Assembly: GCF_017742995.1 (NCBI RefSeq)
Contig: NZ_CP072425.1
Location: 3,977,001 to 4,041,000 of the forward strand
Direction: 5' to 3'
From: Pseudoalteromonas viridis
GTDB taxonomy: Bacteria; Pseudomonadota; Gammaproteobacteria; Enterobacterales; Alteromonadaceae
Length of the DNA stretch: 64,000 nucleotides
Both the position numbers and the translations under genes were made by a program. The notes beneath the pieces were generated by a model that did no database searches, was not told the origin of the DNA, and worked only from the letters and a program-made list of their open reading frames with translations. Of the stretch, positions 1-64,000 are shown in pieces (within the stretch, counting starts at the first letter, position 1; every line of letters starts with the position of its first letter).

Positions 1-516
1 TACATGACGCGCGATCTGACCTGAGTAAGCAACGCTTGATTTGCCTTCCTCAAAGCGGCTGATGAAGTCGTAATCCATTTCTACATCAACAACCTTGAAC
101 GTTACGTCAAAGCTTTTCTCATTTTCGCCGCTATCAGTCACAGTTACAGTCACAGTTACCGATTGTTCTTGCTCATAATCCAGGTAATGGTCAGCTTTAA
201 GCGCAAGAATGCCGCCTTCTTTTATTTCGAAACGCTCATCAGAGACTGTGATTGTGTGCTTTTCGTCGTCGCTGTCAGTCACTAATAAAGTGCCAATCTC
301 TACCGCAACCATGTTTTCAGTCACTGTGACTTCGGTTGCGTCTGCATCCTTACTCTTCAAAGTTACAGCGGTAGGCGCTGCATTCGTGGGTGTGGTTGGT
401 GTGGTCGGATCCGGGGTCTGAACATTGTTGTCATTTGAGCTTGAACCGCCACAGGCAGTCAGACCTAGAGTGGCAACTAAAATAGAAGTAGCTAGCAGAG
501 ATTTTTTGAAAATCAT
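1..516 (-). CDS. Lipoprotein, 5' part only (cadherin-like region, probable DUF4856 protein)
   Basis: The gene reads leftward off the window edge, so only the first 172 codons are present. It starts MIFKKSLLATSILVATLGLT followed by ACGGS, a lipoprotein signal with lipid-anchored Cys at residue 22. A low-complexity Asp/Pro/Thr linker (about 30-45) follows. Next comes a beta-rich stretch of about 100 residues resembling cadherin-like repeats (NAAPTAV, LLVTDSDD, VTVTVTD). The last visible residues (YDFISRFEEGKSSVAYSGQI) resemble the start of DUF4856 proteins, which are often found with imelysin-type iron-regulated proteins; that link is from memory. An outer-membrane or surface location is inferred from the lipobox. 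Confidence 0.75.
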   Translation of the reverse strand, partial: MIFKKSLLATSILVATLGLTACGGSSSNDNNVQTPDPTTPTTPTNAAPTAVTLKSKDADATEVTVTENMVAVEIGTLLVTDSDDEKHTITVSDERFEIKEGGILALKADHYLDYEQEQSVTVTVTVTDSGENEKSFDVTFKVVDVEMDYDFISRFEEGKSSVAYSGQIARHV

Positions 517-837
517 TGAGCATTCCTTAATAAAGCAATGTTAAAAATTATTCTTAGTCGCGTTAAGTATACACCGCTTTAAATAGCAATCAATTCTATT
601 TACGTTGTCAAATGCAGGATTTAGATCAAGGAATACGCAGAAATATCCGCTTTGTGATGCGCCAGGATATAGCTTACAGGAGGAAATAATTTACATAACC
701 TAATGATATATATAAATTAGATTGTATTTCAAAGGATGAGTATAAGCGGCTAGGAATAGACTATGTACAATCGAGAACGAATGGATAGTTCGAATAATTG
801 GAACTATCCATTGTGGACATTTCACCAATATGTGACT
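517..837. other. Intergenic gap with a 12-bp inverted repeat
   Basis: No coding frame of note on either strand. It holds the promoter region of the lipoprotein gene to the left. A perfect inverted repeat (AATGGATAGTTC at 780-791, GAACTATCCATT at 801-812, 9-nt loop) lies 25 nt beyond the stop of the response regulator on its left. It lacks a T-tract, so it is either a 3'-end stabilising hairpin or a weak terminator. Confidence 0.5.
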
Positions 838-1548
838 TTACTCAAGGGTTAACCAGGCATCTTTCACAAACAAATAACCTTTACGCCAAACCGTTTTAAT
901 TTTTTCTGCGCCCACGGCCGTATCCCCCAGCTTTCTGCGCAGGCATGAAACACGCACATCTACGGTACGGCTGTTAGCCTGATAATGCTGCCCGACGACC
1001 TTTTTGTAGATTTCTTCGCGACTGACGACCTCAGGCGCTCGCGAAGCCAGCAGCCACAACAACTCAAACTCATGGCTGGTTAAACTAACCGGTTGCTGGG
1101 CCAGTGACACGCTGCGCTCGTTCAGGTTCAGGTATAGCTGACCAAAGTGCAGCTCGGTTGGGCTGTCAGATCTGACCGTCAAAAGCGATGGACGCTTGCG
1201 CACTAAAGCGTCAAGCCGGGCTCGCCATAACCGGGGTTTAGCCATACTTGGAATAACATCATCAGCGCCCAGCTCCAGCATGAGACTTTGCAGGTCTTCA
1301 TTGTCCTCGTCCAGAGAAACCATCAGAGGCGCGTCGAAGCAGCTTTTGAGTGTGTTGATGGTGTCGTACTGAGCACTGGTTGCCAGCGCCTGACCAATCA
1401 CTATGCTATCTACCTGCTGAGCCGGATACCCTTTGCTGGTTGCCTCATGAATATTGATAAACCGCATGGTAAAGCCATGCTGTTGCAGTGCCTCAAAAGG
1501 TGCGATGCTGTGTCCTTTTTCATCTTGTGCGATTAATACCGTTGACAC
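838..1548 (-). CDS. OmpR-type response regulator with degenerate receiver
   Basis: 236 residues: an N-terminal receiver-like domain (about 1-115) and a C-terminal OmpR/PhoB winged helix (about 130-230; SLTSHEFELLWLLASRAPEVV, RTVDVRVSCLRRKLGD, TVWRKGYLF). The DNA-binding half is canonical. The receiver is not: the position expected for the phospho-accepting Asp falls in DSIVIGQ and is Gly52, and the acidic pair near the N terminus is QDE. The conserved Lys (Lys104, AKPRLW) remains. No histidine kinase is adjacent. It probably acts without phosphorylation or by another signal. Downstream targets cannot be read from the sequence. Confidence 0.85.
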   Translation of the reverse strand: MSTVLIAQDEKGHSIAPFEALQQHGFTMRFINIHEATSKGYPAQQVDSIVIGQALATSAQYDTINTLKSCFDAPLMVSLDEDNEDLQSLMLELGADDVIPSMAKPRLWRARLDALVRKRPSLLTVRSDSPTELHFGQLYLNLNERSVSLAQQPVSLTSHEFELLWLLASRAPEVVSREEIYKKVVGQHYQANSRTVDVRVSCLRRKLGDTAVGAEKIKTVWRKGYLFVKDAWLTLE

Positions 1549-1609
1549 GAAAAAGCCTCGTTCGAACTATTTATGCGGCTAGTCTAGTGGACTTAGCTGA
1601 ACAAACGCT

Positions 1610-2500
1610 TTACGCGGCAAACAAACGTGCGGCAACCCGAAATAAAGCACTGACCACCGGGTCCTGCAGGCGCTTTCTCTTACATACCAGGCCAATTTCT
1701 ATTTCTTCGCTTTGCAATCCCAGTGTCTGTACCTGGTTTCTAAAAGGGCTTTGCTCTAACACCACTTCAGGGACGTAGGCAACACCAAAACCCAAACTGG
1801 TCAGCGCCACCATGGCTTCATGACCCGACACATGCGCATAGATTTTGGGTTGCAGTGCTTTTTTCTTGAAAAACACATCCAGGCGCTCCTTCAGAACACC
1901 ATGTTCCGGCACAATAAAAGGCACCTGGTGCCAGGGCAGCTCACCGCGATGCTGCGCCAGTAAATCACTCAACGGGCATTTCATCGTCGGGGCAATAAAC
2001 AGCAGCCTTGAGCGGCCAATGCTGAGATACTCCAGACCCTGTGGCAAGTTGCGAGGCCGGACGGCCACGGCTACATCAACCACCTCTCCTTGTACCTGTG
2101 CGATAGAGTTGGCCGGATCGCCGGTCAATAAGTTCAGTTCAACCTGCGGAAAGTCCTGACGATACCGTGCAAACAGGTCGTAAATAAAACTATAGGAAGC
2201 GGTGACAGAGCAAAACAGGCTCAGCTCGCCGCTCAGTGGCTTGTCTTCATCCAGGCACTCGCTTTTAAATTGACGCCAGCTTGCCAGCGTCGCCTGTGCA
2301 TACTGAATAAACGCCTGCCCTTGTGGTGTCAGAGCAACACTGCGATTATCACGAATAAATAGCGGCGCCCCGACTTCTTCTTCCAGCTGCTTGATCTGAC
2401 GGCTTAGCGTTGGCGGGCTGATGTAGCAGCGCTCACTGGCGCGAGAAAAATGCAGCGTGTCCGCCAGCGCTAAGAAGTACTTTAGTTGTTTGTGGTCCAT
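1610..2500 (-). CDS. ilvY: IlvY, LysR-type activator of ilvC
   Basis: 296 residues, the usual IlvY length. An N-terminal LysR winged helix (about 1-60; HFSRASERCYISPPTLSRQI) is followed by a periplasmic-binding-like effector domain. It is transcribed divergently from ilvC with a 127-bp gap, the arrangement known in enterobacteria. There IlvY activates ilvC when acetolactate or acetohydroxybutyrate accumulates and represses itself. The gap carries a 23-bp palindrome close to the ilvY start that fits an operator. Identification rests on the HTH sequence plus this neighbour. Confidence 0.92.
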   Translation of the reverse strand: MDHKQLKYFLALADTLHFSRASERCYISPPTLSRQIKQLEEEVGAPLFIRDNRSVALTPQGQAFIQYAQATLASWRQFKSECLDEDKPLSGELSLFCSVTASYSFIYDLFARYRQDFPQVELNLLTGDPANSIAQVQGEVVDVAVAVRPRNLPQGLEYLSIGRSRLLFIAPTMKCPLSDLLAQHRGELPWHQVPFIVPEHGVLKERLDVFFKKKALQPKIYAHVSGHEAMVALTSLGFGVAYVPEVVLEQSPFRNQVQTLGLQSEEIEIGLVCKRKRLQDPVVSALFRVAARLFAA

Positions 2501-2516
2501 CTTGTTAGTTACTCAG

Positions 2517-2539
2517 TGTATTTCATAATGTGAAATACA
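2517..2539. promoter_or_regulatory. Candidate IlvY operator
   Basis: Perfect inverted repeat TGTATTTCA - TAATG - TGAAATACA, 9-bp arms and 5-bp centre, in the ilvY-ilvC intergenic region. LysR regulators bind interrupted dyads near the start of their own gene. The assignment to IlvY is inferred from position. Confidence 0.65.
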
Positions 2540-2627
2540 ATAGTTTAAATATATCATTTTACGCAACTTAAACTTATCACTAGTCTAGAACCTATCTCTT
2601 ATTCAGACCAATCAGACAGGATAAATC

Positions 2628-4100
2628 ATGGCGAACTATTTCAACTCATTGCCGCTGCGCGAGCAACTGGCTCAGCTGGCTCAGTGCCACTTCATGGACC
2701 CTAAAGAATTTGCAGACGGTGTTAACGTCCTGCGTGGTAAAAAGCTGGTGATCATCGGCTGTGGTGCTCAGGGTCTGAACCAGGGCCTGAACTTACGTGA
2801 TTCTGGCCTGGATGTGAGCTATGCGCTGCGTCAGTCCGCCATTGATGAGCAACGCCAATCATTTGTGAATGCCAGCGACAATGGCTTTGCAGTGGGCACC
2901 TATGAGACCCTGATCCCACAGGCTGATCTGGTGCTAAACCTGACCCCGGATAAACAGCACTCGGCGGTGGTTGAAGCGGTCATGCCGCTCATGAAACAAG
3001 GCGCGACACTGGCTTATTCACACGGCTTCAATATTGTTGAAGAAGGCATGCAGGTACGCGAGGACATTACCGTCATCATGGTTGCCCCTAAGTGCCCAGG
3101 CACTGAGGTGCGTGAAGAATACAAACGCGGTTTTGGCGTGCCAACTCTGATTGCAGTGCACCCGGAAAATGATCCACAAGGCCATGGTCTTGCACAAGCA
3201 AAAGCTTATGCCGCAGGCACGGGTGGCCACCGAGCCGGAGTACTTCATTCTTCATTCATCGCCGAAGTTAAATCTGACCTTATGGGTGAGCAGACCATAC
3301 TGTGCGGCATGTTACAAACCGGCTCATTACTGTGCTTTGATAAAATGGTCGAACAAGGTATAGAGCCGGGTTATGCCTCTAAACTTATCCAATATGGCTG
3401 GGAAGTGATCACCGAAGCGCTCAAACACGGTGGTATCACCAATATGATGGACCGCCTGTCTAACCCGGCAAAAATCAAGGCATTTGAATTGAGCGAAGAG
3501 CTCAAGACCATCATGCGTCCGCTCTACAACAAGCATATGGATGACATCATCAGTGGCGAGTTTTCACAGGGCATGATGGCAGACTGGCATGAAGATGATG
3601 CTAAGTTACTTAGCTGGCGCGGCGAAACCGCTGAAACAGCGTTTGAAAAACAGGCCAACTGTGAGCAAGAGATTGCCGAGCAGGAATTTTTTGACAACGG
3701 CATTTTGATGGTTGCCATGGTCAAAGCAGGTGTTGAGCTGGCATTTGAAACCATGACCGCCGCGGGCATCATCGAAGAATCCGCCTACTATGAGTCTTTG
3801 CATGAAACACCTTTGATTGCCAATACCATAGCACGTAAAAAGCTATTTGAAATGAACCGCACTATTTCAGACACGGCGGAATACGGCTGCTACTTGTATA
3901 ACCATGCCTGTTTGCCGTTACTTAAGCCATTTATGGAGAAAATCGGTACAGATGTCATCGGTAAAGGGTTACCGGACAGCTCTAATGAAGTAGATAACCG
4001 GGCACTGATCAACGTCAATGCCGCTATCCGTAATCACCCGGTTGAAGTGGTTGGCAATACCCTGCGCGGTTATATGTCTGCCATGAAGAAAATTATCTAA
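2628..4100 (+). CDS. ilvC: Ketol-acid reductoisomerase (class II)
   Basis: 490 residues, the long class II form typical of gammaproteobacteria. It converts 2-acetolactate or 2-aceto-2-hydroxybutyrate with NADPH and Mg2+ to the dihydroxy acids of valine and isoleucine synthesis. The Rossmann motif GCGAQG lies at about 44-49, followed by the NADPH-selecting Arg/Ser loop ([13 protein letters not shown]). The remainder is the duplicated all-helical catalytic domain with acidic metal ligands. An AGGAT ribosome site precedes the ATG. It stands alone, not in an ilvGMEDA operon, and is followed by a strong terminator. Confidence 0.97.
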
Positions 4101-4185
4101 GCAATTGAAAATTAGCAGGATAGCGCAGTTAAGCACTCACTATCCTCGCTCCTTTGCCATTTTAGTTCGCTTGTTAGAAACCAAG

Positions 4186-4213
4186 GCCCACCTGCTATGC
4201 AGTGGGCTTTTTT
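4186..4213 (+). terminator. Rho-independent terminator of ilvC
   Basis: GCCCA and TGGGC arms with an inner CTGC/GCAG stem (TAT loop), followed by a run of T. Confidence 0.85.
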
Positions 4214-4310
4214 ACTATTAAAAACATGACACTATTATGACAGTGACTTTATACCTATAGGTGTTAATTATTGACCATGCTAAAATTATGACACACGGGA
4301 TTTAGAAGTA

Positions 4311-6227
4311 GTGAGTTTAATGCATAACACTGGTTTAACAATTACACAACGAATTACTCTACTGGGCAGTCTAATCGCTGTTGTTGTCGCTTGTCTGATC
4401 GGCTTTATTTCAACCTATCAGGCTAAGTCTATGATCGAAACCCGCATGCTGGGCTCTGAATTGCCCAGCAAGGTTGAGAGCATCAACAAATCGATTAGCC
4501 AGCAAATTGGCCAGTTAAAGAGTGCTGCAAAACAGCTTTCGAGCAACCAATTTCTGCTTGATGCGGTCAACCAAGGTCAGCTGGATGAGCAGGTATTGCT
4601 TAGCGAGCTGACACGCGTGCAAAATCAATACGCCCTGGTTACCGCCTCCTGGGCAAACAGAGAGACACGACAATACTGGAACCAAAACGGGTTCCTGCGC
4701 GTGCTCAATCAACAACAGGATGGCTGGTTTTTCCAGTTCACGAAAAGTCCTGAAGAATACTCAATCAGCATCTATCAGGAAGCACCTGGCGATGTGAAAA
4801 TGTTCGTCAATCATCAACAAACGAATGGCATTGGTTTAGCGGGTCTGGCGAAAAGTATTGATGCCATGCAAACCATGCTGGCCAATATGACCATTGAGCA
4901 AAGCGGCTTTGTCTTCGTCGTTGAGAAGGCACAGGGGGTTGTTCAACTTCACCCTGATGCAAATAAAGTGGCAAAAACAAAACTGCTTGATTTATATGGC
5001 ACACAAGCGGCCGGCCAGCTGCGCAATAGCCGCGATTTCGTTGTTCTGGACCTTGAAGCCGACGGCATCCCCTCTTTGGTGGCCGCCAGCCCGATTGCTG
5101 GCACCGATCTGCTGGTCATTGCACAAGTTCCTAAGGCGGAAGTATTCGCCCAGGTTTCTGCTTTGCAATGGCAAATCGTGATCTGGTCATTGGCTGTCGT
5201 AGCGGTTGTGTGTATTGCCAGTATGATTATGGCACGCAGCCTCAGTGCACCTTTACTGAAAATGGCTGATGTGTTTCGCCAGCTGGGCAGTGGCGACGCA
5301 AAACTCAATTACCGGGTGCCCGATGCGGAGCAACCTGAGTTACAGGCGCTGGGTCAGGGCTTTAATCAGTTCATCGAAAAAATAGAAGCCGCTATTTGTA
5401 ATGTTGCCAAAGAAAGTAGCGACATACGTGTTGCCAGCGAGCATGTCTTTGCACAGGCAAAGAAGAACTCATCGTCACTGGATGAGCAAAAATCTCAGAC
5501 GCTCTCTGTGGCCGCAGCGATAAACCAGATGGCTGCGACAGTGCAGGAGATTGCCGGGAGTGCCAATAATACTGCCAAGCTCACCGACGAGAGCCGCGAG
5601 CACACCAAACACAGCCACAGCTGCGTGCAGCAAAGCCAGTCAACGCTACATCAGCTGGCATTAGATATTCAGCAAATGGCAGATCAGGTGGCCACTTTAG
5701 CCAGTAAAACTCAGTCCATCGCCAGCATTTTAGATGTGATCCGAGGGATTTCTGAGCAAACCAATCTGTTAGCACTCAACGCCGCCATTGAATCAGCTCG
5801 CGCAGGTGAACATGGTCGCGGCTTTGCCGTGGTTGCCGACGAAGTCAGAGCACTGGCAAGCAGGACCTCTCAGTCAACGGACGAAATTCAAGCGACTATT
5901 CAGGAGCTTACCGCAGCATCGGATTCCATTGTGACACAAATAGCACAGTCATCCGATCAGGCGCAACAGAGTGTCACTAATATGCAAACGTCTGTGGAGT
6001 TGATGAACACCATCACAGAAACCGCCGATCAAATTAATGATATGACGACCTTGATTGCCACAGCCACTGAACAGCAAAGTAACGTGGTGGCCGATGTGGG
6101 ACGCAGTATTGAGCAGATCAGCGTGATCAGTGACGCCGTTATGAGTGAACAACTTGACACAGAGCAGGCAATTCAGCAGCTGGCTAATTCAGCCAAAGCG
6201 CTCGACAAACTGGTTGCCAGCTTCTAA
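4311..6227 (+). CDS. Methyl-accepting chemotaxis protein
   Basis: 638 residues. A first membrane helix (about 15-35), a periplasmic sensor of about 245 residues with Cache-like features, and a second membrane helix (about 282-305) are followed by a HAMP domain and a long cytoplasmic signalling domain. The conserved hairpin tip is clear ([35 protein letters not shown]). No C-terminal CheR-binding pentapeptide is present. The ligand cannot be told from sequence. The start may be GTG at 4311 or ATG at 4320; neither has a strong ribosome site. Transcribed alone, with a hairpin after the stop. Confidence 0.93.
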
Positions 6228-6236
6228 CCTACACGG

Positions 6237-6262
6237 GCGGCCACTTGTGTGTGGCCGCTTAC
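6237..6262 (+). terminator. Probable terminator of the chemotaxis receptor gene
   Basis: GCGGCCAC - TTGTGT - GTGGCCGC, perfect 8-bp stem. The trailing T-run is short and interrupted, so efficiency is uncertain. Confidence 0.6.
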
Positions 6263-6428
6263 TTTGATATTTAAATCAGCCTGATACGCTCCTCCTGCCG
6301 CCCTGCTCGCCAAGCTTTCTGACCTACCTCAGCAAACGTTGATTGCAACGGATTGTAACAATTTTTGCTTCCTTAACTGGCCAAAATAGCTACACTGAAA
6401 GAAAGCTGTAAAATTCAGGAACGCCCTT

Positions 6429-7634
6429 ATGTTAGCCTATGCTCGTTTTGCCCGACGCTATCTCTGCCCATTGCTGGCCATCTCAACCTTGTTACTCAGC
6501 GGCTGTGAATCCACCAAGGTAGAACCACAAGTTAACATGTTATTGTTGGATAATGTCCCTTTCAGCCAGCATAGCGTTGAAACACAAGACGAAATTTTTG
6601 CGCTGGATGCCAATATTCGGGCGACACTTGACCGCTATCTGGACCGGCACAACGGCTCCAATATTAAAGTCGCCGAACAGCTACTCCAGTTTCTGGTCGA
6701 AAATGGCGATTCGAGCCTGTCTTATATGCGAGGTGCCAACCTCAGTGCCGCTGCGGCATTTTATGACCTCAATGCCAATTGTCTGTCACTGTCGATCCTC
6801 GCTTATAGTTTATCGGACTATCTCGGTTTTAAAGGTCAATTTCAGCGTGTACATATTCCAGAATACTGGGCACAAACCAAAGGCTACAGCCTGCTGACCG
6901 GACATGTGAACCTGGTGGTGACTCAGACCAATTCCGGTGCCCGCAAAAACAGTGATAATCGCGAGGTGCTATATACCCGCCCGGCACGGGTTGTCATTGA
7001 CTTTGACCCCAACAGTCGGCAGCAGAAGTTCGCCACCTCTAAGATCAGCAAAGAGCGCATCACCGCCATGTTTTACAGTAACAAAGGTGCGATGCATATG
7101 ATCAATCAGGAAATGGATATGGCCTACAGTTACTTCAGGGCAGCCATAGACATTGATCCGCTCTACTCTGCAGCCTGGGGTAACCTGGCAGTCCTCTATC
7201 GTATTAACGATCACACTCAGCAGGCCGAATCACTGTATCAGCAGGCACTATTGATAAACGATGAAAACAAAACAGCGCTTGGCAATCTGGCGCTGCTCTA
7301 TGAATTAACAGATCGGCCCGAAAAGGCTGAGGAGATCAGAACGCAACTTCATGCCCTGCGCAAAGACAACCCCTACTATCAAATTGCGCTCGGGGATGAG
7401 GCGTTTGAAAATGAAAACTATGATAAAGCATTGAAGCATTATCGCAGTGCGAACAAGTTATCAGCGTCGATCCATGAGGGTTATTTTGGCCTCGCTAAAG
7501 TCTACTATGTCCGGGGCGACCTGGAGCTGAGCAGAACGTTTCTTAATCGGGCACTGAGTCACGCAAGCTTCACCCATGATAAAAAGCGTTACCGTAACAA
7601 ACTGGAGTGGCTCAGTGCCGTGGCTAAGAATTAG
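6429..7634 (+). CDS. Transglutaminase-like TPR lipoprotein
   Basis: 401 residues. The signal peptide ends in the lipobox LLSGC (Cys26). A papain/transglutaminase-like segment (about 60-200) has Cys118 (NANCLSLSILAY), His159 (LLTGHVNLVV) and Asp191 (RVVIDFDP), in the right order and spacing for a catalytic triad. The C-terminal half (about 205-395) is a run of tetratricopeptide repeats (AWGNLAVLYRINDHTQQAE, ALGNLALLYELTDRPEKAEE). The substrate is unknown; an envelope peptidase or scaffold role is inferred. The last codons overlap the start of a secreted M28 peptidase, suggesting translational coupling. Confidence 0.8.
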   Translation: MLAYARFARRYLCPLLAISTLLLSGCESTKVEPQVNMLLLDNVPFSQHSVETQDEIFALDANIRATLDRYLDRHNGSNIKVAEQLLQFLVENGDSSLSYMRGANLSAAAAFYDLNANCLSLSILAYSLSDYLGFKGQFQRVHIPEYWAQTKGYSLLTGHVNLVVTQTNSGARKNSDNREVLYTRPARVVIDFDPNSRQQKFATSKISKERITAMFYSNKGAMHMINQEMDMAYSYFRAAIDIDPLYSAAWGNLAVLYRINDHTQQAESLYQQALLINDENKTALGNLALLYELTDRPEKAEEIRTQLHALRKDNPYYQIALGDEAFENENYDKALKHYRSANKLSASIHEGYFGLAKVYYVRGDLELSRTFLNRALSHASFTHDKKRYRNKLEWLSAVAKN

Positions 7635-8505
7635 CCTGCTGTGGCTGTGTTTTATAACCACTGTCGCACAGGCTGGCACGCAACTGGCGACCGACCTTAA
7701 AGTCCTGACCAGTCCGGAACATGCCGGCAGAGGCTCTGGTGATGTAGAGAAGAACGCGAGTGCACGTTACATTCACGCACGCTTTACTGAGGCTGGCCTT
7801 GAGACTTACTATCAGTCTTTTCGCTTTCGTCAGGGCCTGGGTAAACTGGGGTATGGCCACAATGTTGTCGCCACTTTGCCCTGTAATGCGCACGTCTGTG
7901 ACAAGTCGCTGGTGATCAGCGCTCATTACGACCACCTTGGCAGCCGGGGATCACGTTACTATCCAGGCGCCAACGACAATGCCTCAGGCGTGGTCGTCAT
8001 GCTGGATATCGCACAGCGCCTGGCCGCGCAACAGCGACATCGTGAAATCGTCTTTGTGGCCACCGATGCAGAAGAGAAAGGCCTGTATGGAGCTCACTTT
8101 TTCGCTGCCACACTCAACCCTGAGCGGGTTGCACTGAACATCAACCTGGATATGCTCGCAGTAAGCGGAAAAAACCGGCTCTATGTGCTAGCCTCCAAGC
8201 AGGCGAGTGACCTTACTCAGGCCATTGCACCTGCATTTGACAACCAGATCCGTGCCTTTATCTACACTTCGCCCGCCAGTATGGCACGTCGTTTAGACAC
8301 CCCCAGAGTAGACTGGCTGAGGGCAAGTGACCATTATGCTTTTCATAAAGTCGGGATCCCGTTTGCCTATTTTGGTATCGGGATTGACCCCAACCATCAC
8401 ACCCATAAAGATCAATTTGAGCAAGTCGACCTACCCAAACTCGCTCAGGTTTCAGGGCATATTAACGCTTTTATATCCGCATTATCAGTAGCCGCAGCGC
8501 CCTGA
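7615..8505 (+). CDS. Secreted M28-family zinc aminopeptidase
   Basis: A GTG start at 7615 gives a clean signal peptide (PWLRISLLWLCFITTVAQA) and has GGAG 7 nt upstream. An ATG at 7576 would add 13 residues and spoil the signal, so I prefer 7615. The mature part is an M28 peptidase with paired zinc ligands (SAHYDHLG, GANDNASG, TDAEEKG with its Glu pair, NLDM, and a late His in HHTHKD). It should remove N-terminal residues from peptides in the periplasm or outside. It overlaps the TPR lipoprotein gene by 20 nt and the convergent GIY-YIG gene by 61 nt. Confidence 0.88.
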   Translation: MPWLRISLLWLCFITTVAQAGTQLATDLKVLTSPEHAGRGSGDVEKNASARYIHARFTEAGLETYYQSFRFRQGLGKLGYGHNVVATLPCNAHVCDKSLVISAHYDHLGSRGSRYYPGANDNASGVVVMLDIAQRLAAQQRHREIVFVATDAEEKGLYGAHFFAATLNPERVALNINLDMLAVSGKNRLYVLASKQASDLTQAIAPAFDNQIRAFIYTSPASMARRLDTPRVDWLRASDHYAFHKVGIPFAYFGIGIDPNHHTHKDQFEQVDLPKLAQVSGHINAFISALSVAAAP

Positions 8506-8753
8506 ACCAAAGCAACTTTACGCGACTTAGATAAGCGTTTAAAGCGCCACTCTAACCGAGCTGCCGTGCGTTTATCTCCCACAGCAAGGCTATAGACGAG
8601 CTTGAGCGGACCCTTGCCGCGCAAATTTTTGGCCCCTTTGCCGGCGGTATGATCTGCGAAACGACGCGCGACATCATTGGTGATCCCGGTATACCAATGA
8701 CCAAATCGGTTTTCTATTATGTACAGGTGCCAGGATTGCTCAGTTTTACTCAT
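8445..8753 (-). CDS. GIY-YIG nuclease family protein (UPF0213/YhbQ type)
   Basis: 102 residues, the full length of this stand-alone GIY-YIG family. The signature is LYIIENRFGHWYTGITNDV with the following Arg (VARRFADH) and a late Glu (AARLEWRFKRL). Members have been linked to DNA damage responses in E. coli, but the physiological substrate here is unknown. Its 3' end overlaps the 3' end of the convergent M28 peptidase gene by 61 nt. Confidence 0.87.
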   Translation of the reverse strand: MSKTEQSWHLYIIENRFGHWYTGITNDVARRFADHTAGKGAKNLRGKGPLKLVYSLAVGDKRTAARLEWRFKRLSKSRKVALVQGAAATDNADIKALICPET

Positions 8754-8883
8754 CGCTTTGACTACTCACTACAATGGATGGAACTATTTTACTGATGAAC
8801 TGTCGAAACTTACCAATAATTCTACTTTACCTTCTTTATCCATTCTGTATCATTCATACAACCAAAAATAAGGATACACATAC

Positions 8884-9243
8884 ATGCAGTTAAAAAAGCG
8901 CCTTTTTGTTTGGCTTAGTATTATTCTTGCGACGACATTACTGTCTGCCTGTTCCAGCTGGGTATACCGGATAAATGTGCCTCAGGGTAACTTCCTGGAG
9001 CAATCCGATGTCGATAAGCTCAGAATTGCTATGACAAAAGAGCAAGTTTTATATGTATTGGGCACGCCTGTAGCTAAAGACGCGTTTAACAGCGAAATCT
9101 GGCATTACTCTTATGTGTTCAATCTGGGCCGAGACTCAGAGCAACGCCGGGAATTGGTGGTTTATTTCAAAGAAGATACACTGAATGATATTTCAGGAGA
9201 CTTTGATAAGCCGGCAGAATTCAACACCCCACTGAGTGAATAA
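8884..9243 (+). CDS. bamE: BamE, outer-membrane assembly lipoprotein
   Basis: 119 residues with signal peptide and lipobox (LLSAC, Cys at about 23), then the compact SmpA/OmlA fold. Typical BamE segments are INVPQGNFLEQSDVDKLR, MTKEQVLYVLGTPVAKD and WHYSYVF. It is a lipoprotein subunit of the BamABCDE machine that inserts beta-barrel proteins into the outer membrane. BamC is also encoded in this window, about 4 kb away. A single gene with a terminator right behind it. Confidence 0.95.
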   Translation: MQLKKRLFVWLSIILATTLLSACSSWVYRINVPQGNFLEQSDVDKLRIAMTKEQVLYVLGTPVAKDAFNSEIWHYSYVFNLGRDSEQRRELVVYFKEDTLNDISGDFDKPAEFNTPLSE

Positions 9244-9262
9244 AAAGCAATACCCGACTCAT

Positions 9263-9289
9263 AAAAGCAGAGCCAAAGCTCTGCTTTTT
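9263..9289. terminator. Bidirectional terminator between bamE and the ankyrin gene
   Basis: AAAAGCAGAGC - CAAA - GCTCTGCTTTT, perfect 11-bp stem flanked by A and T runs, so it can serve both convergent genes. Its right edge touches the stop codon of the minus-strand gene. Confidence 0.88.
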
Positions 9290-10652
9290 AGCTTCCCACC
9301 ACCGCAATCAAAACAACAATACTAAACAAAAACTGCAGTGACATACTCAGCCATGCCAGTACATTCACACCGATCAAACTCCAGGGGGATGCATCCTGAG
9401 GGTAAAGTGGACTGCGCTTTTGCCAGCGTGCCAGAGCAAAAAATAGCAGCGTCAGACTTGAAATCATAATGGTGGCAGACAACTTATTACTGTGTGACTC
9501 ATTAAAAAAGAAGCTCAGTTGTACGGGCATCAAAAGCGCCACTAAAGCGTACAGACTATACACCCGGGCCACTTTTTCGTACTTGGCAGCGAACGATAGT
9601 TCAATGATCCCTCGCGCTTCAAGAAACTTCTTTGCCGCAACCGCCTGTGCCTGATTTGCCAGACGATACGGCGTCATCCCGTTTGCATCCGCAAGTCTTG
9701 GGTCAACTTCCATCGATTCAACTAATTCGAGCATGGCAGTTGAATTAGAGCGCACGGCATAATGCATCAGGTTACGCCCTAAATCATCCAGAGACTGCTG
9801 TTGTTCATGGTGCTCTTTTAACGCCTGGACAGCACTGACAAAGCCTTGCTCTACCAGCCACATCATCGCCGACTTGCCATCCTTGTCTTTGCTTTGACCA
9901 CTTGCACCTTGTTCAATGAGCTTCAGGGCCACAGATTGCTTGGCAGTCTTGGACATCACATGCGCCAACAAGGCCTGATCCAGCAAACGCTCAACTTCAT
10001 CACCATCACATAGAAGCTGCAACAGCCCCACATAGGCTTCATCACTTTGCAGGCGTTCTACCGCCAGATTCAAGGTGGCTACGCTATCTTGTAAAGCCGT
10101 TTTCAGTACACCGCTTACGTGTTGGCGAGTGTCTTCATCCGCAGCGCGCCATAAATCACAAGTTTCTTGTGCTGTGAGTGTTAAACCATGCTGCAGAAGT
10201 ACCTGTATGGCACACGTGTAGAATTTATTGATCAGCAGTGTCGCGGGTGATACCTCGCTGTGATAAGCCAGCTGCGCCTTTATATCCGCATACTGAGCAA
10301 ACACCCCAAGCAGCTTAGCGATCAGCTCATCCAGGCTTACCCCTGCATCGGCAATATGTGCCAACAATTCATCACAGTAACTTTGGTGTGCTTCGTCGTA
10401 GTCGTCAATGTGCTGGTAACAACAAGATTCAAATGGCTCAAGCGGTTTAAGCCATAAAATATACATCAGAGGAGGTAGAACCGACGAGCGCACGCCCTGT
10501 TGATCTGTGACCGTTTCGCACTCTGGCCAAGCCTCTAGTGCATCCAGGATAAACGCCCCATTATCTTCAACCAACCCTTTGAGTAGCAGAGGATATTGAG
10601 CCGGCCAAATTAAAACATGCTCCATTAAAGAATTAACCACCTTATTTGTCAT
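9288..10652 (-). CDS. Ankyrin-repeat membrane protein of unknown function
   Basis: 454 residues, not recognised as a named family. The N-terminal half is helical and acidic. Residues about 235-345 hold ankyrin-like repeats (KDKDGKSAMMWLVEQG, DDLGRNLMHYAVRSNSTAML, DANGMTPYRLANQAQAVAA). The C terminus has three predicted membrane helices (about 364-384, 392-410, 430-452). The repeats therefore sit before the anchor, probably in the cytoplasm, as a protein-interaction surface. It is a single gene between two intergenic regions; no operon partner points to a role. Confidence 0.75.
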   Translation of the reverse strand: MTNKVVNSLMEHVLIWPAQYPLLLKGLVEDNGAFILDALEAWPECETVTDQQGVRSSVLPPLMYILWLKPLEPFESCCYQHIDDYDEAHQSYCDELLAHIADAGVSLDELIAKLLGVFAQYADIKAQLAYHSEVSPATLLINKFYTCAIQVLLQHGLTLTAQETCDLWRAADEDTRQHVSGVLKTALQDSVATLNLAVERLQSDEAYVGLLQLLCDGDEVERLLDQALLAHVMSKTAKQSVALKLIEQGASGQSKDKDGKSAMMWLVEQGFVSAVQALKEHHEQQQSLDDLGRNLMHYAVRSNSTAMLELVESMEVDPRLADANGMTPYRLANQAQAVAAKKFLEARGIIELSFAAKYEKVARVYSLYALVALLMPVQLSFFFNESHSNKLSATIMISSLTLLFFALARWQKRSPLYPQDASPWSLIGVNVLAWLSMSLQFLFSIVVLIAVVGS

Positions 10653-10994
10653 ATCACGCGCTAAGTGCCATAGATAGTGTCGCAGTGCTGTTAGCGGAAT
10701 GATACCAATTGCATCTTAAAAAAGCTGCTGCTGATCTCAAGAATCCATCTATTTTATCCAATACAGTAACAAATAACCGTTATACACAGCTGTATATTGG
10801 CATTATTTTGGCTTGGTATAACTCCCTTAAGGCCCTTTATATTTTTGTTCTTAATCAGAAAATCAGCATTTTCTAACTGCACAGACCATTCTGTGCGACA
10901 ACTGGCAAAGCGCTATACTTGAGATAGTGAAGACTTAAGATATACAATAGAAGTGAACGTCCAATGAAAGCCCTGTGATAGGGAGCAAGTCAAG
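10653..10994. other. Intergenic gap with ATACCAA/TTGGTAT inverted ends
   Basis: No gene seen. It serves as promoter region for both flanking divergent genes. ATACCAATT at 10702-10710 and TTGGTAT at 10813-10819 bound a 118-bp stretch. These ends resemble those of the two 162-bp repeats elsewhere in the window, so it may be a decayed or related element. A TATACT hexamer at about 10914 is a plausible -10 for the downstream small gene. Confidence 0.35.
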
Positions 10995-11171
10995 ATGGAA
11001 AATACCTTACCAACCTGGCACGTGATACTGATTATTGTGATGGTACTTGGGTTCATCATCAGTAATATTATGCTGTTAAAATATATGACTCGCTTTGATG
11101 TGAAGGGCAAGCTCGACAAACAAACCAAGCCAGAGTCAAAGAGCGAGCAAGAAGAAAAAGAAGATAAGTAG
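10995..11171 (+). CDS. DUF2897 small membrane protein
   Basis: 58 codons plus stop, too short for routine ORF listing. The peptide begins MENTLPTWHVILIIVMVLGF, has one membrane helix (about 9-28), then a basic and very charged tail (KPESKSEQEEKEDK). Layout and length match the DUF2897 family of gammaproteobacterial inner-membrane proteins of unknown function. GGGAG lies 9 nt before the ATG. It faces the convergent YjiH-type gene. Confidence 0.75.
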   Translation: MENTLPTWHVILIIVMVLGFIISNIMLLKYMTRFDVKGKLDKQTKPESKSEQEEKEDK

Positions 11172-11204
11172 GGCCGGCTAACAGACCTGCCCTACTCCAT
11201 TTGG

Positions 11205-12578
11205 TTAGCCCACCAACCAATGAGCCATCAGCGCAATCACCGGCAGTGTCACCAGAGTACGCAAGATAAAGATACAGAACAGTTCAAACAAGTTAACTGG
11301 GATCTTACTGCCCAACAGCAATGCACCCACTTCTGACATATAGATAAGCTGTGTCACACTCAGCGCCGCCACAATAAAGCGCGTAACGTCACTCTCAATG
11401 TTTCCTGCCGCCAGAATAGACGGAATAAACATATCTGCGAACCCAACCACAATGGTTTCAGCCGCTTTGGCCGCTTCTGGCACCTGAAGCAACTCAAGGT
11501 AGGGAACAAACGGCTTACCGAGGAACTGGAACACTGGCGTATGTTCAGCAATGATCAGTGCAAACGTGCCGACCGCCATAACCACAGGCAATACCGCGAA
11601 CACCATATCCAGCGCATTGTGCACGCCTTCTTTCAATGTCCCTCTAACGCCTGGCGCTTTCTCTGCTTTTGCCAGCGCCACGTCCAATGCATGACCAAAC
11701 AGCGTTTTTCCCTCTGGCACCAGCTCGGCACCAGGGTTGGCGGCACTGCCATCAACATAGCAGTCTTTTTTCCAGCGAAGCGGGGGTAAACGTGGCACGA
11801 TAATGGCTGCGGCAATCCCCGCGGCGCACACAGTCAAATAAAATGGGGCAAACAAGTGCTCCAGTTTCACCTGACCAATCACCACCAGACAGAAAGTGAT
11901 CGACACTGCCGAGAATGTCGTGCCAATGATGGCCGCTTCTCTTTGCGTGTAGTGTTTGTCTTCATATTGGCGAGAGGTCATCAAAATGCCCACGCTACCG
12001 TCTCCAAGCCATGACGCAACGCAATTCACAGCACTTCGACCGGGTACACCAAACAAAGGCCGCATCACTTTGGTCAGCAAAGTACCAACCAGCTCCAGTA
12101 AACCAAAATTCAGTAACAGAGGCAGTAACAGACCGGCTAAGACAAACACAGAAAACAACACAGGTAATAGATCATTCAGCACCAGTGCGCCCGTCTCCGC
12201 AGAATGAATTGCTTCGGGACCAACCTTAAAGTAAGTCATCAGAATAAACAGCATACCTGCCAGGCGGGTTGCCAGCCAGATAGGACTCACAGCAAATAAA
12301 TGCCGGAACAAGTGATTCTTTAGCAGCTGTCTGGGCTTTGTCAGTGCAACAAATGCACTCATCACCCCGGTGATACACACTATGGTTACTATCATGGCGT
12401 GTGCAAAGGGGGATATCCAGCTCTGTAATGTTTTGGCCATCACTGCGATAGGAATGGTCATTGCCTCACCGATTGCCACAGGTGTCATAAATAAAAACAC
12501 CCCGATAAGGGAAGGCACGAGAAACGCAAATAGCGTGCGCCAGTTTGGCGACGCTGAACCCGTAGATTCTGACATCAT
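11205..12578 (-). CDS. YjiH-family membrane protein (nucleoside-recognition/Gate domain)
   Basis: A polytopic membrane protein of about 457 residues with roughly ten helices and Gate/nucleoside-recognition segments (VPGRSAVNCVASWLGDGSVG, ETIVVGFADMFIPSILAAG). Family members are thought to be transporters; the substrate is not established. The frame can be extended upstream to 12623, but that extension would be encoded inside a terminator hairpin (12591-12620). I therefore place the start at the ATG-ATG pair (12578 or 12575), giving MMSESTGSASPNW. Upstream on the same strand is bamC, separated by that terminator. Confidence 0.82.
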   Translation of the reverse strand: MMSESTGSASPNWRTLFAFLVPSLIGVFLFMTPVAIGEAMTIPIAVMAKTLQSWISPFAHAMIVTIVCITGVMSAFVALTKPRQLLKNHLFRHLFAVSPIWLATRLAGMLFILMTYFKVGPEAIHSAETGALVLNDLLPVLFSVFVLAGLLLPLLLNFGLLELVGTLLTKVMRPLFGVPGRSAVNCVASWLGDGSVGILMTSRQYEDKHYTQREAAIIGTTFSAVSITFCLVVIGQVKLEHLFAPFYLTVCAAGIAAAIIVPRLPPLRWKKDCYVDGSAANPGAELVPEGKTLFGHALDVALAKAEKAPGVRGTLKEGVHNALDMVFAVLPVVMAVGTFALIIAEHTPVFQFLGKPFVPYLELLQVPEAAKAAETIVVGFADMFIPSILAAGNIESDVTRFIVAALSVTQLIYMSEVGALLLGSKIPVNLFELFCIFILRTLVTLPVIALMAHWLVG

Positions 12579-12590
12579 ATGATTACCCAC

Positions 12591-12620
12591 TAAAAAGAAA
12601 AAGAGCATAAGGCTCTTTTT
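12591..12620 (-). terminator. Terminator of bamC
   Basis: On the minus strand: AAAAAGAGC - CTTAT - GCTCTTTTT followed by CTTTTTA, 9-bp stem with a U-rich tail. It lies between bamC and the YjiH-type gene and argues against the longest reading of the latter. Confidence 0.75.
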
Positions 12621-12673
12621 CATGTTACTTCAACTCATTGTTTTTATTTTAATATTTTGATTTATTTAAAATA

Positions 12674-13741
12674 TTATATTTGCAGACCTCGACTGCGAAG
12701 CACCTCTAACAGAGATTGCAACAACAGCTCCATAGTCTGTGCATCCAGCACCTGTTCCTCACTGTCCAACCAGGTCAATGCCGTTTGACCATCGTCCGTT
12801 GTCGATACTTTGACGATATAATCACCGTCAGCTAACGGCAGTACTGTGGCTTCCTCGCCCCAGATAGAATCCCAGACACTTTGATCCGGTGCTTCGTAAC
12901 GTATTTTCACCTGATCGATATCTCTGTCTAAGCGAATAACGGTAAAGTTAACTCGCTCCAGGAAATTCGACAAGCGATCCATCACAGCACTCTTTTCGAC
13001 CAACGTCAGCATGGCAGCATTACCATCCTGATCAAAGCCACCCTGTAAAGACAACAGTCCCTGCTGCTTACGCAGCTCAACGGCCAACAGTCTGTAGCGA
13101 TAGTCAAATTCTGCGATCACTTCATTCAGCGCACGTACTTCTAACTGCTGTTTCAGTGTGTCGGTCAGCGGCTGTTCATCACTTTGATAGTCTAGCAGTT
13201 TGGCAGTCAAAGACGCGGTACGTTGGTGCTCTTTTTGCTCCACTGTGAAGGCGAAACGTTGGCGTGAAACCTCAACGATATCTTCCCACAACCAGCCCTC
13301 ATCTTTTCTGATCAGTGAGTACCAGTCGGTTTCTATGGTCCCTTCCTGACGGGCATCCTTAACAATGCCGGTATTATGATTAACCAACACGCCATCCAGA
13401 GACTCCCAGATGAAAACAGATAAATCTTCGATGCCGTCATTCTTATCAAAATAGACTTTAGCGACTTTGTCTTTGCTTTCAGCCCAGCTCCCCTGTGCCA
13501 GGGTCAGCACTTGCTGAGGCGGTCGGTACAGCTTAGCGTCACTGTCTGAGTTGTTGTCATAAACAGCAACCGCCATCTTGTACTTCGGATCCTGATATGG
13601 CTGCTCAAGCCCGTCAGGCACGTTAATGCCTTCATTAACGCGGTAGTTTTTGCTGTGATGTGCATCATTTGGAAATACACTACATCCCGTTAAACCAAGT
13701 AAAACACCTAAAGCCAGTGCTTTTGGAACCCAATACTGCAC
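12674..13741 (-). CDS. bamC: BamC, outer-membrane assembly lipoprotein
   Basis: 355 residues. Signal peptide with lipobox LTGC (Cys at about 20), then the conserved unstructured N-terminal segment (KNYRVNEGINVPDGLEQPYQ) that binds BamD in E. coli, then two helix-grip domains. It is a lipoprotein of the Bam beta-barrel assembly complex. In enterobacteria it is the second gene of dapA-bamC. Here no dapA precedes it: the 323 bp upstream are empty and then divergent gcvR begins. Confidence 0.93.
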   Translation of the reverse strand: MQYWVPKALALGVLLGLTGCSVFPNDAHHSKNYRVNEGINVPDGLEQPYQDPKYKMAVAVYDNNSDSDAKLYRPPQQVLTLAQGSWAESKDKVAKVYFDKNDGIEDLSVFIWESLDGVLVNHNTGIVKDARQEGTIETDWYSLIRKDEGWLWEDIVEVSRQRFAFTVEQKEHQRTASLTAKLLDYQSDEQPLTDTLKQQLEVRALNEVIAEFDYRYRLLAVELRKQQGLLSLQGGFDQDGNAAMLTLVEKSAVMDRLSNFLERVNFTVIRLDRDIDQVKIRYEAPDQSVWDSIWGEEATVLPLADGDYIVKVSTTDDGQTALTWLDSEEQVLDAQTMELLLQSLLEVLRSRGLQI

Positions 13742-14064
13742 GAATAAAACTCCTTAGCAAACCCTGTTATATTTATTTACGGTAAACGAATATCGTCATT
13801 ATATGAGTGGGGATTGCCGATTTGGTTCACTGCCGGAACAACTTTTTATCTGCGTCCGGCGAGCCTAAACAACTTGCAAAATTTGCCCTATGTTACTTGC
13901 CTCGCCCTGTAAACACAAGATGTGAGCCTGCGCGACGCAATATCTGAGCCAGCAAAACCCTCTGCCAGTATCCCAAGTTACTAAGTTATGTTAGTATTTA
14001 CGGCTATACATCTAAAACTTGCCATCAGGCATTACCCTATTCTCAGCGTATAAGGTGTTCTTAA
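13742..14064. other. Intergenic gap where dapA would be expected
   Basis: No open frame worth calling on either strand and no remnant of dihydrodipicolinate synthase. It holds the divergent promoters of bamC and gcvR. I see no strong hairpin or palindrome in it. Confidence 0.5.
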
Positions 14065-14598
14065 ATGACCACATTTGCCAACCAACAATTGGTTTTGACC
14101 GCAATCGGAGAAGATCGCTCGGGGATCGTCAGTGAACTGACTAAGCTGGTCAGTGAATGTAATTGCAACATTATCGACAGCCGCATTGCGATACTCGGTA
14201 ACGAATTCACTTTCATTATGTTGTTGTCAGGCGACATGGCGGCAATTAGCCGTGTTGAGCATACCTTGCCGACCAAAGGCATGGAGCTGGGCTTACTGAC
14301 CATGATGAAACGTACCGCCAGCCATCAACAAAACGAGTTCAGTGCTGGTTATACCCTGGAGTACAATGGACTCGATGCGCCTGGTACTTTGAGTAAAGTG
14401 ACACGCTTTTTTGCAGAGCAAAATATCAGTATTAGTTCATTAAAATCTGATACCTATGAAGAAAATGACGCATTGCATATGCGCTGTGAAATCGAAGTTA
14501 ACATTCCCATTGAAGTAGATGCCGACGCATTTAAAATACAGTTCGAGCATCTCTCAAACTCACTAAATCTGGATTATATTTTTCGACGCATTCGTTAA
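14065..14598 (+). CDS. gcvR: GcvR-like ACT-domain regulator
   Basis: 177 residues made of two ACT domains (about 8-80, LTAIGEDRSGIVSELTKLVS; about 93-170, LEYNGLDAPGTLSKVTRFFA). In E. coli GcvR binds GcvA and glycine and controls the glycine cleavage operon. The following gene is bcp, 10 nt downstream, the same pair and order as in enterobacteria. No gcvA is in the window. Confidence 0.9.
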   Translation: MTTFANQQLVLTAIGEDRSGIVSELTKLVSECNCNIIDSRIAILGNEFTFIMLLSGDMAAISRVEHTLPTKGMELGLLTMMKRTASHQQNEFSAGYTLEYNGLDAPGTLSKVTRFFAEQNISISSLKSDTYEENDALHMRCEIEVNIPIEVDADAFKIQFEHLSNSLNLDYIFRRIR

Positions 14599-14608
14599 GG
14601 AGCATCCT

Positions 14609-15079
14609 ATGAATACGCTACAAGCAGGCGCTCAGGCCCCGCAATTTACTTTACAAAATCAAGATGGTGAAAGCATTTCACTCAGCACACTGCTGGGATC
14701 AAACCAGGTGTTGGTGTATTTCTACCCAAAAGCGCTGACACCAGGTTGTACGGTCCAGGCTGAACAACTCAGAGACCACAAAGAACAATTGGCCCAGTTT
14801 AATACTGTGGCGGTTGGGATCAGCCCGGATCCGGTGAAAAAGTTAAAAAACTTCGAAACCAAAAAAGAGCTGAACTTTGACTTGTTGTCGGATGAAGATC
14901 ACGCCATTGCCGATGCCTTCGGTGTCTGGGGACTGAAAAAGTTCATGGGTAAAGAGTATGACGGGATCCACCGCATCAGCTTTCTGATTGGTCAGGACGG
15001 TACGGTTAAACACGTATTCAATAAGTTTAAGACCAAAGAGCATCACCAGGTCGTGATTGACTATCTGGCTGCCCAGTAA
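14609..15079 (+). CDS. bcp: Bcp-type thiol peroxidase lacking the usual resolving Cys
   Basis: 156 residues of the peroxiredoxin Q/Bcp family, reducing H2O2 and organic peroxides. The peroxidatic Cys47 lies in KALTPGCTVQAEQLRD with the TPGC motif intact. Many Bcp proteins have a second Cys five residues later (CTVQAC); here that position is Glu52 and no other Cys is present. It should work as a 1-Cys enzyme needing an external thiol partner. Cotranscribed with gcvR (10-nt gap), ending at a strong terminator. Confidence 0.93.
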   Translation: MNTLQAGAQAPQFTLQNQDGESISLSTLLGSNQVLVYFYPKALTPGCTVQAEQLRDHKEQLAQFNTVAVGISPDPVKKLKNFETKKELNFDLLSDEDHAIADAFGVWGLKKFMGKEYDGIHRISFLIGQDGTVKHVFNKFKTKEHHQVVIDYLAAQ

Positions 15080-15080
15080 C

Positions 15081-15110
15081 AAAAAAGGGGCTGTATTGAG
15101 CCCCTTTTTT
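15081..15110. terminator. Bidirectional terminator between bcp and pdxJ
   Basis: AAAAAAGGGGCT - GTATTG - AGCCCCTTTTTT, perfect 12-bp stem with A and T flanks; ends the gcvR-bcp unit and the long minus-strand string. Confidence 0.93.
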
Positions 15111-15130
15111 ACATTCTTCGCGCCTAAACG

Positions 15131-15862
15131 TTAGCTGCGAGCATCCAGCATTAAACGTTTCATGTCTCTTACTGCTTTCTCAAGCCCGTCAATGGCGGCT
15201 CTGGCAATGATCGCATGGCCAATGTTCAGTTCATAAATTTCTGGCATTTCAGCAATGGGTTTGACGTTATGATAATGCAGACCATGGCCTGCGTTAACAA
15301 CAATGCCCAGACCATGTGCATATTTAACACCGCTGCGGATCCGCTCCAGCTCAGCATGCATGTCTGCGTCTGACTCGGCGTCAGCATAGGCACCGGTATG
15401 GATCTCGATATACGGCGCGCCCGTGTCTTTCGCAGCGTCAATTTGCTTAGGATCCGCGTCGATGAACAAAGATACCTTAATGCCTGCATCGGCGAGACGC
15501 GTCACAGCCTGTGTGATCTTATCTTTATTCGCAATCACGTCCAGACCACCTTCTGTAGTCAGCTCTTCACGCTTCTCCGGTACCAGGCAAACGTATTCAG
15601 GCTTAACCTCACAGGCGATATCCAGCATTTCATCGGTGACTGCAATTTCCAGGTTCATGCGTGTCTGAATGGTTTTGGCCATCACATACACATCCCGATC
15701 CTGAATGTGACGACGATCTTCACGCAAATGGATAGTGATGCCATCAGCGCCGGCATGCTCAGCAACAGCCGCAGCATGGGCCGGATCTGGATAGCTGGTG
15801 CCTCTTGCCTGGCGCAATGTGGCTATATGGTCGACGTTTACGCCCAATAATATCTCTTTCAT
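15131..15862 (-). CDS. pdxJ: Pyridoxine 5'-phosphate synthase
   Basis: 243 residues, a TIM barrel that condenses 1-deoxyxylulose 5-phosphate with 3-amino-2-oxopropyl phosphate, the last step of de novo vitamin B6 synthesis. The family start [19 protein letters not shown] and the [13 protein letters not shown] active-site loop are visible. The start is 5 nt beyond the recO stop. In enterobacteria acpS follows pdxJ; here pdxJ is the last gene of the string and is followed by a terminator. Confidence 0.96.
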
Positions 15863-15867
15863 TGTTA

Positions 15868-16575
15868 TTACCTTGGTTGAAATAGCTCTCTGCTTTTCAG
15901 CGGTTTATGGCCAAGTAATGGCCTGAGTAAGTATCTGCTTAAGCCCTTCGCCTGACGCCTGACCTGATCGTCAGAAAAATCGTGCTGAGCAATCTGGTGC
16001 AGTACCCGGCCCGAAAAGCCAATATGCCTGTCATCTGTGCGGACAAACCCCAGCTCTCGGGTATATTGATAATACGCATTTTCTACAATCATCTCACCAT
16101 CGGCGTCACAGTCAAATTCGACCCCAAACCCCAGCTGCTCTAATAGCTGAAACTCAAAACTACGCAGGGTCAGCTCAAACTGCTGCTTACTGGCACTGTC
16201 GCTAAGAGCATGGAGCTGAGACAAATGTTGGTGGTAAAGCGAGAACATTGATTCGAGAGGCTCATTGACGGGAATAACCCGCGCGCTCAGCTCATTGAGG
16301 TAAAAGCCGCAATACAGCACTTGCCCTTTTAGCGCCAAAGGCTGGGTATGTAATTCGATGTCGTTCAGGTATTTTAAATCGTGGCGGCCACTGTAACGTA
16401 CGAACAGCAGGCTGAAGGGTTGCAGGTGTGCGTTGTGCCTGAGCGCCTGACGCCCTTTGATGCGAGCCAGCATCATCAACTGGCCCACTCCTTCGACCAG
16501 CATATTGAGCATCACCTGTGAGTCGCTGTGCGCGCGGCGATGCAACAAATACGCTTGTCGAAAGTCATTGTTCAA
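15868..16575 (-). CDS. recO: RecO, recombination mediator
   Basis: 235 residues, the usual gammaproteobacterial size. An N-terminal OB fold ([20 protein letters not shown]) is followed by a helical domain ([40 protein letters not shown]). RecO with RecR loads RecA on SSB-coated single strands in gap repair. It directly abuts era (no intergenic base), placing it in the rnc-era-recO-pdxJ arrangement known in many gammaproteobacteria. Confidence 0.93.
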
Positions 16576-17478
16576 TTAGTCTTCCCCGTAGCCAAGACTA
16601 CGCAGTGCCCTCTCATCGTCTGCCCAGCCGGACTTCACTTTTACCCAGCATTCGAGGAACACTTTGTTATCCAGCATCTCTTCGAGATCGCGACGTGCTT
16701 CACGGCCAATGACTTTGAGCTTTTCACCCTTGTTGCCGATCACCATGCGTTTTTGCGACTCACGCTCCACCAAAATCAATGCATTGATCTGCCACACCCC
16801 GTTGTCGAGCCACTTAAATTGCTCAATTTCAACGGTCACGGAATAGGGCAACTCGTCACCCATAAAACGCATCAGTTTCTCGCGCACAATCTCAGCGGCC
16901 AAAAAGCGCATTGAGCGGTCTGTGACATAGTCATCCGGGAAGAAGAATTCACACGCAGGCAGATGCTTGTGCACTTCGGCTTTAACCATGTCCACATTGC
17001 GGTTTTGTTTGGCCGAAATAGGAATGATCCCGACAAAGTCGCCCTGCTCAGACAACCATTGCAGGTGCGGCATCAGCGCTTCGCTTTTGTCTTTCACCTG
17101 ATCGCTTTTATTGATCACCACCAAAACCGGACGACCACTGTCTTTGACTTTGTTCAGTACCATTTCATCATCTTTGGTCCACAAGGTGCCCTCAACAACG
17201 AAAATCACCAACTCAACATCACCGATGGAGCTTGAGGCTGCCCGGTTCATCAAACGGTTAATCGCGCGTTTTTCTTCGCTATGCAGCCCGGGTGTATCCA
17301 CGTACACCGCCTGGTAGTTATCCTCGGTATGGATCCCCATGATACGGTGTCGGGTTGTTTGCGGTTTGCGAGACGTAATGCTGACCTTTTGTTCAACCAG
17401 CTTGTTCAGTAACGTTGATTTACCAACGTTGGGCCGCCCGACAATCGCGACCATGCCACAATGGGTATTAGGAGTCAT
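16576..17478 (-). CDS. era: Era GTPase
   Basis: 300 residues. An N-terminal Ras-like GTPase has G1 [10 protein letters not shown]3 DTPG ([15 protein letters not shown]) and G4 NKSD. A C-terminal KH domain (about 220-290; [20 protein letters not shown]) binds the 3' end of 16S rRNA. It is an essential factor for 30S subunit maturation. Its start overlaps the end of rnc by 11 nt, which usually means coupled translation. Confidence 0.97.
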
Positions 17479-18145
17479 TCTTTAAAATCTTTAGTGCTTT
17501 TTCAGCGGCCTTTTGCTCCGCCTTACGACGTGAGCTGCCTACTGAGATAATACTTTCCATCCCTTCCACAATACATTCAACCGTGAAGGTCTGATTGTGC
17601 GCCTGTCCCTTAGTATCAATTACAGTATAACCGGGTAAAGGTAACTTGCGTGCCTGCAAGTACTCTTGTAACAAGGTTTTCGGATCTTTCTGGTTGTGTC
17701 CCGGAGAAATTGCCGCCAAACGCGTGTCATACCATTTTAAAACCAACGTCTTACAGGTCTCGATGTCTGAATCTAAAAACACCGCGCCAATAATCGCTTC
17801 AACCGCGTCTGCCAAAGTTGATTCGCGACGATAACCGCCACTTTTCAACTCGCCAGGACCTAATCTCAGGTAATCACCCAAACCAAACTCAACGCCAAAC
17901 TCGGCCAGTGTCTGACCACGTACCAGGGTTGAGCGCATGCGGCTAAGATCGCCTTCACGGGCTTTAGGAAACTGTTTGTACAGGGCATTTGCAATAACAA
18001 AGCTCAGGATCGAATCACCCAAAAACTCCAGGCGTTCGTTGTGCTGGCCCTTATGGCTACGGTGCGTCATTGCCTGCTCAAGCAGGCTTTGATCTGAGAA
18101 CTCGTAACCGATTTTTTTATATAATTCTGTGACGTTTTTTTTCAT
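17468..18145 (-). CDS. rnc: Ribonuclease III
   Basis: 225 residues: catalytic domain (about 5-150) with the signature [20 protein letters not shown] and the acidic Mg2+ ligands, then a double-stranded RNA-binding domain (about 155-222; [20 protein letters not shown]). It cuts rRNA precursors and structured mRNAs. It lies 1 nt after lepB and overlaps era by 11 nt. In E. coli rnc controls its own operon by cutting the 5' leader; no such hairpin can be placed here because lepB abuts it. Confidence 0.97.
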
Positions 18146-18146
18146 G

Positions 18147-19082
18147 CTACTGAATATTACCTAGGCGTTCAAAACGAACTCCTGTTGGAACCCAGGAAGG
18201 CAAAATGCTGTCCGGGCCATTTTCAAAATCAAAACTCATCCAAATAAATACGGCTTTACCAACCAGGTTTTCTTTCGGTACGAAGCCCCACATACGGCTG
18301 TCCTGGCTGTTGTTACGGTTGTCACCCATGGCAAAATAACTGCCCTCAGGCACCACCCACTCATCACGACGAGTGCCAGGTTGCTGGTAATAACGCTCGG
18401 TCAGTTCAGGCAACTGAGGTGTCACCAGTACATCATGCGTCACACCCGGCAGGCTTTCGGTCAGCCGAACCATTTGCATCGCACCTTGTTTAAACTCATC
18501 GCGGTTGACGATCTCGAGGTTAATCTTATTAAACTCACCACACGCCAGCCCATCGCGCTGCTGTTCACCTTCATCACACTGCGGCTTGATATAAAGCTGA
18601 CGATCGCGATACACGATACGGTCGCCAGGCAGGCCGATAATGCGCTTGATGAAGTCTATGCGCTCATCCAGCGGGAACTTAAATACTGCGATGTCGCCTC
18701 GCTGCGGGTCGTCTACTTCAACCAACTGGCTGCGCCAGACTGGGTCCTTGATGCCATACGCATACTTTTGTACCAGGATAAAATCGCCGTCCAGCAGCGT
18801 TGGCATCATTGAACCCGAAGGTATCTGGAAGGGTTCAAAAATAAATGAGCGGAACACTGTGATCGCAGCAATCATCGGAAAGATGGATTTTGCGCTTTCA
18901 GTGATGGCAGGCACAGGTGCTATCTGCTCAATGGTTTCCTCATCAAGCGGCTGCTCAGACGCGCCTTGTGCTAATGCGATACGCTCCTTACGCTTAGGCG
19001 CGTAAAGCAAATGATCGATTAGCCATATCAAGCCCGAGCCGAGCGTCAATAACACCAAAAATACTGAAAAATAACCTGCCAT
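18147..19082 (-). CDS. lepB: Signal peptidase I
   Basis: 311 residues. Two N-terminal membrane segments (about 5-25 and 68-82) place the catalytic domain in the periplasm. The Ser/Lys dyad is Ser91 ([14 protein letters not shown]) and Lys146 ([13 protein letters not shown]); box [12 protein letters not shown] is also present. It removes signal peptides from exported proteins. Located 11 nt after lepA. Confidence 0.97.
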
Positions 19083-19093
19083 AATAATTCCTG

Positions 19094-20881
19094 TTACTTA
19101 CCTACTTTAAGAATCGCAAGGAATGCATCCTGTGGCACTTCAACGTTGCCCAGCTGCTTCATACGCTTCTTACCTTCTTTTTGCTTTTGCAGTAGTTTCT
19201 TCTTACGACTGACGTCACCACCATAACACTTCGCGATGACGTTTTTACGTAACTGTTTCACAGTGCTTCGCGCAATCACGTGGTTACCGATCGCAGCCTG
19301 AATCGCGATATCAAACATCTGACGCGGGATCAGTTCACGCAGTGCTTCAGCCAGCTGACGTCCGCGGCTTTGCGAGTTGTCACGGTGGGCAATAATAGCC
19401 AACGCATCGACACGATCGCCATTGATCAGGATATCCACACGGACCATATCAGACGCCTGGAAACGTTTGAAGTTGTAATCCAGTGACGCAAAACCACGGC
19501 TGGTTGACTTCAGTTTGTCAAAGAAGTCCATCACTACTTCGGCCATAGGCAACTCATAAGTCACCGCAACCTGTTTACCGTGATAGCTCATTTTGGTCTG
19601 TACGCCGCGTTTTTCAACACACAATGTGATGACATTGCCCAGGTATTCCTGAGGCACCAGAATATTGGCCTCTACAATCGGCTCACGAATTTCAATGATG
19701 TCATTAACCGGAGGCAGATCAGATGGGTTATCAATCTGGATAACGCCATCTTTGGTTTCCACTTCGTACACTACCGTCGGTGCCGTCGTGATCAGATCCA
19801 TATCGTATTCACGTTCAAGGCGTTCCTGAATGATCTCCATGTGGAGCATACCCAGGAAGCCACAACGGAAACCAAAGCCCAGTGCTGTCGAGTTCTCCGG
19901 CTCGAAGAACAAAGATGCATCATTGAGGCTCAGCTTGTTCAGTGCATCACGGAAGTTCTCGTAATCATCTGACGAAATCGGGAACATACCGGCATAAACC
20001 TGAGGTTTAACACGCTTAAAGCCTGGCAGACGCTCTTTCGCAGGCTCTTTGGTCAGGGTGATCGTATCCCCCACCGGCGCACCATGAATGTCTTTGATAC
20101 CGGCAATCACGAAACCTACTTCACCGGTTTTCAATACGCCAGTTTCGGTTTGTTTCGGAGTGAAAATACCGACTTTATCAGCAATGTGCGTCTGATCTGT
20201 CGACATAATCTTAATCTTGTCACCACGACGCAGCTCACCGTGCTTAATACGCACCAAAGACACAACGCCCTGGTAAGAGTCAAACCAGGAGTCGATGATC
20301 AGGGCCTGCAGTGGCTGCTCCGGCTCACCTACTGGCGGCGGCACGTCGCGCACGATCATTTCCAGTACCTCGTCGATACCGATACCTGTTTTGGCACTAC
20401 ACTGCACCGCTTCAAGCGCTTCGATGCCGACGATTTCTTCAATCTCTTCTGCAACGCGCAAAGGATCGGCCTGCGGTAAGTCGATTTTGTTCAACACCGG
20501 CAGAACTTCAAGGTCCATTTCAATCGCGGTGTAGCAGTTTGCCAGGGTCTGAGCTTCTACGCCCTGACCGGCGTCGACAACCAGCAAAGCACCTTCACAG
20601 GCAGCCAGTGAACGTGATACTTCGTAGCTGAAGTCAACGTGTCCCGGTGTGTCGATAAAGTTAAGCTGATACGTTTCGCCATCATTGGCTTTGTAGTTCA
20701 ATGTCACGCTCTGCGCTTTGATGGTGATCCCACGCTCTCGCTCAAGGTCCATCGAATCCAGCACCTGCTGCTGCATCTCGCGATCTGTTAAGCCGCCGCA
20801 TACCTGGATTAAGCGGTCCGAAAGGGTCGATTTCCCGTGGTCTATATGGGCAATAATTGAAAAGTTACGGATGTGCTTCAT
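19094..20881 (-). CDS. lepA: Elongation factor 4 (LepA)
   Basis: 595 residues, the standard length. GTPase domain with G1 [16 protein letters not shown]3 DTPGHVDF and NKIDLP, then EF-G-like domains and the LepA-specific C-terminal domain ([20 protein letters not shown]). A ribosomal GTPase affecting initiation and elongation under stress. It follows rseC by 58 nt and precedes lepB by 11 nt, so it probably belongs to the same long transcript, possibly with its own promoter in that gap. Confidence 0.97.
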
Positions 20882-20939
20882 ATACTGGATTCTAAACTTC
20901 TGTTTTTCACAAATAGAGATTAAACGCCGATTTTACAAT

Positions 20940-21398
20940 TTATTTGGCGCAATCACCATCTATTTGCGTTAGGGGAAGGCTAATTGGATAAATTTTTATC
21001 ACTTTGATGTCATGACGGAGCGCTTTTGTACGTTGTTTTGCGATTTGAAAGCCTGTCAGGCCACCCAATGCAGCGGCCAGGATCTGCCAGGGTTCAGACA
21101 CCCCCAACATCAGGTGAGCAACAAACATGGCTAAAAACGCCATTGCCAGCGGTAACAAATAGACCCAAAGCGCATTTTCGACGACTTTACTGTCATCCAG
21201 TGCCAGGGTCATTTTTTGTCCAACCTGTACGGATTCCTCATACACTATGGGCAAGGCCTTTTTGTTACTGCCAAACAGCTTGCTGAAGATCTGTGAACCG
21301 CACTTGCCATTACAGCCGGCACAAGCCGGCTTGTCTTCGGCAACAAGCCAGACAGTATCGCGTTCAACCCGCGAGACGGTAAGCGTTTGTTCTATCAT
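20940..21398 (-). CDS. rseC: RseC (SoxR-reducing system/envelope stress) membrane protein
   Basis: 152 residues. The N-terminal cytoplasmic part has a Cys cluster (CAGCNGKCGSQIF). Two membrane helices follow (about 77-97 and 103-123), then a basic tail. RseC is a positive modulator of sigma-E in E. coli and part of the complex reducing SoxR. Overlaps rseB by 4 nt (ATGA-type junction). Confidence 0.93.
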   Translation of the reverse strand: MIEQTLTVSRVERDTVWLVAEDKPACAGCNGKCGSQIFSKLFGSNKKALPIVYEESVQVGQKMTLALDDSKVVENALWVYLLPLAMAFLAMFVAHLMLGVSEPWQILAAALGGLTGFQIAKQRTKALRHDIKVIKIYPISLPLTQIDGDCAK

Positions 21399-22348
21399 AG
21401 TGGCCGTGTCACCGACTCAGCGATTGCTTTGGCCGTCATCGTTGGGATCTTGCCAACCACAGAAACGTCAAATGCACCGGAGTTGTGGACATACACTGTG
21501 GTTGCGCCAGAACTGAGCGCGCCACTGGCTCTTTGCCCCGACAAAGGCCTTTGTACAAATACGGAGAACTCCACCAGACCATCGGAAAACAAAAAGTAAT
21601 CTGCCAGTTCATTGTTCAAGTCAAGCTTGTGACGGTCCGACTTAAGTAGTTTAAAGCCTTCTGGCAGCCAGCCAATACGCCAGTTGTTTTGTAATTTTTG
21701 TGCGCTTTCTGCCGGTGCAAGAGACGCTAAAGGCATAGGAAAGTCTTTACTGCTTAACTCTATCAGCGGTGGCGCCGGTTGCTCGGTCACACTGATGTGC
21801 GTAAGTTGCAGCTGCTCCAATACTTCACCTTGCTGGGTGACATAGGCGGCTTTAAGCAGCAACGCAGATTGAATATCAATCCACAGCCAGTAATTGTATT
21901 TGTGTTCATCTTTAGATACTAAGCGAACAAGCTGCGCAGCTCTGTCGGCAATACGCTCTTTACCGCCGAGTACAAAATCGTAACTGTTCGCCAGGCTGCC
22001 CACTTCGCCAAACAAAATTTCCGGAATGGGGCCGGCTATGGCATCGGTTTCGATAGAATAAGGTTGGGTTTGTGGCTCGAAGTAGGTAACTTTATTATCG
22101 ACGCGCACCACTTCCAGGCCAGCACCGTTTTGTCGGCTGAGAATTTCCAGTTCACTGTTATCCACCTTGCCGTGGATCCAGCGGTACGGTTCCATCCCCT
22201 TGCCTTTCACCACCACAAATGATGCATCAAAGTTACGCTCCTGAATGGCAGAAGACATATCAGTGAGCAGCTGTTTTGCATTAATGATTTCGCTGGCAAC
22301 AACCTGGGCACTCAGGCCCACTCCCAGTAGTAACGCAAGCCACTTCAT
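21395..22348 (-). CDS. rseB: RseB/MucB, periplasmic sigma-E regulator
   Basis: 317 residues with signal peptide (KWLALLLGVGLSAQVVA). The N-terminal LolA-like domain and smaller C-terminal domain are those of MucB/RseB, which shields RseA from DegS until lipopolysaccharide or unfolded porins signal stress. It directly follows rseA with no gap and overlaps rseC. Confidence 0.94.
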   Translation of the reverse strand: MKWLALLLGVGLSAQVVASEIINAKQLLTDMSSAIQERNFDASFVVVKGKGMEPYRWIHGKVDNSELEILSRQNGAGLEVVRVDNKVTYFEPQTQPYSIETDAIAGPIPEILFGEVGSLANSYDFVLGGKERIADRAAQLVRLVSKDEHKYNYWLWIDIQSALLLKAAYVTQQGEVLEQLQLTHISVTEQPAPPLIELSSKDFPMPLASLAPAESAQKLQNNWRIGWLPEGFKLLKSDRHKLDLNNELADYFLFSDGLVEFSVFVQRPLSGQRASGALSSGATTVYVHNSGAFDVSVVGKIPTMTAKAIAESVTRPL

Positions 22349-22948
22349 CTACTTTGCTTGTTCCTCTTTTTCTTGCCGTGCCTGTTGAGCCAGTGCATGT
22401 GCCATTCTGGACTGGCGCTGATGCTCAAGTACCAGTGCACCAATACGTTGCTGTTGCAACTCTCTTAAACCTTTTTCAGCACTTTCCAGTGCAGGCTCTG
22501 AAGACAGGCTCACTGGCGACACCGAACCGGTTACCGGTGTGGATTGTAACACAGGAAAGTCGCCATTGGCTTGTTCCTGCGGGCTATAATTGCTCACTCC
22601 CAGCACCGCCACCAAAGACACACTGGCTGCAATTGCAACCTGAGCCAAAGGCTTGCGCCAGTTCGACAAGGTAACAACGTTGTCTTCCTGAGGCGCTTTT
22701 TGTGGTTGCTGTTGTGAAACCTGTTCGCCATAAGTAGCTTCATCGGCGAGTGCATCCGCTATGCTGGCGGTAATATCTATGCAAGGAGCCTGATTTTGCT
22801 GGCTGCGCATTGCATCACCTATCAGCGCATAGCGGGCAAACTTGTCTGCATCGAACTGTGCCTGACTGGCGTTATCCAGTGCCTGCTCGGCATCGAGAAT
22901 ACTGGATGTAACTTGCCCGTCTTTGACATTAAAGTTTGATTGCGTCAT
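22349..22948 (-). CDS. rseA: RseA, anti-sigma-E factor
   Basis: 199 residues. The cytoplasmic N-terminal domain (about 15-80; QFDADKFARYALIGDAMRSQ) binds sigma-E. A single membrane helix (about 100-120; VAIAASVSLVAVLGVSNYS) and a periplasmic domain ending in a charged Gln/Glu/Arg helix follow. It overlaps rpoE by 4 nt. Regulated proteolysis of RseA releases sigma-E. Confidence 0.93.
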   Translation of the reverse strand: MTQSNFNVKDGQVTSSILDAEQALDNASQAQFDADKFARYALIGDAMRSQQNQAPCIDITASIADALADEATYGEQVSQQQPQKAPQEDNVVTLSNWRKPLAQVAIAASVSLVAVLGVSNYSPQEQANGDFPVLQSTPVTGSVSPVSLSSEPALESAEKGLRELQQQRIGALVLEHQRQSRMAHALAQQARQEKEEQAK

Positions 22949-23529
22949 CTACTATTACCTATGAGTGGGTTAATATTATTGTCAATGGCTTCACGCGCTC
23001 TGAAGATCCGCGATCTGACGGTGCCCACCGGGCAATCCATCACAACAGCGATTTCTTCATAGCTCATGCCTTCAATCTCACGCAGCGTAATTGCCGTTTT
23101 AAGATCATCTGGTAGCGATTCAATGGTCCTGAAAATCACTGCTTTGATCTCATCGCTAAGCAACAAGCTTTCCGGAGACGCGTTTGACCTGAGCTGCTCT
23201 GCGCCATCATAAAATTCGGCTTCCTCTGCATCTACGTCGTTTGCCGGCGGTTTACGCCCTTGTGCCACCAGATAATTCTTCGAGCAATTAACGGCAATCC
23301 GATACAGCCAGGTATAAAATGCACTGTCACCCCGAAAATTGGGTAAAGCCCGGTACGCCTTAATAAACGCTTCTTGTGCCACATCGGCCACGTCGCCCGA
23401 ATTGGACACGTAACGCGAGATCAATGCTGCAACTTTGTTCTGATATTTGGCAACCAACAAATTGAACGCATTTTTATCTCCTTGCTGAACACGCCGAACT
23501 ATCTCTAAATCTAAATCCTGCTCGCTCAT
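22945..23529 (-). CDS. rpoE: RNA polymerase sigma-E
   Basis: 194 residues of the ECF sigma family: region 2 (VAKYQNKVAALISRYV, AFIKAYRALPNFRGDSAFYT) and region 4 (LPDDLKTAITLREIEGMSYE, then a canonical HTH). It directs envelope-stress transcription. A sigma-E type promoter lies about 80-105 bp upstream, giving the expected positive autoregulation. Divergent from nadB, as in E. coli. Confidence 0.97.
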   Translation of the reverse strand: MSEQDLDLEIVRRVQQGDKNAFNLLVAKYQNKVAALISRYVSNSGDVADVAQEAFIKAYRALPNFRGDSAFYTWLYRIAVNCSKNYLVAQGRKPPANDVDAEEAEFYDGAEQLRSNASPESLLLSDEIKAVIFRTIESLPDDLKTAITLREIEGMSYEEIAVVMDCPVGTVRSRIFRAREAIDNNINPLIGNSR

Positions 23530-23606
23530 TCGAGCCGGTACTCCTCTTTGTTATTACTTGTTTTTCACACACATTGTCGCGCATTGTTGCCATCTTTTAC
23601 AGCTAC

Positions 23607-23634
23607 TCTGACTTAGTGCTGAATAAAAAGTTCT
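23607..23634 (-). promoter_or_regulatory. Sigma-E promoter of rpoE
   Basis: Minus strand: -35 AGAACTT (GAACTT at 23633-23628), 16-bp spacer, -10 TCAGA (23611-23607). This is close to the sigma-E consensus GAACTT-N16-TCTGA with one mismatch in the -10. Confidence 0.75.
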
Positions 23635-23785
23635 GTTTTTTTGATATTTTTTTTAAAATACCGCGTATTGTCACGTCATAAACGTATTCGGTGTCGGATA
23701 AAACAGCGCGGCAACTTGGCACTAAGCATAGCAGATTTATCACAACACACAGAATATCAGGTTTAATTAGCTAAGACCCACTAAC

Positions 23786-25396
23786 ATGAAAGAACAAGTT
23801 CAGCACCAAACAGATGTCATTATCGTCGGCAGCGGCGCAGCCGGGCTAAGCCTGGCCCTGTCGCTGGCCAACACCTGTCGCGTCACGGTACTCAGTAAAG
23901 GTGATCTGCGTGAAGGCTCAACCTTGTACGCACAAGGCGGCATTGCTGCGGTGTTTGATAAGAAAAATGACAGCATAGAATCGCATGTGGAAGATACTCT
24001 TGCAGCAGGTGCAGGACTATGCGACCGAGAAGCCGTACATTATACAGCGTCTAACGCTAAGCAGTGCCTGAAATGGTTAATTGAGCAGGGCGTGCCATTC
24101 GATATGGAATTCGACAGCAAAGGAAAGGAACGTTTTCATCTGACACGTGAAGGCGGACACAGCCATCGCCGTATCCTGCATGCGGCCGATGCCACAGGTA
24201 AAGCGGTCCAGTCGACTCTGATTGAACGTGTTCAGGAACACCCCAACATTTTGCTGCTGGAACAGTATAACGCCATTGATCTAATAACTCATGGCGCTTC
24301 AGGGCAAAAGGTGGTGCATGGCCTGTACGTTTACAACCGTCGTGCCAATCAGGTTGAAACTGTCACTGCTAAGTTTGTTGCGCTGGCAACCGGTGGCGCC
24401 AGTAAAGTGTACCTTTACACGTCTAACCCGGACGTATCCAGCGGCGATGGGATTGCTATGGCGTGGCGCGCTGGCTGTCGCGTTGCCAATATGGAATTTA
24501 ATCAATTTCACCCAACCAGCCTGTACCACCCCGAGCTGCAAAACTTTTTGATCACCGAAGCCATGCGTGGCGAAGGCGCTTTATTAAGACGCCCCGACGG
24601 CACCCGGTTTATGCCAGATTTTGATGACCGGGAAGAATTAGCACCCCGTGATGTGGTGGCCCGCGCCATCGACTATGAGATGAAACGCCTGGGTGCCAAC
24701 TGTGTGTATCTGGACATTTCTCATAAAGACAAAGACTTCATTATTGAGCACTTCCCGACCATTTACGCCAAGTGTTTGAGTGTGGGCCTGGATATCACCA
24801 AAGAGCCTATCCCGGTGGTGCCCGCCGCACATTATACCTGCGGCGGCGTGATGACGGACTTCAATGGCCTGACCGATATCAGCAATCTGTACGCCATCGG
24901 CGAAGTCGCCTATACCGGGCTTCATGGTGCCAACCGCATGGCCAGTAACTCTTTACTTGAATGTATTGTGTTTGCTCACGCCGCAGCCAAAGACATTCTC
25001 GCCAAACTGGATACCCAGCCGTTGCCGCCACAGCTGCCTGAATGGGACGAAAGCCAGGTCAGTGATTCAGATGAGGAGGTGGTTATCACCCACAACTGGC
25101 ATGAACTCAGGCTGTTTATGTGGGACTATGTTGGCATTGTACGCTCAACCAAACGACTGGAACGTGCACTGCGTCGGGTTGAATTGTTGCAACAGGAAAT
25201 CCAGGAGTACTACTCACACTTTAGAGTCAGCAATAACCTACTGGAGCTGCGTAACCTGGTACAAGTCGCAGAGCTGATCATTCGTAGCGCGCTGGCCAGA
25301 AAAGAAAGTCGTGGACTGCATTATACGCTCGACTACCCAGACAGTGCCCAGACCACCGCACCAACGGTGCTCACACCCAGCAAAATCAAACGTTAA
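23786..25396 (+). CDS. nadB: L-aspartate oxidase
   Basis: 536 residues. FAD-binding motif at the N terminus ([18 protein letters not shown]), then the succinate-dehydrogenase-like flavoprotein fold ([69 protein letters not shown]) and a C-terminal helical bundle. It oxidises aspartate to iminoaspartate, the first step of NAD synthesis, and can use fumarate or oxygen. Divergent from rpoE. Confidence 0.97.
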
Positions 25397-25421
25397 TGCC
25401 ATTCGGGCCCGAAGCTCGGGC

Positions 25422-25832
25422 TCATATCATCTGCAATACCTGGCGGCATAATTGTCGCCAGTATTGTTCATCCATTGCGTGGCGCATCACGCCAATATGC
25501 CGGGTGCCCTGTTCGGTCTTAACACTCAGCAGTAAAGCGCTATGAAAATACAGGTGCGCTGCCTTTAACTGCCCCTGCCAGTGTTGCTGCGAAGCCGATA
25601 CAAGCACCAAGCCTTGCTCCGGCAAAACCCCGAGCTGCCCTGAAGGTATAAAGTATTGGCGCGCCTTGTATCTGGCAAAGCAGTAACCCAACAGGCAGGT
25701 GCCACAATGCCACCACCAGAGAGTTGGCGCTGCGATAATCAGAGCCAAAGCCAGGCAGCAAAAAAAGACCACAATGAATTTGTGGTCTGGTGTGTTCTGT
25801 GTGAAGTAAAAGCTAAGCGCGGACCCGGTCAA
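25422..25832 (-). CDS. YgfX-like membrane protein (CptA family)
   Basis: 136 residues starting with TTG inside the last codons of sdhE (20-nt overlap). Two adjacent membrane helices (about 18-35 and 38-55) and a soluble tail with few conserved residues are what YgfX/CptA proteins show. In E. coli ygfX follows sdhE and affects cell-division proteins and flavinylation-related phenotypes; a toxin label has been used. Identification rests mostly on context, since sequence conservation in this family is low. Confidence 0.72.
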   Translation of the reverse strand: MTGSALSFYFTQNTPDHKFIVVFFCCLALALIIAAPTLWWWHCGTCLLGYCFARYKARQYFIPSGQLGVLPEQGLVLVSASQQHWQGQLKAAHLYFHSALLLSVKTEQGTRHIGVMRHAMDEQYWRQLCRQVLQMI

Positions 25833-26064
25833 GAACGAACTTTACCATCGCATCCAGCTCGGGATAAGGACATGCCTCATGACCCATAAACCAGGCAAAC
25901 AAATCGGGATCTTCAACTTCCAGTAAACGTTGAAACACTAGTTTATCCTGCTCAGATAACTGGTCATACGCTTCGTCTACGAAAGGCTCCAGTAAAATAT
26001 CCAGCTCCAGCATGCCACGGCGACATGCCCATTTTGTGCGGGCTTTTGAATACAACTCAGCCAT
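25813..26064 (-). CDS. sdhE: SdhE, FAD assembly factor
   Basis: 83 residues from the preferred ATG at 26064; a GTG at 26073 is less likely. The family motif RGM-x-ELD is present (CRRGMLELDILLEPFVDEAY), as is the C-terminal acidic pattern (VEDPDLFAWFMG). SdhE attaches FAD covalently to succinate dehydrogenase and fumarate reductase. ygfX overlaps its 3' end and ygfZ is divergent, the arrangement found in enterobacteria. Confidence 0.92.
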   Translation of the reverse strand: MAELYSKARTKWACRRGMLELDILLEPFVDEAYDQLSEQDKLVFQRLLEVEDPDLFAWFMGHEACPYPELDAMVKFVLDRVRA

Positions 26065-26225
26065 AATTTCCACATACCCCTAAAATTTGTCGTGTCGAAG
26101 CGATTATAACGTATCCTGCGATGCACGTTAACTGGGTGAATAAACAATAATCCTGCCTTTGGCGCCTATCTCAGCTGCGAGAATTACGGTAATATTAGAT
26201 AAATTCTTCAACAAGGATCAATAAG

Positions 26226-27143
26226 ATGGCACAAGCAAATGCATATCCTCTTAGTTTACAATTGATCTCTGTAAGCGGCGCCGATAAGTTGAGTTACCTG
26301 CATGGCCAGGTCACCCAGGATCTCAATCTGCTGACGGATGATAACTTCCTGTGGGCCGGGCATTGCAGCCCCAAAGGCAAATTATGGGCAACGCTCAGGC
26401 TGAGTAAGTTAAACGACTCCTATCTGCTACTTGGCTCTCAGGCAGAAACCGACGCGTCCTGCCGTGAGTTAAAAAAATATGGCGTCTTCGCCAAGGTTGA
26501 TATTGAGATCACCCATCATCAGGTTATTGGTATTCTGACCGATGACATGACACACACTTGCGAGCAGCTCGGGCTCACCTTCGCTCAGGAGGCCAATGCC
26601 TGCACATTTGCTGGCAATAATAAGGCCCTGCAACTGGACAGCCAACGACTTCTGTTGATTGTAGAGCACGGCTACACCTTGCCACAAGGCGTAGCGTTGC
26701 ACACCGATCCGACCCCGTTTGAGGCCGCTTCGATTCTGGCCGGCGAGCCACAGCTCGGCGAGTCCAGCATTGACGAGTATGTTCCTCAAATGGTTAACCT
26801 GCAGGCACTCGGTGCGATCAGCTTTAAAAAAGGCTGCTATACTGGTCAGGAAACGGTGGCCCGGATGCGTTACCTGGGCAAGAACAAACGTGCCTTGTAT
26901 ATCGTCAAAGGCCAGGCTGAAGCGCATCCACAGGAATCCGAACTTGAAATACAACTGGATGGTGATAACTGGCGCCGGGCCGGTAAAGTGATCCATCAGG
27001 CCTACGACAGCACCAGTCAGGACTATTATGCGCTGGCTGTGATGGCCAACGATTTAACCGACGCATCCGTTTTGCGCGGTAAAACACACCCGGACGTAGC
27101 GCTGGCTATCCAGCCACTCCCCTACTCTTTAGAAGACAATTAA
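26226..27143 (+). CDS. ygfZ: YgfZ, tRNA-modifying/Fe-S maintenance protein
   Basis: 305 residues, a folate-binding protein related to the glycine cleavage T protein. The signature K-G-C-Y-x-G-Q-E is present (FKKGCYTGQETVARMRYLG). YgfZ supports certain Fe-S enzymes, among them MiaB, using tetrahydrofolate. It is 11 nt upstream of slyD, so both may share a transcript. Confidence 0.95.
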   Translation: MAQANAYPLSLQLISVSGADKLSYLHGQVTQDLNLLTDDNFLWAGHCSPKGKLWATLRLSKLNDSYLLLGSQAETDASCRELKKYGVFAKVDIEITHHQVIGILTDDMTHTCEQLGLTFAQEANACTFAGNNKALQLDSQRLLLIVEHGYTLPQGVALHTDPTPFEAASILAGEPQLGESSIDEYVPQMVNLQALGAISFKKGCYTGQETVARMRYLGKNKRALYIVKGQAEAHPQESELEIQLDGDNWRRAGKVIHQAYDSTSQDYYALAVMANDLTDASVLRGKTHPDVALAIQPLPYSLEDN

Positions 27144-27154
27144 GCGGAAATATT

Positions 27155-27640
27155 ATGAAGATTGCCCCGAATACCGTTGTAAAAATGCACTACGCTGTAC
27201 TGGACAACGATGACAACAGCATAGACAACACCTTTGATGATGAACCTCTTGAGTTTATCGTTGGTACGGGTTATTTGATTTCGGGCCTGGAAGATGCCTT
27301 GATGAGCAAACAAGCGGGTGACAAGTTCAGCGTCAGTGTCGAGCCGCAAAATGGCTACGGCGAGCGTCATGATAATCTGATGCAGGCTGTACCAAAAAGC
27401 ATGTTCGAGGAAATGGAAGTTGAAGTCGGTATGCAATTTCGTGCAACCACAGATGAAGGTGAGCAAACCGTGATTGTGATCGGCATCGAAGGTGACGATG
27501 TTATCGTTGATGGCAACCACCCGCTGGCAGGCATCACGCTAAACTTTGATGTTGAAATTCTCGACGTGCGCGAAGCCACATCTGAAGAACTGGAGCATGG
27601 CCATGTGCACAGTGAAGGCGGCTGTGGCCACCATCACTAA
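27155..27640 (+). CDS. slyD: SlyD-type FKBP peptidyl-prolyl isomerase
   Basis: 161 residues: an FKBP domain interrupted by an insert-in-flap chaperone domain (FSVSVEPQNGYGERHDNLMQ, then the IF domain), and a short metal-binding tail HGHVHSEGGCGHHH. SlyD isomerises prolyl bonds, chaperones folding and hands nickel to hydrogenase assembly in E. coli. The tail here is much shorter than in E. coli, so nickel storage may be weaker. Ends at a terminator. Confidence 0.92.
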   Translation: MKIAPNTVVKMHYAVLDNDDNSIDNTFDDEPLEFIVGTGYLISGLEDALMSKQAGDKFSVSVEPQNGYGERHDNLMQAVPKSMFEEMEVEVGMQFRATTDEGEQTVIVIGIEGDDVIVDGNHPLAGITLNFDVEILDVREATSEELEHGHVHSEGGCGHHH

Positions 27641-27658
27641 TCCACAAATCAACACTAG

Positions 27659-27684
27659 AAAGCGCCTATTGGGCGCTTTTTTTT
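27659..27684 (+). terminator. Terminator of ygfZ-slyD
   Basis: AAAGCGCC - TATTG - GGCGCTTT with eight or more T. It overlaps the last codons of the convergent gene at 27666. Confidence 0.85.
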
Positions 27685-28106
27685 ATGCCTTCAAGGGCTG
27701 CAAGTACACCCGCCTGATCGTTTGTACCAATGCGATATTGTGTGCCATCTTCAAGCACAAACTCAATGGCTTTAAAACCATGTGCCGCGTACACCCAGCC
27801 ATCATGTGTGATCTTCACCCCGATACCATGACGAAACGAGTTAGTCACTGCGGCGAACGATTGCAACTCATCTATTTTGACCGTTTTCTTCAGGATACCA
27901 GGGCCAAACCACCAGCTCACAGTCTGCTGTTTCTGGTCAACTTCCAGCGTCAGCCCGTAGAATAAATAACCTATCAACGCCAGAATACCGATAAAACCGT
28001 ATAACAGTGCATTGTGGCCTAACAAATAGATTGCCATCGCAACAAAAGTGGCAAACCAACCCAGAAACGCCCAAATTATCCAGGACCATTGAGTGTTTTT
28101 ATACAT
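27666..28106 (-). CDS. Conserved hypothetical membrane protein with C-terminal beta domain
   Basis: About 146 residues from the ATG at 28106; a TTG at 28115 would add three. Two membrane helices (about 9-30 and 35-53) and then a beta-rich domain (VDQKQQTVSWWFGPGILKKT, HGWVYAAHGFKAIEFV type segments) resembling PH-like domains of small membrane proteins. No function can be given. It follows the DUF481 gene by about a dozen nt, and its last codons lie in the slyD terminator. Confidence 0.65.
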   Translation of the reverse strand: MYKNTQWSWIIWAFLGWFATFVAMAIYLLGHNALLYGFIGILALIGYLFYGLTLEVDQKQQTVSWWFGPGILKKTVKIDELQSFAAVTNSFRHGIGVKITHDGWVYAAHGFKAIEFVLEDGTQYRIGTNDQAGVLAALEGIKKSAQ

Positions 28107-28118
28107 CCGCTTCAATAC

Positions 28119-28946
28119 CTAATTAAAACTATAGACAAGTGTGGCACCCACTTCGGTATCCGCCTTTTCCTTGCCTTCCTCTGGTTGTGAATGATAGCGA
28201 TAGGTGTAAGCAACTTTCATTGAAACTCCGCCCATCACCTGACTGATCAATGCCGTTTCGGAAAATACCCGAGCGCCCAGTCCCGACATGGACTTTTCAT
28301 AACTGATATCCTGATTAAAGCGGGTTCGCTTTGATACGGTGCGCTCCCACTGTAATGCCACGCGTAGCAAGTGACCCCGTTCAACCCTTTGCTCCCCGGG
28401 CGCCAGTTCCACCTCATCCTCGCGTCGATACATAGACAAACCCGGCCCAAGGTCGACGTCAACGGTATTCTTACGCCCCTCAAAAATCCGCTTGCCATAG
28501 CCAACAACGAACGTGGTGGTGTACTCGCGACCGTTGAACTCATCGCTCTCATAGTCACCATATAAAAACAACGAGGTATTCTTCTCACCTATTTTATAGT
28601 TCCCCTGCGCGGAGATAAAATAGCGAGACGCGGTTTCATCTTCGATCTTAGTATCCGGGTCGACTTCCCGGCGGTACGCACCGTCGAACTTAAACTGATT
28701 ACGCCAGTACTTAAAATCTTGATAAAGGTTACTTTTGAGTTTAAACGCCGTATTGCTGGTATTGCCCCGATTAAGTAATACACCCAGCTCTACATCACCG
28801 TACAAAAACTCTCCCTCGTGCAACTCGTGGATCTCTTCGTCTGACAGCTCGCCGTACTCATGAAAATCTTCGAATGGGTCGACGGCAAACGCCCGAGCGC
28901 TGAGCAAGAGCCCTGCGCAATAGAGGAAAAAAATGGCGTACTTCAC
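28119..28946 (-). CDS. DUF481 outer-membrane protein
   Basis: About 275 residues starting at GTG 28946, where the signal peptide begins (KYAIFFLYCAGLLLSARAFA). The longer frame to 28985 would put 13 extra residues before the signal. The mature part is a string of alternating beta strands (GDVELGVLLNRGNTSNTAFK is the typical DUF481 opening) ending in a terminal aromatic-containing strand (GATLVYSFN), as in beta-barrels. Family members are sometimes called salt-induced outer-membrane proteins; no enzymatic role is known. Follows the yciU-like gene by 14 nt. Confidence 0.82.
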   Translation of the reverse strand: MKYAIFFLYCAGLLLSARAFAVDPFEDFHEYGELSDEEIHELHEGEFLYGDVELGVLLNRGNTSNTAFKLKSNLYQDFKYWRNQFKFDGAYRREVDPDTKIEDETASRYFISAQGNYKIGEKNTSLFLYGDYESDEFNGREYTTTFVVGYGKRIFEGRKNTVDVDLGPGLSMYRREDEVELAPGEQRVERGHLLRVALQWERTVSKRTRFNQDISYEKSMSGLGARVFSETALISQVMGGVSMKVAYTYRYHSQPEEGKEKADTEVGATLVYSFN

Positions 28947-28960
28947 TACACTGATTTCTC

Positions 28961-29278
28961 TTACTGCTTCCAAACAATGTGGCAAAAAGGCGCGTCCAGG
29001 TCGCGGCTTATCAGGATTTTGGCAAAAACTGTATCGCCCTGAGCGAGCTCTAACCCCACGATCACCTGAACGAAGTGCTCCGCTTCTGCTTCTTGTTCAT
29101 AAGCGACCAGTGATTGCCAGCTGTCATCGGGGACACTGTCTTCGATAAATCCAAACTCCTCGCTGTGACTGTCGAACAGCTCAACGTCTTCGGCCGTCAG
29201 GTTATCAGCGGCGAGTTCAAGGAAAATATCATAGGCTTGTTGCGATACTTCTTCGATGGAACTTAAACGTGCAGACAT
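28961..29278 (-). CDS. YciU/HI1450-like double-stranded DNA mimic
   Basis: 105 residues from the ATG at 29278, preceded by GAGGTGAT; the frame extends to 29401 but without a start signal. The opening (QQAYDIFLELAADNLTAEDV) and end (DAPFCHIVWKQ) match E. coli YciU and Haemophilus HI1450. These are small, very acidic proteins whose surface mimics DNA and which bind HU in vitro. Acidic content is high here too. Followed closely by the DUF481 gene. Confidence 0.85.
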   Translation of the reverse strand: MSARLSSIEEVSQQAYDIFLELAADNLTAEDVELFDSHSEEFGFIEDSVPDDSWQSLVAYEQEAEAEHFVQVIVGLELAQGDTVFAKILISRDLDAPFCHIVWKQ

Positions 29279-29505
29279 TACATCACCTCGTCTGTCAAAA
29301 TTGAGTTGTATAGTAGCAAATTGCAAATTTACAAGGCTATGGCTTTTAGTTAGTTTGAGCAAAAATATCGTCCAAATACATGAAAACCGATATTTGACCA
29401 ACTTTGAGTGATATCAGCAGCACTGGCACCGTTAAAGTAAATACTCTATGCTAGCCCTGCAAACCGACAAGAATAATAATGATGCGCGAAAAAAAGGAAA
29501 CAGAT

Positions 29506-30300
29506 ATGGTCCAGTTAGAGACAACTGACGGCATCGCCTGGGTCACCCTGGCCCGGCCCGAAAAGCAAAATGCACTGTCTTACGAGATGTTCAGACAGTT
29601 AGATAAGATAATCCGCACACTCAGGCGCGATCGCCAGTTACGGGCCGTCGTGATACAAGGTCAGGGAGCGCATTTTTGCGCAGGTCTGGATGTCGGTGCC
29701 GTCATGAAAAAGCCCCGTAATATCGTCTCGCTGCTTAGCAAGTGGCTGCCCGGTAATGCCAATCTGGTACAACGGGTTTCGTTAGGCTGGCGCGCGCTGC
29801 CCGTGCCGGTGTTTGCCCTGGTACAGGGTAATTGCCTGGGTGGCGGTTTGCACATCGCTTTGGGCGCTGACTATCGTATTGTTTCACCTGACGCACAGTT
29901 CGCCATTATGGAAGCCCGCTGGGGGCTGTGTCCGGATATGAGTACCAGTTTGATGCTGCCTGGCATTGTAAGTCATGACCAGGCGCTCTGGCTGGCTTCT
30001 AATCCGACGCGTATTGATGCCGGGCAGGCCAAAGCGCTTGGGCTGGTGACAGAGGTCTGCGACGATCCGCTGGCCAATGTCCAGCAACGATTAAGCCAGC
30101 TTGCGCGGGTGTCACCGGATGCGCTGGCTGCCATAAAGAGCCTGTACAATACAGCTTACCACCCGCCACAGCGTAAGTTGTTATGGCAGGAAACCTGGTT
30201 GCAGATAAAGCTGTTGCTGTCCAAAAACACCCGCACGGCTATGCACAATGGCCGTCAGCCTGACACACCCAAACCGTATCGTCCGCGCGGAAAATGGTAA
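29506..30300 (+). CDS. Crotonase/enoyl-CoA hydratase family protein
   Basis: 264 residues from the ATG at 29506, which has AAGGA 7 nt upstream; an ATG at 29479 would add nine Lys/Glu-rich residues. The crotonase fold is clear (RPEKQNALSYEMFRQLD, GAHFCAGLDV oxyanion segment, GNCLGGGLHIALGADYRI, FAIMEARWGLCPDMSTS). One of the two Glu usual in hydratases (in the GGG segment) is replaced; the second (MEARWG) remains, so the reaction may be isomerase- or hydrolase-like. Substrate unknown. The next two genes are CidA/LrgB-type. Confidence 0.85.
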   Translation: MVQLETTDGIAWVTLARPEKQNALSYEMFRQLDKIIRTLRRDRQLRAVVIQGQGAHFCAGLDVGAVMKKPRNIVSLLSKWLPGNANLVQRVSLGWRALPVPVFALVQGNCLGGGLHIALGADYRIVSPDAQFAIMEARWGLCPDMSTSLMLPGIVSHDQALWLASNPTRIDAGQAKALGLVTEVCDDPLANVQQRLSQLARVSPDALAAIKSLYNTAYHPPQRKLLWQETWLQIKLLLSKNTRTAMHNGRQPDTPKPYRPRGKW

Positions 30301-30370
30301 TAAGGTCGCATTGTGGGGCGCGCAGATTGCGCTCAGAATACCCACAGGCTTAATCGAAAACGTGTCTACT

Positions 30371-30727
30371 ATGATGATTGCTCTGCGATTTATCGCATCC
30401 CTTGCGATTCTGATTGGCTGCCTGTGGGCGGCCAGACTGGCCACGGCCGCCTTTGCCCTGAGTTTGCCAGCCCCGTTACTGGGGCTCGTACTGCTGTTTA
30501 TCTTACTCCAGACCGGAATCATAAAAAGCAAGTACTTACTTCCCTCTTGCGGACCAATTTTAAAGTATATGGCCGTATTTTTTATCCCTGCCGGCGTCGG
30601 GTTGATCTGCTATTTGGACATACTTGGTGAAAATGCCTGGCTGCTGGTGAGTGTACTCACCCTGGTACCGGCACTCGGTCTGCTCCTGACAGGAAAACTG
30701 GCAAGCAAAGGCAGATACTATGATTAA
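30371..30727 (+). CDS. CidA/LrgA-family membrane protein
   Basis: About 118 residues with four membrane helices. The segments LSLPAPLLGLVLLFILLQTG and MAVFFIPAGVGLICYLDILG are the family hallmarks. An upstream reading to 30248 has no ribosome site and overlaps the crotonase end, so I start at the ATG pair 30371/30374. CidA/LrgA proteins work with LrgB/CidB partners and were described as holin-like or as carriers for pyruvate and similar small acids. Overlaps the LrgB-type gene by 8 nt. Confidence 0.85.
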   Translation: MMIALRFIASLAILIGCLWAARLATAAFALSLPAPLLGLVLLFILLQTGIIKSKYLLPSCGPILKYMAVFFIPAGVGLICYLDILGENAWLLVSVLTLVPALGLLLTGKLASKGRYYD

Positions 30728-31412
30728 TATGTTGCTCGGCTGCTCAGTCACTCTGGTATTGTTTTTTGTCATGCGACGCCTCAATCAGCGTTGGCGCTCA
30801 CCTGTGCTGAATCCCGTATTGCTATGCATTGTGCTCATCAGCGCTTGCTTACTGATAACCGATGTTGATTATATTGACTATCGCAATGCCACAACACCAA
30901 TCAGCTTTTTCCTTGAGATTGCTGTGGTAGCCCTTGCCCTGCCGCTGTACCAGCAGCTCCATGCAATCAGACCTTATCTTGTCTTGATCTGTGCCTGCAG
31001 CTTTGTCGGGATCTCCAGTGCAACCCTGCTGGCCTTTTTGCTCTGTCAGTTGTTTGGCGCATCCACGGCATTGAGCGCTTCACTTATGGCTTTGTCTGTC
31101 ACCACCCCCATTACATTGATTGTCACGGATTCGCTGAATGGCTTGCCCGGGGTTGCCGCCATTATGGTGATTCTCATTGGCGTGCTGGGCGGCGTCTTTG
31201 GCTTGTCATTGCTTCGTTTAGCCGGAGTAACTCAGCCTCAGGCTAAAGGAATTGCGCTGGGCGTGGCCTGTCACGCAATTGGCACAGCGGCCGCGATGGA
31301 ACATCACCCAGCTGCTGGTGCTTTTGCCTCCGCTGCGATGATAATCAGTGCCGTGATCACCGCAAGCTGGGTGCCGGTGCTTTTTACTTTGTTACAGGGC
31401 ATAATCAGCTAA
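30720..31412 (+). CDS. LrgB/CidB-family membrane protein
   Basis: 230 residues with about six or seven hydrophobic helices and the LrgB pattern (TTPISFFLEIAVVALALPLY, MALSVTTPITLIVTDSLNGL, GIALGVACHAIGTAAAMEHH). It is the obligate partner of the preceding CidA/LrgA-type gene, with overlapping reading frames. The pair probably forms one membrane complex. No LytTR or LysR regulator is adjacent. Confidence 0.9.
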   Translation: MINMLLGCSVTLVLFFVMRRLNQRWRSPVLNPVLLCIVLISACLLITDVDYIDYRNATTPISFFLEIAVVALALPLYQQLHAIRPYLVLICACSFVGISSATLLAFLLCQLFGASTALSASLMALSVTTPITLIVTDSLNGLPGVAAIMVILIGVLGGVFGLSLLRLAGVTQPQAKGIALGVACHAIGTAAAMEHHPAAGAFASAAMIISAVITASWVPVLFTLLQGIIS

Positions 31413-31485
31413 ACTGATAGAAATCACTTTATCATCAACCAATAAGCTGTCACGAATTGCCGTAACAGCCACGCAGGAGCACACT

Positions 31486-32325
31486 GTGATAGAACAAGAA
31501 ATCGCACAAATTGAACATTACTACGTGCTGATCCGAGATTACCTGGTCACTTACAGCATGCAATTACTGGGTGCGCTGGTGATCCTGCTCCTCGGCTTAT
31601 GGCTGGCGAAAAAGCTCGCGAAAGCCACCGAAGCCTTGATGCTCAAGCACAATATTGACGTCACGCTGACAAATTTCATCAGTAATGTGGTCAAAGTCCT
31701 GATCATCATTATGTTTACCATCATAGCACTCGGCAAAATAGGGATCAGTGTGACCCCCTTTGTGGCGGCAATTGGTGCGGCCTCACTGGGTGCAGGTTTA
31801 GCGGTGCAGGGCATGTTATCCAACTATGGCTCTGGGTTGGCCATTATTGCCACCCGGCCATTTGTAGTGGGCGACACCATAGCTGTTAAAGGTGTTTGCG
31901 GTCAGGTAAAAAGTATTGAACTGGGCCACACCATCCTGGTTAACGAAGAAAAAGTCGAGATCACTATTCCCAACAAGCACATCATTGGTGAAATTATGCA
32001 AAATTCCTTCGCCCACTCATTGGTGAAAGGAGAAATAGGTATTGCTTACAGCGCCAGCGCTGAGCAGGCTATTGCGATTATTAATCGAATTCTGGCAGAC
32101 CATGATGCCGTCGCAGACACGCCACAGGCTCAGGTTGGGATAGAAGCATTTGGCGACAGTGCCGTACTGATCAGCTATCGTTACTGGGTACCGACCACGC
32201 AGATCATCGAGCATAAATTGACAATCAACGGCGCCATTTATGCCGCCATTCAGGCAGCCAATATAGAAATTCCATTTCCGCAGCGGGTTGTCACTATCAA
32301 AGAGAAGCCACCCGCAGCAGATTGA
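31486..32325 (+). CDS. MscS-type mechanosensitive channel
   Basis: 279 residues with a GTG start. Three membrane helices (about 22-45, 62-85, 92-115); the pore helix TM3 carries the Gly/Ala pattern (AAIGAASLGAGLAVQGMLSN) and the beta domain follows (NYGSGLAIIATRPFVVGDTI, TITIPNKHI-type stretch). It should open on osmotic downshift to release solutes. Size and topology are those of E. coli MscS. Confidence 0.94.
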   Translation: MIEQEIAQIEHYYVLIRDYLVTYSMQLLGALVILLLGLWLAKKLAKATEALMLKHNIDVTLTNFISNVVKVLIIIMFTIIALGKIGISVTPFVAAIGAASLGAGLAVQGMLSNYGSGLAIIATRPFVVGDTIAVKGVCGQVKSIELGHTILVNEEKVEITIPNKHIIGEIMQNSFAHSLVKGEIGIAYSASAEQAIAIINRILADHDAVADTPQAQVGIEAFGDSAVLISYRYWVPTTQIIEHKLTINGAIYAAIQAANIEIPFPQRVVTIKEKPPAAD

Positions 32326-32398
32326 TCCTGGCTATTTTTCACTCTATGCTGTCAGTGTTTTGTCTACAAAACATACAACATGTAAAACGGAGTGAACT

Positions 32399-34963
32399 AT
32401 GAACACAAGAAAGTTTATGAAGATATGCTGTGCTGCAGGCCTGCAAATGATTGCGGTGCACAGCTGGGCTCAGGCCGATACCGCCAACTATGACTGTAGC
32501 ACCCTCGCCGAGTGGTCCAGCTCAACGGTTTACCGCAAAGGGGATCAAGTACGTGCTCAGGCGCAAGCCTATGAAGCAAAATGGTTCAATCAAAATGAAC
32601 TGCCGGCAAATAATTCAGGTACCTTTGACGTATGGCGACAACTTGGCCAGTGCATTAGCGGCAACGCCCCTTTGGTTACTTTGCTAAGCCCGTCAGACGG
32701 TGCTGTGCTGAACAAAAATGACAACGCTGTTTTTTCTGCAAATGCTAGCGATCAGGATGGCGACCTTGCTCAGGTTGAGTTTTTTGTCGATGACATTAGC
32801 GTCGGTATACTCAGCCAGCCTCCTTACCAACTTACCTGGTCAGCACAGCTGGGCCTGCACACCGTGAGCGCAGTTGCAGTAGACGCCAAAGGGAATCTCA
32901 GTAAACCCGCAACGGCTGACATCACAGTGCGCGATGACAGCGGCAATGTCCCCCCGGCTCTCACCATTGAAACACCGACAAACAACCAGGCATTTAAAGT
33001 TGGCGATACCGTTAGCCTTGCTGTGCAAGCCACTGACACCGATGGCCAGGTTGTGCAGGTCAAAATTTGGCGAGATGCGCAGCGTCTGACAACGCTCAAC
33101 ACCCCGCCTTTTCGCCATGATTTTGTGACCGTGAGCCCGGGCAGCAAACAGCTCAGAGTCATTGCACAAGACGACAAAGGCGCAACCGCTGAAGCCAGTG
33201 TAACAATTCAGGTGAGCGCAGCAAGTTCGGGCGGCTGTGCAGGCCTGAGCACTTATCGTGCCGGGCAAAGCTATCAAAGTGGTGAACTGGTAGCGCATAA
33301 TAATCGCAAATACCGCTGCGACATCGCGGGCTGGTGCAGCTCCAGTGCTGCATGGGCCTATGAGCCCGGTGTGGGCCAGCACTGGCAGGACGCCTGGAGC
33401 GATTTAGGGATCTGTGCTATTGCGCCTGAGATCAGTTTTAGTCAGCCTAATGACAATGCCACTTTGCTGCTTAACCAGCCGACACAAATCGCGGTCAGTG
33501 CCTCCGATGCAGACGGGACGATTTCGCAGCTAGACTTGTATGCTGATCAAACCTTACTTGGCAGCACCGCACAAAATACACTGACTGTGGAGTGGACGCC
33601 AGGCAACACCGGGCCAGTTATACTCAGTGCCGTTGCAACCGACAACGAGAGTAACCAGAGCCAGCAAACCATACAGGTTACAGTGACAGATCAGCCTTTG
33701 GTGGTTGATTTAACCGCCCCAACTTCGGGTACCCAATATGTACTGGGCAATGCGATCACTATCAAAGCCAGTGCTCAGGCGCTCAGCGGTCAGATCTCTA
33801 TAGTCGATTTTTATGCCAATGGGGTAAAAGTGGCTAGCGATACTCAGGCGCCTTATGAGTTTAATTACGCTCCCGCAACACTTGGACAGCTCAGCATCTA
33901 TGCAAGTGCGACCAGCACGTCGGGAGATAAGGCAAACAGCCCGGCCGCCACTGTCACTGTGATTGCCCCACCGGTTGGCAAAACCCATAAACTCATAGGC
34001 TACTGGCATAACTTTGTTAATCCGGCTGGCTGCCCTATTCCATTGGATCAGATCTCCGACGCCTGGGACATCATTGACATCGCCTTTGCAGAAAACGACC
34101 GTTCCTCTAATGGTACGGTTCACTTCAAACCCTTTGAGAAAGACATTCGCTCTAACTGCCCACCCATTGACCCCGCTAAATTCAAAACCGATATGCAGGC
34201 ACTACAGGCTCAGGGCAAAATTTTTGTACTCAGCCTGGGTGGCGCCGAAGGCACCATCACCTTAAATACCGATGCTGATGAAGCGAATTTTGTCAGCAGT
34301 CTCACGGCCATTATTCAGGAGTGGGGATTTGACGGTCTGGATATCGACCTTGAAAGTGGCTCTAATTTGTTGCATGGCTCACAAATACAAGCCCGCCTGC
34401 CCAGAGCAATTAAGCAGATAGAGCAGAATATCGGTGGTGATATGGTGCTCACCATGGCGCCGGAACATCCTTACGTTCATGGCGGTATGATAGCCTACTC
34501 CGGCATTTGGGGCGCATACATACCGCTTATCAACGAGCTCAGAGACACGCTGGACTTACTGCATGTGCAGCTCTATAACAATGGCGGACTGCCCAACCCT
34601 TACGAGCCGGGCAGTGCACCGGAAGGCTCAGTCAATATGATGGTCGCACACGCCAAAATGCTGATTGAAGGGTTTGATCTTGCCGATGGCAGTCGCTTTA
34701 TGCCGCTCAGAGATGATCAAGTCGCCATTGGCCTGCCATCCGGTCCGCAATCCGCCAATTCAGGTCAGGCACCCATTGCCAATATCATTGCAGCGCTGGA
34801 CTGTCTGACTAAAGGCACACAGTGCGGCACCATTGCGCCCAGCCAGCCCTACCCGGCTTTTGGCGGTGTGATGACCTGGTCCATCAACTGGGATAAATTC
34901 GATGGCTACAACTTTTCAGTACCCATTGGTAATAAGCTCACTGAAATGAATCAGGGGCTATAA
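32399..34963 (+). CDS. Secreted modular GH18 chitinase
   Basis: 854 residues. After a signal peptide (about 1-26) come: a chitin-binding CBM5/12 domain (YDCSTLAEWSSSTVYRKGDQ), two Ig-like domains (about 94-275), a second CBM5/12-like domain with extra Cys (CAGLSTYRAGQSYQSGELVA), two more Ig-like domains (about 345-525) and a C-terminal GH18 catalytic domain (about 527-854). The active-site motif DGLDIDLE spans 645-652, catalytic acid Glu652. It should hydrolyse chitin outside the cell with substrate-assisted retention. Single gene, with AACGGAG upstream of the ATG. Confidence 0.95.
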   Translation: MNTRKFMKICCAAGLQMIAVHSWAQADTANYDCSTLAEWSSSTVYRKGDQVRAQAQAYEAKWFNQNELPANNSGTFDVWRQLGQCISGNAPLVTLLSPSDGAVLNKNDNAVFSANASDQDGDLAQVEFFVDDISVGILSQPPYQLTWSAQLGLHTVSAVAVDAKGNLSKPATADITVRDDSGNVPPALTIETPTNNQAFKVGDTVSLAVQATDTDGQVVQVKIWRDAQRLTTLNTPPFRHDFVTVSPGSKQLRVIAQDDKGATAEASVTIQVSAASSGGCAGLSTYRAGQSYQSGELVAHNNRKYRCDIAGWCSSSAAWAYEPGVGQHWQDAWSDLGICAIAPEISFSQPNDNATLLLNQPTQIAVSASDADGTISQLDLYADQTLLGSTAQNTLTVEWTPGNTGPVILSAVATDNESNQSQQTIQVTVTDQPLVVDLTAPTSGTQYVLGNAITIKASAQALSGQISIVDFYANGVKVASDTQAPYEFNYAPATLGQLSIYASATSTSGDKANSPAATVTVIAPPVGKTHKLIGYWHNFVNPAGCPIPLDQISDAWDIIDIAFAENDRSSNGTVHFKPFEKDIRSNCPPIDPAKFKTDMQALQAQGKIFVLSLGGAEGTITLNTDADEANFVSSLTAIIQEWGFDGLDIDLESGSNLLHGSQIQARLPRAIKQIEQNIGGDMVLTMAPEHPYVHGGMIAYSGIWGAYIPLINELRDTLDLLHVQLYNNGGLPNPYEPGSAPEGSVNMMVAHAKMLIEGFDLADGSRFMPLRDDQVAIGLPSGPQSANSGQAPIANIIAALDCLTKGTQCGTIAPSQPYPAFGGVMTWSINWDKFDGYNFSVPIGNKLTEMNQGL

Positions 34964-34976
34964 GCACCCAGCTACG

Positions 34977-35005
34977 GGGTAACGGCACTCTGCTGACCGT
35001 TACCC
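34977..35005 (+). terminator. Hairpin after the chitinase gene
   Basis: GGGTAACGG - 11 nt - CCGTTACCC, perfect 9-bp arms beginning 14 nt after the stop. No T-run follows, so this may be a 3'-end stabiliser and not a true terminator. Confidence 0.45.
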
Positions 35006-35106
35006 TACTTAGGGCTTGTTCTTACCATTTGCCTCTGGCAGATCGGCATAATTAACGCTAAGGTGAGGTTTATCCGGTCTGTGCCAATGATATTCAAGGA
35101 GATCTC

Positions 35107-35967
35107 ATGAATAATACCCCCTATACGCCGCCCAAAGTGTGGACACATCAGTCCAGTAGCGATAATAAATGGGCCAATATTAATAGCCCGAAATCCGGTG
35201 CCAGATATGAACAGGCACTCCCAGTCGGTGCGCACCCTTTGCAACTGTACTCGCTTGGAACACCAAACGGCCAAAAGGTCACCATTATGCTGGAAGAGCT
35301 GTTGGCACTTGGAGTAAGCGAGGCTGAATACGATGCTTACTTAATCAATATTGGTGAGGGTGAGCAATTTTCTTCTGGCTTTGTTGACGTTAACCCAAAC
35401 TCAAAGATTCCTGCCCTGGTCGATAAATCAGGTGAAACAGAGGTCAAAGTCTTCGAATCCGCTTCTATCCTGGTTTATTTAGCAGAAAAGTTTGGCCACT
35501 TATTACCCTCATCCGGCTCACCAAGAACAAACACTTTTAACTGGTTGTTCTGGGCACAAGGTTCAGCGCCGTTTGTCGGCGGCGGATTTGGTCACTTCTA
35601 TGCTTATGCGGATGAAAAGCAGGAGTACCCTATCAATCGCTTTGCCATGGAAGCCAAGCGGCAGCTGGATGTGCTGAACAAGCACCTGGCAGACAACACC
35701 TATGTTGCAGGCGAACAATACACCATTGCCGATATCGCCATCTGGCCCTGGTATGGCAACCTGGCACTGGGCAAGCTATACGATGCCGGCGAGTTTTTGC
35801 AGGTGCACGAGTATGAGCACCTGGTGCGCTGGGCTGAACAAGTTGGCGCACGTCCTGCGGTACAACGTGGCCGGGTAGTTAACCGCACCTTTGGTGAGTC
35901 CTGGGAGCAGCTGCCTGAGCGCCACAACGCCGCCGATATTGACGCCGTGCTGGCACTAAAAGCCTAA
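35107..35967 (+). CDS. yghU: YghU-type glutathione S-transferase
   Basis: 286 residues. An unusually long N-terminal extension (PYTPPKVWTHQSSSDNKWAN) is followed by a thioredoxin fold (LQLYSLGTPNGQKVTIMLEE) and the helical GST domain (VAGEQYTIADIAIWPWYGNL). This matches YghU/YfcG enzymes, which bind glutathione and act as disulfide-bond reductases. AAGGAG precedes the ATG at the right distance. A hairpin (35974-35994) follows. Confidence 0.9.
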   Translation: MNNTPYTPPKVWTHQSSSDNKWANINSPKSGARYEQALPVGAHPLQLYSLGTPNGQKVTIMLEELLALGVSEAEYDAYLINIGEGEQFSSGFVDVNPNSKIPALVDKSGETEVKVFESASILVYLAEKFGHLLPSSGSPRTNTFNWLFWAQGSAPFVGGGFGHFYAYADEKQEYPINRFAMEAKRQLDVLNKHLADNTYVAGEQYTIADIAIWPWYGNLALGKLYDAGEFLQVHEYEHLVRWAEQVGARPAVQRGRVVNRTFGESWEQLPERHNAADIDAVLALKA

Positions 35968-35973
35968 CTATCC

Positions 35974-35994
35974 AGCGCGTGTCCCGCACGCGCT
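35974..35994 (+). terminator. Hairpin after yghU
   Basis: AGCGCGTG - TCCCG - CACGCGCT, perfect 8-bp stem 6 nt after the stop, with only a weak T-rich tail. Confidence 0.5.
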
Positions 35995-36183
35995 GATTTC
36001 CCCCTTCACAGAAGGTAAGCCATTCTGCTCCCCTCTCACTTTAGTCCATCAGGTGTCCAGCGATTAACCGCAAGATAGAAAACCATAAATATAAATGACA
36101 ATTGTTTGCATTTGTGTTTTTATGTGTGTGATAAACCGATTATGTGGTGTTGAACCACTGCCCATCAACAGGAGGAGCTATCT

Positions 36184-36687
36184 ATGCTGCAATCCGAAAC
36201 TGCGCAAAATTGCACTGCCGAACGATACGAACATGCACTCGCCCCCTGGCAAAAAGCAATCACCGCGGGTAACTGTGCGTTTGAAAATCAGTCATTTTAT
36301 CGCGCCAGAGATCACTATCAAAGTGCCCTGTATCTGGTAAGCAATTTAATCTCGCACTTTACGCATCAGTATGACCGGCAACTTCAGGAAGAGGCGCTGA
36401 TGCATTGCTGCCCGGCCCTCGTCGTTGCCGCCCATAATCTGGCCGACTGCTACCTGGCCATGACATTGCCACACAAAGCCTGTGAGCAGCTCATAGCTGT
36501 ACACCAGCAGCTGGCCCAGCTCGGCGATCATGCCAACCCCCAGGTTGGATCCATTGCAATGCGCCACGGGATGAGAACGCGTACGGAGTTAATGCACTTT
36601 ATTGCCAACCACCAGGCACACAAAAATCTGGTCAGCTGGGCGACTTCGGTACTCAACACCCCACATTCAGCACACCCTTATCATTAA
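36184..36687 (+). CDS. Hypothetical helical protein upstream of sodA
   Basis: 167 residues, no named family that I can assert; it resembles DUF2753-like TPR proteins. It has two TPR-like helical pairs ([40 protein letters not shown]), several His and Cys, and a His-rich end. AGGAGGAG lies at good spacing before the ATG. sodA begins 16 nt downstream, so the two are very likely one operon. A role in oxidative stress or metal handling is only guilt by association. Confidence 0.7.
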
Positions 36688-36703
36688 TCCAAAGGAGAGA
36701 AGT

Positions 36704-37315
36704 ATGGCATTTACACTGCCCGAATTACCTTACGCCTATGATGCGTTAGAGCCGCATATTGACAGTAAAACCATGGAGATCCACCACACCCTGCACCACC
36801 AGACCTATGTGAATAAAGCCAATGCCGCGCTTGAGGGCAGTGAATTTGCAAACCAATCCAGTATCGAATTGCTGACCAATATTCAGGATCTACCCGACAC
36901 TTTACGCGGTGCGGTGCGCGACCACGTCGGCGGTCACAACAACCACTCCCTATTTTGGAGAATCATGTCGCCACAAGGCGGGCAATTGCATCCCGGTGTG
37001 CTTTGTGATGCCATTGATAAACACTTTGGCGATTTTGACTCCTTTAAAGGCCAGTTTACCCAGGCAGCTGTCAGTCGCTTTGGCAGTGGCTGGGCATGGT
37101 TAGTCATTGATGCTCAAAAGCGTCTGCAGGTTACCAGCTCGCTGAATCAGGACAGTCCATTGATGGACGGCCTGACACCCATTTTGGGCCTTGATGTATG
37201 GGAGCACGCCTATTATCTGAAATACCAAAATCGCAGGCCTGAGTACATTGAAGCCTTTTACAAGGTGATTAACTGGCAGGAAGTGGAGCGCCGTTTTATC
37301 GCCACCATTGATTAA
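36704..37315 (+). CDS. sodA: Superoxide dismutase, Mn type
   Basis: 203 residues from the ATG at 36704 (AAAGGAG upstream); an upstream in-frame extension to 36602 is not needed. Metal ligands are His27, His81 ([10 protein letters not shown]), Asp164 and His168 (LDVWEHAYY). Gln149 in SLNQDSPLM and the Gly-Gly before His mark the Mn-type active site, as in E. coli SodA. It converts superoxide to H2O2 and O2. The TAA stop overlaps the first base of a 162-bp repeat. Confidence 0.93.
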
Positions 37316-37476
37316 TACCAATTTCACTTAATACTTGTTCAATTTGACGGATCAAATATGACGCTAACTGTGTTAAAAATTTCTTATTTAGAACGACTAA
37401 ACATCAAAATTTTTGCCTGGTTATCGACCCTACTTTCTCGCCTCAAAATAGAACACTTAATTAAGCAAATGGGTAT
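37315..37476 (+). repeat. 162-bp inverted-terminal repeat element, copy 1
   Basis: About 91% identical (15 substitutions, no gaps) to 62623-62784. Starts ATACCAATTTCACTTAAT and ends in an imperfect inverted copy (ATTAAGCAAATGGGTAT). Its first base is the last A of the sodA stop codon. It holds an open frame (37358-37507). MITE-like; no transposase in the window. Confidence 0.8.
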
Positions 37477-37507
37477 AAACCACACAGACAAAAAAGCCAG
37501 CGTATAA
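37358..37507 (+). CDS. Short ORF carried by repeat copy 1 (doubtful gene)
   Basis: 49 codons: MTLTVLKISYLERLNIKIFA, then WLSTLLSRLKIEHLIKQMGI, then a unique tail outside the repeat. The first 40 residues correspond residue for residue to those in copy 2 (62666-62830). The helix would be amphipathic with basic and hydrophobic faces. The ribosome site is degraded here (GACGGATC where copy 2 has GAAGGAGC). Nine of twelve substitutions in the frame change an amino acid, so there is no sign of purifying selection from two copies alone. Confidence 0.25.
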   Translation: MTLTVLKISYLERLNIKIFAWLSTLLSRLKIEHLIKQMGINHTDKKASV

Positions 37508-37520
37508 ACGCTGGCTTTTT
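37491..37520. terminator. Terminator of aroC (bidirectional)
   Basis: AAAAAGCCAGCG - TATAAA - CGCTGGCTTTTT, perfect 12-bp stem between sodA/repeat and aroC. Confidence 0.9.
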
Positions 37521-37534
37521 TCCGGGCGGCGCTG

Positions 37535-38635
37535 TTAAGGTCTTTGCGCCGCAATTGGGCCATGTTGCAAGTCAACATGCGGGTTTTGCCCACGTTGTCT
37601 GAGCAAATGATCCATCAGGGTAATGGCCATCATGGCTTCGGCAATCGGGATAGCCCGGATCCCCACACAAGGGTCATGACGGCCTTTGGTGATCATCTCT
37701 ACCGATTCATTCTGGGTGTTGATGCTCTGACCCGGAATAGTAATGCTCGACGTCGGTTTAAGCGCTATCGAGGCAATGATATCCTGACCCGTCGAAATCC
37801 CGGCCAGCACACCACCGGCATGATTGCTGGTAAAGCCTTCGGGTGTCAGTTCATCACGGTGCTCTGAGCCCTTTTGCTCCACCACCTCAAAGCCATCACC
37901 GATCTCAACGCCTTTTACGGCATTAATGCTCATTAAAGAATGCGCTAGTTCAGCATCCAGTCTGTCAAATACCGGCTCGCCCAGACCAACAGGCACGCCT
38001 TTGGCCACCACTTTTACCTTTGCTCCGACCGAATCCCCTTGTTTTTTCAGGTCGCGCATATATTCATCCAGCGCATCCAGTTTAGTGGCATCGGGAAAGA
38101 AAAAGGGGTTCTGCTCGACCTGTTGCCAGTCGAACTGCTCGGCTTTAATTGGCCCCAGCTGCGACAGACAGGCATGGATCTCAATGCCATGCGCTTGCTT
38201 GAGATATTTTTTCGCTATACCACCGGCTGCAACACGAATGGCGGTTTCCCGGGCTGACGAGCGTCCGCCGCCACGATAGTCGCGGTGTCCGTATTTATGC
38301 CAGTAGCTGTAATCACCGTGGCCGGGACGGAATACGTCCTGGATTTTACTGTAATCTTTAGAGCGCTGATCAGTATTCTCGATTAATAAGCCAATACTGG
38401 TGCCGGTGGTTTTGCCCTCGAACACGCCAGAGAGTATTTTAATTTCATCCCCCTCGCGACGCTGCGTCGTGTACCGGCTTTGTCCGGGTTTACGCCTGTC
38501 CAGGTCGACCTGGAGATCCGCTTCGTCCAGCTCCAGTCCCGCCGGGACACCATCCACCACACCACCCAGTGCAACGCCGTGACTTTCGCCAAAGGTCGAT
38601 ACCCTGAATAACTGGCCTATGCTATTGCCTGCCAT
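37535..38635 (-). CDS. aroC: Chorismate synthase
   Basis: 366 residues. Family signatures [18 protein letters not shown] at the N terminus and [20 protein letters not shown] in the FMN/substrate region, followed by RSSARET. It makes chorismate from EPSP using reduced FMN, the last common step to Phe, Tyr and Trp. prmB lies 56 nt upstream on the same strand and smrB is divergent from prmB, the yfcN-prmB-aroC order of E. coli. Confidence 0.97.
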
Positions 38636-38691
38636 TGATTTTCCTCATTCCAAAAAAACACTTTTGCGCTTCCCTGACCACAGGAAAACGC

Positions 38692-39627
38692 TTAGTCGTT
38701 AAAGTAATCCAGTAATTGTTTTTTACTGATCACAAAGACACCCAGCCCGCCGCGTGCAAATTCCAGCCAGGTAAATGGCGCACCGGGATAAAGCGCTTCC
38801 ATATGTACCATAGAATTACCCACCTCGACAAATAGCAGCCCCTCTTCGGTGAGGTGTGCTGCGGCTTCTTGTAGCAAAGTGCGTGTTACATCCAGTCCAT
38901 CCTCTCCCGACGCCAGACCCAGCTCAGGTTCATGATGGAACTCCTCTGGCAAGTCCGCCATATCTTCCGCATCCACATAGGGAGGATTGGCCACGATCAG
39001 ATCATATTGCTGTCCGGGCACCCCGCTGAACACGTCCGACTGGATAGCAAAAACCTGCTCCTGGACCTGATGGTCATGGATGTTCATCTCGGCCACTGCC
39101 AGCGCATCAAACGAAATATCAACCGCATCCACCTGAGCCTGCTCAAACGCTTTGGCCAGCGCAATGGCAATACAGCCAGAGCCCGTGCACATATCCAGGA
39201 TCCGGGTCACTTTTTCCGGCGACTTTAACCAGGGTTTGAACTGGGTTTCGATCAGCTCAGCAAAGGGCGAGCGTGGCACCAGTACGCGCTCATCCACATA
39301 AAAAGGCAGCCCTGCGAACCAAGCCTGGTTGGTCAGATAGGCTACCGGAATGCGCTCATCGATACGCAATCGCAGGTATTCTACCAGCCTGACTTTTTCG
39401 CTGTGTGTCAGGCGTGCGCTAATCAGTTCTTTTGGCGCATCAACAGGCAGATTTAGCAATGGCAAAACCAGACTGACCGCCTCGTCCCACGGGTTGTCGG
39501 TGCCGTGTCCAAAGAACACGCCATTGCCTGCAAACTGGCTGGCAGTCCAGCGTAACCAATCCTGAATGGTGATTAAATCCTGATAGGCTTCTTCAGCCAT
39601 CGCCTGAGAAATAACAGAGTCGCTCAT
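38692..39627 (-). CDS. prmB: Ribosomal protein uL3 glutamine methyltransferase
   Basis: 311 residues: helical N-terminal substrate domain, then an AdoMet methyltransferase fold with [17 protein letters not shown] and the catalytic NPPY motif ([13 protein letters not shown]), which methylates glutamine side chains. PrmB modifies Gln of ribosomal protein L3. Divergent smrB and downstream aroC support the assignment over the release-factor enzyme PrmC. Confidence 0.94.
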
Positions 39628-39712
39628 GAGTTGCTCTCACTACTATAAGTATGGCGGCATTGTAACGGTTTTTACGCTAGGTTTTTACGCTTTTTTTCTT
39701 TAAAATGACGCT

Positions 39713-40267
39713 ATGAACACAGATAAATCAAACTCACAATTGCCAGCCGACGATTTCGCCCTGTTCCGCGAGGCCGTCTCGGGCACCAGTCAGTTCAAGC
39801 AAGATACCGTGCAGCAGCCGAGGCGCCAGACGCGCTTTAAGGGTGAAGTGATCGCCGAGCAAAAAAAGCAGCATCAGGCTGAATTTTACTTCTCGGACGA
39901 GTATGTACCAGATATAGATACACATGGCACCGTCAATTATGTCCGCCCTGGTGCCGACAAATATCTGGCCAAGCAGTTGCGCCGTGGTGACTATGCGCCT
40001 GAGCTGATCCTGGATATGCACGGCATGAACAAAGAAACCGCGAAAGACGAGCTGGCGGCCTTGATCCACGCCTGTAAGAAACAGCACGTGGCCTGTGCCT
40101 GCGTGGTCCATGGCATTGGCGAGCGCGTGTTAAAGCACAAAGTGCCGCAATATCTGGTGCAGCATCCTGATATCCTGGCTATCCACCAGGCACCGCTGGA
40201 ATATGGCGGCAAAGGCGCCGTGCTGATCCTGGTAGACTTACCTCAAAGCATGGAATTTCGTCGCTAA
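39713..40267 (+). CDS. smrB: SmrB, ribosome-rescue endonuclease
   Basis: 184 residues with a C-terminal Smr domain (about 95-178). The motifs LDMHGMNKETAKDELAALIH and VVHGIGERVLKHKVPQYLVQ contain the D-x-H and G-x-G elements. SmrB cuts mRNA between collided ribosomes in E. coli. Divergent from prmB by 85 bp. Confidence 0.93.
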   Translation: MNTDKSNSQLPADDFALFREAVSGTSQFKQDTVQQPRRQTRFKGEVIAEQKKQHQAEFYFSDEYVPDIDTHGTVNYVRPGADKYLAKQLRRGDYAPELILDMHGMNKETAKDELAALIHACKKQHVACACVVHGIGERVLKHKVPQYLVQHPDILAIHQAPLEYGGKGAVLILVDLPQSMEFRR

Positions 40268-40508
40268 GTTTAATGTTGGGCCATCGCCGATGTGCGTATT
40301 GCCCTTCACCCCAGTCCTTATCAAATCCATCTCAAAGCACCCGCTGACCGAGTTTTTGCTTTTATCTTGCGCGCCTTCTCACGCCACATGTAAATTAGCG
40401 CTGAGATCCCGTTTTAACACCCTGCTCACCAAGCTAGCGACACGGTAACAAATACGTTATATTGCCAGTTAATCTGACTATTTTTTATTGTAACCTGACT
40501 CTCAAACC

Positions 40509-41309
40509 ATGAATGAACTTTTAAGCTCAGACTTGAGCATCTTACTCCTGGAGCCGTCCCAGACCCAAAGACGGATCATCAGTAACGAACTTCAGGAAGA
40601 AGGGATCCAGAATATCGAGTGTGTGGACACACTTGCGGCCGCCATAGAGAGCCTAAATAGCAGCAAACCCGACTTAGTGATCAGTGCGCTCTACCTGCCA
40701 GATGGTGACGCTCTCGCGCTATTGCAGCATATCCATACGGCTTTAGCAGACCATCAGCTGCCCTTTATGCTGATCTCCAGTGAAACCCGCAGGCCGCAAC
40801 TGGAGGCCTTTAAACAGTCTGGCGTCGTGGCTATTCTACCTAAGCCCTTTAACAAAACCCACCTTGGCAAAGCCCTCAATGCGACCCTGGATATTTTGTC
40901 CCCGGAAGAGTTAGAGCTGGACTTGTATGATATTCAGGAACTCAGGATCCTGGTTGTGGACGATTCGCGCCTGGCGCGTAATCATATCCGCCGGGTACTC
41001 AACAACCTGGGCGCATCCCGAATCAGCGAAGCCGAACATGGCGCACAAGCGCTGACTATTTTGCAAGACACCATGTTTGATTTGATCATCACCGACTACA
41101 ACATGCCAGAAGTGAACGGTCAGGAGCTGGCTGAGGCCATTCGTAACTCCAATGAGCATAATCATGTCCCTATCATGATGGTGTCTTCTGAGGCCAATGA
41201 AACACATCTGGCCAACATCGCACAATCTGGTGTCAATGCCTTATGTGACAAACCATTTGAGCCTCAGGTTGTAAAACAGTTGATCTACCAACTGCTTGAA
41301 CAAAACTAA
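40509..41309 (+). CDS. Tandem receiver-domain protein, first receiver inactive
   Basis: 266 residues, two CheY-like receivers and no output domain. Receiver 2 (about 145-265) is complete: ILVVDDSRLARNHI, phospho-acceptor Asp196 in DLIITDYNMPEVNG, and KPF. Receiver 1 (about 10-130) has LLLEPSQTQ for the acidic pair and Ala60 where Asp is expected (DLVISALYLPDG), though LPKPF is kept. The second could be phosphorylated and the first serve as a dimerisation or sensing module. No kinase neighbour. Confidence 0.9.
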   Translation: MNELLSSDLSILLLEPSQTQRRIISNELQEEGIQNIECVDTLAAAIESLNSSKPDLVISALYLPDGDALALLQHIHTALADHQLPFMLISSETRRPQLEAFKQSGVVAILPKPFNKTHLGKALNATLDILSPEELELDLYDIQELRILVVDDSRLARNHIRRVLNNLGASRISEAEHGAQALTILQDTMFDLIITDYNMPEVNGQELAEAIRNSNEHNHVPIMMVSSEANETHLANIAQSGVNALCDKPFEPQVVKQLIYQLLEQN

Positions 41310-41427
41310 CCAATAGTTGGTGAAAACCGCTAATTAGGCTGGTCAAGATCCTCACCATGGGTTTTGACCAGTCTAAAGCAAAAAGTAAAACCCCATATAT
41401 TTCAATACATTAAAAATTTTCTTTAAG

Positions 41428-41446
41428 CTGGCACAACCTTTGTAAT
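41428..41446 (+). promoter_or_regulatory. Candidate sigma-54 promoter
   Basis: CTGGCAC-AACCT-TTGTA: the -24 TGGCAC element is exact and the -12 TTGTA differs by one base from TTGCA, with the required 5-nt gap. It lies about 57 nt upstream of the ATG at 41503. No bEBP activator gene is in the window. Confidence 0.55.
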
Positions 41447-41502
41447 AGTTAGAACGACTAACGCATTAACGTCATCGTGACTAACCCAAAAGGAACCAGA
41501 CA

Positions 41503-41790
41503 ATGAAAACTGCAACCCAACTTAGCATTCTTATCCTGACTCTTGGCCTAAGCACCAGCGCTATCGCCGCAGGCAATACCAGCGTCGCAGCCAGTGTCAA
41601 TGCCAGCACCATTACCAGCAATGCGACCGCAGCCGTAACGCAAGAAGTGCTCAGCGAGATTAAGTCTCATGTCAGTCAGACCATCAAAGCGAACCTGATT
41701 GAGCTGAAAAGAAGCACCAAAGCGGCGCTTATCCAATCTTTAACACCGGAACAAAAAACAGCCCAGCAAGCGCAGGATAAAGGACAATAA
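41503..41790 (+). CDS. Small secreted protein of unknown function
   Basis: 95 residues with a clear signal peptide (ATQLSILILTLGLSTSAIAA). The mature part is rich in Ala, Ser, Thr and Asn (SVAASVNASTITSNATAAVT), then a helix with regular Lys/Glu (EVLSEIKSHVSQTIKANLIE) and a Gln-rich end. No Cys. I recognise no family. AAGGAACC lies just before the ATG. The next small gene starts 1 nt after its stop, so the two form a bicistron behind the sigma-54-like promoter. Confidence 0.7.
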   Translation: MKTATQLSILILTLGLSTSAIAAGNTSVAASVNASTITSNATAAVTQEVLSEIKSHVSQTIKANLIELKRSTKAALIQSLTPEQKTAQQAQDKGQ

Positions 41791-41791
41791 C

Positions 41792-41917
41792 ATGCTGAAT
41801 GAAATGACACTGTTGAGCTTACTGGCCACACCCGTTATCAGTCTGATGCTGGCATACGGCTCAATTGAATTGATTAAGCTTCTCAATCAGAAATGGTCAA
41901 TGGGACGTACATCATGA
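41792..41917 (+). CDS. 41-aa membrane peptide
   Basis: Not listed by a 60-aa ORF cut-off. MLNEMTLLSLLATPVISLML is followed by AYGSIELIKLLNQKWSMGRT. One hydrophobic helix (about 6-21) precedes an amphipathic basic segment. AAGGAC lies 7 nt before the ATG, within the last codons of the preceding secreted-protein gene. A terminator follows closely. Function unknown; the pairing suggests a joint role of a small exported protein and a membrane peptide. Confidence 0.6.
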   Translation: MLNEMTLLSLLATPVISLMLAYGSIELIKLLNQKWSMGRTS

Positions 41918-41936
41918 CAGGGCAAAACCGGGGTAT

Positions 41937-41965
41937 AAAAAAACCCGCACAAGGCGGGTTTTTTT
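41937..41965. terminator. Terminator after the small-peptide operon and peroxiredoxin gene
   Basis: AAAAAACCCGC - ACAAG - GCGGGTTTTTTT, strong stem with A and T flanks; works for both convergent genes. Confidence 0.93.
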
Positions 41966-41984
41966 CAGAACAACTCAGTCGAAC

Positions 41985-42590
41985 TTACAGGTCGCCTTCG
42001 TTTTCTGACAGGAACTTAGCAACGCCTTCAGGGCTTGCGTCCATACCTTTTTTGCCTTCAGTCCAACCAGCTGGACATACTTCACCGTGCTCTTCGTGGA
42101 ACGCCAGCGCGTCAACCATGCGCAGCATTTCGTCGATGTTACGGCCAAGAGGTAGATCGTTTACTACCTGGTGACGTACGTTGCCTTCAGAATCGATTAG
42201 GAAAGAACCACGGAAAGCAACACCTGCTTCTGGGTGCTCAACGTCATACGCCTGACAGATTTCGTGCTTCACGTCAGCAACCAGGTCATATTTAACCGGA
42301 CCGATACCGCCTTCGTTTACAGGCGTGTTACGCCATGCGTTGTGAGAGAACTGAGAATCGATAGATACACCGATCACTTCAACACCACGCTTTTGGAATT
42401 CTTCGTAACGCTTGTCAAATGCGATTAGCTCAGAAGGACAAACGAAAGTGAAGTCTAGTGGGTAGAAGAAAATAACCGCTTTCTTACCTTTGATACGCTC
42501 ATGTAGATTGTAACCATCTACGATTTCACCGTTACCTAAAACTGCAGCTGCTGTAAAGTCAGGTGCCTTGCGGCCTACTAATACACCCAT
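41985..42590 (-). CDS. Typical 2-Cys peroxiredoxin (AhpC/Prx1 type)
   Basis: 201 residues from the ATG at 42590; the longer TTG frame is excluded because its GGAG is the ribosome site. The peroxidatic Cys lies in FTFVCPSELIAFDKRYEEFQ and the resolving Cys in EVCPAGWTEGKKG, so the enzyme forms an intersubunit disulfide. It reduces H2O2 and alkyl peroxides. No ahpF or thioredoxin reductase is adjacent. A 312-bp region lies upstream. Confidence 0.93.
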   Translation of the reverse strand: MGVLVGRKAPDFTAAAVLGNGEIVDGYNLHERIKGKKAVIFFYPLDFTFVCPSELIAFDKRYEEFQKRGVEVIGVSIDSQFSHNAWRNTPVNEGGIGPVKYDLVADVKHEICQAYDVEHPEAGVAFRGSFLIDSEGNVRHQVVNDLPLGRNIDEMLRMVDALAFHEEHGEVCPAGWTEGKKGMDASPEGVAKFLSENEGDL

Positions 42591-42902
42591 TGTTATCTCC
42601 AAATAGTTAGTTTGAGTTCCAAAGTCTCACAATCACACAGAGCAACATGCCATGTCAGGCAACGCTTTTCTGTATCACTGCGAATTGTCACTTATTATTG
42701 AGGCGTTTTATAAAAAAACAACCCCTATACCAGATGGTATTATTTGGCGCTCAGTGTATGCTGTTCCTTCAAAAGGATACAATCGAATTATCCGATAGCA
42801 GCCATCTAATAAATTGATGGTGCAGCGAATAACCAATATCAACGGTGTTTCCAGACACAAAAAAAGCACCCTGAGGTGCTTTTTATGATAGAGCCATCAA
42901 AC
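42591..42902. other. Intergenic region between peroxiredoxin and fadR genes
   Basis: Carries the peroxiredoxin promoter and, at the right end, the fadR terminator. A short palindrome ATACCA-GA-TGGTAT sits at 42727-42740, roughly 140 bp before the peroxiredoxin start; it may bind a regulator or be chance. No ORF of note. Confidence 0.4.
42859..42884 (-). terminator. Terminator of fadR
   Basis: AAAAAGCACC - CTGA - GGTGCTTTTT, 10-bp stem; on the minus strand it ends in seven T. Confidence 0.9.
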
Positions 42903-43616
42903 TTAGTCCATGATGTCGTCTGGCATGTCGCCACGCAACTGCTGCCAAATCTCACCAGAGCGATGACCGTAACGACGCATCAGTGTAATGGCACCGTCAT
43001 GATCACCTTTTTCTGCCAGCGCTGTCAGGTCGGCGTAAAACTCGCGAGCCAGCTCACGGGTGCGCGGATCTGAGAAATAATGACAACCAATCTTTGAGTA
43101 CAGGCCTTTAAAGCCATTGAGGATCAGTACGTAGATTTTGTTGTTCCCGGCACTGGCCAGCTGATGGTGCACACGGTAGTCGTACTCGGCAAAGGCTTCT
43201 GCTGTGTCGGCCACTTCTGCATGCTTAGACAGAATATCAATCACAGATTGTGGATTAAACTTAATCGCAGCACGGGTATAAATGGCACTGATATTGGTGC
43301 GTGCAGACAATAGCTGATCGGTCAGTTCAGGCACTTTATCTTCATCCAGGCGAGCCAGCGTCTCAAGAATATTCAGACCAGAGGTTTCCCAGAAATTATT
43401 TACCCGCGTTGGTTTGCCATGCTGGATAGTCAACCACCCATCACGTGCCAGACGCTGCAGTACTTCACGCAGCGTGGTGCGAGTCACACCAATAAGCTCG
43501 GACAGCTCGCGCTCGGCTGGTAAAATCGAGCCTGGAGGGAATTCGCCATTCCAAATTGACTCAACTATATACTCCTCAGCAAAACCTGCTGGGCTCTTGG
43601 CTTTAAAGATTCTCAT
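42903..43616 (-). CDS. fadR: FadR, fatty-acid-responsive regulator
   Basis: 237 residues: GntR winged helix (about 1-75; [20 protein letters not shown]) and the FadR-type helical effector domain ([20 protein letters not shown]). FadR binds DNA and releases it on binding long-chain acyl-CoA, repressing beta-oxidation and activating fabA/fabB in E. coli. A hairpin with AAGCCTGT and ACAGGCTT arms (43652-43688) lies in its 5' region. In some relatives nhaB is adjacent; not here. Confidence 0.94.
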
Positions 43617-43651
43617 TTAGCACCACTTTTGACAACATAAGGTACGTCGAC

Positions 43652-43688
43652 AAGCCTGTGCTTCAGTGTGTAGCACACCAACAGGCTT
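43652..43688 (-). promoter_or_regulatory. Hairpin in the 5' region of fadR
   Basis: AAGCCTGT (43652-43659) pairs with ACAGGCTT (43681-43688), and an inner GTGCT/AGCAC stem strengthens it. It lies 36-72 nt upstream of the ATG. It could be an mRNA leader structure or an upstream dyad; undecided. Confidence 0.35.
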
Positions 43689-43827
43689 CTGCAACTCAAT
43701 AATCCACTGATTGTACCAGATGATTTGCAACTAACAAGGCATATCTGTTCCACCTCATAACAGCATTCAACAAAGGCTGAGAAAAGCCCCATTAAAGGGA
43801 CGTTCCCTCCAACTAAATCGTCCTTTT

Positions 43828-44445
43828 TTACGGCTTTATGAGCGGTTTTATGACAACGCCCTGAACCACGGCGGCGAGGCCTGTGTGATACTGGCCTTCG
43901 ACCACCTGGCGCTCCAGCTGTTGCAGGTGTTTCCATTCCAGCGGGCTTAATTCTTCAGCGAGTTGAGTCGCACTCAGCATGGTACTCACATCGCTGCCGC
44001 CGCCGGTGCCAAAATGTATTTGCTCTGGTGAGTAGGCCTCCGTTAAAAAAACGCCGCCGGGCTTGAGTGCCCGCACCACGCCTTGATGCAATTTTTCACG
44101 TAACGGGCGGGGAAATGGCGCAAAAATAGCGATAATGTTATCCCAACACTGACTGCCGAGCTCGAATTTACTCAGATCGGCATGAATAAATTGCACCTCT
44201 ACACCCGCTGCCTGAGCTAACTGTTGCGCTTTTTCTATGCCTTTAATCGAAGCATCTACCGCTGTCACCTCAAAGCCCAGCTTTGCCAGGAACACGGCAT
44301 TGCGCCCTTCTCCTTCCGCCAGGCTCAGCACACGTTTACCTTTCAGCTGTTTAACCTGAGCCTTTAAAAAATCATTTGGTTCAGTGCCATACGCATAATC
44401 AGGCCCAGCAAAGCGTACATCCCACATAGGATCAAAATTCATCAT
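43828..44445 (-). CDS. Class I SAM-dependent methyltransferase (TehB/thiopurine-MT-like)
   Basis: 205 residues. AdoMet fold: motif I VLSLAEGEGRNAVFLAKLG, motif II (AVDAS), motif post-III GGVFLTEAYSPEQ. Family members methylate tellurite, selenite, thiopurines or small acids; the N terminus FDPMWDVRFAGPDYAYGTEP is typical of this group. GAGGAG precedes the ATG. The promoter region contains a MerR-type operator in a 19-bp spacer and a divergent MerR regulator, so it is probably induced by the compound it detoxifies. Confidence 0.88.
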   Translation of the reverse strand: MMNFDPMWDVRFAGPDYAYGTEPNDFLKAQVKQLKGKRVLSLAEGEGRNAVFLAKLGFEVTAVDASIKGIEKAQQLAQAAGVEVQFIHADLSKFELGSQCWDNIIAIFAPFPRPLREKLHQGVVRALKPGGVFLTEAYSPEQIHFGTGGGSDVSTMLSATQLAEELSPLEWKHLQQLERQVVEGQYHTGLAAVVQGVVIKPLIKP

Positions 44446-44473
44446 GGTCTCCTCTCGTCAAGTGATAGAAAGC

Positions 44474-44504
44474 ATGCTACAACTTAAAGTCGACTTTAGG
44501 TCAA
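44474..44504 (-). promoter_or_regulatory. MerR-type promoter/operator of the methyltransferase gene
   Basis: Minus strand: -35 TTGACC (44504-44499), 19-bp spacer, -10 TAGCAT (44479-44474). Most of the spacer is the near-perfect palindrome ACTTAAAGTCGACTTTAGGT (44482-44501), with one mismatched pair. Over-long spacers with a central dyad are the hallmark of MerR-activated promoters. Confidence 0.75.
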
Positions 44505-44551
44505 GCCCTGGCAGGCACACTTTGCCTTCACTTCACACAAAAGAGAAACAC

Positions 44552-44956
44552 ATGGATATTGCAGATGTCGCCAAAGCCTCCGGGCTCAAGCCTTCCACCC
44601 TCAGATACTATGAACAAAAAGGGCTGATCCGCAGTGCAGGACGCCATGGTCTGCGCCGCTACTATGATCCCTCAGTGCTGGAGAAACTGGCATTGATCAA
44701 CCTGGGCCGTCACGTTGGCCTGTCTCTGGAGGAAATTGGCCGGATGCTACTGCCTCAGGGCGTTGATATTGACCGTGCCCTGCTGATAGCAAAAACCGCT
44801 GAGCTGGATAAGCAGATTGCCTCTATGCAGGCGATCCGCGATGGTCTGCATCATGCAGCCCACTGCCCGGCCCCCAACCACCTCGCCTGCCCGACTTTTC
44901 AGCGCCTGATGAAACTGGCCGGAAAACGCCTAAAACCACTTTCGCATAAAATCTAG
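44552..44956 (+). CDS. MerR-family regulator
   Basis: 134 residues from the ATG at 44552; a frame from 44444 runs through the operator and is not the start. HTH/wing (DVAKASGLKPSTLRYYEQKG), a dimerisation helix (LIAKTAELDKQIASMQAIRD) and a C-terminal His/Cys stretch HCPAPNHLACPTF, suited to metal, thiol or electrophile sensing. It is divergent from the methyltransferase and probably controls it through the palindrome in the shared region. Confidence 0.88.
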   Translation: MDIADVAKASGLKPSTLRYYEQKGLIRSAGRHGLRRYYDPSVLEKLALINLGRHVGLSLEEIGRMLLPQGVDIDRALLIAKTAELDKQIASMQAIRDGLHHAAHCPAPNHLACPTFQRLMKLAGKRLKPLSHKI

Positions 44957-44970
44957 TCCGATAATATTTA

Positions 44971-44985
44971 TAATCATTATTATCA
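44971..44985 (+). promoter_or_regulatory. Fur-like box upstream of the DUF418 gene
   Basis: TAATCATTATTATCA matches the 7-1-7 Fur core TGATAAT-N-ATTATCA at all but two positions. It lies about 125 bp upstream of the GTG at 45110. Confidence 0.5.
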
Positions 44986-45109
44986 ATCAGTTAGTTGACA
45001 TAGCAGTGCCTTATAAGCGTGTTACCATGTCAATTCCGGTCAGATTGACCAGATACTTCGGCTTAGTATGTTAGCGTCTGGCTTCTCTTACCTTTAACCG
45101 AGACCTGAC

Positions 45110-46282
45110 GTGAACCAATCCCGACATACTTTACTGGACGTCATCAGAGGCGCTGCCGTACTGGGCATTTTGCTGATGAACATCCGCCTTTTCTCAGAGC
45201 CCTATGCCGCTTATTTTTCACCACTGATGCTATCGACTCACTCGTCGCTGGGACATCTCTGGTGGCAGCTCCAGCACCTGCTTGCCGATCAGAAGTTTAT
45301 GGCGATTTTTTCTATGCTGTTTGGCGCCAGTACGGCGCTGATCTGCGATAAGCGATCACAGGCTGGTCAATCTCCCTATGGTTATTACATCAAGCGATTA
45401 CTCATTCTGCTCGCCTTTGGCCTTCTTCATGCTTACCTTATCTGGCATGGGGATATTCTGGTGTATTACGCCGTGTGTGGTGTCATCCCTTTATTGTTTG
45501 TCCGCGCCCCGGCTGGGCTGACGCTATTTTGCGGCCTGGCGATATTGGCTGTGGGCTCCATCAACAGCCTGACGACTTTTGCCGCCCTGAAACAGCTGCC
45601 CGAGCACATACTTTTTGACGTGATAATACAGCACTTTGCCCACAGCGCCCTTATCAACCAGGCAGAGCTGGACGCTTTCTCAGGCAGCTGGTTTGAACAA
45701 TTGGTGATGCGCGCCCAGCTGGCCAAAGAGTTTCACCTTTCAACCTTTCCCGCCTGGGGCGTATTCAGGGTATCCGGCCTGATGCTGATTGGCCTGGCGT
45801 TATACCGGTTTGGTTTTATCAGTGGCTACCTTTCTCGGCGCTTTTATGGCTATTTTGCGCTCTGCGCTATCCCGGTTGGGATCACTATGTCGCTGGCCGG
45901 GTTATGGTTTAATCATCAGCAACAGTGGCTGTTCCCGGACTACTTTTTTAGACATGCACTGTGGAATTACTGGGGATCTGTACTTACCGCCTGTGGTTAC
46001 ATGGCTTTGCTGGCATACATCAGTCTGCGAGGCTGGCTGAGTCGCTTGCGGGACTACCTGAGCCTGGTTGGACGCATGGCTCTGAGCAACTATTTGCTGC
46101 AAAGCCTGTTGTGCTCTGTGTGGTTTTACGGGCTGGGGTTTTACGCTAATACCGGGGCTGTTGGGGCCATTTTAACTATCGCCACGGTCTGGATGATACA
46201 GCTGGGCCTCTCAAAATGGTGGCTGATGCACTATCCATCCGGGCCAGCTGAGTTACTCTGGCGTACGCTGTCAGGCCGTTGA
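45110..46282 (+). CDS. DUF418 (YeiB-type) membrane protein
   Basis: 390 residues, GTG start, about ten membrane helices. The opening LLDVIRGAAVLGILLMNIRL and the C-terminal DUF418 region (MALSNYLLQSLLCSVWFYGL, GPAELLWRTLSGR end) match the family, related to acyltransferase-3 membrane proteins. The reaction is unknown. A Fur-like box upstream suggests iron control. The last 52 nt overlap the convergent AraC-type gene. Confidence 0.88.
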   Translation: MNQSRHTLLDVIRGAAVLGILLMNIRLFSEPYAAYFSPLMLSTHSSLGHLWWQLQHLLADQKFMAIFSMLFGASTALICDKRSQAGQSPYGYYIKRLLILLAFGLLHAYLIWHGDILVYYAVCGVIPLLFVRAPAGLTLFCGLAILAVGSINSLTTFAALKQLPEHILFDVIIQHFAHSALINQAELDAFSGSWFEQLVMRAQLAKEFHLSTFPAWGVFRVSGLMLIGLALYRFGFISGYLSRRFYGYFALCAIPVGITMSLAGLWFNHQQQWLFPDYFFRHALWNYWGSVLTACGYMALLAYISLRGWLSRLRDYLSLVGRMALSNYLLQSLLCSVWFYGLGFYANTGAVGAILTIATVWMIQLGLSKWWLMHYPSGPAELLWRTLSGR

Positions 46283-47337
46283 AACTGAATACGCCACTTG
46301 GCGAGCGTGAGCTGGTGGTGTTTTTTAAATGCCGTGTAAAAAGCGGCCCGCGTACCAAACCCGCAGTCATAGGCAATCTCTTCGACTGAGCGACTGGTAC
46401 TCTTCAGCAGCTCAGTCGCATGTTTAACCCGCCAGTGGTTTATATAATCATGATAATTGGTTTGCAGATGTTCATTGAGTAACTGCGACAGATTATGCGG
46501 GTTCAGCCCGACTTGCTCCGCCAATGTCGACAAGGTCAGTTCACTGTCCAGATAAGGCTGCTTGTCGCGGATCAGGGTATCCAGTTTGCGCCCATAGTAG
46601 TCAGACAGCGCGGGCGTCAGGCCAGACTTTTGATATTTCTGGCGCACAGCCTGGCGCTGCTGCTCAGTAAAAATAACCTGGGGTGCGTGAGCCGCACGCC
46701 AGGCAACCAGGAGTAAAAACAGCTGCAATACCGTATTGAGCAATGCCCTGCTATTCATTGCTGGCAACACATCGAACTGGCGAGCAATATAGTAGCTAGT
46801 CTCCAGCAACAGTATGATCAGGTTGAGAAAGCACAAGTAGTTCAGCCAACCCAGTTTTACAGGCGCCGACCCATCCGCTGTCTGACTGAGCACATGCGAG
46901 ATTTGCCGTAATTGCGATATAGCAGCCAGCACATAAATCAGCTCCATGGGGGCAATTGAATGCAAGACCGTATTGTGACTGAACACAGGCGTGGCAATCA
47001 CCTGCCCCTTAAACAGCAGCCAATGCAACATCACCAGGGCGGCCGGAGAAAAAAGCAATACTCGCAGCCACGGACTGGCTTTTGAACAAGGAGTCTGTGA
47101 CATCACATACAGATAAAAGAGCGGACCCAGCATCAGCGCCAGTGGCCCAATCAACAGGTGTAAGGTGTCACCCGGCTTGCTGGCAATGTCCACCAGCTGC
47201 ACCGCGCCGATTAATAACAAGTAGCCCAGCAAGTAGCGGCTGTTGGTGCGCTGCTGGTGCGACAAAGACAGCAGTAAAAACACAAACAGCAGACACGTTG
47301 TGGCACTGCTTACCAGGATAAGATCTTGAAATGACAC
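46231..47337 (-). CDS. AraC-family regulator with membrane N-terminal domain
   Basis: 368 residues with a GTG start. About seven hydrophobic segments occupy residues 5-220. The C-terminal AraC double HTH (about 245-350; LSTLAEQVGLNPHNLSQLLN, VEEIAYDCGFGTRAAFYTAF) is intact. This layout (7TM-AraC) is common in marine bacteria and suggests sensing in or at the membrane. The target is unknown; DUF418 is convergent and a NUDIX gene lies 16 nt upstream on the same strand. Confidence 0.87.
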   Translation of the reverse strand: MSFQDLILVSSATTCLLFVFLLLSLSHQQRTNSRYLLGYLLLIGAVQLVDIASKPGDTLHLLIGPLALMLGPLFYLYVMSQTPCSKASPWLRVLLFSPAALVMLHWLLFKGQVIATPVFSHNTVLHSIAPMELIYVLAAISQLRQISHVLSQTADGSAPVKLGWLNYLCFLNLIILLLETSYYIARQFDVLPAMNSRALLNTVLQLFLLLVAWRAAHAPQVIFTEQQRQAVRQKYQKSGLTPALSDYYGRKLDTLIRDKQPYLDSELTLSTLAEQVGLNPHNLSQLLNEHLQTNYHDYINHWRVKHATELLKSTSRSVEEIAYDCGFGTRAAFYTAFKKHHQLTLAKWRIQFQRPDSVRQSNSAGPDG

Positions 47338-47353
47338 TGGAGGACTCAGTTAT

Positions 47354-47761
47354 TCAGTCAAGTCCGCTTGGGTCTTGCACCAATAAATTGTGCAACGACA
47401 AGAACAGCGGCGCTGGCAGAGCATTGGGTGAAAACCAGCGCCATTGCACACATTTATTGGGCTCCAGTAGCTGTGGTTCTCCTTGTTCGCACTCTCCCTG
47501 CATAAACAAGGTGATGTAGTGCTTGCCTTCGGACTCAAAAACATCATTGGTATAGCCCATTGGTGTAACCTGTGTTAGTTCAAGGCCAGTTTCTTCCAGC
47601 ACTTCGCGACGTGCACACTGCTCAATGCTTTCGCCCACTTCAAGATGCCCACCAGGCGTTGCCCAGGTATGCGCCCCGTGAGCACCAATACGCTCGCCCA
47701 GTAACAGTTTACCCTGACGTTTTATGACTACGGCCACGCCAACACGCACAACTGATTGCAT
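47354..47761 (-). CDS. NUDIX hydrolase
   Basis: 135 residues with a complete Nudix box G-x5-E-x7-REVLEETG (GGHLEVGESIEQCARREVLE), which binds the metal and hydrolyses nucleoside diphosphates linked to other groups. The substrate is not predictable. It may be cotranscribed with the AraC-type gene downstream (16-nt gap). Confidence 0.92.
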   Translation of the reverse strand: MQSVVRVGVAVVIKRQGKLLLGERIGAHGAHTWATPGGHLEVGESIEQCARREVLEETGLELTQVTPMGYTNDVFESEGKHYITLFMQGECEQGEPQLLEPNKCVQWRWFSPNALPAPLFLSLHNLLVQDPSGLD

Positions 47762-47935
47762 TGCTTATTTTTCCTTTACCGTTAAATTGCCCAGAAGATA
47801 GCACATTTAACCTCTGAAATAAGTCTGTCCCGGAAACTAATATTGCATTCAGCAGTCAAACCGCACGACTAGTCTGAAACCAGTTGCCCGGATGCAATGA
47901 CAGCGCCATAATAACGGGCAAAAAAAGGAACACTT

Positions 47936-48448
47936 ATGTTGAACAAACTTGCTGAATTTTCTCGTACCCGGCTTGCCTGGGGCGTGTTGTTTTTGTCCGC
48001 TTTCACGCTGGAAGCCATCGCCTTGTATTTTCAGTATGCCATGGGCCTTGAGCCCTGCATTATGTGTATTTATCAGCGTACTGCCGTGCTTGGCATTGTG
48101 GCCGCAGGCTTGATTGGCCTGGCCTCACCGACCAGTTTGCCTGTCAGGTTCATCGCCATGAGTTGCTGGGGTATTTCTGCGATTTGGGGCTGGTTGCTGG
48201 CAAAAGAGCATATTGCGATGCAAACCACCACAGATCCGTTCGCCTTTACCTGCGACTTTGTGCCTAACTTCCCAAGCTTTATGCCTTTACATGAATGGCT
48301 GCCGGCTTTCTTCGCGGCGACCGGAGATTGTGGTAACATTGACTGGTATTTTGCGGGTCTGTCGATGCCAGGCTGGATGGAAGTGATTTTCGCACTTTAC
48401 AGCGTCTGCTTTATCGCCTTTGCCGCCGTATTTATTGTTAAAAGATGA
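47936..48448 (+). CDS. dsbB: DsbB, disulfide bond formation protein B
   Basis: 170 residues, four membrane helices. Periplasmic Cys pairs Cys41-Cys44 (LEPCIMCIYQR) and a second pair (FTCDFVPNF and GDCGNIDW) are conserved. It reoxidises DsbA using quinones. AAAGGAAC lies before the ATG. Followed by a short membrane protein gene 7 nt downstream. Confidence 0.95.
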   Translation: MLNKLAEFSRTRLAWGVLFLSAFTLEAIALYFQYAMGLEPCIMCIYQRTAVLGIVAAGLIGLASPTSLPVRFIAMSCWGISAIWGWLLAKEHIAMQTTTDPFAFTCDFVPNFPSFMPLHEWLPAFFAATGDCGNIDWYFAGLSMPGWMEVIFALYSVCFIAFAAVFIVKR

Positions 48449-48455
48449 GACGTAA

Positions 48456-48758
48456 ATGGTTTTCAGACTGAGTAAACTCGCCGAACTCGATGACTTTGCA
48501 CTGCGTGATAAACAACGTATTAAAGCGCAGGCGTTGGCGCAGCTACCTGCATCACAAAAAATTATGCTTAATATCGCCAAGCTCATGCTGTTAACTCCGC
48601 TATTCATGGCGCTGGCCTTTATCGAAGGCTGGATATTGCTGCCCGTGTTACTCGTATGCGGGCTGGCTTACCCCTTGCTCACCGTGCCGCTTGAGATCCT
48701 GTTTGCCCGGCCTTATTTGCAGCAGGCCATCGCTGAGTTTCGTAAAACCAATCAATAA
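48456..48758 (+). CDS. Small conserved membrane protein
   Basis: 100 residues: a charged N-terminal helix (LSKLAELDDFALRDKQRIKA) then two membrane helices (about 40-57 and 60-80). It resembles the DUF6170 family; I am not certain. It begins 7 nt after dsbB, so it is likely cotranscribed. No role can be assigned. Confidence 0.68.
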   Translation: MVFRLSKLAELDDFALRDKQRIKAQALAQLPASQKIMLNIAKLMLLTPLFMALAFIEGWILLPVLLVCGLAYPLLTVPLEILFARPYLQQAIAEFRKTNQ

Positions 48759-48781
48759 AAAAGTGGTGCACTGCACCACTT
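48755..48781 (-). terminator. Terminator of the 52-aa peptide gene
   Basis: AAGTGGTGC - ACT - GCACCACTT, 9-bp stem. Only the minus strand has a T-run (complement of 48755-48762), so it serves the minus-strand gene at 48797. Confidence 0.78.
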
Positions 48782-48796
48782 GTCTACTCGCCAGCT

Positions 48797-48955
48797 TTAA
48801 GCTCGGCAATCCGGGCCTTTACTGAGCTCCTCACACCAAACCGTCCAGGGCTTAGTGGTATAGCCGCCGCCTACCTGAGGAGTATTGGCCCGCGCCAATT
48901 GTTGGTGTTGTTCATTAAGACGTTTTAGTTTGCTGGTTTTTAATTGTAGTTTCAT
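48797..48955 (-). CDS. Putative RiPP (natural product) precursor peptide
   Basis: 52 codons plus stop, below usual ORF cut-offs. Leader MKLQLKTSKLKRLNEQHQQL is followed by ARANTPQVGGG; after the Gly motif comes a 21-residue putative core with Trp37, Trp40, Cys41 and Cys50 plus Thr and Ser residues (YTTKPWTVWCEELSKGPDC). The shape (KLxLKxxKLKxL leader, TPQV, Gly-Gly, short Cys/aromatic core) recalls natural-product precursor families of marine gammaproteobacteria and Bacteroidetes. AGGAAG lies 10 nt upstream of the ATG and a factor-independent terminator follows. No maturase or C39 transporter is in the window, so it would be matured by distant genes, or it is a stand-alone peptide. Confidence 0.6.
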   Translation of the reverse strand: MKLQLKTSKLKRLNEQHQQLARANTPQVGGGYTTKPWTVWCEELSKGPDCRA

Positions 48956-49236
48956 TACTTCGCTTCCTTCTTGGTTATTGTTTCAAGACCATAAAATCAC
49001 AAAGGCTCTGTCACTCTCAAGCTCAAAAAACAAACAAGTGTTACAAGATAATGCTATCGACATACCCTTTCACATTGTTGTTAGCTGAATACACCTTTGA
49101 CGATTGAAATCAGGTAAGCTGTCCGGCGAGTCGCTTTATTACTGCTATAATCAAGCTCAATGACCCGCAAGTTTGGGTCATCAGCGTTGCTTGTTCCTCC
49201 AGGGAGTTGGAATAATCGTTATCATTGAGGTACTCA
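48956..49236. other. Divergent promoter region of the peptide gene and the TonB receptor
   Basis: It holds the ribosome site of the leftward peptide gene, a TATAAT hexamer at 49146-49151 likely serving the receptor, a leader hairpin TGACCC/GGGTCA (49161-49180) and the Fur-like box. No further ORF seen. Confidence 0.5.
49210..49224 (+). promoter_or_regulatory. Fur-like box just before the TonB receptor start
   Basis: GAATAATCGTTATCA matches 12 of 15 positions of TGATAAT-N-ATTATCA. It overlaps the leader and ends 12 nt before the ATG at 49237. Confidence 0.45.
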
Positions 49237-51588
49237 ATGAAAAATAGACTCCCTTGTATCGCCAGTTTATGTGCAAGCTGTATGTTGTTTAGCGCAGCTT
49301 CTGTTGCCCACAAAACACCCGGCAATGACACCGATGTGTTCGCCTTGTCTATCGATGAGCTGCTGGAAGTAACGGTTGAAGCCCGCAAAGTCAAAGAAAA
49401 CGCGCTTGCCATTCCCGTTTCTATTTCTGTCATGTCAGAGCAGTTTCTGCGCGAACGTAATGTAAACACCTTGCTGGAGGCCGCTTATTTTATACCCAAC
49501 ATTGATGTCACCACAGTCGGTGAAAACTCTGGCTGTACACACTGTGCAAACATCACCATTCGCGGCATTGGCCAGGTTGATCCACTGCCCACGGTCGACC
49601 CCAGCGTAGGGCTCTACCTCGACGGAGTTTACTACGCCCGCTCCCCCGGTGGTATTTTTGACTTATACGATGTGCGCCAGGTTGAAGTATTGCGAGGCCC
49701 GCAAGGGGCTATTTTTGGTAAAAATACCATAGGCGGCGCAGTTACTATCTACACGCACGACCCCGTCGAAGACACGTTTGCTGATGGTGAAATCACACTG
49801 GGTGCGTTCGAGCGCAGGGATGTCCGAATGCGCGCAAACCTTGCACTCAGCGACTCCCTCAGCAGCCGCTTTACCTTCACTCACCTCAATCGTGATGGCT
49901 TTGTTATACGTGACAACGGCGAGTTTGAAGGTGGTCAGGATGAATGGGCGGCAAGCGCCAAGTTTCGCTATCAGGCCAGCCCGCAACTGACCGCTCAGCT
50001 GTCTTTGGACCAGCGCCGCATTAATTCGGGATCGGCACCGTCTGTTCTCGCAGCAAAGAACGATCAGGCTGATCTGCTGGTGCTGTACAACGACCTGGTC
50101 GCACAAAGTGGTGTTGCCGAGCCCTACCCGCCGCTGCAGATCTTTGGCAATGCGCATCGCAGTGCCTCGCTGGGCACTAACTTTAACACGCTAGATCAAT
50201 CCGGCGTTTTGCTCTCGCTCGAATGGCAAACGCCCCAGCAATGGCAGTTAAAGTCTCTCACCGCCTATCGGGAGTTTTATGCCACTTATGGCCGCGACTT
50301 TGACAATAACCCGGCCATCATTGGCGATACCCAGGACTTTCAGCGCCAGTTTCAGTTCAGCCAGGAGCTGCACATCAGTGGCAGTGCGCTGGACGAGCAG
50401 CTCGACTGGCTGGTGGGCTTATTCCATTTTGATGAGCATATCAATCACCTCACCGACCTGGTTTTTATCGGCGGGCTCTACCAGGCACTGGAAAGTGTTC
50501 CGGGTCCGCTCGATGGCTCTCCTCTGGATGATCCAACCAGTATCGGCGGGCCAGGCAACCCGCTGAACATTGGACTGGATATCGACAGTGGCTTTGACAA
50601 CCAGGTGGATATTAAGAGTACCGCAGTGTTCACCCATATGAAATACGCACTAACACAACACTGGGCTGTGCACCTGGGCGGGCGACTGACCTTCGAGGAT
50701 AAAATGCAGCAGGTACAAAGTGATGCCGATAATGCCAGGGTCATTTTGATCGACAGAACACGCCACACGCAGGGGCAAAAAAATGGCGGCCCGATCGAGC
50801 GCAGCTGGCGGGTGTTTTCTCCTCAGGGGGGCATTGAATACCACTTCAGTGATAAACAGTTCGTCTATTTAAGTGCATCGCGGGGCTTTAAATCCGGTGG
50901 GTTTAACGGCATACCTAATTCACCAACATCCGCTCAGCCCTTTGATCCTGAATATCTCACGGCGTATGAGCTGGGCTACAAAAGCAAATTGCTGGCAGAT
51001 ACTTTGCAATTCAGCTTAGCTGCCTTTGATATGCAGCATAAGGACATGCAATTACGGGGCGGTCAGTCTACTGAAGCAGGCCTTGAGATTTTTATCGACA
51101 ATGTTGGAGAAACCCGTATTCGTGGTATTGAAGCCAGCTTTGAGGCACTGCCAGCACCAGACTGGCGCTTGTCTGGCAACCTGTCATACACAGATGCCCG
51201 GTTTGATTCTGTGGGTACTGCCACTCAGGTCACCACGGACAGCAAACTGATGCGCTCGCCGCGCTGGACCGCTGCCCTGGGGCTCAGGTATCACTGGCAC
51301 ACCGCCATGCGACACCCTGTCAAGATTGGGCTCGACTGGGGTTTTCGCAGCAAAACGTATAACGATGTGTTTAATACTGAGCTGGGTGCACAAGGGAGTT
51401 TTTCCTTAGTGAATGCGCGTATCAGTCATGCCATCACCGATCAGCTGGAGCTTGCCTTGTTTGTTCGCAACCTCACTGATAAGCGCGTGCTGATCGGTGG
51501 CAATGACTTTACCGAAGTATTTGGTGTGGCCGAGCATTACCTGGCACCACCCAGAGAGTGGGGTTTATCCTTTTCGTACCAGTTTTAA
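49237..51588 (+). CDS. TonB-dependent outer-membrane receptor
   Basis: 783 residues from the ATG at 49237 (GAGG at good spacing). Signal peptide (RLPCIASLCASCMLFSAASV), a plug domain (VEARKVKENALAIPVSISVM, YLDGVYYARSPGGIFDLYDV, EVLRGPQGAIFGKNTIGGAV) and a 22-strand barrel ending with an aromatic (GLSFSYQF). It takes up a siderophore, vitamin or glycan oligomer using TonB energy; the substrate is not readable. A Cys pair in the plug (SGCTHCAN) is unusual. A binding-like protein gene follows 12 nt downstream. Confidence 0.93.
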   Translation: MKNRLPCIASLCASCMLFSAASVAHKTPGNDTDVFALSIDELLEVTVEARKVKENALAIPVSISVMSEQFLRERNVNTLLEAAYFIPNIDVTTVGENSGCTHCANITIRGIGQVDPLPTVDPSVGLYLDGVYYARSPGGIFDLYDVRQVEVLRGPQGAIFGKNTIGGAVTIYTHDPVEDTFADGEITLGAFERRDVRMRANLALSDSLSSRFTFTHLNRDGFVIRDNGEFEGGQDEWAASAKFRYQASPQLTAQLSLDQRRINSGSAPSVLAAKNDQADLLVLYNDLVAQSGVAEPYPPLQIFGNAHRSASLGTNFNTLDQSGVLLSLEWQTPQQWQLKSLTAYREFYATYGRDFDNNPAIIGDTQDFQRQFQFSQELHISGSALDEQLDWLVGLFHFDEHINHLTDLVFIGGLYQALESVPGPLDGSPLDDPTSIGGPGNPLNIGLDIDSGFDNQVDIKSTAVFTHMKYALTQHWAVHLGGRLTFEDKMQQVQSDADNARVILIDRTRHTQGQKNGGPIERSWRVFSPQGGIEYHFSDKQFVYLSASRGFKSGGFNGIPNSPTSAQPFDPEYLTAYELGYKSKLLADTLQFSLAAFDMQHKDMQLRGGQSTEAGLEIFIDNVGETRIRGIEASFEALPAPDWRLSGNLSYTDARFDSVGTATQVTTDSKLMRSPRWTAALGLRYHWHTAMRHPVKIGLDWGFRSKTYNDVFNTELGAQGSFSLVNARISHAITDQLELALFVRNLTDKRVLIGGNDFTEVFGVAEHYLAPPREWGLSFSYQF

Positions 51589-51600
51589 AGAAGTACTAAT

Positions 51601-52491
51601 ATGAACTTAGTAAGCACTTTTTTACTTTTTAGCACAGTCGCCTTGTCTGCCTGTGTGCCATTCATTGCAAGCGCTCAGCTGCTGCTACTCAGTGATGATC
51701 CACTGGACATCAAGATGGTATTTTCAGATCAGACACTGGATATATCGACCGACTCCAATAATCTGGTATTTGAGTATATTGCGCAAACCACACCGACATT
51801 TGCCCGCCCACAGTTACTGCTGGCACCCGGAAACCGTGTTGACCAGTTGCTGCGAAGCAACCAGCCCTACTGCGCCCTGAACCGGATCAAAACACAAAAA
51901 CGCGCTAAACAGTACCTATTCAGCTTACCAGTACACCTGTATCCCAGCCACAGGTTATACTTTTTACCACTAAATATTGAGTTATCTTCTTTTGTGGATG
52001 CACAAGGCCAGCTGACGGATCTCAACGCACTGCTGCGGGCCCACCCTAAAACCACCTTACTTACCGAAGCGCAACGCTCTTATGGCGATTATCTGGATGC
52101 CCAGCTTGCCAGCATCAATAAAGACCAGCTTATCCGGCGTCCCGGTGGGGATAGCTATAAGTCGACTATCGCTATGTTCGAGCGCGGCCGGGTAAGCTTT
52201 ATTCTCAGCTATCCGACGACAATACAGCGTTATGCAAGCGCACTGACGCTGCAGCAAGTTCAGAGCCTTGAAATTGCGCACAACCCGCCATTTGTTCTCG
52301 GCCACATCGCCTGCTCTGATACCCCAGAGTCGCGGAAATTTTTGCAAATGATCAACAGCGCTTTGCGCCAGCTATATCAAACCGAGGGTTTTTATGACCT
52401 GCACCTGCGTTACCTGCCTGAGTCAGAACGGGCTTATTTCAAAAAGCAGCTGGAACAACAGACCATCAAGGCGCTCGCAGCAACACAATGA
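51601..52491 (+). CDS. Periplasmic solute-binding-like protein paired with the receptor
   Basis: 296 residues with a signal peptide (NLVSTFLLFSTVALSACVPF, cleavage near SAQ). The fold suggested is the type 3 solute-binding one (LLAPGNRVDQLLRSNQPYCA, DSYKSTIAMFERGRVSFILS, FLQMINSALRQLYQTEGFYD), similar to TIGR02285-type proteins of unknown role. No ABC permease is nearby, so it may be a periplasmic sensor or carrier for what the TonB receptor imports. Cotranscription is indicated by the 12-nt gap. Confidence 0.75.
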   Translation: MNLVSTFLLFSTVALSACVPFIASAQLLLLSDDPLDIKMVFSDQTLDISTDSNNLVFEYIAQTTPTFARPQLLLAPGNRVDQLLRSNQPYCALNRIKTQKRAKQYLFSLPVHLYPSHRLYFLPLNIELSSFVDAQGQLTDLNALLRAHPKTTLLTEAQRSYGDYLDAQLASINKDQLIRRPGGDSYKSTIAMFERGRVSFILSYPTTIQRYASALTLQQVQSLEIAHNPPFVLGHIACSDTPESRKFLQMINSALRQLYQTEGFYDLHLRYLPESERAYFKKQLEQQTIKALAATQ

Positions 52492-52499
52492 AATGAAGT

Positions 52500-52522
52500 A
52501 AAAAGAGCAGCCTGAGCTGCTC
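52500..52522 (-). terminator. Terminator of the comEA-like gene
   Basis: GAGCAGC - CTGA - GCTGCTC, 7-bp stem, with a T-run only on the minus strand (complement of 52500-52504). Confidence 0.72.
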
Positions 52523-52553
52523 CTGGAGATGACCAGACGACTCTGGAACAACG

Positions 52554-52847
52554 CTAAAAAGTAACTCTGCCTTTGAGTTTGGCAAGAATGTTGACGCCTA
52601 TCCCCTTCACGCGCAATAGGGCATCCATATCCTGAAATTCGCCCGCTTCCTCGCGATAGCGAACAATGGCCTGCGCTTTTTTCATGCCGATGCCAGGTAA
52701 ACGGGTTAGCTCTTCGGCACTGGCTTGATTGACATTAATGACCGCATCGGCGACTTGCTGCACGGTTGCAGGCATTTGTTCTGGCTGAGCAATAACCGGA
52801 AGTGCGGCGGACAGCGCCAATGTTGCTAACAGTGTTTTGATATTCAT
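52554..52847 (-). CDS. ComEA-like helix-hairpin-helix protein
   Basis: 97 residues from the ATG at 52847 (AGGGATC upstream); an extension to 52910 has no ribosome site. Signal peptide (NIKTLLATLALSAALPVIAQ), then a tandem helix-hairpin-helix DNA-binding domain (NVNQASAEELTRLPGIGMKK, MDALLRVKGIGVNILAKLKG). ComEA proteins bind incoming DNA in the periplasm during natural transformation. No other competence gene is near. Confidence 0.9.
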   Translation of the reverse strand: MNIKTLLATLALSAALPVIAQPEQMPATVQQVADAVINVNQASAEELTRLPGIGMKKAQAIVRYREEAGEFQDMDALLRVKGIGVNILAKLKGRVTF

Positions 52848-53231
52848 AGTAAGATCCCTCACATAATAAAGTGTCCATGTATAAGTGCATGCGTTGCGAT
52901 GTATATGCACAGTTAAAATAAAGTAAATATTCGTAAGTATGTCAAAATGATGTCAGCAATTTTTAGTTGCTTATTTTTCATCTTATACTGTTATGCTAAT
53001 TTCTGTGTCTTATGCTAAAGCCAAACCAGCGGTCTCATTGCAGTGGGAAGAAATAATCCTACCTGTTTGTTTTTATTTGAGATTAATATTCAGTCGAGAG
53101 TGACTTGGCAGGTGCATGCTTAGCTGCATGGATTAAATTTGGCGACATAAACGCATAACAACACTTTATCGGTTGTAATTATTGACAAGACAAGTTACTG
53201 TATATAAAAACAGTGTTCGTGGAGAGTGATT
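52848..53231. other. Intergenic gap with yebG control region
   Basis: AT-rich, no gene seen. The right end contains the LexA box and promoter of yebG; the left end is the promoter of the comEA-like gene. Confidence 0.5.
53198..53213 (+). promoter_or_regulatory. LexA (SOS) box
   Basis: CTGTATATAAAAACAG, a perfect match to CTGT-N8-ACAG with the usual AT-rich core. TTGACA at 53182-53187 and TATAAA overlapping the box form the promoter, so LexA binding would block it. It lies 18 nt before the yebG start. Confidence 0.9.
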
Positions 53232-53543
53232 ATGGCAGTTATCGTAAAGTATGTGGTAGAAAGAAATGGAGTAGAGCGTATGACGTTTACCAGCAAAAAA
53301 GAGGCGGATGCTTATGATAAAATGCTGGATGTTGCAGAAGCGCTTGAAGGCATGTTAGAAAAAGTAGACGTCCCACTCAGTGAGCAGCAGGTTGAGTCGC
53401 TCGCACTGGAAATAGCCAAACAAAAAGATGACTTTATGGCCATCCTGAAAGGCGGCAAAGTGTCAACCAAGAAAGACACTGAGGAAACGCCTGCCAGTAA
53501 GAAAGGGAAAGATGAAAAGGTCACCGCCATCAAGCAGGCCTAA
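53232..53543 (+). CDS. yebG: YebG, SOS-induced protein
   Basis: 103 residues from the ATG at 53232 (GGAGAG upstream). The N terminus AVIVKYVVERNGVERMTFTS, KKEADAYDKMLDVAEALEGM is that of E. coli YebG; the C-terminal part is a Lys/Glu-rich tail. YebG is induced by DNA damage and its function is still unknown. The LexA box upstream fits. Confidence 0.95.
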   Translation: MAVIVKYVVERNGVERMTFTSKKEADAYDKMLDVAEALEGMLEKVDVPLSEQQVESLALEIAKQKDDFMAILKGGKVSTKKDTEETPASKKGKDEKVTAIKQA

Positions 53544-53560
53544 TTTTTCAGACCGGAAAC

Positions 53561-53594
53561 AAAAAAGCCAGCTCCAAGGGAAGCTGGCTTTTTT
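53561..53594. terminator. Bidirectional terminator between yebG and the aminotransferase gene
   Basis: AAAAAAGCCAGCT - 8 nt - AGCTGGCTTTTTT, perfect 13-bp stem. Confidence 0.92.
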
Positions 53595-53607
53595 CATATG
53601 AATGCGC

Positions 53608-54801
53608 TTATTTCAAAACCGTCGCAACGGCATCTGCAAAGTAAGCAATATTGTCTTTGCTTACACCCGCAACGTTAACGCGGCTTGAGCCTACAATATA
53701 AATTGAGTACTCTTCACGCAGTCTGTCAATTTGCGCTTTGTCTATGCCCAGGAAAGAGAACATCCCGTTCTGACGCTCAATGAAAGAAAAGTCCTGAGAT
53801 GTACCTTTCGCATTCAGGCTGTCTTTTAGCAAGCTACGCAGACCATTGATGCGGTCACGCATCTCTGCCAGCTCCTGATGCCACTCTTGAGTAAGTTCTT
53901 CACTGCCCAAAATCGTGTTCACAATGTCCGCACCGTGTGCAGGAGGCATTGAGTAGATACTGCGTACAACGCTAAGTAGTACTGAATTAGCAACATCCGC
54001 CACGGCTGCATCTTTAGCAATGAATGAACATGCACCAATGCGCTCACGATACAGGCCAAAGTTTTTCGAGCACGAAGAACAGATCAGCATTTCGTCCACA
54101 GTTGCAGCCAGCAGACGCAGACCTTGTGCATCTTCTTCAAGGCCACTACCAAAGCCCTGATAGGCAATATCAACAAGCGGTGTAAAGCCCACATCTTTCG
54201 CTAACTCTGCGACGATTTGCCATTGCTCTGCGTTTAAGTCCATACCGCTTGGGTTATGACAACAAGCGTGCAGTAACACGATATCGCCTTTTGGTACCTG
54301 CTTAAGCGCTTCGATCATTTCATCGAATAACAGGCCTTTGTTCTCATAGTCATAGTAGGGATATTCTTTAACTGTCAGACCAGCCGCTTCGAACAAGCTA
54401 ATGTGGTTTGCCCAGGTCGGGGTCGTTACCCAAACGGTCGCATCTGTGTTGCAACGCTTAATAAATTCAGCCGCAACGCGCAAAGCCCCTGTGCCACCAG
54501 GTGCCTGAGCCGTTCTGGTGCGATTGGCCAGCAACGCCGGATGATCATTACCCAGTAACAGTTTTTCCATCTTATCGCAGTAATCCAGATTACCCGCCAG
54601 ACCAATGTAAGATTTGGTTGTTTCATTTTCCAGGCGAAACGCTTCTGCCTTTTTTACCGCCTTCAGAACCGGGGTATGACCCTGCTCGTCTTTATACACC
54701 CCAACCCCCAGGTCAATCTTATTCGGGTTAGTATCTTTTTTATAGGCAGCCATCAGGCCAAGAATTGGATCCGTCGGAAGTGGTTTTAGTTCTGAAAACA
54801 T
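53608..54801 (-). CDS. Aspartate/aromatic amino acid aminotransferase
   Basis: 397 residues, class I PLP aminotransferase of the AspC/TyrB branch. Landmarks are NKIDLGVGVYKDEQGHTPVL, the PLP Lys in ICSSCSKNFGLYRERIG, HNPSGMDL and SSRVNVAG with the substrate-binding Arg. It exchanges amino groups between aspartate or aromatic amino acids and 2-oxoglutarate. AspC versus TyrB cannot be decided by eye. Upstream on the same strand is a GAF-domain gene, about 100 nt away. Confidence 0.93.
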   Translation of the reverse strand: MFSELKPLPTDPILGLMAAYKKDTNPNKIDLGVGVYKDEQGHTPVLKAVKKAEAFRLENETTKSYIGLAGNLDYCDKMEKLLLGNDHPALLANRTRTAQAPGGTGALRVAAEFIKRCNTDATVWVTTPTWANHISLFEAAGLTVKEYPYYDYENKGLLFDEMIEALKQVPKGDIVLLHACCHNPSGMDLNAEQWQIVAELAKDVGFTPLVDIAYQGFGSGLEEDAQGLRLLAATVDEMLICSSCSKNFGLYRERIGACSFIAKDAAVADVANSVLLSVVRSIYSMPPAHGADIVNTILGSEELTQEWHQELAEMRDRINGLRSLLKDSLNAKGTSQDFSFIERQNGMFSFLGIDKAQIDRLREEYSIYIVGSSRVNVAGVSKDNIAYFADAVATVLK

Positions 54802-54905
54802 GGTTCTCTCTTTCCTAATTAACGTTAACGAGGTTTTCTGACTCGTTTGTCGAGGGGTTAACTTTCAGCTCATATTAACATAAGTTGTCGCGAAGACGAG
54901 TCCGC

Positions 54906-55565
54906 TTAACCGGGAAGATTTTCAATTGCGCGGATGCAAGCGGCAACTAAAACTGCCAGCTTGTATTCATCAAAGCACTCTTGCTCAAAAGCTTCTGCAT
55001 CTATGATCCCCAGGCACTTGCCTTGTGGATCTAAAAGCGGCAAGCAAACCTCTGACTGCACCTTGGGATCGCAGGTGTAATACTCGCCACCTTTGGCAAC
55101 ATAATCCGGAATGTTATTGATAACCCGGGCCTGCTCAGACAGGTAAGTCTGGATATTGTTTGACGTCGCAGCAAATGCATCGGTAATTGGGAACAAGGGT
55201 CGACTTGGCGCGCCGTAATAGGCCAGCTTCAACAACTGCTGTATGCCATCGGCCTCACGAGCCTGATAAATACCAAACCAGTCTACGCCGGTGGCGAATT
55301 TGACGTATTGCGCAATGGTCTGTAAACGCGACAGCTGCTGCTCGGTTTCACTATTTTTGGAAACATACTCAGCCAGTAAAAAAGGGGCTTCCTGTAAGTG
55401 ACCAAACAGGCTGCAACTGCCCCCCTCTCCCAGCTCCGGAATTTGGTAAGACCATATGGCATCCAGGTGATGTGTTTCAAGATACGCATCCAGCTCACTA
55501 AGCTGGCCAGCCACAGCGGTTTCGCTGATGGATAAATTACAATGAGAAAGATAGGTAGAAATCAT
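54906..55565 (-). CDS. GAF-domain protein
   Basis: 219 residues from the ATG at 55565; a TTG at 55577 is less likely. The C-terminal two-thirds is a GAF domain with PKVQSEVCLPLLDPQGKCLG, related to free methionine sulfoxide reductase-type GAFs; the N-terminal 70 residues are unassigned. It has an isolated Cys in the GAF pocket region (TCDPKVQSEVC). It may bind a small ligand or have redox activity. Unrelated to its neighbours by function that I can see. Confidence 0.72.
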   Translation of the reverse strand: MISTYLSHCNLSISETAVAGQLSELDAYLETHHLDAIWSYQIPELGEGGSCSLFGHLQEAPFLLAEYVSKNSETEQQLSRLQTIAQYVKFATGVDWFGIYQAREADGIQQLLKLAYYGAPSRPLFPITDAFAATSNNIQTYLSEQARVINNIPDYVAKGGEYYTCDPKVQSEVCLPLLDPQGKCLGIIDAEAFEQECFDEYKLAVLVAACIRAIENLPG

Positions 55566-55677
55566 TTGGCCATCCAAACATCTAAATATCCATCAAATTT
55601 ATCACGGACGCACGGGGGATGCCAGAGTATCATTAGAATATTTTATTTTTAACAAAGAAAGTAGCGTGCGGCCCGGC

Positions 55678-57324
55678 TCATCTGAGCGAGTACACCAGTT
55701 CAACCTCATTGCCCACCTGGTTATAAGTCACACTTCGTGCAATTTCAGAGAGTAGCTCAACCCCTCTGCCGTGTTCTTGCTGCGACTGATGCTGTGCTGT
55801 TGAGCTTTGGTCAAATCCATTACCCGAATCACAAATATTGAATACGAGACAATACTCTTCCGGGCAAAAACGGACATTAATAATGATCAGCGCATCCTTG
55901 AGGCTTTCCAGTGCACGTGCCCGCTGATGGTAATATTCAATAAACCCATCATCCTGATTTTTTAAATCCGACTTTAACCCCAAAACGCCGTGATCCAGCG
56001 AATTGTTATATGCCTCTGAAAGTAACAAAAAGACATTGGATCTGTGGGCGTGCAGACCCTCTACTTTAGACAAAATGTCCACCAGTTCGAGTACAGGATC
56101 GGTAAAGCGCATCTGCTGAGCATTCAGCGAAATACTAATATTAAATGGCAAAGTAGAGTATTCGGGCGGCAGGGCCTCACTTGAGTTATCAGGTAAGCAG
56201 TTAATAATCGCGATGCTTAAATCGTCCTGTTGCTCTTTGTGACCACTGTATTCTCGTACCTGCTGAATAATATCTCTGGTCGAAATATCAACCTTGCAGC
56301 GTAGTACATCGATCAGCCGCTGCTCCCCGAACAGCTCACCATCGGGCGCTTCGCTTTCAATAATACCGTCCGTTGCCATCACGAGGCGTGTGCCTACTTC
56401 AACTTCAAAGTGCAAGGTATTGCGCTCGAATTCATCTTCATCGAGGATCCCAAGCGACATATGCTGAGATTCTATGGTTTTAAGCACCTGCCCCTGACTG
56501 TCTATCAGATAAATGTCTGGAAAGCCCCCCAGCCAGGCTGACAGATTTCGCCCGGAGCTGCTGATCTCGATAATCGCAGCGGCGCAAAACATGTGCCCGG
56601 GCAATAAGGTATTCAATGAACTGTTCAGCTCGGCGGCAATGTCATTCACCGCCATGCCTTTTTGCACCATAGTATAAAAAATCTTTGATGCCGGCAGCGC
56701 GCCGACCGCAGCAGCCAGGCCATGACCAGTGAAATCCCCCAACAGACAATAAAACCCGCCAATCGGGCTTTTTGCCATCAAAAACATATCTCCGTTGAAC
56801 ATCGAGGCCGGAGACAGGTGGTAATCACACAGGTCGGCAAAGTCCTGCTGGCCGGACAAAGCATTCCGGAAGATATGCTCTACAATTTCGTGCTCGCGCT
56901 CAATCTGATTATAGTGATACTCAAGCTGCTTTTTTTGTTCATGGGCTTCTTTGCTGAGTTTTCGCGTGCGGGCATGGGCACGGATCTTTGCTGAGAGCAC
57001 AATCCGATCGAAGGGTTTGTGGATAAAGTCATCGCCACCAACGTGCAGACACTTCTCAAAACTGGCGTGATCTTCAAGGGCTGTGATAAAAATCACGGGT
57101 AGATACACATCACCGGCATGCTCTTTAATTTTGGGCGCGGTTTCAAAGCCATCCATCACTGGCATCATGACATCCAGTAAGACAATGTCGACATCGTGCT
57201 GAGAGAGCACTTCCAGGGCTTCCTGGCCATTGTTTGCCACCAGCACATCATAGTGTTGGTGCTCAAGCATGGTTTGTAGCAATCGACAGTTGAGCGGCTG
57301 GTCATCCACAACCAAAATTAACAT
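55678..57324 (-). CDS. Response regulator-PP2C phosphatase-HATPase partner-switch protein
   Basis: 548 residues in three parts. Receiver (about 1-120): ILVVDDQPLNCRLLQTMLEH with phospho-Asp in DIVLLDVMMPVMDG and HKPF. SpoIIE-type PP2C phosphatase (about 170-385): MFNGDMFLMAKSPIGGFYCL, LGDFTGHGLAAAVGALPASK, LVMATDGIIESEAPDGE. C-terminal GHKL ATPase (about 410-545; VFLLLSEAYNNSLDHGVLGL, GRGVELLSEIA). It is placed directly before a STAS gene. Architecture matches HsbR (Pseudomonas) and CrsR (Shewanella), which act as phosphatase and kinase on a STAS partner and influence a sigma factor. Confidence 0.92.
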   Translation of the reverse strand: MLILVVDDQPLNCRLLQTMLEHQHYDVLVANNGQEALEVLSQHDVDIVLLDVMMPVMDGFETAPKIKEHAGDVYLPVIFITALEDHASFEKCLHVGGDDFIHKPFDRIVLSAKIRAHARTRKLSKEAHEQKKQLEYHYNQIEREHEIVEHIFRNALSGQQDFADLCDYHLSPASMFNGDMFLMAKSPIGGFYCLLGDFTGHGLAAAVGALPASKIFYTMVQKGMAVNDIAAELNSSLNTLLPGHMFCAAAIIEISSSGRNLSAWLGGFPDIYLIDSQGQVLKTIESQHMSLGILDEDEFERNTLHFEVEVGTRLVMATDGIIESEAPDGELFGEQRLIDVLRCKVDISTRDIIQQVREYSGHKEQQDDLSIAIINCLPDNSSEALPPEYSTLPFNISISLNAQQMRFTDPVLELVDILSKVEGLHAHRSNVFLLLSEAYNNSLDHGVLGLKSDLKNQDDGFIEYYHQRARALESLKDALIIINVRFCPEEYCLVFNICDSGNGFDQSSTAQHQSQQEHGRGVELLSEIARSVTYNQVGNEVELVYSLR

Positions 57325-57342
57325 GCACGAGTCCCTCGTGAA

Positions 57343-57648
57343 TTAGTCGATATCGAATTTTTTATCGAAGCGTGAAATCTGTAAAATCTTTTTCAGTTGA
57401 GGTCGGCAATTACTGATCTGGATGCTAGATACCGAGTCGCCTAAGGTTTTTTTCATATTAAGCAACATACCTAATGCGGAGCTATCCATATAATCGGTGT
57501 CACGCAGATCAACAACCACTTTCTCCGTTTGGCTGCCTACTTCGGCATAGGCCTGACGAAAAGACTGGACCAGGTTAAAATCAAACTTTCCTTTGATTTG
57601 AATCGTTAAAGTTTTTCCGTCCGCTGAAGCATTTTTGCTCAGGCTCAT
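57343..57648 (-). CDS. STAS-domain anti-sigma factor antagonist
   Basis: 101 residues, a single STAS domain with the phosphorylatable Ser in DTDYMDSSALGMLL (Ser56/57). Located 18 nt upstream of, and in the same direction as, the response-regulator/phosphatase gene. It should be its substrate: dephosphorylated form binds the anti-sigma domain, phosphorylated form releases it. Equivalent partners are HsbA and CrsA. Confidence 0.92.
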   Translation of the reverse strand: MSLSKNASADGKTLTIQIKGKFDFNLVQSFRQAYAEVGSQTEKVVVDLRDTDYMDSSALGMLLNMKKTLGDSVSSIQISNCRPQLKKILQISRFDKKFDID

Positions 57649-57793
57649 TGCAAGCTCCTACTTTGGTTGAATTTTGGTATCCATGATGTTGTTTTAAATA
57701 TAAACCGATAAGTGGAATTAGCCAAAAAATTATCTCGCTTCAAAACGCTTTTTGTTACCATGACGAGCATGAGCTATAAACAGGAGAGTCAAA

Positions 57794-58123
57794 ATGTCAG
57801 AGAGTCGTTTGGTGTATTCCACCGAGTCTGGCCGGATCAAACACACCGAAACCCCGGCTGAGCCAGAAGTAAAATTGTTCAAAGACGGCGCAGTGCGTAT
57901 TGAGCGACAAACGAAAGGTCGTAAGGGAAAAGGTGTCATGTTGGTTGTCGGCATAGACCCGGCTGAACATGATCTGAAGAAACTGGCAAAAACGCTGAAA
58001 AGCAAGATGGGTCAGGGCGGCGCGCTCAAAGATGGCGTGATTGAGATCCAGGGCGACGACCGTAATAAACTTAAAGCGCTGCTCGAAGCCCAGGGTTTTA
58101 AAGTTAAAATCGCCGGTGGCTGA
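57794..58123 (+). CDS. yciH: YciH, SUI1/eIF1-like translation factor
   Basis: 109 residues. SUI1 fold in the C-terminal part: VRIERQTKGRKGKGVMLVVG, GQGGALKDGVIEIQGDDRNK, ALLEAQGFKVKIAGG. In E. coli YciH affects initiation fidelity, but its exact role is unsettled. Single gene, AGGAG in the upstream region. Confidence 0.95.
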   Translation: MSESRLVYSTESGRIKHTETPAEPEVKLFKDGAVRIERQTKGRKGKGVMLVVGIDPAEHDLKKLAKTLKSKMGQGGALKDGVIEIQGDDRNKLKALLEAQGFKVKIAGG

Positions 58124-58167
58124 TCCTGATATCGTGCAAAGCCAGTTATCTTTGCGCCACAGCAAGC

Positions 58168-61152
58168 CTATTTGGCCTGGCCAATGTCCGGATGCTGGCT
58201 TTGCATTAAAATCTCATGTTCAGTCAGGGGGGCACTGTAATAGTAGCCCTGCACGATAAAGCAGTTATTTCTCTGTAAGAATGCCACCTGCTCCTCGGTC
58301 TCTACCCCTTCTGCAATGACCTTCATACTCAGCTTTTGCGCCATCGCGATGATTGCCGCAGTGATTTCCATATCATTGGAATCCTCAGGGATATCTTTGA
58401 CAAAGGAGCGGTCTACTTTCAGCACGTCGACCGGAAAACGCTTGAGGTAGCTTAAAGACGAATAGCCCGTACCAAAGTCGTCTATAGACAAGGACACACC
58501 AAGCTTCTTCATTTCCAGTAGTTGCTCTATGGCCGCTTCAACATCGCCCATTAACATGCTCTCTGTCAGCTCCAAGTGCAGCATCTGGGGAGACAGGCCG
58601 GTTTCTTTGAGCGTGGTGGCAATGTGTTCGATTAATTCGACGTCTTTAAACTGGCGTGCCGACAAGTTGACAGAAATATCCGCTGCCCGTCCACTGCGAC
58701 GCAAGCGGGCGGAGAACTGGCAGGCTTCACGCAGCACCCAGGCACCCAGTTCAACTATCATGCCGGTCGCCTCAGCGATAGGAATAAACTTAGTTGGCGC
58801 AATAAAGCCTTTTTCAGGGTGATACCAGCGCACCAGCGCCTCATAGCCGACAACCTGCTCTGTGGTGCTGTCTATCTGAGGCTGATAGCGCAGGCTAAAC
58901 TGCCCTTCTTTGATAGCCTGACGCAGCTCGTTTTCAATATATAAACGCTCGTTAGCCGCCGCATCCAGCTCCTGCGAGTAGAAGTGGAAAGTATTTCGCC
59001 CTTTTGCTTTGGCTTCGTACATGGCCAGGTCGGCATGCTTCAGGAGTTGCTCTTCTTCTTTGCTATCAAACGGTGCCAGGGTAATACCTATACTGGCGCT
59101 GACAATCACTTCGTTATTACCAAGACGAATGGGCTTTGCCAGTGTGCGCTGGATTGTGTAGGCCACATCCATGGCGTTTTCCCGACTCTCGATACCACTG
59201 AGCAGCACAGCAAACTCATCGCCGCCCAGGCGCGCGATGGTGTCTTCTGCGCGCAGTCGCTGTTTGAGTCTGTCTGCCACTTCAACCAGTAAACGGTCGC
59301 CTGCATCATGGCCCAGGGTGTCATTGATCCGCTTGAATTCATCGAGATCAAAATAAAACAGGGCAAAAGCATAGTGCCCGCGCTCGGCCAGCGCCATCGA
59401 CTTGCGTAGCTGCATACGAAAGAAGGTGCGATTGGCAAGTCCAGTCAGGGTGTCAAAATAAGCCAACTCCTCCATTTTGCGCTGGCTCTCTTTCACAAAG
59501 GAAATATCCTGAGCAGACGCAACATAACTGGATATCCGCCCCCCGTCTTCGCGAATGGGAGAAATACTGAGGCTGACCCAGATCTGTTCATTCGACAGGC
59601 CTTGCAGCAACGTGTCGCCACGCCAGTAATTGCGACTGCGCAAGTCAAAATCAATGTCATCTATAATGATGGCCATTTCTTTTGACACAATAGCCAGCAA
59701 GGGGGAGCCGATAAAATGTGCCTCATTGTAGCCGGTCATCTCCAGCATTTTGGGATTCACATACTCTATCTTGAACCTGTCGTTGGTGATGATGACCCCA
59801 GTACCTGAAAACTCTACCGCCTTGCCAAGCCGGTTAGCCTGCTTTTGCGCCGATTCTTTTTCAGATACCCGGGTATTTAAACCCTGGATCAGCTTACGGG
59901 TTTCGCCACTCATATCATTGATTGAAGCGTTCAGTAAGCCTAACTCATCATTTGCATCAGGCAGTTCGGGATGGTCAAACTGGCCTTTACCAAAAGAATT
60001 CAAAGCATCGGAGGCGTAATTAAGGCGCTTAAGGATCAGGTGATAAATTATCTGATGCAGCAGCAAAGACACAAACAAGCCATAGATGATAAACAGACCT
60101 GAGAACTTCCATTTTAAATCATTAAGTGCAAACAGCGCGGTATTTCGTTTTTTGTAATACCCTATGTACCAATCCAGTTCAGTCAGATGGACAACGTTCG
60201 CCAAATACGCTGCCTGCTTATAACCGAATTCACTTTGTAAGCTAGGCAGATTGACCTGTAAGGTACGCTCAATCATTTCTTTAAAAGCCTGAGGCAACGA
60301 TGATTTATCTGCCAGTTCGTTGTTATGCGCCAGGATCCCCATGGTGGGTGCAGATAGCACGCGCCCCTGCTTATCAAACACGATATACGCCAGTTCTTCG
60401 CTGGCTTCAGGCAACCGTCTCAGCAACACATCCAGCTCCAGATCACTGCCCGTAAATCCTTGATAGGTGTCGTCTACGTATACGGGAACCAGCACACTGA
60501 CGACCCATTTGCTCCAGACTTCATCGAAGTGGATCCCGGACCACAGCGCCTGACGCGTCGGGTTAAGCTCTTCGCGCAACAGAGGCAGTGCATGGGTGCT
60601 GAAGTGATTACCTCCCTTGCCCTCTACCAGCAAGGAGTTTGGCGGCGAGATTCGCACAAAATCGTCCGTGGTATACAGATAAAAATTGAAAAAATCCTGC
60701 AACAACAATGGAGACAAGGAGTTCCATACATATTCGGATTCAGTAAGCAGAGTTTGAGTTTGCTCATTCAGGTTTTCAGCGGGCAGATAGGCGGCTGAAA
60801 TGCCGTTTGCCGCAATGCTATTAATACGCTCGTCGGTATGGTTAAGCTGTACCTGATGCTGTGTCGCCGCGTGCACGGGCTGTTCTGAAAACAAAGCGCG
60901 ACTCACCACCATATTGGCCTGCTGAGCCAGCTTTTTCTTTAAGGTCAGAAATTCGGAGAAATGCATCAGGGTTTGCTCACTTTGCACCCTCAGCTTATGA
61001 AACTCTTCATAAACCAGCTGCTTTTCTTCGGTTTTCAGTAGTAAAGCGGCAGCGACAGCGCCGGCTATCAAACACACAGCCCCAGTGAGCAGCGGGAGCT
61101 TGACACTGAGCGAGTTAAAACCAAAGCGAGACACAGGTCGTCGATAGCCCAC
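58168..61152 (-). CDS. Cache-HAMP-PAS-GGDEF-EAL signalling protein
   Basis: 994 residues. First membrane helix (about 18-40), a large periplasmic Cache-like sensor (about 45-330), a second helix (about 340-365), HAMP (about 366-420), PAS (about 440-560; GKAVEFSGTGVIITNDRFKI), GGDEF (about 570-735; LARLGGDEFAVLLSG, preceded by the I-site RAED) and EAL (about 750-990; YEALVRWYHPEKGFIAP, LTESMLMGDVEAAIE, SIDDFGTGYSSLSYLKRF). Active-site motifs of both domains are intact, so it may make and break cyclic di-GMP. The signal is unknown. Transcribed alone, facing yciH. Confidence 0.95.
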   Translation of the reverse strand: MGYRRPVSRFGFNSLSVKLPLLTGAVCLIAGAVAAALLLKTEEKQLVYEEFHKLRVQSEQTLMHFSEFLTLKKKLAQQANMVVSRALFSEQPVHAATQHQVQLNHTDERINSIAANGISAAYLPAENLNEQTQTLLTESEYVWNSLSPLLLQDFFNFYLYTTDDFVRISPPNSLLVEGKGGNHFSTHALPLLREELNPTRQALWSGIHFDEVWSKWVVSVLVPVYVDDTYQGFTGSDLELDVLLRRLPEASEELAYIVFDKQGRVLSAPTMGILAHNNELADKSSLPQAFKEMIERTLQVNLPSLQSEFGYKQAAYLANVVHLTELDWYIGYYKKRNTALFALNDLKWKFSGLFIIYGLFVSLLLHQIIYHLILKRLNYASDALNSFGKGQFDHPELPDANDELGLLNASINDMSGETRKLIQGLNTRVSEKESAQKQANRLGKAVEFSGTGVIITNDRFKIEYVNPKMLEMTGYNEAHFIGSPLLAIVSKEMAIIIDDIDFDLRSRNYWRGDTLLQGLSNEQIWVSLSISPIREDGGRISSYVASAQDISFVKESQRKMEELAYFDTLTGLANRTFFRMQLRKSMALAERGHYAFALFYFDLDEFKRINDTLGHDAGDRLLVEVADRLKQRLRAEDTIARLGGDEFAVLLSGIESRENAMDVAYTIQRTLAKPIRLGNNEVIVSASIGITLAPFDSKEEEQLLKHADLAMYEAKAKGRNTFHFYSQELDAAANERLYIENELRQAIKEGQFSLRYQPQIDSTTEQVVGYEALVRWYHPEKGFIAPTKFIPIAEATGMIVELGAWVLREACQFSARLRRSGRAADISVNLSARQFKDVELIEHIATTLKETGLSPQMLHLELTESMLMGDVEAAIEQLLEMKKLGVSLSIDDFGTGYSSLSYLKRFPVDVLKVDRSFVKDIPEDSNDMEITAAIIAMAQKLSMKVIAEGVETEEQVAFLQRNNCFIVQGYYYSAPLTEHEILMQSQHPDIGQAK

Positions 61153-61328
61153 GATAAACCTTTTAGCTAGTTACAGTTTTTTCAAAATAAGTGCGCAGAA
61201 TATACCAGATCATGGGGAACCTCGCCAAACACTTTGCCAGATATGTCAACATTCGGGCTTGTATAGTTAAAATGATCTGTGCTAATAATAGCGTTAATTA
61301 GATTAAGCACCACAATTTAGACAGATTT

Positions 61329-61379
61329 ATGACTTTAAACGCACGCAACTATTTTTTCTTTTTTAGCTTCTTTAGGTGA
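61329..61379 (+). CDS. pheL: pheL, phenylalanine leader peptide
   Basis: A 16-residue peptide MTLNARNYFFFFSFFR with six Phe and one Tyr among residues 8-15, immediately upstream of an attenuator for pheA. Translation speed through the Phe codons should control transcription into pheA, as for PheL of E. coli (whose peptide has a different sequence but the same Phe run). The ribosome site is weak, typical of leader peptides. Confidence 0.9.
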   Translation: MTLNARNYFFFFSFFR

Positions 61380-61446
61380 AGAGGCTTAACTGTTTGCGTG
61401 TAAAAGTTCAGATAGCTAAGCCTCCCACACTGGGAGGTTTTTTTTT
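61342..61446 (+). promoter_or_regulatory. pheA attenuator
   Basis: Three nested pairings: pause stem CACGCAA (61342-61348) with TTGCGTG (61394-61400); antiterminator GAGGCTTA (61381-61388) with TAAGCCTC (61417-61424); terminator CCTCCCA (61421-61427) with TGGGAGG (61431-61437) followed by nine T. The antiterminator and terminator share 61421-61424, so they exclude each other. With enough charged tRNA-Phe the terminator forms. Confidence 0.9.
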
Positions 61447-61468
61447 GGCAAAATGGGAGTGAGGACCT

Positions 61469-62623
61469 ATGACACAAGATACTTTGGATGCCCTGCGCAA
61501 GGACATCAACGAAATTGACTCAGAACTGCTGATCCTGCTGGCAAAGCGCCGCAGACTGAGTCACAGCGTATTAGAGTATAAGATCACCAACAACAAACCG
61601 ATCCGAGATGAGGCACGCGAGCTGGCACTGCTGGAAAAGCTGATCAGCTATGGTAAATCGCTGGGCCTGGATCCTTTCTATATCAATAATGTTTTTCAGG
61701 TGATCCTCGAAGACTCGGTATTAAATCAACAAGCACTGCTGCAAAAGAGCCTGAACCCGGAGTCGTTAAACGATACCCATAAGGTAGCTTATCTCGGCGG
61801 ACAAGGCTCCTATAGCCAGCTTGCGTGTCATAAGTATTTTAGCCGCCGTCCTGGCACCCTGGTTGAGCTTGGTTGTCAGACGTTTTCTGATATCACTCAA
61901 TCAGTTGAAAAAGGTCAGGCAGACTACGGCATTTTACCAATAGAAAACACCAGCTCGGGCAGTATCAACGAAGTGTTTGACTTGCTACAGCACGCTCAGG
62001 TCTCCATTATTGGCGAGGTAACGCACAGTGTTGAGCACTGTTTGCTGGCAATAGAAGGCACAACACTTAAAGACATCAATAAGATATTTGCTCACCACCA
62101 ACCTTTTGCGCAGTGCAGCCGTTTCTTAGAAGGGCTTGGCGACCTGACGCAAGAAGCCTGTGATTCAACCTCCAGCGCACTGAAACTGGCGGCAGATACG
62201 CCAAACAGTGCTGCCATCGGCTCTGCACAGGCTGGTAAAGGGTTTGGTCTGGAAGTCCTCAAAACCGGCCTGGCCAATCAGGCTGAAAACCACAGTCGCT
62301 TTATTGTGGTTGCCCGTCAGCCCCTGCAGGTATCGACGCAAATTCCAACCAAGACTAGCCTTATCATGGCAACCAAACAGAAAGTCGGTTCACTGGCCGA
62401 CGCGCTGATGGTGTTTAAAGAGCACAATATCAATATGACTAAGCTGGAGTCTCGTCCAGTGCCAGGCAACCCGTGGGAAGAAGTGTTTTATGTTGATCTG
62501 CAGGCCAATGTCGCGGATAAGCAAGTACAAAGCGCCCTTGAATCACTGAAAGAACACACTCAGTTTGTGCGCATTCTGGGTTGCTACCAGAGTGAATCTC
62601 TGCAAGCTGTAGAAGTGGTGTAA
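61469..62623 (+). CDS. pheA: Bifunctional chorismate mutase/prephenate dehydratase
   Basis: 384 residues, all three parts present. Chorismate mutase (about 1-95): LRKDINEIDSELLILLAKRR. Prephenate dehydratase (about 105-285): VAYLGGQGSYSQLACHKYFS, IENTSSGSINEVFDLL. ACT regulatory domain (about 295-380) with the Phe-binding ESRP motif (LESRPVPGNPWEEVFYVDLQ). It makes phenylpyruvate from chorismate and is fed back by Phe; expression is controlled by the attenuator upstream. The stop codon overlaps the first base of the second 162-bp repeat. Confidence 0.97.
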   Translation: MTQDTLDALRKDINEIDSELLILLAKRRRLSHSVLEYKITNNKPIRDEARELALLEKLISYGKSLGLDPFYINNVFQVILEDSVLNQQALLQKSLNPESLNDTHKVAYLGGQGSYSQLACHKYFSRRPGTLVELGCQTFSDITQSVEKGQADYGILPIENTSSGSINEVFDLLQHAQVSIIGEVTHSVEHCLLAIEGTTLKDINKIFAHHQPFAQCSRFLEGLGDLTQEACDSTSSALKLAADTPNSAAIGSAQAGKGFGLEVLKTGLANQAENHSRFIVVARQPLQVSTQIPTKTSLIMATKQKVGSLADALMVFKEHNINMTKLESRPVPGNPWEEVFYVDLQANVADKQVQSALESLKEHTQFVRILGCYQSESLQAVEVV

Positions 62624-62784
62624 TACCAATTTCACTTAATACCTGTTCAATTTGAAGGAGCAAATATGCCGCTAACGGTGTTAAAAATTTCTCATTTAGA
62701 CCAACTAAATAGCAAAATTTTTGCCTGGTTATCGACGATAATTTCTCGCCTCAAAATAGCACACTTAATTAAGCAAATTGGTAT
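62623..62784 (+). repeat. 162-bp inverted-terminal repeat element, copy 2
   Basis: Same length and about 91% identical to 37315-37476. Ends ATACCAATTT and AAATTGGTAT are exact inverted copies, and the similarity extends inward with a one-base gap (CACTTAAT/GCTTAAT). The first A is the last base of the pheA stop codon. Inside, an ORF with a good ribosome site runs on past the end. Confidence 0.8.
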
Positions 62785-62830
62785 CAAAAACAAGAGCGAG
62801 GCTTGCCTCGCTCTGCCATCAATGCATTAA
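62666..62830 (+). CDS. Short ORF carried by repeat copy 2 (doubtful gene)
   Basis: 54 codons: MPLTVLKISHLDQLNSKIFA, then WLSTIISRLKIAHLIKQIGI, then a tail from unique sequence. AAGGAG is 6 nt before the ATG, better than in copy 1. Its tail runs through the tyrA terminator and ends at the tyrA stop, so the final residues are fortuitous. Treat as a candidate only. Confidence 0.3.
   Translation: MPLTVLKISHLDQLNSKIFAWLSTIISRLKIAHLIKQIGIKNKSEACLALPSMH
62786..62814 (-). terminator. Terminator of tyrA
   Basis: AGAGCGAGGC - TT - GCCTCGCTCT, 10-bp stem; on the minus strand it is followed by TTGTTTTTG. Confidence 0.82.
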
Positions 62831-63966
62831 GAAATAACCTTTGCGTCATTGGCCTTATTAAGCAGACCGCGACTTTGTCGCAAGAAGGTTTGTGCACTGT
62901 CAGAGAAATAGCTTTTCGCCTCTTCAAACGCCGCCATCAGCGCTGCTTTATCGCCCGCCTGTAGACGACTCAGGGTTTGTGCAAAAGTATCCTGATAACT
63001 GGCAAGCAAACCTTCTACTTCATCAAATTGTGCCAGCATAATATCGGTGTAGAGCTCTCCCGATTGCGCAAACAAGCGCCCGACCATCATCAGCTCAAGC
63101 TGGTAAATAGGCGATGAGCAGCTTCTTAGCTCTTCCAGCGTATGACACTGACGGGCCAAAAACTGGCCGTATACAAACGTCGTGAGGTGGCGCATGACCT
63201 GGATGATCTGCATAGCCTGATCGTGCTTTTTCGCTGCCATATTTGCCAGATGACAACCCCAGATCTGCAATTGCTCAAGCAGTCCCTGATACGCCTGCTC
63301 GCCTCGGCCATCACACACCACCACGGTTTGCTTCACCCAATGTGAAATATCCGGGCCAAACATGGGGTGCAGGCCAACAACAGGACCTGCATGTTTGTTC
63401 ATCATGGCCTGCAAGGGTGCTTGTTTAACCGAGGTAATATCGGCGAGCACGCAATCTTCGGGCAGCTCAGGCAACTCATTGATCACCTGCTCCAGTGCAT
63501 TAATCGGCACACTCAACAACACCAGTTTGGCGTCGGCCAAAATCGCCTCTTGCTCGGCCTGTTGTGCTTTGTCGAGTATGCGTACTTGATACCCGGAGCG
63601 CTCAAGCTGGCGGGCGAATAGCTGGCCCATTGCCCCTGCACCACCCACGATGACCACAGGCGATAACTGAGGGGCCGCGCACGCCAGTTCGCTTTGCTGA
63701 TTCTCATAGGCCTCACGCATCATGCGGCGCAAGATGTCTTCGACCAGGTCTGGGTTTACCCCTTTGTGCTCGGCTTGTGCTCGCCGGGCTTCGATCAGGC
63801 TGGCTTCACGTTGTGGCACATGTAAAGGCGCCCCGGTGGCTTGCTTAATTTTACCGACCTGCTCGGTAAGCTCGCGGCGCTGTGCCAGCAGATCAACCAA
63901 CGCGCTGTCACAGGCGTCAATTTTCTCCCGCAGCAAAGCGAGTTCAGATGTTTGACTCATTCCCAT
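62827..63966 (-). CDS. tyrA: Bifunctional chorismate mutase/prephenate dehydrogenase
   Basis: 379 residues. N-terminal chorismate mutase (about 5-90; LREKIDACDSALVDLLAQRR) and NAD-dependent prephenate dehydrogenase (about 103-370; VVIVGGAGAMGQLFARQLER, LHPMFGPDISHWVKQTVVVC). It makes 4-hydroxyphenylpyruvate, the Tyr branch, beside pheA for the Phe branch. Start at 63966 or at ATG 63960. Feedback by Tyr is expected from the family. The genes face each other with the second repeat between them. Confidence 0.97.
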   Translation of the reverse strand: MGMSQTSELALLREKIDACDSALVDLLAQRRELTEQVGKIKQATGAPLHVPQREASLIEARRAQAEHKGVNPDLVEDILRRMMREAYENQQSELACAAPQLSPVVIVGGAGAMGQLFARQLERSGYQVRILDKAQQAEQEAILADAKLVLLSVPINALEQVINELPELPEDCVLADITSVKQAPLQAMMNKHAGPVVGLHPMFGPDISHWVKQTVVVCDGRGEQAYQGLLEQLQIWGCHLANMAAKKHDQAMQIIQVMRHLTTFVYGQFLARQCHTLEELRSCSSPIYQLELMMVGRLFAQSGELYTDIMLAQFDEVEGLLASYQDTFAQTLSRLQAGDKAALMAAFEEAKSYFSDSAQTFLRQSRGLLNKANDAKVIS

Positions 63967-64000
63967 AGTGTAAACTATTATTTACTTCAGTAAACCAAAA

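Follow-up and report, generated by a model that had tools for sequence, protein, structure and literature searches.

The finding reported here is a dispersed system more than a single gene. A 52-aa ORF inside the window, by which we mean the whole stretch of 64,000 nucleotides from Pseudoalteromonas viridis that was analysed, is very probably the gene of a LanA-type precursor for a class I lanthipeptide, one member of a hypervariable family whose genes are dispersed and depend on a single enzyme block. We favour this reading because of the leader shared at 30 loci, the single LanB–LanC–C39/ABC–HlyD block, the co-occurrence of leader and LanB across genomes, the Ser/Thr–Cys spacing of the cores and the selection acting on the ORF. 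It also appears fairly likely that Pseudoalteromonas, and perhaps independently a second genus (g14, tentatively Thalassomonas), has arrived at its own class I version of the prochlorosin system, in which one promiscuous LanB/LanC pair and a C39 exporter handle a fast-changing library of up to at least 74 precursors per genome.

The 52-aa ORF, with the sequence MKLQLKTSKLKRLNEQHQQLARANTPQVGGGYTTKPWTVWCEELSKGPDCRA, is a genuine gene, and its features are the following:
48797..48955 (including the stop codon), minus strand: putative LanA-type precursor gene, 52 aa, an ATG-started ORF with orthologues and under purifying selection
48863..48955, minus strand: leader, residues 1–31, MKLQLKTSKLKRLNEQHQQLARANTPQVGGG, common to the genome-wide leader family
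48800..48862, minus strand: core, residues 32–52, YTTKPWTVWCEELSKGPDCRA, with predicted rings
48965..48972, minus strand: ribosome-binding site AAGAAGGA, 10–17 nt 5' of the ATG
48761..48781, minus strand: intrinsic-terminator-like hairpin followed by a T run, from folding and a terminator scan

The border between leader and core was placed by alignment to the AGG motif of the leader family. An earlier, sequence-only reading of the window had described an unlisted 52-aa gene with its own ribosome site, a minus-strand-specific terminator and a core holding two Trp, two Cys, three Thr and one Ser, and all of this agrees with the ORF, with the ribosome-binding site listed above and with the 21 residues that follow GGG. 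The region 48800–48740 folds with −23.4 kcal/mol (z = −5.4, none of 200 shuffles being as good), and the T run of the hairpin is specific to the minus strand since the plus-strand copy of the hairpin precedes TGTCTACT. A sigma-70-like promoter was not found between 48400 and 49300, where shuffles lead one to expect 1.0. The same reading would have given up the gene for want of a codon or selection signal, and such a signal is present as purifying selection in leader and core. The window gene has five syntenic orthologues in the Pseudoalteromonas rubra group which differ from it mostly by synonymous changes; against L005, the most diverged of them, the core shows seven synonymous differences at 13 sites and three nonsynonymous at 50, and the leader 15 at 21 and nine at 72, respectively. 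This pattern identifies a protein-coding gene under selection and rules out a chance ORF. Scans of the peptide against Pfam and NCBIfam gave zero matches, and plasmid and phage records gave none either, in a comparison from which records very close to the host genome may be excluded.

Comparison of the window peptide with the host genome revealed more loci that share residues 1 to about 33, and a profile search found 30 leader loci at E ≤ 0.01 (29 of them with E < 1e-5) spread over both contigs. The profile was made from 19 leaders, so that 17 of the 30 loci match by construction and 13 are new; five weaker matches with E from 0.26 to 4.1 were left out. As ATG-started ORFs of 45–77 aa, 29 of the 30 could be read, with the start taken by the script as the one nearest to the match. 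The remaining locus, C1:2547545-2547628, is the weakest of all (E 0.0085), shows no start codon (ATG, GTG or TTG) when its open frame is followed upstream and is perhaps a decaying precursor. The sequence AGGA is found within 18 nt upstream of all 30 loci, and 11 of them are followed within 150 nt by a terminator-like site, compared to a mean of 1.36 and a maximum of five in 50 simple (not dinucleotide) shuffles. The leader consensus is MKLxLKKKxLKxL...TPQVAGG, with TP in 24 of 30 and Gly-30 invariant among 17 aligned members, and all 30 leaders end in AGG/GGG or a GA-type motif, which is partly by construction as the script cut there. Mean pairwise identity is 0.49 for the leaders and 0.25 for the cores (0.23 for shuffled cores); the cores are 29 aa long on average, differ almost completely in sequence and all contain Cys. 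The homologue search that had been proposed from the window alone has thus led to a conserved leader with variable cores, and the precursors are dispersed like those of the prochlorosins. The NCBIfam models for class I leaders recognize at most three of 17 members and these weakly (L1a two, best E 0.089; L1b one, best E 0.0011), and the published motif LxLxKx5L is present exactly in 14 of the 30, the window peptide having Thr in place of Lys. The turnover of cores can be seen in genome G243, for which 24 of 32 leader loci were inspected and 22 cores parsed: 13 have more than 0.5 identity to a host core, the window gene being among the cores common to both genomes, and nine have no host counterpart above 0.5, one of these (L182) being at 0.50.

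The host genome has a single LanB, a single LanC and a single C39 match, and all three are located in one operon-like block at about 1.210–1.218 Mb of contig C1. The window gene lies at 4.026 Mb of the same contig and thereby, if the chromosome is circular, at least 1.4 Mb from the block in either direction. The stretch L035, which carries the block, has the following features:
L035: LanB, 1049 aa, with both dehydratase Pfam domains
L035: LanC, 406 aa (open frame 413 aa), the only LanC-type match in the genome
L035: C39-ABC transporter, 714 aa, the only C39 match in the genome
L035: HlyD, 414 aa
L035:2500-3114: protein of unknown family, 204 aa, just downstream of LanB
L035: AraC-type regulator, downstream of the block together with the 204-aa protein
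L035:12854-12997, opposite strand to the block: leader-bearing ORF, 48 aa, beyond glmU

Alignment to solved structures showed that RPTPFG of LanB, WCYG and CHGF of LanC and the Cys/His/Asp residues of C39 are all present, and we take these residues to have their usual roles; the LanB structure alignments end near position 880, and the end of the elimination domain is covered by Pfam only. The 204-aa protein gave no confident family assignment and occurs at some, though not all, Pseudoalteromonas hubs. A search of the genome for LanM, LanB and C39 genes, as had been suggested, thus led to the LanB/LanC/C39/HlyD block and to no LanM (class II) synthetase, the only LanC-type match being the stand-alone LanC. 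LanB and LanC are accordingly both present, as class I requires, and presumably cognate, and the GG-type site of the leader is matched by one C39-ABC transporter whose catalytic residues align with those of a solved one. The leader family and this transporter back the proposal of a RiPP precursor with a double-glycine leader of the C39 type. That the window itself has no maturation enzyme or transporter, as had been noted, holds for LanB, LanC/LanM and C39, whose only matches are elsewhere. Of the three scenarios offered to account for this, a stand-alone bacteriocin and a loss of partners find no support because the genome has the enzyme block and 29 further loci that share the leader. The third, modification in trans, is supported at the level of sequence, with the enzymes encoded far from the gene.

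Leader and LanB are nearly always found in the same genomes. LanB is present in 51 of 108 Pseudoalteromonas genomes, each of which carries the leader family as well, while 56 of the 57 LanB-free genomes are without it and the last one (G678) has one marginal match with E 0.0058. A single LanB match is present in 47 of the 51 LanB-bearing genomes, and they have from one to at least 74 leader loci each (median 20, at least 1331 in sum, eight of the 51 counts being lower bounds). Of 295 genomes sampled from the family, 26 carry the leader, and every one of these also has LanB, which in G040 is in pieces; 262 of the 269 leader-free genomes have no LanB and seven do. Six of these seven show weak LanB matches (E weaker than 1e-40) and one, G080, a strong one (6e-109), and its precursors may carry a different leader. 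A Fisher test gives p of about 1e-30 for the association in both samples, in which the genomes are related; we therefore put weight on the contrast within the genus and on the few matches in LanB-free genomes. In a sample across the class, leader matches were found in three of 369 genomes, host included.

Outside Pseudoalteromonas, 14 genomes are low in copy number, with one to three leader matches, and in the LanB stretches of nine of them 13 of 17 leader matches were read as ORFs. The sole leader locus of one genome (G042:C6:94825-94920) has an internal TAG, lies near a LanB/LanC/C39 block and is not among the ORFs read. In four g14 genomes (L146, L147, L148, L149) LanB and LanC are accompanied by two to three adjacent leader ORFs; the LanB stretch has no C39 gene there, and each genome has three to six C39 matches elsewhere. 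The stretch L161 (genome G186) has LanB next to a single leader ORF, whose core is poor in Cys, and no LanC match; some 3 kb ahead of this stretch the contig carries a C39 gene. Two precursors (L159:10779-10970 and L164:12620-12868) carry a partly duplicated leader segment. In a LanB tree of 21 rows, which is rooted only at the midpoint and has long branches that meet, the many-copy clades of g14 and of Pseudoalteromonas (g1) are parted by low-copy lineages, a topology that would suit independent expansion and on which we do not rely.

The cores themselves would also suit thioether rings. Among their 100 Cys residues, 90 have Ser or Thr two to six residues upstream, compared to 57.9 (sd 5.0) in shuffles, none of 2000 being as high. 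With the spacing narrowed to −2 to −4 the excess is small, 53 compared to 42.5 expected (sd 4.8), a count that 1.75% of the shuffles reach. Ser/Thr is also common at +2 after Cys (33 of 87), and the pattern is therefore not strictly one-sided. The window peptide has what is expected of a LanA, namely a leader followed by a core whose Ser/Thr and Cys residues could be joined into (Me)Lan rings. Its core was compared with those of Pseudoalteromonas fenneropenaei (P0028), YTTRPWTYYCEESGRFCEV, and Thalassomonas sp. RHCl1 (L006), YTSRPWTWYCEEPTNPLMC, and T-x-x-C-E-E followed by S/T...C is conserved among them; Thr-x-x-Cys is exact in both distant relatives, and the second Ser/Thr–Cys pair is kept with varying residue and spacing. 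Because both pairs are kept, we predict rings between Thr38 and Cys41 and between Ser45 and Cys50, for which the computed monoisotopic mass of the core would fall from 2469.146 unmodified to 2433.125 after two dehydrations. Relatives of the P. luteoviolacea type have the leader and YT in common with the window peptide and differ in the remaining core. The names listed for 58 database relatives include at least one 'class I lanthipeptide' and at least one 'bacteriocin'.

In the likeliest of the rival explanations the peptides would receive no modification and would be class II bacteriocins or microcins with disulfide bonds, which use C39 only, with LanB and LanC serving just a nearby precursor gene. 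GG leaders and one C39 exporter would indeed suffice for such peptides, the cores are rich in Cys, and the leader-bearing ORF L035:12854-12997 is close to the enzyme hub. We nevertheless regard this as improbable, as the presence of the leader family follows that of LanB with a single marginal exception in the 108 genomes, as family leaders adjoin LanB/LanC in low-copy genera, as Ser/Thr upstream of Cys exceeds the shuffles, and as an odd number of Cys, found in 16 of the 30 cores, fits poorly with intramolecular disulfides alone.

For a class I lanthipeptide the following biosynthesis can be proposed. LanB would bind the LxL...LKxL motif of the leader, glutamylate Ser and Thr using glutamyl-tRNA and then perform the elimination, its acceptance of distant precursors being inferred. 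LanC would couple each Cys to a dehydro residue, which yields MeLan Thr38–Cys41 and Lan Ser45–Cys50, with Thr33/34 perhaps remaining as Dhb. The C39 transporter would cleave after Gly31 and, in concert with HlyD and a channel in the outer membrane, export the core. What is released is probably a secreted peptide with two rings that would act as an antimicrobial or as a signal.

That the window gene is instead a decayed or idle relic which no longer feeds these enzymes is very unlikely: its distance from the hub and the lack of a promoter consensus at 48400–49300 would fit, but leader and core are under purifying selection in the window gene and its five orthologues, ribosome site and terminator are in place and the core is conserved in other species. 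Equally unlikely is a functional tie between the product, as a signal or nutrient-linked peptide, and the neighbouring TonB receptor. The precursor gene is divergent from this receptor in the window and at all five P. rubra-group loci, where the DsbB, DUF6170, Nudix and TonB neighbours are all kept, and the sequence-only reading had seen a possible link to metal uptake here, with a Fur-like box before the TonB gene. Against this, the receptor was not found within the stretches fetched (8.4–16 kb) for four of four more distant loci, from Thalassomonas and from P. luteoviolacea/sp. SMS1 relatives, and the window has no match to a Fur consensus with up to three mismatches. A search of the same stretches at these four loci for 12 genes from around the precursor in the window came back empty, and a TonB-linked regulator was rejected for this absence of the neighbourhood. 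We read the TonB neighbour as a sign of common ancestry of the locus rather than of a functional link.

Class I lanthipeptides are already known from marine Thalassomonas and Pseudoalteromonas (PMC11433236, PMC12819058, PMC9993889, PMC11015633), with viridisin (T. viridans), thalassomonasin (T. actiniarum), pseudorosin (P. flavipulchra) and PciA (P. citrea) as named examples; the first two have been reported to contain lanthionine rings and to come from clusters with several precursors each (PMC11433236, PMC12819058, PMC9993889). As far as these descriptions go, the window family would likewise be class I, is from the same or related genera, and differs in that its members occupy 30 loci genome-wide whereas theirs are described within a gene cluster. 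The viridisin leader is reportedly of the double-glycine type. For P. viridis BBR56 an antiSMASH class I region with LanB, LanC, C39, a sugar nucleotidyltransferase and an AcrB-type pump has been listed (PMC11015633), apparently the same hub as L035; the word 'precursor' is absent from the main text of that paper. In a literature search that did not extend to the original descriptions of viridisin, thalassomonasin and pseudorosin, which may say more, no paper recognisably devoted to class I precursors dispersed in this way came up for these bacteria.

In the class I lanthipeptides of Bacteroidetes an LxLxKx5L leader, a GG site and often a C39 protease in the cluster are found (PMC7268733). The GG site and the C39 protease recur in the window family, 14 of whose 30 members have the motif exactly; in contrast, the window family is gammaproteobacterial with dispersed precursors. 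That survey covered seven genes around the LanC-type protein and would therefore miss dispersed precursors, as it says itself for those of the prochlorosins (PMC7268733). If our reading is true, genome mining limited to neighbourhoods would miss most products; the leader loci in 51 Pseudoalteromonas genomes number at least 1331. Picocyanobacteria are known to have dispersed lanthipeptide libraries that depend on class II enzymes, and a class I version, if true, would show that glutamyl-tRNA-dependent dehydratases too can turn into general-purpose tools, offer tens of natural substrates per enzyme from which the tolerance of LanB and LanC could be learned, and make the role of such libraries testable in culturable bacteria. 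A close parallel is offered by the class II prochlorosins with their scattered precursors (PMC10783134, PMC11251773), where a single synthetase serves tens of genes at separate places in the genome, with 29 precursors for ProcM and 79 putative ones for SyncM (PMC10783134). The window family likewise has tens of scattered precursors, which one enzyme block would serve. It differs from the prochlorosins and synechococsins, with their class II LanM and Nif11 leader, in having class I LanB and LanC in another lineage and a short LxL...LKxL leader, which is 31 aa long in the window peptide and belongs to a peptide without a Pfam match, Nif11 included.
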